Shown: positions 1 through 36,415 of the stretch, piece by piece
Layout of the letters: each line of letters starts with the position of its first letter
Position numbering within the stretch: position 1 is the first letter of the stretch
NCBI GenBank assembly: GCA_040880805.1
Contig: JBBDHW010000027.1
Span: 94,759 to 131,173 of the forward strand
From: Acidimicrobiia bacterium
GTDB taxonomy: Bacteria > Actinomycetota > Acidimicrobiia > IMCC26256 > DASPTH01
Direction: 5' to 3'
Length of the DNA stretch: 36,415 bases
Notes under the pieces: generated by a model
The model's input: the letters and a program-made list of their open reading frames with translations, nothing else
Told to the model about the DNA's origin: nothing
Databases searched by the model: none
Position numbers and translations under genes: made by a program

Positions 1-825
1 CCCCCCCCCCCCCCCCTCCGGGGTGCCGAGCAGGCGCCCGTAGTCCTTCATCGCCGCGCCGCAGCCCGCGCTGTCGACGACGACGGGTGCATCACCGGGC
101 ATCGACGCAATCACTCGGCGTGCCAGACGGCGCGCCAACTGCACGCGGCCGGCGTGCACGTGCAGCGCACCGCAGCAATCGCCGCCGTGTCCCGCGAGAC
201 CCGGGCGCGCGCCCGCCGCCCGCATGACCGTGAGCGCCGCACGGTGGACGTCGCGCTGCCACGCGTCCATGACGCACCCGGTGAACAGGTAGGCGCTGGG
301 TTGCGGGTCGCCGGTGAGGCGCGTGCGCACCGACTGGAGTGTGAGCTTCGGCAGGCCGAACCGCTGCGGCACGAGGTGGAGCCGCTGCGCGAGCCACCCC
401 GGCCACGTGAGCGCGAGCAGCAGCCAGTGGCGCGGCAACACGACGACATAGCCCAACCACTCGGCGACACGGCGCAGCGGGCTCCGGGGCGCGGTCCGCG
501 TGTGCGCCAATGCCTCGCGCGCGCCTTCCATCAGGTGACCGAAGGGCACGCCCGACGGGCACGCGGCCTCGCACCCGCGGCACTGCACGCAGGTCTCCAT
601 CGTGTGGCGGAAGGCGCCGTCGAGCGGGGCGCCGTCGAGCTCGACCGCCCGCATGGCGGTGATCCGCCCGCGCGGTGATGCGGCCTCGAGCCCCGTGACC
701 CGGTAGGTCGGGCAGTGCGGCAGGCACAGTCCGCACGCCACGCACGCGACCAGCTCGTCCTCGTCGACCGGGAGCACGTGCTTGCGTTCCCGGCGACGCT
801 GGAGGTCGAGCGGAGCCTCATACAT
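1..825 (-). CDS. glcF: Glycolate oxidase iron-sulfur subunit GlcF, 3' end missing
   Basis: Fe-S electron-transfer subunit of glycolate (2-hydroxyacid) oxidase, expected to pass electrons from the GlcD flavin to the quinone pool at the membrane. The frame is open from the ATG at 825 to the left edge (275 codons; the family is about 400-430 aa, so the C-terminus is missing). Two [4Fe-4S] ferredoxin motifs are visible: C28, C31, C34, C38-P and C79, C82, C85, C89-P. They are followed by the first CCG-type domain (HGGDCCGALHVHAG, then VVDSAGCGAAMKDYG). The start overlaps the end of glcE by 8 bp, so translation is probably coupled. The last codons run into a poly-C end (poly-Gly in frame) that is probably an assembly artefact. 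The protein could serve lactate or another 2-hydroxyacid instead of glycolate. Confidence 0.9.
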   Translation of the reverse strand, partial: MYEAPLDLQRRRERKHVLPVDEDELVACVACGLCLPHCPTYRVTGLEAASPRGRITAMRAVELDGAPLDGAFRHTMETCVQCRGCEAACPSGVPFGHLMEGAREALAHTRTAPRSPLRRVAEWLGYVVVLPRHWLLLALTWPGWLAQRLHLVPQRFGLPKLTLQSVRTRLTGDPQPSAYLFTGCVMDAWQRDVHRAALTVMRAAGARPGLAGHGGDCCGALHVHAGRVQLARRLARRVIASMPGDAPVVVDSAGCGAAMKDYGRLLGTPEGGGGG

Positions 826-1882
826 GCGAAGTCTCACCTTCGACGTCAACCGGAGGATGAGGTTCAGGCTCGAGCTGCAGGCGGCCACGACCGAGCTTCC
901 CGGTAGGGTCGAACGCCGCGCGAATTCGCCGCATCAACGCCAGGTTCGGGAGCGCGCGCCCGAAGCCGTCGAGATCGGGCGCGCCGGCTTCGCGCAGCAG
1001 CCAGCCACCGTGTTCCTCGGCCGCGGCGCGCGCGGCGGCAAGCCCTTCTTCGGCGTCGGTGGCGATATGGATGGTGCCGACCCCGATTTCGGCGAGCCAA
1101 CGCACGCCCGTGTCACGGAGCGCGGGCGCGAGCTCACGGAGCGACGCAGGCGCGATCGAGACCCGGCCGCGATGCGGGCCCTCGGGCCACGGTGGCGCGC
1201 CCGAAACCGGCTCCGTGCCTGAACGGGAAACCGGCTCCGTGCCGGCCGCGGATCGTTCCCGCTCGACGTCGGCGGCCACGCCCTCAGCGAGGAGATGGGT
1301 GCGCTCGCCGTCCCACGCGATGCACGACGGCCGGTAGGTGCGCCGGCGCACCTCGAACGGGTCGTCGTGGGTCGTGCTCCACTCGGCGACCTCGGGCTGC
1401 GGCTGGCACCGCAGGATCACCTGCACGAGCACGCCGATCGTGCCGAACGAGCCGACGAGCAGCCGCGGGATGTCGAAGCCGCTCACGTTCTTGACCGTGG
1501 GGCCGCCGCCCTTCACGAGCCGCCCGTCGGGGGTGACGAAGCGCACTTCGAGTACCCGGTCGCGCAGCGGTCCGTAGCGAAGCCGCCGGTGGCCGGAGAG
1601 CCCGACCGCGAGCACGCCACCGACCGTGGCATCACTGGAACGAGGATCGAGCGCGCACTCCTGCGAGGCCTCGCCGAGCACCGCGGAGAGCTCGTGCACC
1701 GGGGTTCCTGCCGCGACGGTGACGGTGAGGTCGGCGGGCTCGTAGACGATCACGCCGCTCGGAGCACGCACCTCGACCGCGTGGGCGGAAGGAGTTCCAC
1801 CCACTTCCCAATGCGTACGACCGCCGACCGCGACGACGTCGTCGGCGTCGCGCACGGCGGTGGTGAGGGAGGTCAGATCCAC
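818..1882 (-). CDS. glcE: Glycolate oxidase FAD-binding subunit GlcE
   Basis: FAD-binding (PCMH-type) accessory subunit of glycolate oxidase, 354 aa, close to the usual family length. It begins with GTG at 1882, overlapping the glcD stop by 10 bp; its own stop overlaps glcF. The N-terminal half carries the FAD fold (AVGGRTHWEVGG, DATVGGVLAVGLSGHRRLRYG, VKNVSGFDIPRLLVGSFGTIG). The C-terminus ends in the family-typical FDPTGKLGRGR. An oddity is a short in-frame tandem duplication, GTEPVSRS then GTEPVSGA, encoded by a 17-bp direct repeat at 1203-1219 and 1227-1243. It lies in a linker between the FAD domain and the C-terminal domain. Assignment rests on operon context and the FAD motifs. Confidence 0.9.
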   Translation of the reverse strand: MDLTSLTTAVRDADDVVAVGGRTHWEVGGTPSAHAVEVRAPSGVIVYEPADLTVTVAAGTPVHELSAVLGEASQECALDPRSSDATVGGVLAVGLSGHRRLRYGPLRDRVLEVRFVTPDGRLVKGGGPTVKNVSGFDIPRLLVGSFGTIGVLVQVILRCQPQPEVAEWSTTHDDPFEVRRRTYRPSCIAWDGERTHLLAEGVAADVERERSAAGTEPVSRSGTEPVSGAPPWPEGPHRGRVSIAPASLRELAPALRDTGVRWLAEIGVGTIHIATDAEEGLAAARAAAEEHGGWLLREAGAPDLDGFGRALPNLALMRRIRAAFDPTGKLGRGRLQLEPEPHPPVDVEGETSHV

Positions 1883-3282
1883 GCGCCCTCCGGTACGCGC
1901 TGGAGCTCACCGCACCGGCTCCCCTTCGGGAGGATCTTCGCGGGGTTCGCGCGCCCTGATGGGTCGAACGCGTCGCGCAGCCGTGCCTGCGCGTCGAGGT
2001 CGTCGGGTGAGAAGACGAGCGGCATCGCCTCACGCTTCTCGAGCCCGATCCCGTGCTCGCCCGACAGCACACCACCCGCGGCGACGCACGCGGCGAGAAT
2101 CTCGTCGCCGGCTCGGTGGACGCGCTCCCACACGCCGGGCTCGCGCGAGTCGAACACGATCAGCGGGTGCAGGTTGCCGTCGCCCGCGTGGAAGACGTTC
2201 ATCATCGTGAGCTGCTGCTCGGCCGCGATCGCGTACACCTGGCGCAGCACGTCGACGAGACGCGTGCGCGGCACGACCGCGTCGTGCAGGTAGTAGTCGG
2301 GCGCGATACGGGCGATCGCGCCGAACGCCGACTTGCGCCCCTTCCACAGCAGTGCCCGCTCGGCCTCGTCGGCGGCCACGCGCACCGTACGCGCGCGGTT
2401 CTCACGCCCGACCCGCTCGACGGCGGCCACTTGTTCCTCGACGCCGTCGGGCAGGCCGTCGAGCTCGACGAGCAGCACCGCGGCCGCGTCGCGCGGATAC
2501 CCCGCGCCCACGTAGTCCTCGACTGCGCGTGTGATCTCGGCGTCCATCATCTCGAGTGCCGCGGGCACGATCCCCGCCGCGATGATCCCGCTCACGGTGG
2601 CGCCCGCGTCCTCGATCGTGGTGAAGTCGAGCAGCAGCGTGCGTACCGCGGGCGGGTTCGGCGTGAGCCGCACCGCGATGCGGGTCGCGATGCCCATCGT
2701 GCCCTCGCTTCCCACGAAGCAGCCGCGCAGGTCGTAGCCCGGGTGGTCGGGCTCGAGGCCGCCGAGCATCGTGGTGGAGCCGTCGGCGAGCACCACCTCG
2801 ATCGCGAGCACGTGGGTGGCGGTGACGCCGGACGCGAGGCAGTGCGGTCCGCCCGCGTTGGTGGCGACGTTGCCACCGATCGTGCACGCCTGCTGCGATG
2901 ACGGATCCGGTGCGTAGTGGAGACCGAGGTGCGTAACGGCGCGGGTGAGGTCGAGATTCAGGACTCCGGGCTCGACCCAGGCCACGCGCTGCTCCTCGTC
3001 GATCTCGAGGATCTGGTTGAGCTGCGTGGTGACGATCACGAGTGGGTCGCCGACAGGTGTGGCACCGCCGGCAAGACCGGTACCACTCCCCCGCGCGACG
3101 AACGGACGGTCGTGACGTGCCGCGATGCGCACCGCGGCAGCCAGTTCCCGTGCGTCGTGGGGGAAGCACACCGCTGCTGCGTGCCCCGAGGCCACACCCG
3201 CATCGCGGGCGTAGAGCGCGAGCTCGAGTGGTTCCGCGCGTGCTCGGTCGGTGCCGAGGGTGGCGCGGAGATCGGCGAGCAT
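1873..3282 (-). CDS. glcD: Glycolate oxidase catalytic FAD subunit GlcD
   Basis: FAD-linked oxidase that oxidises glycolate, or a related 2-hydroxyacid, to the 2-oxoacid; first gene of the coupled glcDEF operon. 469 aa, in family range. Seen: the FAD-binding loop RGSGTGLAGG (64-73), GSEGTMGIATRIAVRLTP, the C-terminal HAGDGNLHP (365-373) with the catalytic or metal-site histidines, SGEHGIG (407-413) and the end-motif FDPSGRANPAKILP. The open frame extends upstream to 3585, but homology starts at MLADLRATLG, so the ATG at 3282 is chosen. A GGAGG lies 18 nt upstream, which is longer than normal spacing. D-lactate dehydrogenase (FAD) is the main alternative; GlcE and GlcF next to it favour glycolate oxidase. 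Confidence 0.9.
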   Translation of the reverse strand: MLADLRATLGTDRARAEPLELALYARDAGVASGHAAAVCFPHDARELAAAVRIAARHDRPFVARGSGTGLAGGATPVGDPLVIVTTQLNQILEIDEEQRVAWVEPGVLNLDLTRAVTHLGLHYAPDPSSQQACTIGGNVATNAGGPHCLASGVTATHVLAIEVVLADGSTTMLGGLEPDHPGYDLRGCFVGSEGTMGIATRIAVRLTPNPPAVRTLLLDFTTIEDAGATVSGIIAAGIVPAALEMMDAEITRAVEDYVGAGYPRDAAAVLLVELDGLPDGVEEQVAAVERVGRENRARTVRVAADEAERALLWKGRKSAFGAIARIAPDYYLHDAVVPRTRLVDVLRQVYAIAAEQQLTMMNVFHAGDGNLHPLIVFDSREPGVWERVHRAGDEILAACVAAGGVLSGEHGIGLEKREAMPLVFSPDDLDAQARLRDAFDPSGRANPAKILPKGSRCGELQRVPEGAWI

Positions 3283-3354
3283 CTGATCGGTACGGTCGAT
3301 ACCTCCGACATTACGACGTGGAATCTCGCGGATGACACGTCTTCGCAGCTGCGA

Positions 3355-3361
3355 CACGATA
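3355..3361. promoter_or_regulatory. Candidate symmetric -10 between glcD and the divergent gene
   Basis: In the 123-bp divergent gap, CACGAT on the plus strand (3355-3360) overlaps TATCGT read on the minus strand (3361 to 3356). Each could act as a -10 box, for 3406 (leader about 39 nt with a strong GAGGAGG Shine-Dalgarno) and for glcD (leader about 70 nt). No good -35 was found, so this is a weak call made by analogy with the clearer symmetric sites at 22716 and 33824. Confidence 0.3.
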
Positions 3362-3405
3362 AGAAGGACACAGACGGCGACGCCACCAAGCATCGAGGAG
3401 GCCGG

Positions 3406-4182
3406 ATGGTGCGCGCGGCGAGGGAATGGGTCAGCTTCGACGACCCCGACGAAGAACGCCGGTGGCAGATCGACGTCACGTTCCTGTTGTCGCGGTGGCA
3501 GTGCATCTTCGGGAACGGCTGTCAGGGGGTGCTCGACAAGAAGGCGCCCGAGTTGCACCAGGGCTGCTGCTCCTACGGCGCCCATTTCAGCGATCGCAAG
3601 GACCGCGATGCCGTCGTGAAGATGGCGCGGAAGCTCACCGACGACGAATGGCAGTTCGCCAAGATCGGCCGCAAGAAGGGCATCTACGCGAAGGTCGGAA
3701 AAGACGACGATGGCTCACCCGACTGGCGTACCCGGCTGGTGAAGGACGCGTGCATCTTTCTCAACCGCCCGGGCTTTCCCGCGGGCCCCGGTTGCGCGCT
3801 GCACACGCACGCGATGCGAGCCGGCGAGCACCACAGCGACTGGAAGCCCGAGATCTGCTGGCAGCTCCCGCTCCGGCGGATCGACGAAGAGCAGGAGGAC
3901 GGCTCGGTGACCTCCACGCTCACCGAGTTCGGGCGTGACGGCTGGGGCGAGGGCGGCGAGGACTTCGCGTGGTGGTGCACCGAGGCGCCCGAGGCGTTCA
4001 CCGCGGCCGATCCCGTGTACCGCACTCTCGACGTGGAGCTGCGGAAGATGTTGGGGAAGAAGATCTACCGGTCGGTGGTGGAGTATCTCGACGAGCGGCT
4101 CGCGGCGCCAGGCTTCGCGCCGGTCGCGCATCCAGCGGCGGTCCCGGTGACGATCACCAAGAAGCAGCGCGCAAAGAAGTAG
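3406..4182 (+). CDS. Conserved cysteine-rich protein, function unknown
   Basis: 258-aa soluble protein. The ATG at 3406 is chosen because GAGGAGG sits just upstream and recognisable conserved sequence begins at VRAAREWVSFDDP; the frame is open further upstream only as antisense of glcD. Eight cysteines occur in small clusters (WQCIFGNGC, GCCSYGAHF, DACIF, GPGCALHTHAM, EICWQLPLRR, WWCTEAPEAF), suggesting metal binding, perhaps a YkgJ/DUF3109-like Zn/Fe-chelating protein. That family link is an impression from the Cys pattern, not a search. The C-terminus is Lys-rich (TITKKQRAKK). It is divergent from glcD and convergent with the GroES-like gene. Confidence 0.75.
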   Translation: MVRAAREWVSFDDPDEERRWQIDVTFLLSRWQCIFGNGCQGVLDKKAPELHQGCCSYGAHFSDRKDRDAVVKMARKLTDDEWQFAKIGRKKGIYAKVGKDDDGSPDWRTRLVKDACIFLNRPGFPAGPGCALHTHAMRAGEHHSDWKPEICWQLPLRRIDEEQEDGSVTSTLTEFGRDGWGEGGEDFAWWCTEAPEAFTAADPVYRTLDVELRKMLGKKIYRSVVEYLDERLAAPGFAPVAHPAAVPVTITKKQRAKK

Positions 4183-4186
4183 GCGC

Positions 4187-4516
4187 TCAGAGGTACAGGC
4201 CGGTCTGCCCGTCTTCGCGTGCGGACGCGACGGCGTGGATGTCGCGTTCGCGCAGGATGAGGTACTCCTCGCCGCGGATCTCCACCTCGAAGCCCACATC
4301 GGGTGCGAACAGGACGCGATCACCTTCGGCGACGTTGCGCACGGTGGGCCCGACGGCGACCACCTCTGCCCACGCCAGCCGCCGGTTGAGGTTCGCGGTT
4401 GCCGGGATGAGGATCCCGCCGCGGCTCTTGCGGTCGCCGGTGTCCTCGTTGGGCATGAGGAGCAGCCGATCGGCCGTCATGCGGATCGACTGCTTGACGT
4501 CGTCGCGATCTGCCAT
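4187..4516 (-). CDS. Stand-alone GroES-like (Cpn10) protein
   Basis: 109-aa GroES/Cpn10-fold protein. Seen: LLLMPNEDTGDRKSRGGILIP, which spans the mobile-loop region and its conserved GGI(L/I)IP core, then WAEVVAVGP, EGDRVLFAPDVGFEVEIRGEEYLILRE and a hydrophobic C-terminus. There is no groEL beside it, so it may be a second, specialised co-chaperonin, or the main groES located apart from groEL. It is convergent with the cysteine-rich gene (4 bp between stops). On its own strand TAGCCT lies 9 nt before the ATG as a possible -10. Confidence 0.8.
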   Translation of the reverse strand: MADRDDVKQSIRMTADRLLLMPNEDTGDRKSRGGILIPATANLNRRLAWAEVVAVGPTVRNVAEGDRVLFAPDVGFEVEIRGEEYLILRERDIHAVASAREDGQTGLYL

Positions 4517-4631
4517 GAACCTCAGAGGCTAGGGCCTGCCGACGAACAAGGCGCGGGTTCACGCGGCGTGTTTGTCGGCTTTCCGCGCGTGGCTACTGCC
4601 ACATGCTTCGAATACCGCGACCGGCGAGCAC

Positions 4632-4637
4632 TAGATT
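4632..4637 (+). promoter_or_regulatory. -10 element of a leaderless ctaB transcript
   Basis: TAGATT (TAnnnT) is followed by 6 nt and the ctaB GTG at 4644, with no Shine-Dalgarno. This is the spacing expected when transcription starts at the initiation codon. Confidence 0.5.
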
Positions 4638-4643
4638 CGGCCG

Positions 4644-5579
4644 GTGGCCGACTCCCCCCAGGTTGCCGGACACCGTGTGCCGATCGCGGTGACGCCCTGG
4701 CACCTCCGTATGGGCAAGAGCGCGCTCGTCTACCTCCAGCTCACGAAGCCGCGCGTGATCGAGTTGTTGCTGGTCACCACGCTGCCCGCGATGATCCTCG
4801 CCGCGGGCGAGCTACCCCCGATCGCGCTGATCGCCGAAGTGCTCGTTGGCGGCGCTCTCGCGGCGGGGGGTGCGAACACCATCAACTGCTGGATCGAACG
4901 CGACCGCGACCACTTGATGCGCCGCACCGCGCGCCGCCCGCTTCCGAGCGGTCAGATCGCGCCGGAGCGGGCGCTCGTGTTCGGGCTCCTGCTCGAAGTC
5001 GCGGCGTTCGCGCTCCTCTGGGGCACGGTCAACCTGCTGTCGGCGGTGCTGGCGGTCACCGCGACGCTCTTCTACGTGTTCGTCTACACGATCTGGCTCA
5101 AGCCGCGGAGCCCGCAGAACATCGTGATCGGCGGCGCCGCCGGGGCGGTCCCGGTGCTTGTCGGCTGGGCGGCGGTCACGGGCGAGCTCGCGGCGCCGGC
5201 GTGGGTGCTCTTCGCCATCGTGTTCTTCTGGACTCCCCCGCACTTCTGGGCCTTGTCGTTGCGGTACTTCGACGACTACAAGGCCGCGGGCATCCCGATG
5301 CTTCCGGTCGCGAAGGGCGTCGACGTCGCACTCCGTGAGATCGTCGTCTACAGCGTGGTGGTGTTCGCGACGACGCTCACGCTCCCGCTCGTCGCCGACA
5401 CCGGAGTGATCTACGTCATCGCCGCCGTCCTCCTCGGCCTCGTGTTCGTCTGGCGCTCGTTCCAGCTCGCACGCCACAGCACGCCGGAGCGCGCGATCGA
5501 GTTCTTCACGCTCTCGAACCTCTACCTCGCGACGCTGTTCGCCGCCATTGCCGTCGACACCCTCGTCCAGTCCATCTGA
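4644..5579 (+). CDS. ctaB: Protoheme IX farnesyltransferase (heme O synthase) CtaB
   Basis: Integral membrane prenyltransferase that adds a farnesyl group to heme b to give heme O for cytochrome oxidase. 311 aa, normal length, UbiA superfamily. The first prenyl-diphosphate/Mg motif is NTINCWIERDRDHLMRR (residues 78-94) followed by TARRPLPSG; the second is YFDDYKAAGIPMLPV (208-222). Multiple hydrophobic segments fill the rest. Starts with GTG at 4644. Its last 32 bp overlap the start of the downstream thioredoxin gene, indicating co-transcription. The next enzyme in the pathway, CtaA, is encoded 23 kb away at 27942. Confidence 0.95.
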   Translation: MADSPQVAGHRVPIAVTPWHLRMGKSALVYLQLTKPRVIELLLVTTLPAMILAAGELPPIALIAEVLVGGALAAGGANTINCWIERDRDHLMRRTARRPLPSGQIAPERALVFGLLLEVAAFALLWGTVNLLSAVLAVTATLFYVFVYTIWLKPRSPQNIVIGGAAGAVPVLVGWAAVTGELAAPAWVLFAIVFFWTPPHFWALSLRYFDDYKAAGIPMLPVAKGVDVALREIVVYSVVVFATTLTLPLVADTGVIYVIAAVLLGLVFVWRSFQLARHSTPERAIEFFTLSNLYLATLFAAIAVDTLVQSI

Positions 5580-6156
5580 CGCCGACGCGCCGCCGTCGCG
5601 ACGCGCGCGCCTGGTCGTCGCGCTGGTCGCGCTCGTCGTGGTGGTGGTTGTCGCGGTCGTGACCGTTGTCGTCGTCACGGGGAGCGACGACCAGTCGTCC
5701 GGCTCGGGTCCCGGCGAGGTGCCGGAGGCGAACTCGGCGAAAGTGGGCGAGCTCGCACCCGACTTCGCGATCCAGGGGCTCGACGGTGGCACCGTTCGCC
5801 TCTCCGACTTCCGCGGCAAGCCGGTGGTGCTCAACTTCTGGGCCTCCTGGTGCAATCCGTGCCGTAAGGAGTTCCCGTTGTTCCGCTCGACGCTCGCGTC
5901 GAACGGCGGCGCGTACGAGATGGTCGGCGTCGACACCGGTGACCTGCGCGGCGACGGGCAGCGGTTCGCGGAGCAGCAGCACGCAGGCTGGCCGATCGGG
6001 TTCGACGCCGACAACTTGGTCGCGCGTGGCTACGGCGTGGACCCGCTGCCCCAGACCTTCTTCATCCGGCCCGACGGCACGATCGCGTCGCACGTGATTC
6101 GCGGGCTGAACAAGGCAGAACTGGATCGCGAGCTCGCGAAGATCGGCGTGAAGTAG
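5548..6156 (+). CDS. Membrane-anchored TlpA/ResA-like thiol:disulfide oxidoreductase
   Basis: 202-aa thioredoxin-fold protein. An N-terminal Arg-rich stretch and one hydrophobic anchor (about residues 22-44) place the domain outside the membrane. The AhpC/TSA-Redoxin-like domain starts at VGELAPDFAI (67-76) and carries the active site WCNPC (101-105) plus a cis-Pro region (DPLPQTFFI). Relatives reduce disulfides for cytochrome c maturation or for delivering copper to the cytochrome oxidase Cu sites; the overlap with ctaB favours oxidase assembly (inference). The start is a TTG at 5548 inside ctaB; no good Shine-Dalgarno is visible, so the exact start is uncertain. Confidence 0.85.
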   Translation: MPSTPSSSPSDADAPPSRRARLVVALVALVVVVVVAVVTVVVVTGSDDQSSGSGPGEVPEANSAKVGELAPDFAIQGLDGGTVRLSDFRGKPVVLNFWASWCNPCRKEFPLFRSTLASNGGAYEMVGVDTGDLRGDGQRFAEQQHAGWPIGFDADNLVARGYGVDPLPQTFFIRPDGTIASHVIRGLNKAELDRELAKIGVK

Positions 6157-6159
6157 CGT
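6154..6159 (+). promoter_or_regulatory. -10 element TAGCGT embedding the upstream stop codon
   Basis: The TAG stop of the thioredoxin gene is the first half of TAGCGT; 7 nt later comes the lipoprotein GTG at 6167. This fits a leaderless promoter. The same arrangement recurs at 19601 and 32466. Confidence 0.45.
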
Positions 6160-6166
6160 CACGTGC

Positions 6167-6622
6167 GTGCGACGCCCTCGGATCGGAACCGTCGCGGCCG
6201 GCGTGTTTGTGATCGTGGTCGCCGCAGGAGGCTGTGCCAGCGGATCATCGGGCGAGAAGAGGAGCCGTCGGAAGTTGACGCCGACGACGACCCTCGCGCC
6301 GACCACGACCCTCGCGCCGACCACGACCCTCGCGCCGACCACGACCCTCGCGCCCACTCTCGGATCGGGCACGACTCCCGAAGCAGCGGTGGGGGCGTAC
6401 GTCCGCAGTCAGGGGCTCGAGGACGCGGGTGACTGCGTGGGCACCGACGTGTCCACGGATGTCGGCAAGTGGTGCTCGGCGCTGCGCGAAGACGGCACCG
6501 ACCGAAGGACCTACGGCATCGGGCCGGTAGCGTCAGAGTTCGCCAAGGTCCTGACCCTCGAGCGGCGCGGCACGATGTGGGTCGTCACGTCTGTGACGGA
6601 CTCGCCCCAACCCGGCACTTGA
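6167..6622 (+). CDS. Small secreted lipoprotein with TTTLAP repeats
   Basis: 151-aa putative lipoprotein of unknown function. A signal peptide (RRPR, hydrophobic core, then AGGC with lipid-attached Cys at about residue 23) is followed by a basic stretch, a Pro/Thr-rich linker made of four copies of a TTTLAP-type hexapeptide, and a C-terminal globular region of about 90 aa (TPEAAVGAYVRSQGLEDAGDC to MWVVTSVTDS). That region resembles small NTF2-like extracytoplasmic domains; this is a guess. Starts with GTG at 6167, 10 bp after the thioredoxin stop. Converges with the ABC permease gene, leaving 7 bp between stops. Confidence 0.75.
   Translation: MRRPRIGTVAAGVFVIVVAAGGCASGSSGEKRSRRKLTPTTTLAPTTTLAPTTTLAPTTTLAPTLGSGTTPEAAVGAYVRSQGLEDAGDCVGTDVSTDVGKWCSALREDGTDRRTYGIGPVASEFAKVLTLERRGTMWVVTSVTDSPQPGT
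6281..6352 (+). repeat. 18-bp tandem repeat, four copies, coding
   Basis: Four consecutive copies of an 18-bp unit of the form CCGACCACGACCCTCGCG; the first copy has one substitution. They encode the TTTLAP linker of the lipoprotein. Near-identical units suggest recent slippage, so copy number may vary between strains. Confidence 0.9.
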
Positions 6623-6629
6623 CGCCGCG

Positions 6630-7361
6630 CTACTCCTCCCAGCGGAACCAGCGCGCGGCCGCCAGTGGCGCGGCGATCGCCCAGATCACGAGCACCGCGA
6701 GTTCGCCGGTCGGGAACGATCGGCCGGCTTCGAGGACACCGCGCAGCGTCTCGGAGAGCGCGGCGGCGGGCAGTGCCTTGGCGAACGTCTCGAGCACGTC
6801 GGGCAGCTTGTACAGCGGGTAGGCCATCCCGCCGAGGAAGAGCAGCACGAGGAAGAGCCCGTTCGCGATGGCGAGGTTTGCCTCGGCGCGGAGCGTGCCG
6901 GCGAGCAGCATGCCGATCCCCGCGAACGCGATCGTGCCGAGCAACAGGAGACTGACCGCCGCGACCAGGCCGCCCGACGGGTCCCAACCCAGCGCGATGC
7001 CGGTGCCGACGATCGCGATCGTCTGGAAAACCTCGAACGCGAGCACGTTCAGCGTTTTCGCCCCGAGGAGCCCCGCGCGCGTGAGCGGAGTCGACCCGAG
7101 CCGCTTGAGCACGCCGTAGCGCCGCTCGTATCCGGTGGCGATGCCGAGGCTCACCATCGCGCTCGACATCACCGCCAGCGCGAGCACGCCCGGAACGAGG
7201 AAGTCGACCGGGTGCGGGAGCGTGGTGTTCACCGCGTCGACCTTGGTGAAGAACACGAGGATGCCGAGCGGGATCGCGAGTGTCACGAGCAGGCTCTCGC
7301 CGCGCCGGACGGTGAGCAGCATCTCGACGCGTGTCTGCGCAGTCACCGCGCGCGCCTTCAC
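6630..7361 (-). CDS. ABC-2 type transporter permease
   Basis: 243-aa membrane component of an ABC-2 exporter with about six hydrophobic segments (LLVTLAIPLGILVFF, PGVLALAVMSSAMVSLGIA, LLLLGTIAFAGIGMLLAG, NGLFLVLLFLGGMAYPL, LAVLVIWAIAAPLAAARW). The conserved ABC-2 region YERRYGVLKRLGSTPLTR lies after the second one. Starts with GTG at 7361, overlapping the ATPase stop by 4 bp (GTGA). Together with the ATPase it forms a two-gene exporter; the substrate is unknown. Linkage to a polyprenyl synthase could hint at a lipid or isoprenoid substrate, but this three-gene set is not diagnostic. Confidence 0.9.
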   Translation of the reverse strand: MKARAVTAQTRVEMLLTVRRGESLLVTLAIPLGILVFFTKVDAVNTTLPHPVDFLVPGVLALAVMSSAMVSLGIATGYERRYGVLKRLGSTPLTRAGLLGAKTLNVLAFEVFQTIAIVGTGIALGWDPSGGLVAAVSLLLLGTIAFAGIGMLLAGTLRAEANLAIANGLFLVLLFLGGMAYPLYKLPDVLETFAKALPAAALSETLRGVLEAGRSFPTGELAVLVIWAIAAPLAAARWFRWEE

Positions 7362-8290
7362 TCGCTCTCCTCCCCGGTGAGGCGCAGAAACACGTCCTCG
7401 AGGGAGCCCTGCCCGGCGCGGAGCTCGCTCAGCAGCACGTCCTGGTCGTCGAGCCACGCGGCAAGTGCTGCGACCAACGCAGGCGTCGCCGGCGCGTCGA
7501 CCACATAGTCGCCGGGGCGTACCTCGTGCGCGCGTGCCGCGGGCAGCACCAGCGCGTGCGCGAGTTTCTCGAGGTCGAGCCCGCTCGCGGCCGAGAAGCG
7601 CATGTCGGCGGCCGCGTTGGTCGTGAGCTCGGACGGTGTTCCGTACGCGACGAGACGGCCGTGATGGACGATGCCGACGCGATCGCAGAGCTGTTCTGCC
7701 TCCTGCATCGCGTGCGTGGTGAGCACGACGGTCGCGCCGCGATCGCGGAGCTCGCGGATCAGTGCCCAGGTGGTGGCGCGCGCGTGAGGGTCCAGACCGG
7801 CAGTCGGCTCGTCGAGGAACACGAGCGACGGTCGACCGATCAGCGCCAGCGCGAGCGACAGGCGCTGCTGCTGACCGCCCGACATGCGGCGCACCAGCGT
7901 GTGCTCCGCCTCCCGCAAGCCCACGAGGTCGAGCAGCCGGTCGGGGTCGTCGGAGTGGTCGTAGTACGAGGCGAAGAGCTGCAGCGCCTCGAGCGGGCGG
8001 ATGCCCGGGTAGAGCCCACCCTCCTGGAGCATCACACCGATCTGCGAACGGAGCAGCGCGCCGTCGCGCCACGGGTCGACGCCGAGCACGCGCACCTCGC
8101 CCGCGTCCGCTCGGCGGTAGCCCTCGAGGATCTCGACGGTCGTGGTCTTCCCCGCTCCGTTGGGCCCGAGCAGTCCGAACACCTCGCCGGTGTCGATGAA
8201 GAACGAGATGCCGTCGACCGCCTGCACGGTGCCGTAGCGCTTCTCGAGCGCGACGACATCGACCGCGTGCGCGGGACTGCTCACGCTCAT
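7358..8290 (-). CDS. ABC transporter ATP-binding protein (ABC-2 exporter)
   Basis: 310 aa from the ATG at 8290, preferred over a GTG at 8302 because the ATG overlaps the upstream stop as ATGA. Walker A GPNGAGKTT (42-50), Q-loop in VMLQEGGLYPG, signature MSGGQQQR (136-143), Walker B LVFLDEP (156-162) and H-loop LTTHAMQEAEQLCDR are all intact. A C-terminal extension of about 90 aa after the nucleotide-binding domain is typical of drug/lipid-type ABC-2 ATPases (CcmA/NatA class). It drives the permease encoded directly downstream. Confidence 0.93.
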   Translation of the reverse strand: MSVSSPAHAVDVVALEKRYGTVQAVDGISFFIDTGEVFGLLGPNGAGKTTTVEILEGYRRADAGEVRVLGVDPWRDGALLRSQIGVMLQEGGLYPGIRPLEALQLFASYYDHSDDPDRLLDLVGLREAEHTLVRRMSGGQQQRLSLALALIGRPSLVFLDEPTAGLDPHARATTWALIRELRDRGATVVLTTHAMQEAEQLCDRVGIVHHGRLVAYGTPSELTTNAAADMRFSAASGLDLEKLAHALVLPAARAHEVRPGDYVVDAPATPALVAALAAWLDDQDVLLSELRAGQGSLEDVFLRLTGEESE

Positions 8291-9348
8291 GAGTCGCGCC
8301 ACGCGACGAAGGCGGCGAGCTCTTCGAGCGCGCGCTGCGCGTCGACGGTGATCGGCGCTTCCCTGAGCGCGACGACAGCCTCGTCGACAAGTCGTGTGAT
8401 GGCGTGCTCGACCTCGTCGACGGCTCCCAGCTCCACCAGGAGGTCCTGCAGCGCACGAATCTCGTCGGTATCGAGATCGGGTGAACCCGCGCGCGCGAGC
8501 AGCTCGGCCTCGGGTCCGCTCGCCGCGGCCGCGGCTGCCGCGAGCAGTGGCGTGAGTTTGCCCTCGCGCAGGTCGTCGCCCACTGGCTTCCCGGTGACGG
8601 ACGGGTCACCGAACACACCGAGAAGGTCGTCGCGCATCTGGAACGCGCTCCCGAGCGGGATGCCGAACCGGGTGAGCGGAGCCGCGAGCTCGTCGAGGCG
8701 CCCCGCGAGCGCGGCGCCGAGGTGGAGCGGCCGTTCGACCGTGTACTTCCCCGACTTGTACATCTCGATGCGCTCGGCCCGCGCACGATCGCGCCGGGTG
8801 CTGGTCGCGCCGGCGAGATCGAGGAACTGGCCGACGCACAGTTCGATGCGGAGGTCGTCGTAGACCGGCCTTGCCGCAGGGGGCGCCGACGCGAACAGCA
8901 TGTCGGCATAGACGAACGCGAAGTCGCCGATGAGGATCGCGGCGCCTTCACCGAAGCGGCGCGCTTCGCCGTGAGCAGACGTTGCCGTGTGCTCGTCGAC
9001 GAATCGTTGGTGCACCGACGGCCGTCCGCGGCGCGTCGACGCCCCGTCCATCACGTCGTCGTGCACGAGGGCGCACGCATGCACCATCTCGATCGCCGCG
9101 CACACGTCGATGACGACGGTGTTGTCGGGATCGCCGCCCGCGCCCACATACGACCAGAAGCAGAATGCCGGCCGGAACCGCTTTCCCCCGGCGCGGACGA
9201 GGTCTCGCAGCGCGACGAGCGGCGATTCGAGGTCGGCGTCGACCGCGCGCCACCGCTCGATCTCCGCGTCGAGCAGCGTGAGCATGCGCGCTTCGGCGCG
9301 AACACCCGCGTCGGAGAGTCCGAAAGGTTGGGACACGGCTCGCGCCAT
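8287..9348 (-). CDS. Polyprenyl diphosphate synthase (GGPP/polyprenyl type)
   Basis: 353-aa trans-isoprenyl diphosphate synthase that condenses isopentenyl diphosphate onto an allylic diphosphate. Seen: GGKRFRP (54-60), first Asp-rich motif HDDVMDG (D97, D98, D101) and second Asp-rich region QMRDDLLGVFGD (D240, D241), followed by GKPVGDDLREGK. Residues upstream of the first Asp-rich motif (EMVHACALV) do not let me fix chain length. Products could feed quinones, carotenoids or the farnesyl/geranylgeranyl pool. ATG at 9348. On the minus strand TAGCAT lies 8 nt upstream (9362 to 9357), a plausible -10. First gene of the synthase-ATPase-permease operon. Confidence 0.9.
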   Translation of the reverse strand: MARAVSQPFGLSDAGVRAEARMLTLLDAEIERWRAVDADLESPLVALRDLVRAGGKRFRPAFCFWSYVGAGGDPDNTVVIDVCAAIEMVHACALVHDDVMDGASTRRGRPSVHQRFVDEHTATSAHGEARRFGEGAAILIGDFAFVYADMLFASAPPAARPVYDDLRIELCVGQFLDLAGATSTRRDRARAERIEMYKSGKYTVERPLHLGAALAGRLDELAAPLTRFGIPLGSAFQMRDDLLGVFGDPSVTGKPVGDDLREGKLTPLLAAAAAAASGPEAELLARAGSPDLDTDEIRALQDLLVELGAVDEVEHAITRLVDEAVVALREAPITVDAQRALEELAAFVAWRDS

Positions 9349-9356
9349 CCGTGCCG

Positions 9357-9406
9357 ATGCTAGAGGTCCGCGCTCGGGGAGGCGGTAGCGAACAACCGGG
9401 TAGCGT
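9357..9406. promoter_or_regulatory. Two divergent -10 elements of leaderless genes
   Basis: In the 64-bp divergent gap, TAGCAT on the minus strand (9362 to 9357) is 8 nt before the polyprenyl synthase ATG. TAGCGT on the plus strand (9401-9406) is 6 nt before the GTG at 9413. Neither start has a convincing Shine-Dalgarno, so both transcripts are probably leaderless or nearly so. Confidence 0.45.
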
Positions 9407-9412
9407 GAGGCT

Positions 9413-10198
9413 GTGCAGCCCTTCGAGCGCCTGCGCCGCATCGCCCGGCACGCAGGCGACGACCGCACGTTGGTGGCCGAATCGGCCGACTGTCTCGCCG
9501 ACTTCGACGCCGATCCGGCCGGCCTCGTGGTCACGTGCCGCCGGCTCCTCCAACACCATCCCGACTGCGCGCCGCTGTGGTGGCTCTGCGCCCGGGTGCT
9601 CGCGGCGCCCGACCCGTCGGACGCGGCCGGGGAGGCCGAGCGGCTCGTCCGCGACGACCGCACTCCGGGTCGCCTCGCCGCGCTGCTCCCCTTTCCGCAC
9701 GACCGCCCGATCGCGGTGCTCGGATGGCCCGAGCTCGCGGGCGAGGCGCTGGCGTCACGACCCGACCTCGAGGTGCTCGCGGTGCGGCGTCCACACGGGG
9801 ACGACAACTGGCATCGGCGGCTCGCGCGGAGCGACGCGTCGGCGCGGCCCGTTGACGCGATCGAGGGATCGGTGCTCGAGCCGTCGCACGTGCTCGTCGA
9901 GATCGAGGCCGCCAGCCCGACCCGTGCGTTGCTGCTCGACGGCACGACCGCGTTGCTCGATCAGCTCACTAGGCCGACCACGCTGGTGTGGCTGGTCGCG
10001 GGTGTCGGGCGGGTGCTGCCCGCCCGCCTCTTCGACGTCATGAGCGCGCGTCTCGAACCACCCGACGACCACGGTCTCGAGATGGTCGACGTGCAGATCG
10101 CCGACCGCATCGCGGGGCCCACCGGCCTCGAGCGCCCCGAGCACCTGAGCCGGCGCGTCGACGCCCCCGTCGCGCCCGAGTTGCTCCGGTTCGACTGA
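9413..10198 (+). CDS. Conserved hypothetical protein, possibly IF-2B/ISOCOT-like
   Basis: 261-aa soluble protein starting with GTG at 9413. The N-terminal third is helical (HHPDCAPLWWLCARVLA, AGEAERLVRDDRTPGRLAALLP). Then come alternating beta-alpha segments: RPIAVLGWPELAGEALASRP, LEVLAVRRPHGDD, SHVLVEIEAASPTRALLLDGTTAL, TTLVWLVAGVGRVLPARLFD. This order resembles the eIF-2B alpha/beta/delta and sugar-isomerase-like (ISOCOT) fold, but I see no catalytic Cys/Asp pair, so an enzymatic role is doubtful. The resemblance is my own reading and is weakly supported. It lies 17 bp upstream of the crotonase gene and is probably co-transcribed with it. Confidence 0.7.
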   Translation: MQPFERLRRIARHAGDDRTLVAESADCLADFDADPAGLVVTCRRLLQHHPDCAPLWWLCARVLAAPDPSDAAGEAERLVRDDRTPGRLAALLPFPHDRPIAVLGWPELAGEALASRPDLEVLAVRRPHGDDNWHRRLARSDASARPVDAIEGSVLEPSHVLVEIEAASPTRALLLDGTTALLDQLTRPTTLVWLVAGVGRVLPARLFDVMSARLEPPDDHGLEMVDVQIADRIAGPTGLERPEHLSRRVDAPVAPELLRFD

Positions 10199-10215
10199 GG
10201 CGGACGGAGCTCGTG

Positions 10216-10992
10216 GTGGGTGACGCCGTTCTCTACGAACTGGACGATCACGTCGCGACCATCACGTACAACCGTCCGGAAGCACTCAACGCGGTCAACG
10301 GTGAGATGCGGCGCGGCCTCAACGCCGCGTTCACGCGCTTCCGCGACGAGGAGGACGCGTGGGTGGGCATCGTGACCGGCGCGGGGAAGGCGTTCTGCGC
10401 GGGCGGTGACATCAAGGACGGTGCCGGGTCCACCGGCGAGTTCGCGGGGACGTTCTGGGAGAAGCCCACCATCAACTCGTTCGAGAGCGGGTGGGAGATC
10501 TTCAAGCCGGTGATCGCGGCGGTGAACGGGTACTGCCTCGGCTACGGCCTCACGCTCGTGTCATGGTGCGACTTCGTGATCGCGAGCGAGCACGCGGAGT
10601 TCGGCTTCCCCGAGGTGCGCCTCGGCACACCCACGATCGTCGGCGCGATCCGCTTACCACAACGCCTCAACTGGCAGTACGCGATGGAGTTGCTCCTTAC
10701 CGGCGACCGGATCGATGCGACGCGCGCGAAGGAGATCGGCCTCGCCGGCTGGGTCGTCCCCCACGACGACCTGATGCCAGAGGCGCGCAACCTCGCGGAC
10801 CGGCTGGTGCAGGCCGCGCCGCTTGCGGCGCGCGCGACGAAGGAAGTCGCGGTGCGCACGCAGCACATGTCGTCGGTCGAAGCGATCCGGTTCGGCGAGA
10901 CCATGCGCAAGGTCGCCGCCACCACCGACGACGCGGCGGAGGGCATGCGCGCGGCGCGGGCGGGCCGTCCGCCGGAGTGGCGAGGCCGCTGA
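10216..10992 (+). CDS. Crotonase-family protein lacking one catalytic glutamate
   Basis: 258-aa enoyl-CoA hydratase/isomerase-superfamily protein. Family features: NRPEALNAVN (19-28), oxyanion-hole segment GKAFCAGGDIKDG (57-69), second oxyanion strand NGYCLGYG (104-111), FPEVRLG (131-137) and LLLTGDRIDATRAKEIGL. Compared with rat mitochondrial enoyl-CoA hydratase, the second catalytic Glu (Glu164) is E133 here, but the first (Glu144) is T113, and the usual GGG is GYG. It is therefore unlikely to be a standard hydratase; isomerase, thioesterase-like or another crotonase reaction is possible. GTGs at 10213 and 10216 could both start the protein; 10216 gives better spacing to GGAG. Confidence 0.88.
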   Translation: MGDAVLYELDDHVATITYNRPEALNAVNGEMRRGLNAAFTRFRDEEDAWVGIVTGAGKAFCAGGDIKDGAGSTGEFAGTFWEKPTINSFESGWEIFKPVIAAVNGYCLGYGLTLVSWCDFVIASEHAEFGFPEVRLGTPTIVGAIRLPQRLNWQYAMELLLTGDRIDATRAKEIGLAGWVVPHDDLMPEARNLADRLVQAAPLAARATKEVAVRTQHMSSVEAIRFGETMRKVAATTDDAAEGMRAARAGRPPEWRGR

Positions 10993-11010
10993 GCCATGTG
11001 GAGGCATGGC
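10993..11010 (+). terminator. Short hairpin after the crotonase gene
   Basis: GCCATG, a 6-nt loop, then CATGGC, immediately after the crotonase stop. Stem of 6 bp without a T-tract; a weak terminator or processing hairpin at best. Confidence 0.25.
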
Positions 11011-11058
11011 AAAGGAGGGTCACGTGAGGGGCAGAATCGCCCGATGTTTGATGGTTGA

Positions 11059-11076
11059 ACGGGATGCTCATCCCGT
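11059..11076. promoter_or_regulatory. 18-bp palindrome upstream of a hypothetical gene
   Basis: ACGGGATG-CT-CATCCCGT is a perfect 8+8 inverted repeat with a 2-nt centre, in the 110-bp gap before the gene starting at 11103. The centre is too short for a hairpin loop, so a dimeric repressor operator is the more natural reading. No regulator gene lies next to it. Confidence 0.35.
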
Positions 11077-11102
11077 GACCGGTCGCGATGGACGGAGCGA
11101 GC

Positions 11103-11975
11103 GTGGGGAAGTCAAATCGGCGAAAGGAGGAGAACCGGAGCGCGAAGCAGGACGCAGAGTCCATCCGCGCTCTGATGCAGGCAGTCGAAGACGCGGTACG
11201 GCTGCTTCGAGACGCGGTAGTGAGCGCGAATCGCCTTCGCGCGGAGATCGAGAACCAATTCGGCACACTCGCGCAGGAAATCCGTGACGCGCTTCGTGCC
11301 GGCGCGGCAGAGCCCAACGGGCAGGTCACGTCGTCCGACGCCCCGGCGCTCTTGGAGACGCGCGCTGACGTCGTCGGCACACCGTTTGACACTGTTGTCG
11401 GCTTGGTCGCCGGCAATGGCTCGGCGGCGGACCCCGCCGAGCGCGCGGTCAGCGACGCGGTGCGAGCATTCTGGGATCTCTATCTCGAGGTTGGTGCGCG
11501 TCCTGGGCCATTCGATCTCACGGCAACACGCGCCGAGCTCTCGCAGCAGGCGACCGGCGAGATACTCCAGCAGCTGTTGACGCGCTTCGCGGCCAACAGT
11601 GCCGCGGGCTTCGTGGTACGGGGAACGACCGACGTCCCACCTCACGTCATCTCGGTGGGGAGCTCCATCGCCCTCGTGCGCGACTGCAACGAGCAGCTTC
11701 CCTGTCTGTACCGGCTCAAGGACGGAAGTCGTGTCGGCGAACACCAACCCAATGGCCGCGCGCGGATCATGACGTTGGTGCGCGAGAACGACGGATGGAA
11801 GGTCTCCGAGATCATTGACGAGGCAACCGCCGATCGCTACCTGGATGAGCTTTCGCCATCGGCTTCGCCCGCGGCCGAGCGACTTCGCGATGCAGCCCAT
11901 TTCGAGGTTCCCGAGCCCGCTGAGACACCGCGGCGGCTCGGTGAAGACATGGTCTCCGACCGAATCGCCGGGTAA
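11103..11975 (+). CDS. Hypothetical protein, coiled coil plus NTF2-like C-terminal domain
   Basis: 290 aa from GTG 11103, which has GGAGCGAG directly upstream; an ATG at 11088 in the same frame is the alternative. Residues about 5-70 are charged and helical with heptad-like spacing (SIRALMQAVEDAVRLLRDAVV, IENQFGTLAQEIRDAL), a likely coiled coil. After a low-complexity linker comes a domain starting AERAVSDAVRAFWDLYLEVG and ending MTLVRENDGWKVSEIIDE, which resembles SnoaL/NTF2-like accessory domains. No signal peptide. Function unknown; no clear operon partner. It converges with the gene ending at 11989. Confidence 0.7.
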   Translation: MGKSNRRKEENRSAKQDAESIRALMQAVEDAVRLLRDAVVSANRLRAEIENQFGTLAQEIRDALRAGAAEPNGQVTSSDAPALLETRADVVGTPFDTVVGLVAGNGSAADPAERAVSDAVRAFWDLYLEVGARPGPFDLTATRAELSQQATGEILQQLLTRFAANSAAGFVVRGTTDVPPHVISVGSSIALVRDCNEQLPCLYRLKDGSRVGEHQPNGRARIMTLVRENDGWKVSEIIDEATADRYLDELSPSASPAAERLRDAAHFEVPEPAETPRRLGEDMVSDRIAG

Positions 11976-11988
11976 GAGCTCCGCGTCG

Positions 11989-12402
11989 TCAGGCGTGCGC
12001 GGCTTGGGCCTCGCGCACGAGGCCCTCGACCTCGTCGACCGCCCGCGCGAGCGCCGCGCCGTCGAGTGCATCGGCGAGGGGCTTTCCCCCTGCTGCTGTC
12101 AACATCGGCGCGAGTCGATTGCGCAGCCGGTCGATCGCCCACGCAACCGGCTCGCCCTCCGCGACGGTGTCCAGCGGGAGGATCCGCTCCTTCTCGTCTC
12201 CGGTGACGGTGGGCGGTTCGTAGTGATAGTGCGCGTTCGTGTTGAACATGTCGAATCGGAGATATTCATGCTCGTCGTCGGTGCCCAGGACTCGGATCGT
12301 CGGACCCGACACGTCGGTTCCGTTCTGGACCAGCGTTCGATGCTCGATCATGAACGTGATCGGGCCGGCTTCTACTCGCGCGCCGTGTTCCGCGTCTGCC
12401 AT
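11989..12402 (-). CDS. Conserved hypothetical protein
   Basis: 137-aa protein with a very good Shine-Dalgarno (GGAGGTAGGCG) before ATG 12402. The N-terminal two thirds look beta-rich (FMIEHRTLVQNGTDVSGPTIRVLG, YLRFDMFNTNAHYHYEP). The C-terminal third is helical (LDTVAEGEPVAWAIDRLRNRL, ALARAVDEVEGLVREAQ). The motif FNTNAHYHYEPP suggests a His-containing ligand or metal site. I do not recognise a characterised family. It is divergent from the zinc-ribbon gene at 12509. Confidence 0.7.
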   Translation of the reverse strand: MADAEHGARVEAGPITFMIEHRTLVQNGTDVSGPTIRVLGTDDEHEYLRFDMFNTNAHYHYEPPTVTGDEKERILPLDTVAEGEPVAWAIDRLRNRLAPMLTAAGGKPLADALDGAALARAVDEVEGLVREAQAAHA

Positions 12403-12485
12403 CGCCTACCTCCAGCACTCGCCGCCGACGAAGACACCATGATCCCACGTCCACCCGTCACGCGCATTCCGCGGTTTCGGCGTGC

Positions 12486-12502
12486 GGCACGGCTACCGTG
12501 CC
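12486..12502 (+). promoter_or_regulatory. Inverted repeat over a -10-like element
   Basis: GGCACGG-CTA-CCGTGCC, a perfect 7-bp inverted repeat. TACCGT at 12494-12499 inside it would serve as -10 for the GTG at 12509 (9 nt downstream). A protein bound here would block the polymerase; this is inference. Confidence 0.3.
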
Positions 12503-12508
12503 CGTCCG

Positions 12509-12655
12509 GTGGAATCGAACGAGACCACGACGCAGTCCCAGGTCGACCTGTCGACCACCTGCCTCGCGTGCGCGTCGCCGATGCGTGAGGAGCATGCGCA
12601 CTACCGCTGCCCTGCGTGCGGCTGGCGCGACTCCTGCTGCGACGGGCCGTATTGA
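12509..12655 (+). CDS. 48-aa zinc-ribbon protein
   Basis: Short ORF from GTG 12509 to TGA 12655. After a Thr/Ser-rich lead of 17 residues it has CLACASPMREEHAHYRCPAC, then GWRDSCCDGPY. The CxxC...CxxC arrangement with 14 residues between the knuckles is a classic zinc ribbon, and the CC pair at the end may complete a second site. Small proteins of this form are, to my recollection, found in other actinobacteria. The role is unknown; nucleic-acid or protein binding is likely for the fold. It ends 4 bp before the convergent fxsA stop. Confidence 0.75.
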   Translation: MESNETTTQSQVDLSTTCLACASPMREEHAHYRCPACGWRDSCCDGPY

Positions 12656-12659
12656 CGAA

Positions 12660-13115
12660 TCAGTTGGGGCTCGGCGGTTCCAGCTCGAGGTCGCTGCCCG
12701 ACGACTGGTCCGACGGATGACTCGGGGCGCGGTACCTGCCATCGATCTGGTAGGGCACCACGCGGGTCCGGAACCGGCGGCCCAGACGGCCGCGCACGAT
12801 TGCACGGACCGGCGGGACCAGCAACAGGATGCCGAACATGTCGGTGATGAAGCCGGGGACGAGGAGCATGAACCCGGCGGCGAGGAGCAGCCCGCCGTCG
12901 ACGAGGTGCGATCCCGGGACACGCCCGGCATCGAGCTCGGCCCGGATCCGGCGCAGCGTACCGGTGCCCTGACGCTTCACGATCCACAGGCCCACGATCG
13001 AGACCGACAGGAGCAGCGCGATCATCTGGCCCGTGCCGATCCACTCGGCGACCTTCACCATCACCGCGATCTCGGCGATCGGGATGACCACGACGGCCGC
13101 GAGCAGGATGAACAT
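12660..13115 (-). CDS. fxsA: FxsA family membrane protein
   Basis: 151-aa inner-membrane protein. MFILLAAVVVIPIAEIAVMV forms the first membrane segment, MIALLLSVSIVGLWIVKRQG the second, and DGGLLLAAGFMLLVPGFITDMFGILLLVPPVR the third and fourth. The LVPGFITD motif and the Pro-Pro-Val-Arg turn are characteristic of FxsA. The C-terminal tail is cytoplasmic and ends in acidic and Pro/Ser-rich sequence. The E. coli protein relieves F-plasmid exclusion of phage T7; its native role is unclear. It lies downstream of rmuC with 31 bp between, probably one transcript. Confidence 0.9.
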   Translation of the reverse strand: MFILLAAVVVIPIAEIAVMVKVAEWIGTGQMIALLLSVSIVGLWIVKRQGTGTLRRIRAELDAGRVPGSHLVDGGLLLAAGFMLLVPGFITDMFGILLLVPPVRAIVRGRLGRRFRTRVVPYQIDGRYRAPSHPSDQSSGSDLELEPPSPN

Positions 13116-13146
13116 CGTGCCGAATTGTACCCCCGCCTCCGGCGGG

Positions 13147-14301
13147 TCAGGCTTCGAGCGCCAGCCTCGTGACGGTGCCGTCGTCGTCGGCGGGCGCGTC
13201 GAGCTGCTGCTGGCGGCGCACCGCTTCGATCTTGTCGAGCTCGCGCTCGAGCATCCGCTTGCGCGTGGACTCGAGGTCGTCGAAGGCGGTCCCGGCGGTC
13301 TTGAGGCTCCGGCCCACCTTGTCCATCTGCTCGACGAACTTGGACCACTGCTTCTCGAAGCCCTGGAGGAGCCCGAGGATCTCGTGGGTGGTCTGCGAGA
13401 GCCGGAAGTTGTCGACCGCCTGGCGGATGACCGCCAGCACTGCGAACAGGGTGAGCGGCGAGCAGAACACCACCTTGTTGCGCAGCGCGTCGTCGAGGAT
13501 CGTGCGGTCCTGCTCCTGGATGAACGCGTAGACCGCTTCGTTCGGGATGAACAGCAGGACGCAATCGATGGTGTTCGACGCCACATCGACGTAGTCGCGT
13601 CCGGTGACCTCCTTCAGGCGCAGGCGGACGTCCTTGAGGAACTCCTTCCGCCACCGCTCGCGCTCGACGTCGGACCCGGCGTCGAGGAACTTCAGATAGT
13701 TGTTGAGCGGGAACTTCACGTCCATGTGCAGGGACAGGCCCTGCGGGAGCATGAACGTGTAGTCGGGGATGCCGCCCGAGCCGGCGATCATCTGGTGGCG
13801 GCGGTAGTTGACGCCGTCGACGAGCCCGGCGAGGCGCAGGACGTCGTCGGCCATCCGCTCGCCCCACTGACCGCGCGCGGTGGTGCTCGACAGCGCCTCG
13901 CGCAGCGATTGCGTGGTCTCGGCGAGCACCTGGGTGTTGCGGCCCGCTTCCGCGAGCTGGCTGCTGAGCTGGCCGACGTGCTCGCGGCGCTCGCTCTCGA
14001 TGTCGTGCACGAGTGACGTGAGCTTCTGGAGGTCGCCACGCATGCCCACGAGCTCGTGGTCGATCAGCGACTTCTTGCCCTCGAGGTCTTGCGTGCCGAG
14101 CCGCCGCTCGGCGGTGAGCATCTGCTCGTTCATGCGGACGAGATGGTCGATCGCGGCCTTGACCGCCTCGTCGCGCTCCTCGCGCTCCGACGTGGCGTCG
14201 GCCTCGGACGGCCGGCGCCGCGAGACGACCAGGGCAACCACGAGTGCCGCGATCAACGCGGGCACGACGATCAGACCGAGCACCACCACCAGGGCTTCCA
14301 T
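13147..14301 (-). CDS. rmuC: DNA recombination protein RmuC homologue
   Basis: 384 aa, from ATG 14301 with AGGAAGG upstream. One N-terminal membrane segment (about 4-26, EALVVVLGLIVVPALIAALVVAL) is followed by a basic stop-transfer (SRRRP), a long charged coiled-coil region, and the RmuC domain: GQWGERMADDVLRLAGLVDGVNY, DVKFPLNNYLKFL, DVASNTIDCVLLFIPNEAVYAF and VFCSPLTLFAVLAVIRQAV. The fold is related to restriction-endonuclease-like nucleases, with the DVKFPL Asp as the likely catalytic residue. RmuC limits sequence inversions and is linked to DNA end processing. Confidence 0.92.
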   Translation of the reverse strand: MEALVVVLGLIVVPALIAALVVALVVSRRRPSEADATSEREERDEAVKAAIDHLVRMNEQMLTAERRLGTQDLEGKKSLIDHELVGMRGDLQKLTSLVHDIESERREHVGQLSSQLAEAGRNTQVLAETTQSLREALSSTTARGQWGERMADDVLRLAGLVDGVNYRRHQMIAGSGGIPDYTFMLPQGLSLHMDVKFPLNNYLKFLDAGSDVERERWRKEFLKDVRLRLKEVTGRDYVDVASNTIDCVLLFIPNEAVYAFIQEQDRTILDDALRNKVVFCSPLTLFAVLAVIRQAVDNFRLSQTTHEILGLLQGFEKQWSKFVEQMDKVGRSLKTAGTAFDDLESTRKRMLERELDKIEAVRRQQQLDAPADDDGTVTRLALEA

Positions 14302-14419
14302 CGCGGCCTTCCTCTCACGAGAAACAAGGACAGGTCGACCGTAAACCTGGGGTGTGACAGTAACGTGCATAGGCTCTGACCTGCGCAAACGCGCGAGCGG
14401 GGTCCTCGTCCGGCAGGCG

Positions 14420-15248
14420 CTACTCGTCGAGCAGGCGCTCCACGATGGCGGGCCACCGCCTCGTCTCGCCGTCGCGGGTCTGGCCGCCGGCGGCGAGGAA
14501 CCGGGTCATCGGCTCCCGGTGGGCGCCGGCCGCCATGAGCCGGGCCAGCGCCGCGCTCTCGGCGACGAGCGCCTCGTCGAGGGTCCCGCCGAGCGACGTG
14601 TCGACGATCTCCTTCGCCGCTGCCACCGACTCCGGTGGCATGGCGGCGATCCGCCGCGCGACCCCGTCGACGCGGTCGAGCAGCGACTGCGACGGCACGA
14701 CCGCGTCGAGCCATCCGATGGAGAGCGCCTCGTCGGGGCCCACGTCACGCGCGGTGAGGATCAGATCGAGCGCGCGGCTCCGGCCGAGGAGGCGCGGCAG
14801 CCGTGCCGTGCCTCCTGCGCCCGGCAGGATGCCCATGGGCACTTCGGGCTGGCCGAGCACCGTGAGCGGCGTGCCGAAGCGAAGGTCGACCGCGGAGCAG
14901 AACTCCGCGCCCCCCGCGCGCCGCGCCGTCGATCGCAGCGATCGTGACGTACCTCGCCTTCTGCAGCCGGTCGAACGTCGCCGCCGCGACATTCGGTTCG
15001 CCGACCCGCGCGCGCGGCCCGGGCGGTGGCGCGGCGAGGATCGCCCCGACGTCGCCGTGCATGAGGAAGAAGTCGGGGTCCGCGCTGGTGAACACGACCA
15101 CACGCACGTTGTCGTCCCGATCGCACTCGTCGAGCAAACCGACGAGCGCGCCGATGAACGCGCCGTCGACGAGGTTCGTGGGTGGATGGTCGATCGTGAC
15201 GGTGGCAACACCACTGTCGACCGTTCCGCGCAGCAGTACCTCGGCCAC
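14420..15248 (-). CDS. Enoyl-CoA hydratase/isomerase, interrupted by a frameshift
   Basis: Crotonase split over two frames. Residues from GTG 15248 ([23 protein letters not shown]) read well down to [11 protein letters not shown]. The C-terminal part ([48 protein letters not shown]) continues in another frame to the stop at 14420. The switch falls at a run of six C on the plus strand (14909-14914). Restoring the family motif RGGGAEF needs two more bases there, or one fewer gives RGGAEF. Both catalytic Glu positions (AEF and QPE) survive in the joined protein, so the ancestor was an active hydratase. It starts 2 bp after the stop of the F420-type oxidoreductase. Sequencing error and real inactivation are both possible. 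Confidence 0.85.
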
Positions 15249-15250
15249 GT

Positions 15251-16252
15251 TCAGCCTTCGTCCGCGGCGGCGGACGCGAACGCGGCGAGTTCGCGCGGCA
15301 CGTCGGGACCGGCGGGTGTGTAGATCACCTCGGTCGCGCCGCGGGCCTCGGCGTGCTCGAGCCGCGACCGCACGCTCGCCCGATCGCCCGTCCACCCGGT
15401 GCCGAGCACCGCGGCACCGGCGGCGTCGAGCAGCGCGCGGTCGCGCTCCGTCAGCGTGACCACATGACCTTCGTGCACCACGAGATGCCGCTGATCATCC
15501 GGCCGTTCCGCCTCGATGCCGGCGCGCCACTCCGGACCGCCGGGCATCCCCGCGAGCGCATCCGGCGCCCACTCGTACATCGCGTGGTAGCTCGTAACGA
15601 ACCACGGGCCCGCGGCGGCGCGTACGCGCTCGCTCGTCTCGTCCTCGCCGGGATCGAGCACCGTCCCGTTCACGAGCACCGCGCACGTGGCCCAGCGGGG
15701 ATCCCCCTCTCCGTCGGGCGGCATGCCCAAGAGCACCACGCCGTCGGCAATCTCGTGCGCGACCGCAAACCCCTTCGGGCCGGCGGGCGCGACGAGCAAC
15801 GGCACCTCGATCGGTGGTGTCGGTCCGAAGCCGGGCGAATAGATCAACTGGCATTCGGCGCCGTCGACTTCCACCACGTCACCCTGGAGCAAGGCCCGCA
15901 CCTTCCTCACGTACGACGAGAGGTCGGCCCAGCGCATCGCGCGCTTGCCCATCGCCAGTCGCGCGGTGAACCCGGTGCCGAACGCCACCGCCAGCCGACC
16001 GGGCGCGAGCTCCTCGATCGTCGCGATCGCCGACGCCGTGACCACCGGGTGCCGGAGGCTCGGCACCGCGACCGCGGTGCCCACCCCGATGCGCTCCGTG
16101 GCCTCGGCAACCCGCGCCAGCGCCACCCACACGTCGCCATAGAGCGCGGGTGAGTCGTACGCCCACACGCGCGTGTATCCGAGCGACTCCGCCAGCCGCG
16201 CGTAGGTCGGAAGGTCTCGGCTCGGCGGGAACCCACACGACAACGCGATCAC
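15251..16252 (-). CDS. LLM-class F420-dependent oxidoreductase
   Basis: 333-aa luciferase-like (bacterial bilin/F420) TIM-barrel enzyme. GTG 16252 is chosen because GGGAGG lies 6 nt upstream and the family N-terminus begins there (VIALSCGFPPSRDLPTYARLAESLGYTRVWAYDSP). Other family segments: RIGVGTAVAVPSLRHPVVTASAIATIEELAPGRLAVAFGTG, VPLLVAPAGPKGFAVAHEIADGVVL and GTGWTGDRASVRSRLEHAEARGATEVIYTP. Relatives use reduced F420 (some FMN) on hydride-transfer substrates. Operon with the crotonase downstream and divergent from the SDR/CoA-transferase genes, which suggests a role in the same CoA-thioester pathway. Confidence 0.88.
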   Translation of the reverse strand: MIALSCGFPPSRDLPTYARLAESLGYTRVWAYDSPALYGDVWVALARVAEATERIGVGTAVAVPSLRHPVVTASAIATIEELAPGRLAVAFGTGFTARLAMGKRAMRWADLSSYVRKVRALLQGDVVEVDGAECQLIYSPGFGPTPPIEVPLLVAPAGPKGFAVAHEIADGVVLLGMPPDGEGDPRWATCAVLVNGTVLDPGEDETSERVRAAAGPWFVTSYHAMYEWAPDALAGMPGGPEWRAGIEAERPDDQRHLVVHEGHVVTLTERDRALLDAAGAAVLGTGWTGDRASVRSRLEHAEARGATEVIYTPAGPDVPRELAAFASAAADEG

Positions 16253-16263
16253 AATCGTCCTCC

Positions 16264-16286
16264 CTGTCTCGGGCGGAGACTGTCTC
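16264..16286. promoter_or_regulatory. Candidate operator: CTGTCTC repeats around GAGAC
   Basis: In the 55-bp divergent gap, CTGTCTC occurs at 16264-16270 and again at 16280-16286. GAGAC (16276-16280) between them forms an inverted repeat with either copy, and the 11-bp palindrome GAGACTGTCTC sits at the second. It lies in the -35 region of the SDR promoter, so a bound regulator could control both directions. Confidence 0.4.
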
Positions 16287-16294
16287 ACATCTCG

Positions 16295-16300
16295 TATCGT
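16295..16300 (+). promoter_or_regulatory. -10 element of a leaderless SDR transcript
   Basis: TATCGT followed by 7 nt (CCCCACC) and ATG 16308. No Shine-Dalgarno is present, so a leaderless mRNA is likely. Confidence 0.5.
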
Positions 16301-16307
16301 CCCCACC

Positions 16308-17228
16308 ATGAGCGACGAACTTCGTTTCGACGACCGGGTCGCGATCGTCACCGGAGCGGGCGGCGGCCTCGGGCGCGCGCACGCCATACTGCTCGCGGCC
16401 CGCGGCGCACGCGTCGTGGTCAACGACCTCGGCGGATCGCGTGACGGCCTGGGCGACGGAAGCAGCACGATGGCCGACGCGGTTGTCGCCGAGATCACCG
16501 AAGCCGATGGCACAGCGATCGCCAACGCCGACAGCGTCGCCACTCGCGAAGGCGGCGACGCGCTCGTCGCGCAGGCGCTGGACACCTGGGGGCGCGTCGA
16601 CATCGTGGTGAACAACGCGGGCATCACGGGCCAGGGAAACTTCGCCGAGCCGGAGTCGTACCAGCGCGTGTACGCGACGCATCTCATCGGAACCGTCAAC
16701 GTGCTGCGCGCGGCATGGCCCCACTTCGTGGAGCGCGACTACGGGCGCGTGGTGAACACCACCTCGGGATCGGTGTTCGGCGCGGCGGGAAGCGGCGACT
16801 ACGCCGCGGCCAAGGGTGGGGTCTTCGCCCTCAGCCGCAACCTCGCGCAGGACCACGAGGGCACCAACATCAAGGTGAACGCGATCATGCCGATGGCGTT
16901 CACGCGCATGACCGCCGCCATTCCCCATCCGCCGACGGTCGAATGGTTGGAGAAGTGGTTCGCGCCCGAGAAGGTCTCGCCGTTCGTCGCGTACCTCTGT
17001 CACGAGAGCGTGCCGTGCACCGGCGAGACGTTCACGGTGGGAGGCGGGCGCGCCGCGCACGTCGTGTTCGCGCACACGAACGGCTATTTCGACCTGGACG
17101 CGAGCCCCGAGTCGTACCGCGATCACTTCGAAGAGGTGATGGCCGACGACGACCCGCGCGACACCAGCGGCTTCGCCGAGTTCGCGCGTTACGCCACGCT
17201 GCTCCCCGACCCGGGACCGTTCGCTTGA
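16308..17228 (+). CDS. SDR-family 3-hydroxyacyl-CoA dehydrogenase-like enzyme (MFE-2 type)
   Basis: 306-aa classical short-chain dehydrogenase. Nucleotide site TGAGGGLG (15-22), VVNDLGG (37-43, the signature of the MFE-2/17beta-HSD4 dehydrogenase branch), NNAG (102-105), active-site Y165-AAA-K169 with S153 or T152 as the third residue, and a C-terminal extension of about 60 aa beyond the Rossmann core. Likely oxidises a 3-hydroxyacyl-CoA (or steroid-like alcohol) with NAD(P). Its TGA stop overlaps the TTG start of the CoA-transferase gene (TTGA), so the two are translationally coupled. Confidence 0.9.
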   Translation: MSDELRFDDRVAIVTGAGGGLGRAHAILLAARGARVVVNDLGGSRDGLGDGSSTMADAVVAEITEADGTAIANADSVATREGGDALVAQALDTWGRVDIVVNNAGITGQGNFAEPESYQRVYATHLIGTVNVLRAAWPHFVERDYGRVVNTTSGSVFGAAGSGDYAAAKGGVFALSRNLAQDHEGTNIKVNAIMPMAFTRMTAAIPHPPTVEWLEKWFAPEKVSPFVAYLCHESVPCTGETFTVGGGRAAHVVFAHTNGYFDLDASPESYRDHFEEVMADDDPRDTSGFAEFARYATLLPDPGPFA

Positions 17229-19603
17229 CCGATCAGATCACGGGCGGACCTCTCTCGCACCTGCGCGCCATCGACTTCAGCACGGGGATCCCGGGCGCGT
17301 ACTGCACGAAGCTGCTCACCGACGCGGGCGTCGACGTGATCAAGGTCGAACCGCCGGGTGGTGACCCGCTGCGCACCTACCAAGCATCGGGCGCCGCTAC
17401 CACCCTCGAAGTAGGCGGGCCGCTCTTCCGGTACCTGAACGCGGGCAAGCGCTCGGTGGTCGGCGAGCCGGGCGACGCGCACGTCGAAGCACTGCTGGCC
17501 GGCGCCGACATCGTCGTCGAGAGCTTCGGCCCCGACCGCTTCGACGTCGACGGCGTGCGCGCGCGCCACCCCCACCTCGTCGTGCTCTCCATCTCGCCCT
17601 TCGGTGCGGGCGGTCCCCTCTCCGACCGCCCCGCCACCGACTTCATCGTGCAGGCGGAATCGGGCACGGTGCTCTTCCGCGGCAAGACGTCGCGCGAGCC
17701 GGTGCAGGCCGGGGGCCGGCTCGCCGAGTACGTGGGCGGGCTCTACGGCGCACCCGCCGTGGTCGTCGCGACCGCACGGGCGCGGCGCACCGGCGTGGGC
17801 GAGCACATCGACCTCTCGCTCGCCGAAGCCATGGCGATCGCGGGGTCGGTGTTCGGCGACCTCGCGCACCACTGCATGGGGCGGCCCGAGCCCACTGGCC
17901 CGTCGCGCAGCGTCGAGACGCCGTCGATCGAACGCGCCGCCGACGGCTTCGTCGGCTTCAACACCAACACCGCCACGCAGTTCCAGAACTTCCTCGTGCT
18001 CATCGAACGCACCGACCTGCTCGACGATCCGAAGTTCGCCGGACTCGGCGGCAGGTACATGAACATGGTCGAGTGGCAGGAGATCGTCGACGGGTTCATG
18101 CCGTATCACCCCGTCGAAGAGATCGTCGAGACCGCGGCCGCGCTGCGCATCCCGGTGTCACCCGTGTACGACGGCGAGACGATCCGCACGAACGAGCACG
18201 TGGTCGCGCGCGGCGTGTACCTCGACGGTCCCGACGGCCTGCCGCGCCCCCGCCGCCCCTACCGCTTCGACCACGATCCGCTCCCCGAGCCGCAATCCTC
18301 AGCGCGCCTCGGCGAGTACGACGGCACCATCGAGCCCCGAAACCGCCCGCTCCCCACCGATCCGGGCGCCGACCCGACCGCGTTGCCGCTCGCGGGGCTC
18401 AAGGTGCTCGACGTCACGTCGTGGTGGGTCGGCGCGGCAGCCACGCACTTCCTCGCGTTGATGGGCGCGGAGGTGATCCACGTGGAGTCGATCACGCATC
18501 CCGACGGCATGCGCCTCACCGGCGCCGCGTTCGGACGGCCCGACTGGTGGGAGTGGGGCCACATGTTCGCGGCGGCGAACACCGACAAGCTCGACATCAC
18601 CATCGACGTGAGCGCACCCGAGGGCCGCGACCTGATGGTGCGCCTCCTCGAGTGGGCCGACGTGGTTGCCGAGAACTTCGCGCCGCGCGTCATGGAGAAC
18701 TGGAACCTCGACGCCGCCGAGGTGCTCGCGATCAACCCGAAGATCGTCTACCTGCGGATGCCGGGCATGGGCCTCGCGGGTCCGTGGCGCGACCGCGTCG
18801 CGTTCGCGCAGACGATGGAGCAGATGAGCGGCCAGGCGTGGATCACCGGCTTCCCCGACGACATTCCGCTCATCCCCCGCGGCCCCGCAGATCCCACCGC
18901 CGGTCTGCACGGCGCGTTCGCCATCCTCACCGCGCTCACGCAGCGCGACCGCACCGGCAAGGGCGTGTGCATCGAGGCACCGATGATCGAGGCCGTGATC
19001 AACGTCACCGCGGAACCGGTGCTCGAGTTCGCCGCGAGCGGCCACAAGATGATGCGCATGGGGAACCGCTCGCCCCATGCCGCGCCCCAGGGCCTCTACG
19101 CGTGCCCGGGCAGCGAGCAGTGGCTCGCGATCAGCGTCGCGACCGACGACCAGTGGCGCGGCCTACGCCGCGCCCTCGGCGACCCGCAGTGGGCCACCGA
19201 TCCCGCGCTCGGCACGCACGAGGGCCGGTCTGCGCAGCACGACCTCCTCGACAATCAGCTCGCCGAGTGGGCGGCCGCCCACGAGCTCGACGACGCGGTG
19301 GAGCTCCTCGTCGCGCACCGCGTGCCCGCGGCGAAGGGACGCGATCCGCGCGTGCTGAGCCGGCATCCGCAGTTCGTCGCGCGCGGCTTCTACGAAGAGA
19401 TGGACCACCGGTCACTCGGGCGGTACCCGTCGCCGGGCTTCCCATTCCGGTTCGCGAGCGTCGACCACTGGCTCCACACGGCGGCGCCGCTGCTCGGCGA
19501 GCACAACCACGACGTGCTTACGCGCATCCTCGGTCTGTCCGACGACGACGTCGCCGCGCTCGAAGAAGCAGAGGTGATCGGGAACCGCCCGAAAGGCCTG
19601 TAG
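17225..19603 (+). CDS. Fused double-domain class III CoA-transferase (CaiB/BaiF)
   Basis: 792 aa, made of two consecutive CaiB/BaiF domains (about 10-375 and 385-790), each about the size of a normal family monomer. Each half has the start motif (LRAIDFSTGIPGAYCTKLLTDAGVDVIKVE; LKVLDVTSWWVGAAATHFLALMGAEVIHVE). The Asp that forms the aspartyl-CoA anhydride in formyl-CoA transferase (Asp169) aligns with E168 in the first half (LAEYVGGLYGAP) and D556 in the second (ADPTAGLHGAFAI). So only the second half keeps the canonical catalytic residue. Class III enzymes work as interlocked dimers, and the fusion may mimic one. It moves CoA onto an unknown acid, likely the substrate of the adjacent SDR, crotonase and oxidoreductase. 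Confidence 0.92.
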   Translation: MTDQITGGPLSHLRAIDFSTGIPGAYCTKLLTDAGVDVIKVEPPGGDPLRTYQASGAATTLEVGGPLFRYLNAGKRSVVGEPGDAHVEALLAGADIVVESFGPDRFDVDGVRARHPHLVVLSISPFGAGGPLSDRPATDFIVQAESGTVLFRGKTSREPVQAGGRLAEYVGGLYGAPAVVVATARARRTGVGEHIDLSLAEAMAIAGSVFGDLAHHCMGRPEPTGPSRSVETPSIERAADGFVGFNTNTATQFQNFLVLIERTDLLDDPKFAGLGGRYMNMVEWQEIVDGFMPYHPVEEIVETAAALRIPVSPVYDGETIRTNEHVVARGVYLDGPDGLPRPRRPYRFDHDPLPEPQSSARLGEYDGTIEPRNRPLPTDPGADPTALPLAGLKVLDVTSWWVGAAATHFLALMGAEVIHVESITHPDGMRLTGAAFGRPDWWEWGHMFAAANTDKLDITIDVSAPEGRDLMVRLLEWADVVAENFAPRVMENWNLDAAEVLAINPKIVYLRMPGMGLAGPWRDRVAFAQTMEQMSGQAWITGFPDDIPLIPRGPADPTAGLHGAFAILTALTQRDRTGKGVCIEAPMIEAVINVTAEPVLEFAASGHKMMRMGNRSPHAAPQGLYACPGSEQWLAISVATDDQWRGLRRALGDPQWATDPALGTHEGRSAQHDLLDNQLAEWAAAHELDDAVELLVAHRVPAAKGRDPRVLSRHPQFVARGFYEEMDHRSLGRYPSPGFPFRFASVDHWLHTAAPLLGEHNHDVLTRILGLSDDDVAALEEAEVIGNRPKGL

Positions 19604-19606
19604 GTT
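19601..19606 (+). promoter_or_regulatory. -10-like TAGGTT embedding the CoA-transferase stop
   Basis: The TAG stop is the first half of TAGGTT. 8 nt later a GTG (19615) opens a 7-codon ORF (MTEEGMR) whose TGA overlaps the sulfotransferase ATG as ATGA. Possible internal promoter with a coupled leader peptide. Confidence 0.3.
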
Positions 19607-19634
19607 CCTGGCTCGTGACGGAGGAAGGGATGCG

Positions 19635-20279
19635 ATGAGCGTGGAGCTACGAGTCGTCGGCGCCGGTGTGGGCCGCACGGGTACGGAGTCGTTGAAACTT
19701 GGCCTGGAACAGTTGCTCGGCGGTCGCTGCTACCACATGCTCGAGCTCATCGCGAACCCCGACGGCTTTCGCCACTGGGTACGCGCAGCCCAAGACGACA
19801 TGCCCGACTGGGACAAGGTGTTCGACGGATACGTTGCGGCCGTCGACTGGCCGGCTGCCGCGTTCTGGCCCGAGATCAGCGCCGCCTACCCCGATGCGCT
19901 CGTGCTGCTCTCTGTCCGGAACAGCGCCGAGGAGTGGTACCGCAGCGCCAGCCAGACCATCTTCTCGATCCCACCCGACAAGATGCCGGGCGACAACGCC
20001 TTTGGCGCGGCATTCTTCGCGATGATGGCGAAGCGCTTCACCGCCGATCTCGGGGACGAGGTGAAGGCGATGGCCGCCTACGAGGCTCACAACCAGCGGG
20101 TACGCGACACGGTCCCTCCCGACCGGCTCCTCGAGTGGCGCCCCGGTGACGGCTGGGGCCCGATCTGCGCCGCGCTCGATATCGCAGAGCCCGACGAGCC
20201 GTTCCCGCACGTCAACACGACAGAGATGTTCCAAGCCCGCATACGCGAGGGATTCGGTTCGCCGTCCCGCTCGGAGTGA
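19635..20279 (+). CDS. Sulfotransferase family protein (P-loop)
   Basis: 214-aa protein of the sulfotransferase P-loop fold. The 5'-phosphosulfate loop is VVGAGVGRTGTESLKLGLEQL (the GRTGT core at 13-17). The 3'-phosphate region is LVLLSVRNSAEEWYRSASQTI. The end EWRPGDGWGPICAALDIAEPDEPFPHVN is typical of the sulfotransferase_4-like group, often annotated only as sulfotransferase family. A true PAPS-dependent activity is not proven. ATG 19635 is preceded by GAGGAAGGG. It lies 31 bp after the CoA-transferase and may be co-transcribed; it could modify or release the sulfated form of the pathway substrate (inference). Confidence 0.85.
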   Translation: MSVELRVVGAGVGRTGTESLKLGLEQLLGGRCYHMLELIANPDGFRHWVRAAQDDMPDWDKVFDGYVAAVDWPAAAFWPEISAAYPDALVLLSVRNSAEEWYRSASQTIFSIPPDKMPGDNAFGAAFFAMMAKRFTADLGDEVKAMAAYEAHNQRVRDTVPPDRLLEWRPGDGWGPICAALDIAEPDEPFPHVNTTEMFQARIREGFGSPSRSE

Positions 20280-20290
20280 GCGACGAATGA

Positions 20291-20488
20291 TCAGGTGCGG
20301 TCGGCGTCCTGGGGAGTAGCGGTGGGGTCGGACGACGGCCAGACCGCGCTCGCTTCCCGGGGGCCCTCGGGGATCCCGCCCTCTTGTATGCCGTGCCGCT
20401 TCGCGCGCTTGGCGGCCTGCTTTTCCTGGCGCGCGCGCTCACGCTGGAGCTTTCCGAATGAGGTGCGTTGACGTCCGCGACCTGACAT
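20291..20488 (-). CDS. Small basic conserved protein
   Basis: 65 aa with AGGAGG before ATG 20488. The first 35 residues are strongly basic and helical (SGRGRQRTSFGKLQRERARQ then EKQAAKRAKR); the remainder is acidic/Pro-rich and probably disordered. Similar short Lys/Arg-rich proteins often occur beside cold-shock genes in bacteria. Possibly RNA- or ribosome-associated; function not established. Confidence 0.65.
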   Translation of the reverse strand: MSGRGRQRTSFGKLQRERARQEKQAAKRAKRHGIQEGGIPEGPREASAVWPSSDPTATPQDADRT

Positions 20489-20529
20489 GGGGAACCTCCT
20501 GTCGACGAGGGTGTTGGGGGAGCGAACGG

Positions 20530-20556
20530 CTGCGAGCCGGGTATCCCGGCTCGCAG
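20530..20556 (-). terminator. Strong GC hairpin downstream of cspA
   Basis: CTGCGAGCCGGG-TAT-CCCGGCTCGCAG: a perfect 12-bp stem with a 3-nt loop, starting 15 nt after the cspA stop. There is no T-tract, as is common for actinobacterial terminators. It separates cspA from the small basic gene. Confidence 0.75.
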
Positions 20557-20571
20557 TGAGCTACCCGATGG

Positions 20572-20775
20572 TTAGGCGACGGGGCGCACGTTCTGGGCTT
20601 CCTCGCCCTTTCGGCCGGGGGCGACGTCGAACTCGACGCGCTCGCCCTCGGTGAGGGTCTTGTAGCCGTTGCCCTGAATCGCGGAGAAGTGGACGAATAC
20701 GTCCTCGCCGCCTTCACGGGCGATAAAGCCGTAGCCCTTCTCGCTGTTGAACCACTTCACGGTGCCTTGTGTCAT
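20572..20775 (-). CDS. cspA: Cold-shock protein (CspA family)
   Basis: 67-aa single cold-shock domain, full length. RNP1 KGYGFIAR (14-21) and RNP2 DVFVHFSAI (26-34) are intact, and the start [18 protein letters not shown] is canonical. Binds single-stranded RNA/DNA and melts secondary structure. GGAG lies 7 nt before ATG 20775. Transcribed with a long leader and closed by a strong hairpin. Which paralogue this is cannot be told from sequence alone. Confidence 0.96.
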
Positions 20776-20942
20776 TTCTTGCTCCTGTTACGGGCCGCCC
20801 GAAACACGCGGATTGGTCTCACAGGGTGAAGAGAATCCCCGGGACGCTTGCCCGCAGTGCGGAGCGACAGAGAAGAACTCGCCAAGCCGTGATTTGCCAC
20901 GCGTCGCGATCACGCGACCGATTGCTGAAGACACCAAGAATA
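20776..20942 (-). promoter_or_regulatory. cspA promoter and long 5' leader
   Basis: On the minus strand TATTCT (20942 to 20937) is a good -10. Transcription from about 20930 would give a leader of about 155 nt before the ATG, as is usual for cold-shock genes whose leaders act as thermosensors. A bulged stem (GGATTCTC with GAGA...ATCC) can form in the leader at about 20811-20840. No box homologous to the E. coli cold-box was identified. Confidence 0.5.
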
Positions 20943-20996
20943 GCAGCCGGGGTCCCGAACCGGTGGATCAGCCCTTGGTCCGGTGCTCCGGTCCTG

Positions 20997-21827
20997 TCAT
21001 CCGCTGCTGAGATGCGACAGGAGCAGCTCGTTGAGGCGGTCGGCGGCTTCCTCGGGGACCCAGTGGCTCACGCCCTCGATCACCTCGAACCGGTACGGAC
21101 CGTCGACGTGCGCCTCCGTCCCAACGGCTGCTTCCCGGCCGAGCGCGATGTCGTCGGTGGACCACACGTACATCGTGGGCACCGTCACGGGCCCCATGTC
21201 GGCGCGGAAGTCGTTGGCGCGATACCAGTTGAGGCCGCCCGTGAGCGCACCCGGCTCGAGGAACACGCGCACGTACTCGGCGGCCGCGTCGGCGTCGTGC
21301 AGGCCGCTCCCCTCGTACAGCGAGCGCAGCCACGCCGCGTCGTTGTCGAGGAAGAGGGCTTCCGCGCTCGGATCGCGGAACGTGAGCATGTAGGCCGATT
21401 TCTCCTGTTGCTCACCGTGCGCGATCGACTGCGCGAACGGTGCGGGGTGGGGCGTGGACACGACCGTGAGGGTGCGGAGGCGGTCGCCGTGACGGCCGGC
21501 GACGTACCACGCGACCGCGCCGCCCCAGTCGTGGCCAACGAGATGGAAGCGGTCGACGCCCAGCGCGTCGACGAACCCGATCGCGTCGGCCACGAGCTCG
21601 TCGATCCGGTACGCGTCGACGCTCTCGGGGCGCGCGCCGCTCGCGTAGCCGCGCTGGTCGGGCGCGACCGCGCGGTACCCCGCGGCCGCGAGCGCGGGGA
21701 GCTGCTTGCGCCATTCGTACGACGTCTCGGGGAAGCCGTGCAGTAAGAGGACCAGCTCGCCGTCGGGCGGGCCGTCGGCGCGCGCGGAGAAGGTGTACTC
21801 CCCCACCGTGAGATCGAGTGTGTCCAT
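20997..21827 (-). CDS. Alpha/beta hydrolase, epoxide hydrolase-like
   Basis: 276 aa. HGFPE (30-34) is the oxyanion motif of epoxide hydrolases. The nucleophile is Asp (D100 in LVGHDWGG), the general acid region is STDDIAL (D225/D226) and the catalytic His is H255 (GVSHWVPEEAAD). An Asp nucleophile rules out ordinary esterase or lipase chemistry and leaves epoxide hydrolase or haloalkane dehalogenase; HGFPE and the length favour the former. It begins 3 bp after the stop of the exonuclease gene and is probably in the same transcript. Confidence 0.88.
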   Translation of the reverse strand: MDTLDLTVGEYTFSARADGPPDGELVLLLHGFPETSYEWRKQLPALAAAGYRAVAPDQRGYASGARPESVDAYRIDELVADAIGFVDALGVDRFHLVGHDWGGAVAWYVAGRHGDRLRTLTVVSTPHPAPFAQSIAHGEQQEKSAYMLTFRDPSAEALFLDNDAAWLRSLYEGSGLHDADAAAEYVRVFLEPGALTGGLNWYRANDFRADMGPVTVPTMYVWSTDDIALGREAAVGTEAHVDGPYRFEVIEGVSHWVPEEAADRLNELLLSHLSSG

Positions 21828-21830
21828 CGG

Positions 21831-22709
21831 TTATGCCCTCTTCTCTTCGAGTTGGGTGGCGCGACGGTAGAGATGCTCGGCGCCGAGTCGGCGGGCCCAA
21901 TCCTCGAAGTCCGGGGTGGGAGCTCGCCACTCCCAGTCGTCCACCGTGCCGACGTCACCGTTCGTGCGCAACGTGGCGAGGTCGAGGAACAACGTCGCGG
22001 CGTCGCGCGCTGCGGCGAGCGTGGCCGCGAGCTTCGCGGCGCCCCGCACCTCCACGTCCCACTGGCGCGCGTCGTCGGGGATCGCGTCGAGGTGCTCGTA
22101 CCGAGCGAGCACGATCGCGGTGGACTTGGCGCCCCAACCCGGGAGGCCGGGGAACCCGTCGGCCGAGTCACCCACCAGCGCGAGGTAGTCGGGAATGGAG
22201 CGCGGTCCCACGCCGAACTTGGCGCGCACACCCGCTTCGTCGATAACGGTGTTGTCGCGGCGTCGGTCGACCTGCACCACGAGCGGGTCCTCCACGCACT
22301 GCCCGAGATCCTTGTCGGGGGTGCAGATCAGGACGCGCCCCACCCGCGGATCATCGCGGGCGACGGCTGCCGCCGACGCCATGCCGTCGTCGGCCTCGAG
22401 TTCCACCATCGGCCACACGGCCACGCCGAGCGCGCCGAGGGCGTCCTCGAGCAGCGGGAACTGCGTGAGCAGCTCGGGCGGGACGCCGGCGCTCGTCTTG
22501 TAGCCGGCCCAGAGGTCGTTGCGGAACGACTCGATCACGTGGTCGGTGGCCACGCCCACGTGCGTCGCGCCCTGCTCGAGCATCGCGAGCATCGATCCCA
22601 CCACCCCGCGGACGGCTGCGACCTCGATGCCGTCGTCGTCGGGGTGCGAAGGCACCCCGAAGTGATGGCGGAACAGCTCGTAGGTTCCGTCGACCAGGTG
22701 GACCTCCAC
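21831..22709 (-). CDS. 5'-3' exonuclease (PolA N-domain/FEN-like)
   Basis: 292 aa, stand-alone flap-exonuclease-type nuclease. Seen: VHLVDGTYELFRHHFG (D7 metal ligand), ATDHVIESFRNDLWAGYK, the Asp-rich ELEADDGMASAA, CTPDKDLGQCV, and the helix-hairpin-helix segment LVGDSADGFPGLPGWGAKSTA. Metal-binding acidic residues appear intact. Likely processes RNA primers or flaps. GTG 22709 is chosen because the promoter geometry and homology both start there; the frame extends further but only as antisense. Divergent from the desaturase with a 19-bp gap. Confidence 0.9.
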   Translation of the reverse strand: MEVHLVDGTYELFRHHFGVPSHPDDDGIEVAAVRGVVGSMLAMLEQGATHVGVATDHVIESFRNDLWAGYKTSAGVPPELLTQFPLLEDALGALGVAVWPMVELEADDGMASAAAVARDDPRVGRVLICTPDKDLGQCVEDPLVVQVDRRRDNTVIDEAGVRAKFGVGPRSIPDYLALVGDSADGFPGLPGWGAKSTAIVLARYEHLDAIPDDARQWDVEVRGAAKLAATLAAARDAATLFLDLATLRTNGDVGTVDDWEWRAPTPDFEDWARRLGAEHLYRRATQLEEKRA

Positions 22710-22715
22710 GGGGAG

Positions 22716-22722
22716 TACGGTA
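22716..22722. promoter_or_regulatory. Symmetric bidirectional -10 serving two leaderless genes
   Basis: The palindrome CGGTACCG (22718-22725) contributes to TACGGT on the plus strand (22716-22721) and TACCGT on the minus strand (22722 to 22717). Each is followed by exactly 7 nt and a GTG: 22729 on plus and 22709 on minus. The gap between the start codons is 19 bp. No Shine-Dalgarno fits on either side. Confidence 0.65.
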
Positions 22723-22728
22723 CCGAGC

Positions 22729-23637
22729 GTGAGGGATGCGGAACTCCTGGCCGAGCTCGAGCCCACCGGCGCGCGCCTCCTCGACCGCCATCTCAGCACC
22801 GCCAAGGAGTGGTTCCCGCATGAGTTCGTGCCCTGGAGCCGCGGGCGCGACTTCGCCGAGAGCCAACCGTTCGATCCATCGGAGGTCCCGCTTTCGCCCG
22901 GGGTGCGCAGCGCGCTCCTCGTGAACACCCTCACCGAGGACAACCTCCCGCACTACTTCCGCACGATCGTCGCGCACTTCGGCACTGCCGAGGTGTGGAG
23001 CGAGTGGAACAAGCGGTGGACGGCCGAGGAGGGCCGCCACTCGATGGTGCTCCGCGACTATCTCACCGTCACCCGCTCGATCGACCTCCGCGAGCTCGAG
23101 CGCGCGCGCATGGCGCAGGTGTCGCGCGGCGTCGTACCAAACCCCCCGACCATCGCCGACGGCATCGTGTACGTCGCGCTGCAAGAGCTCGCCACGCGCA
23201 TCGCACACCGCAACACCGGCAAGCTGCTCGGCGACCCGGCCGGAGAGGCGATCATGAGCCGCGTGGCCGCCGACGAGAACCTCCACCACCTGTTCTACCG
23301 AGACCTCGTCGCCGCCGCGATCGAGATCGACCCGTCCACCATGGTTGCCGCGATGGAGCGTCAGGTCTGCCATTTCCAGATGCCGGGCGCCGGGATCCCC
23401 GACTTCAGCAAGCATGCGCGCGCGATCGCCGACGTCGGTGTGTACGACTTCGCGTCGCACCACGACCAGATTCTCGTGCCGGTGATCTTGAAGCACTGGC
23501 GGATCGAGCAGCTCCAGAACCTCAAGGCCGCGGCCGAGCAGGCCCGTGAGCGGCTGATCCAATACATGGATCGTCTCAACCTCGCGGCCCAGCGCATGCT
23601 CGCACGCCGCGCGCGACGAGCGGCTGCCGCGATCTAA
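22729..23637 (+). CDS. Acyl-ACP desaturase (DesA type, diiron)
   Basis: 302-aa soluble ferritin-like fatty-acid desaturase of the plant stearoyl-ACP/mycobacterial DesA family. Diiron ligands by position: E70 (NTLTEDNLPHYF), E101 and H104 (TAEEGRHS), E153 (ALQELATR), E183 and H186 (ADENLHHLF). It would introduce a double bond into ACP-bound acyl chains using O2 and ferredoxin. The C-terminus is a basic helix (RRARRAAAA). Starts with GTG 22729 directly after the bidirectional promoter. Converges with the acyltransferase gene, 5 bp between stops. Confidence 0.93.
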   Translation: MRDAELLAELEPTGARLLDRHLSTAKEWFPHEFVPWSRGRDFAESQPFDPSEVPLSPGVRSALLVNTLTEDNLPHYFRTIVAHFGTAEVWSEWNKRWTAEEGRHSMVLRDYLTVTRSIDLRELERARMAQVSRGVVPNPPTIADGIVYVALQELATRIAHRNTGKLLGDPAGEAIMSRVAADENLHHLFYRDLVAAAIEIDPSTMVAAMERQVCHFQMPGAGIPDFSKHARAIADVGVYDFASHHDQILVPVILKHWRIEQLQNLKAAAEQARERLIQYMDRLNLAAQRMLARRARRAAAAI

Positions 23638-23642
23638 TCGCG

Positions 23643-24635
23643 TCAGAGCTCGACCCAACCGGTGCGCACGCGCCATGCGCCGCCGTCTCGGAGATGGCGC
23701 ACGATTGCCCGCTCGAGCCGAGTGCCCTGGGGCGGCAGGTCGAGGTCCGGTTTCTTCCCGTCGAACACGAATTCGAACACGTCGTCGTTGCCGGGGCTGG
23801 CGCCGGGAATCATGCGGAAGCGCCGTTGGAAGCGCACGATGTTGCTGTCGGCGGGCAGGTAGTCGGCCAGCTGGTCGTCGAGCAGCCACGACGTGCACAC
23901 GGCGACGCGGTAGTGGTGGTCGGGGAAGTACCGGTCGAAGAACTCGCGTGCGAGCGCGAACGACGCGTCGCACTCGGTGGGATCGAGGGGGCCGGCTCTG
24001 CGGATGTGCACGCCCAGAGCCGGGTCGCCGTGCGCGAAACCGGCCTCGAGTTCCTCGAGGGTTCCGGCTTCGTACCAGACGGAGGAGCGGTTGAACTGGA
24101 GCCGTCCGAGCTGGAAGAGCTGGCCGGTGAAGTGCTGGGTCAGCCAGTGCTGTTCGGTGTCGAGCCCGCGCCGGCCGGAGACGCGAGCGCGGATTGCCAT
24201 GCGGCCGCCGACGTCGGCGAGCGTCGCCCACAAGATCGCGCTGGCGATCTCGTGATCGACGTACCACCGCTCGATGTCGGGAACCGCGGCGAGGAAGATG
24301 GCGACGTAGAGGTACGGCGCGAGCGGCTCGTCGGCGTCGGCGAGGGACGGCCACCGCAGCCGGCCGGGCTCGCGGGCTCCGATGCGTCGGACCAACTGTG
24401 TGTAGCAGCGCGCGACCAACCACCGCGCGTCCGAGTCGTCGTGGATCGCGGGCAACCGATCAACGATGTCGTCGACGGCGCCGGGTGGCACGGCGAGCCG
24501 ACCGAGAAGCTCGCGTGCGGTGTTGCGCTCCGGGAGGACGGGCTCGATCGGGTCGATGGCCTCGAGCTCGTCGAGCAGCGCCGCGTTGCTCTCGTTGATT
24601 CGGAACCGGTCGCGTACCGATGCTGCAGAGGCCAC
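23643..24635 (-). CDS. GNAT-like acyltransferase domain protein (NAT_N/GNAT_C type)
   Basis: 330 aa. The N-terminal domain (to about 150) is helical. The C-terminal part has the layout of the NAT_N + GNAT_C proteins: FTGQLFQLGRLQFNRSSV, LGVHIRRAGPLDPTECDASFALAREFF, VAVCTSWLLDDQLADYLPADSNIVRFQRRF. I recognise this layout from memory of those families; the acyl acceptor is unknown. Starts with GTG 24635. Divergent from the alcohol dehydrogenase. Confidence 0.78.
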   Translation of the reverse strand: MASAASVRDRFRINESNAALLDELEAIDPIEPVLPERNTARELLGRLAVPPGAVDDIVDRLPAIHDDSDARWLVARCYTQLVRRIGAREPGRLRWPSLADADEPLAPYLYVAIFLAAVPDIERWYVDHEIASAILWATLADVGGRMAIRARVSGRRGLDTEQHWLTQHFTGQLFQLGRLQFNRSSVWYEAGTLEELEAGFAHGDPALGVHIRRAGPLDPTECDASFALAREFFDRYFPDHHYRVAVCTSWLLDDQLADYLPADSNIVRFQRRFRMIPGASPGNDDVFEFVFDGKKPDLDLPPQGTRLERAIVRHLRDGGAWRVRTGWVEL

Positions 24636-24652
24636 GTCGGAGATTGTTCCAG

Positions 24653-24681
24653 TTGACCGTGCGTGAAGGCGCCGTCAGACT
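24653..24681 (+). promoter_or_regulatory. Sigma-70-type promoter of the alcohol dehydrogenase gene
   Basis: TTGACC (-35, 24653-24658), 17-nt spacer, CAGACT (-10, 24676-24681), then 6 nt to ATG 24688. The best complete promoter in the window. The resulting mRNA would be leaderless. Confidence 0.65.
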
Positions 24682-24687
24682 CGGGGC

Positions 24688-25737
24688 ATGAGCGAACTTC
24701 CCGTCAAGATGCGCGCCGCGGTCCTCCACGGCCAGATGGACCTCACGATCGAGGAGCGGCCGGTGCCAACAGTTGGTCCCCGCGACGTGCTGCTCGCGGT
24801 GAGCCACTGCGGGGTGTGCGGCACCGACCTCCACTACGTCTTGGAGGGCTGGGGCAATCCGTCCGACAGCATCGAAGGTCATGAGTTCAGCGGACGGGTC
24901 GTGGCCGTCGGTGCCGCCGTCGAGCGATGGAAGGCGGGCGACGAGGTCGTCGGTGGCCCGTCACCGCGCTGCGGCGAGTGCGAGTACTGCCGATCGTTGC
25001 GGCCGTCGCTCTGTACCGGTCGCGGCCAGTTCGGCGACGGGCACGGCGACTACCACGGCGCGTTCGCCGAGTACGTGCTCGTACGCGAGAACAGCATCGT
25101 CGCCATTCCGCCCAACGTTTCGTTGCGCGCCGCCGCGCTCTCCGAACCCCTTGCGGTCGCGCTGCACGGTCTCACGCAGGGGGGTGTGCACGCCGGGCAG
25201 CGGCTGCTCATCACCGGTGGCGGTCCCATCGGAACCCTGTCCCTCGCGGCGGCGCGCGCACGCGGGGTCACCGACATCGTGGTGAGCGAACCGCACCCGA
25301 AGCGTCGTGCGTTGGCCGAACTCCTGGGCGCGGTGACGGTCGAGCCCGACGAGCTCACGGTTCCCGCCTACCCCGGTGCGCTCGTAGACGAGCCCTTCGA
25401 CGTTGCCCTCGAGTGTTCCGGACGGCCGAAGGCCATGGAGGTCGCGCTCGGGCAGCTGAAGCGCGCCGGCACCATGGTGCTCGTCGGCGCGGGCGTCGAG
25501 TATCCGCGGCTCAACACGAGCCGGATCCTGCTCAACGAGCTCGTGATCACCGGCGCGTTCGTGTACGACCACGATGGTTTCGAACGCGCGCTCGAACTGC
25601 TCGCCCGTCGCGACTTCCCCACCGATCTCCTGATCGAAGCAAACGACGTGCCGCTCGACGGCATCTTCGAGGCGATCCAGCAGCTCGGCTCGGGCGACCT
25701 CGCGGCCAAGGTGATGATCGTCCCGCCGAAGAGTTGA
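24688..25737 (+). CDS. Zinc-dependent medium-chain alcohol/polyol dehydrogenase
   Basis: 349 aa, MDR superfamily. Catalytic zinc: C41 (SHCGVCGTDLH) and H65-E66 (EGHEFSG). Structural zinc: C95, C98, C101, C109 (CGECEYCRSLRPSLC). Rossmann motif ITGGGPIGTLSLAAAR, then VVSEPHPKRRALAELLGA. The mixture resembles threonine dehydrogenase, butanediol dehydrogenase and sorbitol dehydrogenase subfamilies; VSEPHPKR (Glu at the end of beta-2, where an acidic residue favours NAD) suggests NAD use. Substrate not predictable. It stands alone on its strand. Confidence 0.92.
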   Translation: MSELPVKMRAAVLHGQMDLTIEERPVPTVGPRDVLLAVSHCGVCGTDLHYVLEGWGNPSDSIEGHEFSGRVVAVGAAVERWKAGDEVVGGPSPRCGECEYCRSLRPSLCTGRGQFGDGHGDYHGAFAEYVLVRENSIVAIPPNVSLRAAALSEPLAVALHGLTQGGVHAGQRLLITGGGPIGTLSLAAARARGVTDIVVSEPHPKRRALAELLGAVTVEPDELTVPAYPGALVDEPFDVALECSGRPKAMEVALGQLKRAGTMVLVGAGVEYPRLNTSRILLNELVITGAFVYDHDGFERALELLARRDFPTDLLIEANDVPLDGIFEAIQQLGSGDLAAKVMIVPPKS

Positions 25738-25918
25738 CGCACGGGCGGACGCGCGACCGCGCCCCAGAACGGGCTTGCTCTCAGGTGGTCATCGCAACGC
25801 CTCGTCGGGTGCTTCGGGGTGGCGGGCGGGTAAAAGCGCGCGTTTTGGTGCGGAAACCGCTCCCGAATGCACACTTTTCGGACGTCGAATGCCAGGAAGC
25901 TGCCAGCGCCTACAGCGG
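25738..25918. other. Convergent intergenic region, no gene seen
   Basis: 181 bp between the dehydrogenase and methyltransferase stops. It contains AAAA-GCGCGCG-TTTT at 25832-25846 and GCGG-AAA-CCGC nearby, neither a convincing terminator. No supported ORF or RNA. Confidence 0.4.
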
Positions 25919-26623
25919 CTATCGGTTCCGCTTCGCAAGGCGAAAGGCAATGAACCCCGGCTCCATGCCGAGTTTGTCGTGGTCGTCGGTGTATTGATCA
26001 GCCATCTCTGGCAGAGGGAGTGGCTCGACGACACGCTCGATGAGGAACCCGGCCTCGGAGAATTCGGAGGCGGTCTTCGAGAGCGGCAGTCGCCAGTAGC
26101 GCACCTTCCAGCCACGCCTCCAGGTTTCGAGTACGAGGGAGACGTCGAAGTAGCTGCCGCCGTGAGCTAACCAGTCTCGGGTCGGATGATGCGTGGAGAC
26201 GATGAGTCTCCCGTCGGGTCGCAGAACTCGGTGGATCTCGCGCAACGCCCCGACTCGGTTGTCGAGGTGATGAATGACGAGGGCCATGACGGCGATGTCG
26301 AACGACTCGGGCGCGAGCCAATCCAGCGGGGACTCGAGGTCATGCGTCTGGAACGTGGCGCGGTCAGGAACCCGCTCGCGGGCCAGTTCGACCATTGTGG
26401 AACTGGCATCCACGCCGGTGACCTCCTTCGCCCCGCGTGCGACGAACTCCTCGGCATAGAGACCGGGTCCGCATCCAACGTCGAGCACCTCCAAACCCCG
26501 CACGTCGCCGCAAAGATCGAGCACGGCGGGCCGGTCATACATCGCGTTGTACGCGCCGGTCGCTGCATGACGCTCGTAGTCCCGAGCAATCGGGTCCCAG
26601 AGCGGCGGTTCGTCAGTCGCCAC
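25919..26623 (-). CDS. Class I SAM-dependent methyltransferase
   Basis: 234 aa, Methyltransf_11-type. SAM motif I EVLDVGCGPGLYAEEF (45-60), acidic residue after strand 2 in VTGVDASS (68-75), motif DIAVMALVIHHLDNRVGALREIHRVLRPDGRLIVS (UbiE-like post-motif region). A C-terminal part (YFDVSLVLETWRRGWKVRYW) resembles small-molecule methyltransferases. Substrate unknown. Starts with GTG 26623; last gene of the long minus-strand run from typA. Confidence 0.88.
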   Translation of the reverse strand: MATDEPPLWDPIARDYERHAATGAYNAMYDRPAVLDLCGDVRGLEVLDVGCGPGLYAEEFVARGAKEVTGVDASSTMVELARERVPDRATFQTHDLESPLDWLAPESFDIAVMALVIHHLDNRVGALREIHRVLRPDGRLIVSTHHPTRDWLAHGGSYFDVSLVLETWRRGWKVRYWRLPLSKTASEFSEAGFLIERVVEPLPLPEMADQYTDDHDKLGMEPGFIAFRLAKRNR

Positions 26624-26645
26624 AGGGGCAGATCATGGCGCAGGC

Positions 26646-26837
26646 CTAGGGGTCGCCGCTCGCTCCGCCTCCACCCGCCCACGCGGCGGTGATCCGCGCG
26701 TGCGCGTCGCGATACGTGAAGTAGTCGGGGCGCAGGTGCGCGACCGCGCACTCGTCGCCGCGTTCGCACTCGCCGACTCCCGGTGAGGACTCGACGAGCT
26801 CGCCGGGGCAGGTGGGGCGCTGATTCTGGACTGTCAC
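26646..26837 (-). CDS. Small conserved protein with four cysteines
   Basis: 63 aa from GTG 26837 (the frame is open from 26864). TCPGELVESSPGVGECERGD then ECAVAHLRPDYFTYRDAHAR: three or four Cys in a compact N-terminal half, then an amphipathic helix and a Gly-rich tail. Probably metal-binding or disulfide-bonded. I do not recognise the family. It sits 27 bp after mazF and 22 bp before the methyltransferase, so likely part of the same transcript. Confidence 0.55.
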   Translation of the reverse strand: MTVQNQRPTCPGELVESSPGVGECERGDECAVAHLRPDYFTYRDAHARITAAWAGGGGASGDP

Positions 26838-26864
26838 GCCGCAGAGCTTAGAAGCGGCTCGCAC

Positions 26865-27212
26865 TCACAGATCGAGGTGGAGCCGGATTGCCCGATCGAG
26901 CTCATGGAGGAGGTCGGCGGGCAGCTGGCCCGCGACCGCGCCGATCCGGTCCAGTGCCACCGATCGAATCTGTTCTGCGTGGGCCTTGGAGTCATGCGCG
27001 AGTGCACACCGGTCCGCAGGGAGCAGCACCTGGAATGGGTAGACGCGACGCACGTTCGTCGTGACCGGCACAATGGTCACGACACCTCGGCCGAGTCGCT
27101 GTGCAGTTCCGTTCGCGCCGTCGTTGCTCACGATCACCGCCGGGCGGCGCTCGTCGGCCTCACCGCGGCGCGCCGGATCGAGGTCGACCCACACCACGTC
27201 CCCGCGAAGCAT
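26865..27212 (-). CDS. mazF: MazF/PemK-family endoribonuclease toxin
   Basis: 115 aa from ATG 27212 (the frame is open further upstream but there it is antitoxin sequence). MLRGDVVWVDLDPARRGEAD with RRPAVIVSND is the MazF beta-barrel signature, followed by VVTIVPVTTNVRRVYPFQVLLPA and SKAHAEQIRSVALDRIG. Family members cut mRNA or tRNA at specific short sequences when not bound by antitoxin. The ATG shares one base with the antitoxin TGA (TGATG), the usual coupled arrangement. Confidence 0.9.
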   Translation of the reverse strand: MLRGDVVWVDLDPARRGEADERRPAVIVSNDGANGTAQRLGRGVVTIVPVTTNVRRVYPFQVLLPADRCALAHDSKAHAEQIRSVALDRIGAVAGQLPADLLHELDRAIRLHLDL

Positions 27213-27466
27213 CAGCGGGCGACGCCCTCGAGGCCATCGGCGTCGGCCGCTGCCCACAACTCGCGGTCGGAGTCGGCCCATTCAGCCCACGCCGCCGCGT
27301 AGTCGTCGCCGAGCTCGCTCGCGCGCAGCAACGACACCGCGCGCTGGACCACGCCCGACCGGCTTTCTACGCCGTGCTCATCGGCGTACTGGTCGATGAA
27401 CTCGACGTCGGCGTCGGGGATACTCACGCTCAGCTTCAGGAGGGACGCGACCGCGCAGCGCTTCAC
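27212..27466 (-). CDS. Ribbon-helix-helix antitoxin of the MazF module
   Basis: 84 aa from GTG 27466. The RHH core is LLKLSVSIPDADVEFIDQYA then DEHGVESRSGVVQRAVSLLR: beta strand that enters the DNA groove, helix, turn, helix. The acidic C-terminus (DDYAAAWAEWADSDRELWAA) is the likely toxin-binding tail. Start chosen because GTGA overlaps the stop of the SRPBCC gene; a downstream GTG at VSIPD is a shorter option. The dimer probably represses its own promoter, though none stands out in the overlapping upstream gene. Confidence 0.85.
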   Translation of the reverse strand: MKRCAVASLLKLSVSIPDADVEFIDQYADEHGVESRSGVVQRAVSLLRASELGDDYAAAWAEWADSDRELWAAADADGLEGVAR

Positions 27467-27933
27467 TCGATGTGCTTGCGGCTCTGGAGCGCACGCTCCT
27501 CGAACTGGTCGAGTCCGCGTTCGACGATGCGGTCGTGCGCCCACGACAACGCGGGGCGCGCGATGGTTGCGAGCGGTCGGAGCAACGACGAGCGTACGTC
27601 GAGCGTCCACGCCAACCGTGCCTCGCTCCCGTTCGGTGTGACACTGAGCTCGAGTTGGGCCGGTCCAACAAGGTCGCCGGTGACCCGCGTGACCAGCTTG
27701 CGCCCGGGGACGGCTTCGTCGACGTGGATCGTGCACCGCAGCTGGTACGGGAGTGGCGCCTGGATCAGGAGGTACGCGATCGCTCCCCCGATGAAGCCGT
27801 CGCCGTCGATCTGGAACTCCCGGAGCCATGGCCACCACTCGCGGTACTCGTGGGTCTGTTCCAACGTGGTCCAGAGTTCCTCGGGAGTCACCGCGAAGCT
27901 CCAGGCTCGGTCGAACCGGAACGGCGTCGCCAC
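27463..27933 (-). CDS. SRPBCC (START-like) domain protein
   Basis: 156-aa polyketide-cyclase/START-like helix-grip protein: FRFDRAWSFAVTPEELWTTLEQTHEYREWWPWL at the N-terminus, then beta strands (YQLRCTIHVDEAVPGRKLVTRVTGDLVG, AQLELSVTPNGSEARLAWTLDV), then the long C-terminal helix (LSWAHDRIVERGLDQFEERAL). Such folds bind a hydrophobic ligand. Starts with GTG 27933, 8 nt after ctaA; its stop overlaps the antitoxin start by 4 bp, so a housekeeping gene and a toxin-antitoxin module are linked. Confidence 0.82.
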   Translation of the reverse strand: MATPFRFDRAWSFAVTPEELWTTLEQTHEYREWWPWLREFQIDGDGFIGGAIAYLLIQAPLPYQLRCTIHVDEAVPGRKLVTRVTGDLVGPAQLELSVTPNGSEARLAWTLDVRSSLLRPLATIARPALSWAHDRIVERGLDQFEERALQSRKHIE

Positions 27934-27941
27934 GTGAGTTC

Positions 27942-28898
27942 TTAGGTCCGCGCCAGGAGTGGAGATTGGCGGTCACCGGGCGCGGCCACCGCGACCGATG
28001 GCCCGGTTCGCTCGAAGCAGCCGAGCGCGAACACGACGGTGGCGGACCAAACCGCGGTAGCGCCGGCGATGTGGATGCCCACGAGCAGCGCGGGGATGTC
28101 GTTGAAGTACTGCGCGTAGCCCACGCCGGCCTGCGCGACGAGGACGATCAGCAGCACCGTGAGGCGCGTCTGCACGCTCCTCGGCGCGCGGTCGATGTGC
28201 ACGAGCCACAACGTGATCAGCACGAGCCCGAGGAACACCATGACCGTCGTGCCGTGCACGCGCGCGACTTCGGGGATCCGGAGGTCGAAGCGGGTCACGT
28301 GGTCCTTGTTGCCTCCCCCGCTGTGCGGCCCCGCGCCGGTGACGACGGTGCCGGCGACGAGCACCAGCACGGCGACGACGAGCAGCGATCGGCTCATGGC
28401 GACGATCCGCGCGGTGACGATCCGGTGGTTCTCGGTCGCGTCGTCGGGCTGCCCCGCACGTCGGTACAGCACGATCGCGTTCGTGAGGAGCACGATCGAC
28501 ACGAGGAAGTGCGCCATCACGAAGCCGGGCTTGAGGTCGAAGAGCACGGTGAGACCGCCGAGGACGGCCTGGGCGAACACGCCGACGACGAGCCCGACCG
28601 ACAGCCACACGAGGTCGCGCCGCCGGGGCGTGCGCACGAGGCTGCCGAGCACCGCGACGATCACCGCGATCGACACGAGCCCGGTGAACATGCGGTTCAC
28701 GAACTCGACCATCGCGTTGTAGTCCGACGCCGAGTGCGGCGTGAGCCGTCCGGCCGAGCAGTTCGGCCATGAAGGGCAACCGAGACCCGAATCGGTGAGC
28801 CGGACCGCGCCGCCGGTGACGATGATGATCGCGAGGAGGATCGCGGCCACGAGCGTGACGCGCTGGTAGGCCCGGGGGCTCAGATGCGGGACCCGCAT
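27942..28898 (-). CDS. ctaA: Heme A synthase CtaA (COX15 family)
   Basis: 318-aa polytopic membrane enzyme that oxidises heme O to heme A for aa3-type cytochrome oxidase. Starts LVAAILLAIIIVTGGAVRLT then DSGLGCPSWPNC (cysteine pair of the first extracytoplasmic loop). Conserved His at AHFLVS, VHGTTVM and GIHIAGATAVW. The motif that reads E-x-x-H-R in Bacillus-type enzymes is EFVNR here, with Asn for His; as I recall, other actinobacteria have a similar EFxNR. Eight membrane segments are visible. Works after CtaB (4644). Confidence 0.94.
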   Translation of the reverse strand: MRVPHLSPRAYQRVTLVAAILLAIIIVTGGAVRLTDSGLGCPSWPNCSAGRLTPHSASDYNAMVEFVNRMFTGLVSIAVIVAVLGSLVRTPRRRDLVWLSVGLVVGVFAQAVLGGLTVLFDLKPGFVMAHFLVSIVLLTNAIVLYRRAGQPDDATENHRIVTARIVAMSRSLLVVAVLVLVAGTVVTGAGPHSGGGNKDHVTRFDLRIPEVARVHGTTVMVFLGLVLITLWLVHIDRAPRSVQTRLTVLLIVLVAQAGVGYAQYFNDIPALLVGIHIAGATAVWSATVVFALGCFERTGPSVAVAAPGDRQSPLLART

Positions 28899-28915
28899 GG
28901 TGAGGGCGATGGTAC

Positions 28916-29872
28916 CTACGCGGGGTCCGCGGTCAACACCTCGAGGGTACGGCGCTCGGTCCACTCGAGATGGTCCCACTCCTGAGTGAACGAGTGGTAC
29001 GCCAGGTGCGCCAGTCCGATGTGCACCTCGTAGCACCGCAGCCGCGCCGCGAGATCGGGTACCGCGAGCCCGATCGCGTCGTAGTGCCGGCGCGCCGCCC
29101 GCCCGACGCCGACAGCGTCGAGGCCCGGGTAGAAGGGTGCCCAGAACGTGAGCCAGGCGAGGTCGTACAGGAAATCGCCGTAGAGCGCGCAGCCCCAGTC
29201 GAACACCCCGCTCACGCGGTCGCCGGCAACGAGGACGTTCCCGTACAGCAGGTCGGAGTGGAGGAGATGGCGGATCTCCGGGCACGCCTCGACCAGCGAG
29301 GCGAGCTCGTCGAGCGTGCGGTCGAACGTGCGCGCGACGTGAGGTCGACGGTCGAGTTGGGCGCGCCACCCGCGCACGGGGTTCGCGACGAGGGTGGGCT
29401 GGTCGTCGCCGACCGCGAGGAGGTACCCGCGCCACGTGTCGTGTTCGCCGTTACCGTCGGGGAGCTGTGGGCCGAACCCGGTCGTCGACGAGAGGTCGAT
29501 CCCCCGCATGGCGTCGAGCGCGCCGAACAGCGACGGGAGCGTCCGGAGCATCCGGTCGACATCGAGCTCCTCGAGAATGTCGCCGTACACGCGCTCGGAG
29601 ATCGCGTACGCGGAGCCGTTCGCCTCGCCGATCTCCAGCACCCGTGGGATCGGGAGGTCGGGCGACGAGTGGGCCGCGTACATGCGGTCCTTCTCGAAGT
29701 TCCAGGCCTGCTCCGCGAACCGGATCACCAGGTCTCGCCCGTCGCGCCGGAAGAAGTAGGCCTGCGACCACGCGCCCTGCCGGGGCGCGGCCACCACGTC
29801 ACGCACGCCGTCACCAAGGTGTTCGGCGAGGAACTCCCCCGCCGCGGCCTGATCGACGGCGGGCCGTTCCAC
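28916..29872 (-). CDS. Aminoglycoside phosphotransferase (APH)-family kinase
   Basis: 318-aa protein kinase-like enzyme. Catalytic loop HSDLLYGNVL (H205, D207, N212; the common HGD is HSD), metal-binding Asp in GVFDWGCALYGDFLYDLAWL (D225), and N-lobe VIRFAEQAWNFEKDRM with the ATP-lysine region weak. This family phosphorylates many small metabolites; antibiotic resistance is not implied. GTG 29872 follows the typA stop by 1 bp, so it is translated in step with typA. It ends 17 bp before ctaA. Confidence 0.88.
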   Translation of the reverse strand: MERPAVDQAAAGEFLAEHLGDGVRDVVAAPRQGAWSQAYFFRRDGRDLVIRFAEQAWNFEKDRMYAAHSSPDLPIPRVLEIGEANGSAYAISERVYGDILEELDVDRMLRTLPSLFGALDAMRGIDLSSTTGFGPQLPDGNGEHDTWRGYLLAVGDDQPTLVANPVRGWRAQLDRRPHVARTFDRTLDELASLVEACPEIRHLLHSDLLYGNVLVAGDRVSGVFDWGCALYGDFLYDLAWLTFWAPFYPGLDAVGVGRAARRHYDAIGLAVPDLAARLRCYEVHIGLAHLAYHSFTQEWDHLEWTERRTLEVLTADPA

Positions 29873-29873
29873 G

Positions 29874-31769
29874 TCAGCGCCTGGCGCGTACCGCGGCTCG
29901 CCCGCGGGTGGTCGCGTCGAGCACGACCTTGCGGAGCCGGAGGCTCACTGGTGTGACCTCCACGCACTCGTCGTCGGCGATGAACTCGAGCGCCTGCTCG
30001 AGGGAGACCGGGCGCGGGGGCACCAGCCGAACCAGCTCGTCGGCCGACGCGGCGCGGTGGTTGGTGAGCTTCTTCTCTTTCGTGGGGTTCACGTCGATGT
30101 CGCCGGGGCGCGCGTTCTCGCCCACGATCATCCCCTCGTAGACCTCGACGCCGGGACCCACCACGAGCTGGCCGCGCTCCTGCAAGTTCATGCACGAGTA
30201 GGCGGTCGTCATGCCGCGGCGGTCGGCCACGAGGCTGCCCGTGGGTCGCGTGCGGATCTCGCCGTGCCACGGCTCGTAGCGGTCGAACACGTGGTGCAGG
30301 AGCCCGGTGCCGCGTGTCTCGGTCATGAACTCGGTGCGGAAGCCGATGAGGCCGCGCGCCGGCACCAGGTAGTCGAGGCGCACCCAACCGGTGCCGTGGT
30401 TCACCATCTGCTCGAGCCGGCCCTTGCGCAGCGCGAGCAGCTGCGTGACCACCCCGAGATAGTCGTCGGGCACGTCGACCGTGAGTCGCTCCACCGGTTC
30501 GTGCCGCTTGCCGTTCACGTCGCGGGTGACGACGTCGGGCTTGCCCACCGTGAGCTCGAACCCCTCGCGCCGCATCATCTCCACGAGCACCGCGAGCTGG
30601 AGCTCACCTCTTCCCTGCACCTCCCAGGCGTCGGGGCGGTCGGCGGGGAGGACGCGGAGCGACACGTTGCCGACGAGCTCGGCGTCGAGGCGGCCCTTCA
30701 CGAGGCGCCCGGTGAGCTTGGAGCCGTCCTGGCCCGAGAGCGGCGACGTGTTGATGCCGATCGTCATCGAGAGGCTCGGGTCGTCGACGTGGATCACCGG
30801 GAGCGGCCGGGGGTCTTCGGGGTCGGCGAGGGTCTCGCCGATCGTCACGTCGGCGAGCCCGGCGATGGCGATGATCTCGCCCGGCCCCACTTCGGTCGCG
30901 TCGACGCGATCGAGTGCCTCGGTGACCGACAGCTCCGTGATCCGAACGTTCTGCATCGTGCCGTCGGCCCGGCACCACGCGACCAGGTCGCCCTTGTGCA
31001 GCGTGCCGTGGCGCACGCGGCACAGCGCGAGGCGTCCGACGTACAGCGACGCGTCGAGGTTCGTGACGAGTGCCTGGAACGGGTGCGTGGGGTCGTACTC
31101 GGGCGCGGGGATGTGGTCGAGCAGCATCTCGAAGAGGGGTTTGAGGTCGTCGACGCCCGCAGTCTCCGTCGCCGCCAGGTCCGGATCGTCGGCGTCGAGC
31201 GACGCGCAACCGGTGCGCGCGTTGCAGTAGACGATGGGGAAGTCGATCTGGTGCTCGTCGGCGTCGAGGTCGAGGAACAGTTCCTCCACTTCGTGCACGA
31301 CCTCGGCGATGCGCGCGTCGCTGCGGTCCACCTTGTTCACCACGAGTATCACCGGGAGTCGCGCTTCGAGCGTCTTCCGCAGCACGAAGCGCGTCTGCGG
31401 GAGCGGCCCCTCGCTCGCGTCGACGAGGAGCAGCACGCCGTCGACCATCGTGAGCGCACGCTCCACCTCGCCACCGAAGTCGGCGTGGCCGGGAGTATCC
31501 ACGATGTTGACCTTCACGTCGCCGTATCGAACGGCGGTGTTCTTGGCGAGGATCGTGATGCCCTTCTCGCGCTCGAGGTCCATCGAGTCCATCACGCGGT
31601 CTGCCACCTCTTGGTTGGCGCGGAACGCGCCCGTCTGGCGGAGCATGGCGTCGACGAGGGTGGTCTTGCCGTGGTCGACGTGCGCGACGATCGCGACGTT
31701 GCGGAGGTGGCTTGCTCGGGATTCGGCGCGCGCGGGCACTCGGAGCCTTTCGTGGCGAGAGGCTTCCAT
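29874..31769 (-). CDS. typA: Ribosome-associated GTPase TypA/BipA
   Basis: 631-aa translational GTPase. G1 AHVDHGKTT (29-37), switch [17 protein letters not shown] (91-105), G4 NKVDRSDAR (145-153). C-terminal BipA-specific part: [72 protein letters not shown]. Acts on the 50S subunit in stress and cold adaptation. ATG 31769 gives an N-terminal extension of about 20 aa over the E. coli start; GTG 31739 is an alternative. First gene of the eight-gene minus-strand run. Confidence 0.96.
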
Positions 31770-31784
31770 GATACCGGCCGCGTC

Positions 31785-32468
31785 GTGCAGAGTACGCACG
31801 TGCGGAACTGGTTCCATGTGCGATCCGAGCTGCCGCGGCCCGACCGGCCGGCGGGTTACGACGACGACGTGGAGTACAGCGAGGCGCTCGTGGAGCACTT
31901 CGTCGACCTGTTCACCGAGCCGGGCGACGTGGTGCTGGATCCGTTCATGGGATTCGGCACCACCTTGATGGTCGCCGAGCGGATGGGTCGGCGGGCGATC
32001 GGGATCGAGATGCTGCCCGAACGGGCCGAGTACGTGCGTGGGCGCGTCGCCGACCCGGCATCCGTCATCACCGGAGACGCCCGCGAGCTGCGCTCCTTGG
32101 GGATCGGCGCGATCGACTTCTCGATGACGTCGCCCCCGTACATGACGAAGGACAACCATCCCGAGAACCCGCTGAACGCGTACGAGTCCCTCGACGGCGA
32201 TTACGACCGCTACCTCGTCGATCTCCGCGACGTGTACGTGCAGGTCGCCGAGCTCCTGAAGCCCGACCGGGTGGCCGTCGTCAACGTCGCCAACATTAGA
32301 TATGGAGGTCCCGAGATCACGCCGCTCGCGTGGGACGTCGGGCGCGCGCTGTCGGACGTGCTGCACTTCGAAGGCGAAGTCGTCGTGTGTTACGACATCG
32401 AACCGCCCGAGCTGACGAACGACTACTGCCTGGTGTTCCGGAAGCAGCGGACCCGAACGGAGGGTTAG
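31785..32468 (+). CDS. Orphan DNA (N4/N6)-methyltransferase-like protein
   Basis: 227 aa from GTG 31785 (GTG 31800 is also possible and fits a leaderless promoter). SAM motif [20 protein letters not shown] (52-71) precedes the catalytic motif [10 protein letters not shown] (SPPY at 116-119). In common N4/N6 enzymes of the SPPY-first type the order is reversed, so this protein has the permuted order. SPPY points to N4-cytosine or N6-adenine in DNA, but RNA-modifying Trm11-like enzymes share the I-then-IV order (with NPPY). No restriction gene lies nearby. Divergent from typA. Confidence 0.85.
31788..31794. promoter_or_regulatory. Symmetric -10 between typA and the methyltransferase
   Basis: CAGAGT on plus (31788-31793) is 6 nt before GTG 31800; TACTCT on minus (31794 to 31789) is 19 nt before the typA ATG. 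Same one-base-offset geometry as at 22716 and 33824. It requires the downstream methyltransferase start. Confidence 0.4.
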
Positions 32469-32471
32469 CGT
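32466..32471 (+). promoter_or_regulatory. -10 element TAGCGT embedding the methyltransferase stop
   Basis: The TAG stop of the methyltransferase opens TAGCGT, followed by 6 nt and ATG 32478. Leaderless start for the hydrolase gene; identical hexamer to the one at 6154. Confidence 0.45.
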
Positions 32472-32477
32472 GCTCCG

Positions 32478-33413
32478 ATGGCGACGGCATACGACGAGTT
32501 CGGGCTGTTCCACGAGAACGCGGAGGAGTGGGGTCTCCCCTACGACGGCCCACCGATCGTGCGGCGTGAGCGCGTGGAGGTGGCGCCGGGTCGGTCGCTG
32601 AGCGCGCTCGTGTGGGGATCGGCGCCGCCCGAGATCGTCTTCCTCCACGGCGGCGCCCAGAACGCGCACACGTGGGACACCGTCGCGATGGCCCTCGGCC
32701 GCCCGCTCGTCGCGATCGACCTTCCGGGGCACGGCCACTCCGACCCGCTTCCCGACACGCCGTTCGCCCCGCGCGACTTCGCGGCCGACGTCGAGGTCGT
32801 CGTTCGCGCGCTCGCGCCCGACGCGCGCGGGGTGGTCGGCATGTCGCTCGGCGGTCTCACGTCGATCGCGCTGGCAGCGCGCACACCCGATCTCGTGCGC
32901 AAGCTCGTGCTCGTCGACGTGGTGCCGTCGATCAACCTCGAGCGCGCCGCGCCCATCGGCGAGTTCGTGAACGGGCCGGTGAGCTTCGCGTCGTTCGACG
33001 AGATCCTCGAGCGCACGATCCAGTTCAACCCGACGCGCTCGGAGTCGTCGCTACGCCGCGGCGTGCTGCACAACTCGGTCCAGCGCGACGACGGCACGTG
33101 GGTGTGGCGCCACCAGATGCACTGGGCGCCGGGCGAGCGGAGTGAACGCGAAGCCGTCGCACTGCCGGAGTTCGACACGCTGTGGGACGACCTGGCGGGT
33201 CTGCGTGTGCCGGGGGTGGAAATTCCGGTGATGCTGCTGCGGGGGCTCGCGCCGAGCTCGGTGCTCGACGACGACTCGATCGCGCAGTTCGGCGAACGCC
33301 TGCCCAATGGGCGCGTCGAGGAGATCGAGGGCGCGGGGCACAGCATCCAGGGTGACCAACCCGTCGTGCTGGCTCAGCTCGTGGGCGAGTTCCTCGACAC
33401 CGCCGACGCCTGA
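32478..33413 (+). CDS. Alpha/beta hydrolase (Ser nucleophile)
   Basis: 311 aa. Oxyanion segment [13 protein letters not shown] (55-67), DLPGHGHSD (81-89), nucleophile elbow GMSLGGLTS (S123), acid region SSVLDDDS and catalytic His H288 (GAGHSIQ). Close in layout to MhpC-type C-C bond hydrolases and esterases. Substrate unknown. Its last 40 bp overlap the 3' end of the opposite-strand membrane protein gene. Confidence 0.88.
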
Positions 33414-33817
33414 CGCCCCCCGAGCAGCCGCGCCGCGACTGCCGCGATCGCCCCGCACACGACCGCGGTGACGTACGCGGGCACCACGACGATGACGAGC
33501 GTTCCCACGAGCTGGTCCTCGAAGCGCAGGTCGGTGCTGTTGTAGGCCACGATCACCAGGACGAGGAGCGGCACCGCCCCGATGAGCGCCGCGAGCGCTC
33601 CCGCCCCGATCCGTTTGGTGATCCATCCGGTGATCACCGCACCGAGGGCGAGCCCGAACCCGCCACCGAAGGCCCAGAGCACAGGCTCGGCCACGTTCCT
33701 GCGCCCCGGGCCGTTCACGGTCGACTCCAACGAGGCCGCGAGCACTGTGAGGAGCAGCGTGGCGACGACGGCGATCGCGGCGCCCAGCCACACCGCACGC
33801 CAGTCCTCGGTCCGCAT
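33374..33817 (-). CDS. Small integral membrane protein, unknown
   Basis: 147 aa from ATG 33817. Four hydrophobic segments: AVWLGAAIAVVATLLLTVLA, VLWAFGGGFGLALGAVITGW, ALAALIGAVPLLVLVIVAYN, LVGTLVIVVVPAYVTAVVCG. Both ends appear cytoplasmic. I do not recognise a family. Starts 7 nt after TATTCT on its strand (leaderless) and is divergent from the HD-domain gene by 19 bp. Confidence 0.7.
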   Translation of the reverse strand: MRTEDWRAVWLGAAIAVVATLLLTVLAASLESTVNGPGRRNVAEPVLWAFGGGFGLALGAVITGWITKRIGAGALAALIGAVPLLVLVIVAYNSTDLRFEDQLVGTLVIVVVPAYVTAVVCGAIAAVAARLLGGRQASAVSRNSPTS

Positions 33818-33823
33818 GTGGGG

Positions 33824-33830
33824 CAGAATA
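33824..33830. promoter_or_regulatory. Symmetric bidirectional -10 serving two leaderless genes
   Basis: CAGAAT on plus (33824-33829) and TATTCT on minus (33830 to 33825). Each is followed by exactly 7 nt and an ATG (33837 and 33817). The gap of 19 bp and the one-base offset are the same as at 22716-22722. No Shine-Dalgarno on either side. Confidence 0.6.
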
Positions 33831-33836
33831 GGTGGC

Positions 33837-34406
33837 ATGACGACGACACCTGCAGCCACCACCTCTCCGTTCACGCGGATGGACGAGTCCACCGCCGACG
33901 AGTGGGCTGTGATCGCCCGCGAGTCCATGGCCAACCGCGACCGCATCGCCGAGCGCGTGCTCGGCCTGCTGCGCAGCCTCGACGAGATCACCGACGGCTT
34001 CGCGGTCGACCAGCTCACGCACTGCCTGCAGACCGCGACCCTCGCGGAGCGCGCGGGCGCCGACGACGAGCTCGTGATCGCGTCGCTGTGCCACGACATC
34101 GGCAAGGCGGTGAGCGTTCCCAACCATCCGCGCATCGCGGCGGAGATCCTGCGGCCGTACGTGCGCGAAGAGGTGCGGTGGGCGATCGAAGTGCACCAAG
34201 ACTTCCAGGGCCGGCACTACTACCACCACCTCGGCGGCGATCCCACCGCGCGCGAGCAGTACCGCGGCCACCCGTCGTACGCGCTCGCGGAGCGCTTCGC
34301 CGACGAGTGGGACCAGATCGCGTTCGATCCCGCGTACGACACGCTGCCGCTCGAGCACTTCGAGCCGCTCGTGCGCGAGGTCTTCTCGAACCCCAGCTCG
34401 TTCTGA
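33837..34406 (+). CDS. HD-domain protein, possible diiron oxygenase of the PhnZ type
   Basis: 189 aa. HD-type metal ligands H62 (QLTHCLQT), H86-D87 (SLCHDIGKA), H97, H120 and downstream Asp (D159/D164). The 24-residue spacing from the first His to the HD pair equals that in the mixed-valence diiron oxygenase PhnZ, and DQLTHCLQTATLAERAGADD resembles its N-terminal helix. The PhnZ substrate-gating Tyr and Glu are not visible at the matching positions (T52, F55). So either an HD phosphohydrolase or an oxygenase with another substrate. Leaderless start at ATG 33837. Confidence 0.82.
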   Translation: MTTTPAATTSPFTRMDESTADEWAVIARESMANRDRIAERVLGLLRSLDEITDGFAVDQLTHCLQTATLAERAGADDELVIASLCHDIGKAVSVPNHPRIAAEILRPYVREEVRWAIEVHQDFQGRHYYHHLGGDPTAREQYRGHPSYALAERFADEWDQIAFDPAYDTLPLEHFEPLVREVFSNPSSF

Positions 34407-34422
34407 GCACGTTCTCGCGTTG

Positions 34423-35130
34423 ATGCTCATCCCGTTTCCTGACGACTGGTCGCGCGCGCTCTGCGTCGTCGCGCATCCCGACGACCTCGAGTACGGGATG
34501 GCGGGCGCGATCGCGAAGTGGACCGCGGCAGGGCGTGAGGTGTCGTACCTGCTGGTGACGCGCGGCGAGGCGGGCATCGACGGCATGTCGCCGGCGGAGA
34601 CCGCGGTGGTCCGCGAAGCCGAGGAGCGCGCGAGTGCGCGTGTCGTCGGCGTGTCGGCGGTCGAGTTCCTCGACGGTCATGCCGACGGGGTCATCGAGTA
34701 CGGGCTGCCGTTGCGTCGCGACCTCGCGTACGCGATCCGCCGTCACCGTCCGGAGGTGCTCTTCGGGTTGAACCAGCGCGACTCGTGGGGTGGGCGGTCG
34801 CGCAACTCGCCCGACCATCGCAACGTGGGCCTCGCGCTGCTCGACGCCGCGGGCGACGCGGGGAACCGGTGGGTGTTCCCGGTCGATGGTGTCGAACCGT
34901 GGAGTGGCGTGCGGCTCACGGCGTTCAGCGGATCACCCGAGCCCACGCACTACGTCGACATCGGCGAGCACATCGAGACCGGCATCGCCAGTTTGCGTGA
35001 GCACGTGACGTACATCGAGGGGCTCGGCGGATCGTTCGACCCCGACGCGTTCCTGCGCGGCAACGCGCGCGGCGCGGGAGAATCGGTGGGCTGCGAGTAC
35101 GCGGTCACCATCGAAGTCTTCGGGGGCTGA
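34423..35130 (+). CDS. PIG-L family N-acetyl-sugar deacetylase
   Basis: 235 aa from ATG 34423 (TTG 34420 directly before is an alternative). Zinc motif AHPDDLE (17-23: H18, D21), GEAGIDGMSPAETAVVREAE, FLDGHADGVIEYG and the third ligand in SPDHRNVGLALLDAA. Relatives remove acetyl groups from GlcNAc-type conjugates (MshB in mycothiol, Mca, LmbE); an actinobacterial thiol pathway is possible but no msh gene is adjacent. Sits 16 bp after the HD-domain gene. Confidence 0.9.
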   Translation: MLIPFPDDWSRALCVVAHPDDLEYGMAGAIAKWTAAGREVSYLLVTRGEAGIDGMSPAETAVVREAEERASARVVGVSAVEFLDGHADGVIEYGLPLRRDLAYAIRRHRPEVLFGLNQRDSWGGRSRNSPDHRNVGLALLDAAGDAGNRWVFPVDGVEPWSGVRLTAFSGSPEPTHYVDIGEHIETGIASLREHVTYIEGLGGSFDPDAFLRGNARGAGESVGCEYAVTIEVFGG

Positions 35131-35163
35131 CGAGCGGGACCAGGCGACACCTCCAACTATCAC

Positions 35164-35180
35164 TTGACGATATATGTCAA
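35164..35180. promoter_or_regulatory. AT-rich inverted repeat upstream of the broken padR
   Basis: TTGACGATATATGTCAA: arms TTGAC/GTCAA around a near-symmetric ATAT core, overlapping the likely original ATG (35174). In this high-GC sequence it stands out and fits a PadR-type autoregulatory operator. Confidence 0.45.
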
Positions 35181-35503
35181 CTACTGCCGCTCCCGATCGC
35201 GCATTTCCACATCCTCGTCGCCCTCACCGGTGGCCAGCAGCACGGTTACGCGATCATGGGTGAAGTCGAAGAGCTGTCACGCGGCACGGTGAAGATGGGC
35301 CCAGGCACGCTCTACGGAACCCTCAAGCGTCTCGTCGACGACGGCTTCGTCGAAGAAGTCGACGGCCGGCTGCACAAGCCCGAGGACGAACGCCGCCGGC
35401 GCTAGTGACCGCGCTTGGCCAGCGCGTGTGCGTGGCGGAAGCCGATCGCCTGACGCACCTCGCCAGGGTCGCGAAGAACAACCTGCGCCCGGAACTGACG
35501 TGA
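35174..35503 (+). pseudogene. PadR-family transcriptional regulator, broken at both ends
   Basis: The winged-helix core is clear: LPLPIAHFHILVALTGGQQH, GYAIMGEVEEL, GPGTLYGTLKRLVDDGFVEE. The only nearby ATG (35174) is out of frame with the core by one base, and the core frame has no ATG, GTG or TTG upstream. The frame ends with TAG at 35405 just after DERRRR. The usual continuation (TALGQRVCVAEADRLTHLAR to LRPELT) resumes at 35405-35503 in another frame, as expected if about 7 bp were lost around 35404. Two independent lesions make it a pseudogene. Confidence 0.8.
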
Positions 35504-35504
35504 C

Positions 35505-36191
35505 GTGAACACCGACCGGCGCGTGTACCGGAGCCTGTTGGTGCTGTACCCCAAGGCATTCCGCGACGAATTCGCTCCCGACCTCGCCCAGACGTTCAGC
35601 GAGCTCGTGCGCGACCGCGGGGCGGCGAACGCCTGGCGTCGCACAATCGTCGACCTCGCGGTGACTGTGCCGCGCTACCGACTGGAGACCACCATGAACT
35701 TTCAGAAGCCGAGCACCGTCTTGAACACGCTGATCGTGGCACTGGCGCTTGCGGGGTATGGCACGCTTGCCGTCGGTGCGTTCGTCGGTCTCCCCCTCCT
35801 CGCACTCGCGGTGCTCCTCGGCGTGACGCAACGTTCCCAGCTCGCGCGTTCACTGCGCCACGAGGTCCCAGTACGCAATGTCGGCCACGGGGTCGTCGCC
35901 CCGTGCGGCTTCCCAATCGACGACGCCGGTGATCGGTTGCCTTCCACGAGCAGATGCTGCAGGGACCAGTCGCCGTGCACCAGGGTCGACCTCCAGTTCT
36001 CGCGGTGTCCGCCCGACTACTCAGCGATCGTAGGTGTCGTACCCCCGTGTCATGATGCGAGGACTTCCCCGGACTTCCCCGTCGATGTGTTCGTCTCGAA
36101 GGGAGAACCCGGTGTCCGAGGTCCGTCAGCTCGCCGAGCGCTTGTCTGGTTCGCTCGCTGCGTTCGAGCCGGGCCGGTACTCAGGTGCTGA
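35505..36191 (+). CDS. PadR-partner membrane protein, C-terminus replaced
   Basis: GTG 35505 follows the padR remnant by 1 bp, the standard order for padR and this membrane partner. Residues 1-65 (DRRVYRSLLVLYPKAFRDEF, RRTIVDLAVTVPRYRLE) are the typical permease-prefix-like soluble part. About 70-110 form hydrophobic segments (TLIVALALAGYGTLAVGAFV, LPLLALAVLLGVT). From about residue 118 the frame reads antisense through an APH remnant and overlaps the DUF222 start, so the original C-terminus is lost. Probably non-functional. Confidence 0.55.
   Translation: MNTDRRVYRSLLVLYPKAFRDEFAPDLAQTFSELVRDRGAANAWRRTIVDLAVTVPRYRLETTMNFQKPSTVLNTLIVALALAGYGTLAVGAFVGLPLLALAVLLGVTQRSQLARSLRHEVPVRNVGHGVVAPCGFPIDDAGDRLPSTSRCCRDQSPCTRVDLQFSRCPPDYSAIVGVVPPCHDARTSPDFPVDVFVSKGEPGVRGPSARRALVWFARCVRAGPVLRC
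35850..36016 (-). pseudogene. Remnant of an APH-family phosphotransferase gene
   Basis: On the minus strand LVHGDWSLQHLLVEGNR contains the HGDxxxxN-like catalytic loop. After a one-base slip near 35930-35936 the other frame continues ITGVVDWEAARGDDPVADIAYWDLVAQ then TGA at 35850. This is the DxD-type metal motif expected 15-20 residues later. An upstream TAG (36017-36019) cuts the rest. Only about 50 residues of a family about 300 aa long remain. Confidence 0.75.
36061..36080 (+). repeat. Tandem 10-bp direct repeat
   Basis: GGACTTCCCC occurs twice in a row, 32 bp before the DUF222 start. Possible regulator site or simple duplication. Confidence 0.5.
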
Positions 36192-36415
36192 TTGCGCCGA
36201 GCTTGCCGAGCTGTTCGCCAAGACCGCGAAGTGCTGTGAGACGGCGAGCGTGCGGGCGGCAGCTCGGGCGGCGGAATGCGGGGCCCATCGCAGCCGGGGC
36301 GACGCCTCAGCGGCCGACTGGTTGGCGCGAGCGGGCGGGTCCTCCACCGGCCAGACGAAGGCCGCGCTGGAGACGGTGAAGGCACTCGACGCGTGTCCGG
36401 CCACGAAGAACGCGC
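36112..36415 (+). CDS. DUF222-domain protein (13E12/HNH type), 3' end missing
   Basis: Open from GTG 36112 (GGGAG upstream) to the window edge, 101 codons. SEVRQLAERLSGSLAAFEPG, then a helical region ending ASAADWLARAGGSSTGQTKA and LETVKALDACPAT, the DUF222 pattern that normally precedes a C-terminal HNH endonuclease domain in actinobacteria. These genes occur in many copies and move between genomes, which fits its position next to a decayed segment and near the window end. The HNH part is not in view. Confidence 0.8.
   Translation, partial: MSEVRQLAERLSGSLAAFEPGRYSGADCAELAELFAKTAKCCETASVRAAARAAECGAHRSRGDASAADWLARAGGSSTGQTKAALETVKALDACPATKNA

Follow-up and report, generated by a model that had tools for sequence, protein, structure and literature searches.

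A 19-bp intergenic region between two divergent genes of an Acidimicrobiia bacterium as a putative bidirectional promoter of leaderless mRNAs

The locus and its genes

The window, by which we mean the whole analysed stretch of 36,415 nucleotides of DNA from an Acidimicrobiia bacterium, contains two divergently oriented genes whose start codons are separated by 19 bp. The minus-strand gene (33377-33817, ATG at 33817) encodes a hydrophobic membrane protein of 147 residues without a confident family, and the plus-strand gene (33837-34406, ATG at 33837) encodes an HD-domain protein of 189 residues (Pfam HD, PF01966, E 3.1e-9). Both open reading frames look real. The codon score of the membrane protein frame is +54.5 across the frame, and the DNA upstream of its ATG does not look coding; about four membrane segments are predicted, with hydropathy peaks near residues 8, 46, 72 and 107; the HD frame scores +75.7. 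A Pfam search with the membrane protein gave DUF5518 as best match, below the cut-off, and a search of 60 other genomes revealed no convincing homologue, with weak matches alone at E values of at least 1e-4. Homologues of the HD protein are found in 51 of the 61 genomes searched, its own genome counted, and the named loci among them are mostly from Acidimicrobiia and other Actinomycetota MAGs.

Where do the two genes start? The automatic gene caller overlooked the membrane gene, keeping a competing minus-strand frame instead, and placed the start of the HD gene at 33879 and not at 33837; the starts used here, 33817 and 33837, are based on the comparison of orthologues and on the coding scores. 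The surroundings are very densely packed with genes, as the membrane gene and the upstream plus-strand alpha/beta hydrolase gene (32478-33413) overlap at their 3' ends by about 37 bp (33377-33413 of the window) and a PIG-L/BshB1-like deacetylase gene begins within about 20 bp after the HD gene.

Geometry of the 19-bp gap

Between the minus-strand start codon, read as CAT at 33815-33817, and the plus-strand ATG at 33837-33839, the 19 bp of 33818-33836 are the entire intergenic DNA and constitute a putative bidirectional promoter core. On the minus side a -10 element of the TANNNT type, TATTCT (33825-33830, AGAATA on the plus strand), lies at leaderless spacing, 7 nt from the ATG. On the plus side the corresponding element is CAGAAT (33824-33829), also 7 nt from its ATG, which has C at -12, A at -11 and T at -7 and thus lacks the T at -12, while its -11A, its -7T and its spacing are conserved among orthologues. 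The two hexamers overlap on opposite strands with an offset of one base, in the symmetric register that is here called +1 (NANNNTA), which is also found in symmetric -10 bidirectional promoters and is one of just two overlap registers detected genome-wide. Scored with a leaderless -10 matrix learned from the genome, TATTCT reaches 6.62 bits and CAGAAT 4.27 bits (genome median 7.4), and the low score and missing -12T of the plus hexamer count against transcription in both directions. Inspection of the sequence revealed no Shine-Dalgarno motif at usable spacing on either side of 33818-33836 and no TTGACA-like -35 element at the proper position on either strand in the flanks of the gap; the regions upstream of each -10 element fall within or beside the opposite coding sequence. 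From the -10 positions and the start codons a distance of 18-20 bp between the transcription start sites is predicted.

This geometry had been described in an earlier note on the same DNA, and its coordinates, gap length, hexamer spacings and one-base offset are all confirmed in the sequence. The note had in addition called the site a second copy of another one in the window, which lies at 22707-22731 (CAC-GGGGAGTACGGTACCGAGC-GTG), where a 19-bp gap containing TACGGTA separates a minus-strand gene for a 5'-3' exonuclease of the polA N-terminal type (21834-22709) from a plus-strand fatty acid desaturase gene (22729-23637). To call the two sites exact matches is an overstatement, since the hexamers TACCGT and TACGGT of the other site both carry the -12 T and serve GTG starts, whereas in CAGAAT, on the plus strand, this base is C.

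Leaderless genes and short divergent gaps in the genome

The wider context was analysed in 2.63 Mb of the 3.49-Mb genome, which comprises 69 contigs. TANNNT is strongly enriched 6, 7, 8 and 9 nt before predicted starts (129, 97, 65 and 49 occurrences vs about 2-5 at background positions), and a model trained on the genome describes the -10 element as T 0.76, A 0.94, NNN, T 0.98 with spacers mainly of 6-9 nt. According to this model, about 23% of the genes are leaderless, with TANNNT 6-9 nt before the start. A survey of 2011 found that in Actinobacteria leaderless genes make up 19.2% on average and have TANNNT some 12 bp ahead of their start codons (PMC3160421); the present genome, with its about 23%, agrees with this picture in both consensus and distance. 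That survey treats single genes, the word 'divergent' being absent from its text, whereas the present case concerns a divergent pair.

Among divergent pairs with gaps of 15-28 bp, 14 of 18 are leaderless on both sides, vs 46 of 296 at 29-400 bp (Fisher P 4e-8). Their overlapping -10 elements fall into two registers alone, register +1 in 6 pairs (TANNNTA-like, gap 5+d1+d2) and register -4 in 8 pairs (ANNNTANNNT-like, gap 10+d1+d2), which with both spacers at 6 nt place the starts 18 and 23 bp apart, respectively. As the -10 motif enters into the choice of starts in the genome-wide model, this excess is partly model-dependent; with motif-free starts there are few pairs below about 19 bp, an onset near 19-22 bp and then a plateau without a peak. 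The registers +1 and -4 are, moreover, also favoured by chance, as the motifs of both strands have bases in common in these positions. A heat map of start codons and promoter cores, which is independent of gene calls, gave 12 vs 8.9 and 23 vs 15.8, a modest excess over independence, and the conclusion therefore rests on the gene-pair test. The enrichment is good for the source genome; 95 pairs from relatives, a small sample, did not reproduce it (1 of 4).

Is a gap of 19 bp special? The earlier note had taken its two sites as signs of a recurrent promoter form and had proposed a genome-wide count of divergent gaps, in which a sharp peak at 19 bp would support this idea. The count in 2.63 Mb does not have such a peak: modelled divergent pairs at 19 bp number 2, compared to an average of 1.2 for the remaining ten lengths from 14 to 24 bp (Poisson P 0.34), and addition of the present pair raises the number to 3 (P 0.12). 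What recurs are doubly leaderless pairs with short gaps, the 14 at 15-28 bp, and not the length of 19 bp, since -10-to-start spacers of 6-10 nt combined with one of the two overlap registers lead to gaps of 17-28 bp, among which 19 does not stand out. Furthermore, the strict symmetric 19-bp pattern is rare in the order, with 26 sites in 46 genomes, fewer than the 83 of a reversed control, which probably overstates chance as the TA of the pattern is replaced in it by AT. In the source genome the strict pattern is found three times, and one of these occurrences is a palindrome that apparently does not separate two divergent genes. A 25-bp inverted repeat of the source genome, CATAGTGGGTA-GCT-TACCCACTATG at L182:6352-6376 (G000:C42:26352-26376), lies near the start of a minus-strand open reading frame and looks like a conserved operator; a further genome of the order contains a near-identical palindrome with central GAA (G041:C417:6558).

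Conservation of the HD promoter

For the plus side, 81 independent loci carrying the HD gene could be compared. In 69 of them an A-NNN-T hexamer lies 6-7 nt before an in-frame start, as compared to 2-12 loci at other spacings. The position of the start varies by many residues relative to the conserved protein, 8 loci having their ATG where the present one aligns, and the hexamer shifts along with the start, which speaks strongly for leaderless initiation. The base at -12 is usually G or C, as at the present site. The base following -7 is G in 47 of the 69 loci and A in 6; the A of the present site completes TATTCT on the opposite strand. The family of the source genome is not represented among the 60 relatives searched, and the closest comparison is with more distant genomes. 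Judged from these alignments, the promoter of the HD gene is the old, conserved one, and the perfect minus hexamer is probably local. The simplest history would be that an old one-way promoter of the HD gene turned two-way in the source lineage, the minus promoter having probably arisen because the base after -7 is A and not the usual G, so that TATTCT was completed in front of the membrane gene.

A bidirectional promoter and its alternatives

Taken together, the sequence, the coding potential, the conservation of the plus promoter among orthologues, the leaderless signal and the enrichment of overlapping pairs make it likely that the 19 bp between the genes serve as core of a bidirectional promoter of the housekeeping sigma-70/SigA type from which two leaderless mRNAs are made. 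That a shared -10 region with one-base offset drives the two divergent genes, as originally proposed, is the best reading, and doubly leaderless pairs at 15-28 bp recur genome-wide. The two -10 elements would be parts of a single, almost palindromic 7-mer (C-AGAAT-A), each read from its own strand with an offset of one base, and as a consequence the -11A and -7T of one strand pair with the -7T and -11A of the opposite one. RNA polymerase may bind this core in one orientation or the other, a single enzyme at any time, and transcription would begin at, or 1 nt before, each ATG. We infer the transcription start sites, the exclusion of one polymerase by the other and the order of evolutionary events from this arrangement, and firing in both directions and competition by analogy to published promoters of this class.

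Alternatively, the conserved HD promoter might fire alone, the minus-strand TATTCT being a chance by-product of the symmetry of the -10 element and the membrane gene being transcribed from elsewhere or barely. This would fit with the conservation of the plus promoter and with the lack of convincing homologues of the divergent membrane gene in relatives, which is also a point against transcription in both directions, and, given one TANNNT-like element, a match on the reverse strand takes just one further base. However, of the two hexamers it is the minus one that scores better, it lies at precisely the leaderless distance from the start of a frame with a strong coding signal, and doubly leaderless pairs are above expectation genome-wide, which makes transcription in the HD direction alone rather unlikely. 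More improbable still is that the starts are misassigned, with the HD protein beginning at the conserved Met at 33879 chosen by the automatic model and/or the overlooked membrane frame starting elsewhere or being no gene, in which case 19 bp would not be the real intergenic distance, as in orthologues a -10-like hexamer is retained 6-7 nt ahead of an ATG that varies in position and lies upstream of this Met, and as the coding signal of the membrane frame stops at its ATG.

Relation to known bidirectional promoters

A bidirectional promoter at 33815-33839 would resemble the symmetric -10 bidirectional promoters described by Warman, Grainger and colleagues (PMC12825309, PMC10268837), in which -10 elements on opposite strands likewise overlap and -7T and -11A are reciprocally paired. 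In that class the transcription start sites are most often 18 bp apart, with 23 and 10 bp also common (PMC12825309), and the reciprocal pairing of -7 and -11 goes along with the 18-bp distance, which is given in both reports. The two registers of the present genome equal the published distances of 18 and 23 bp if both spacers are 6 nt. The published class comprises divergent start sites 7-25 bp apart, a range that would include the 18-20 bp predicted here, and most likely 33815-33839 is a further example of this already known class and not, as had been suggested, of a form particular to the lineage. It differs from the published promoters in that both transcripts appear to be leaderless, whereby the promoter core becomes the whole intergenic region. 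No literature uniting leaderless genes with bidirectional promoters was found in a search that covered few subscription papers, which has little bearing on novelty.

The site would bring together symmetric bidirectional promoters and leaderless genes, each known before, and sequence alone shows that two of the published bidirectional registers reappear in an actinobacterium. It could be imagined, as a tentative generalization, that in actinobacteria rich in leaderless genes the shared -10 region sets the minimum distance of divergent genes, with the two-way core as sole intergenic DNA in two quantised registers, and that new pairs arise through a single base change beside an existing leaderless promoter. 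Pairs so compact would couple the expression of both genes through competition for polymerase, leaving no space for separate regulation between them. A pair with a gap of 17 bp elsewhere in the genome, CAT-TGCCGTAGTCTGACATC-GTG at G000:C29:25856-25874, has one perfect hexamer and one with C at -12, the same half-imperfect form as at 33815-33839, and corresponds to the published 18-bp distance between transcription start sites.
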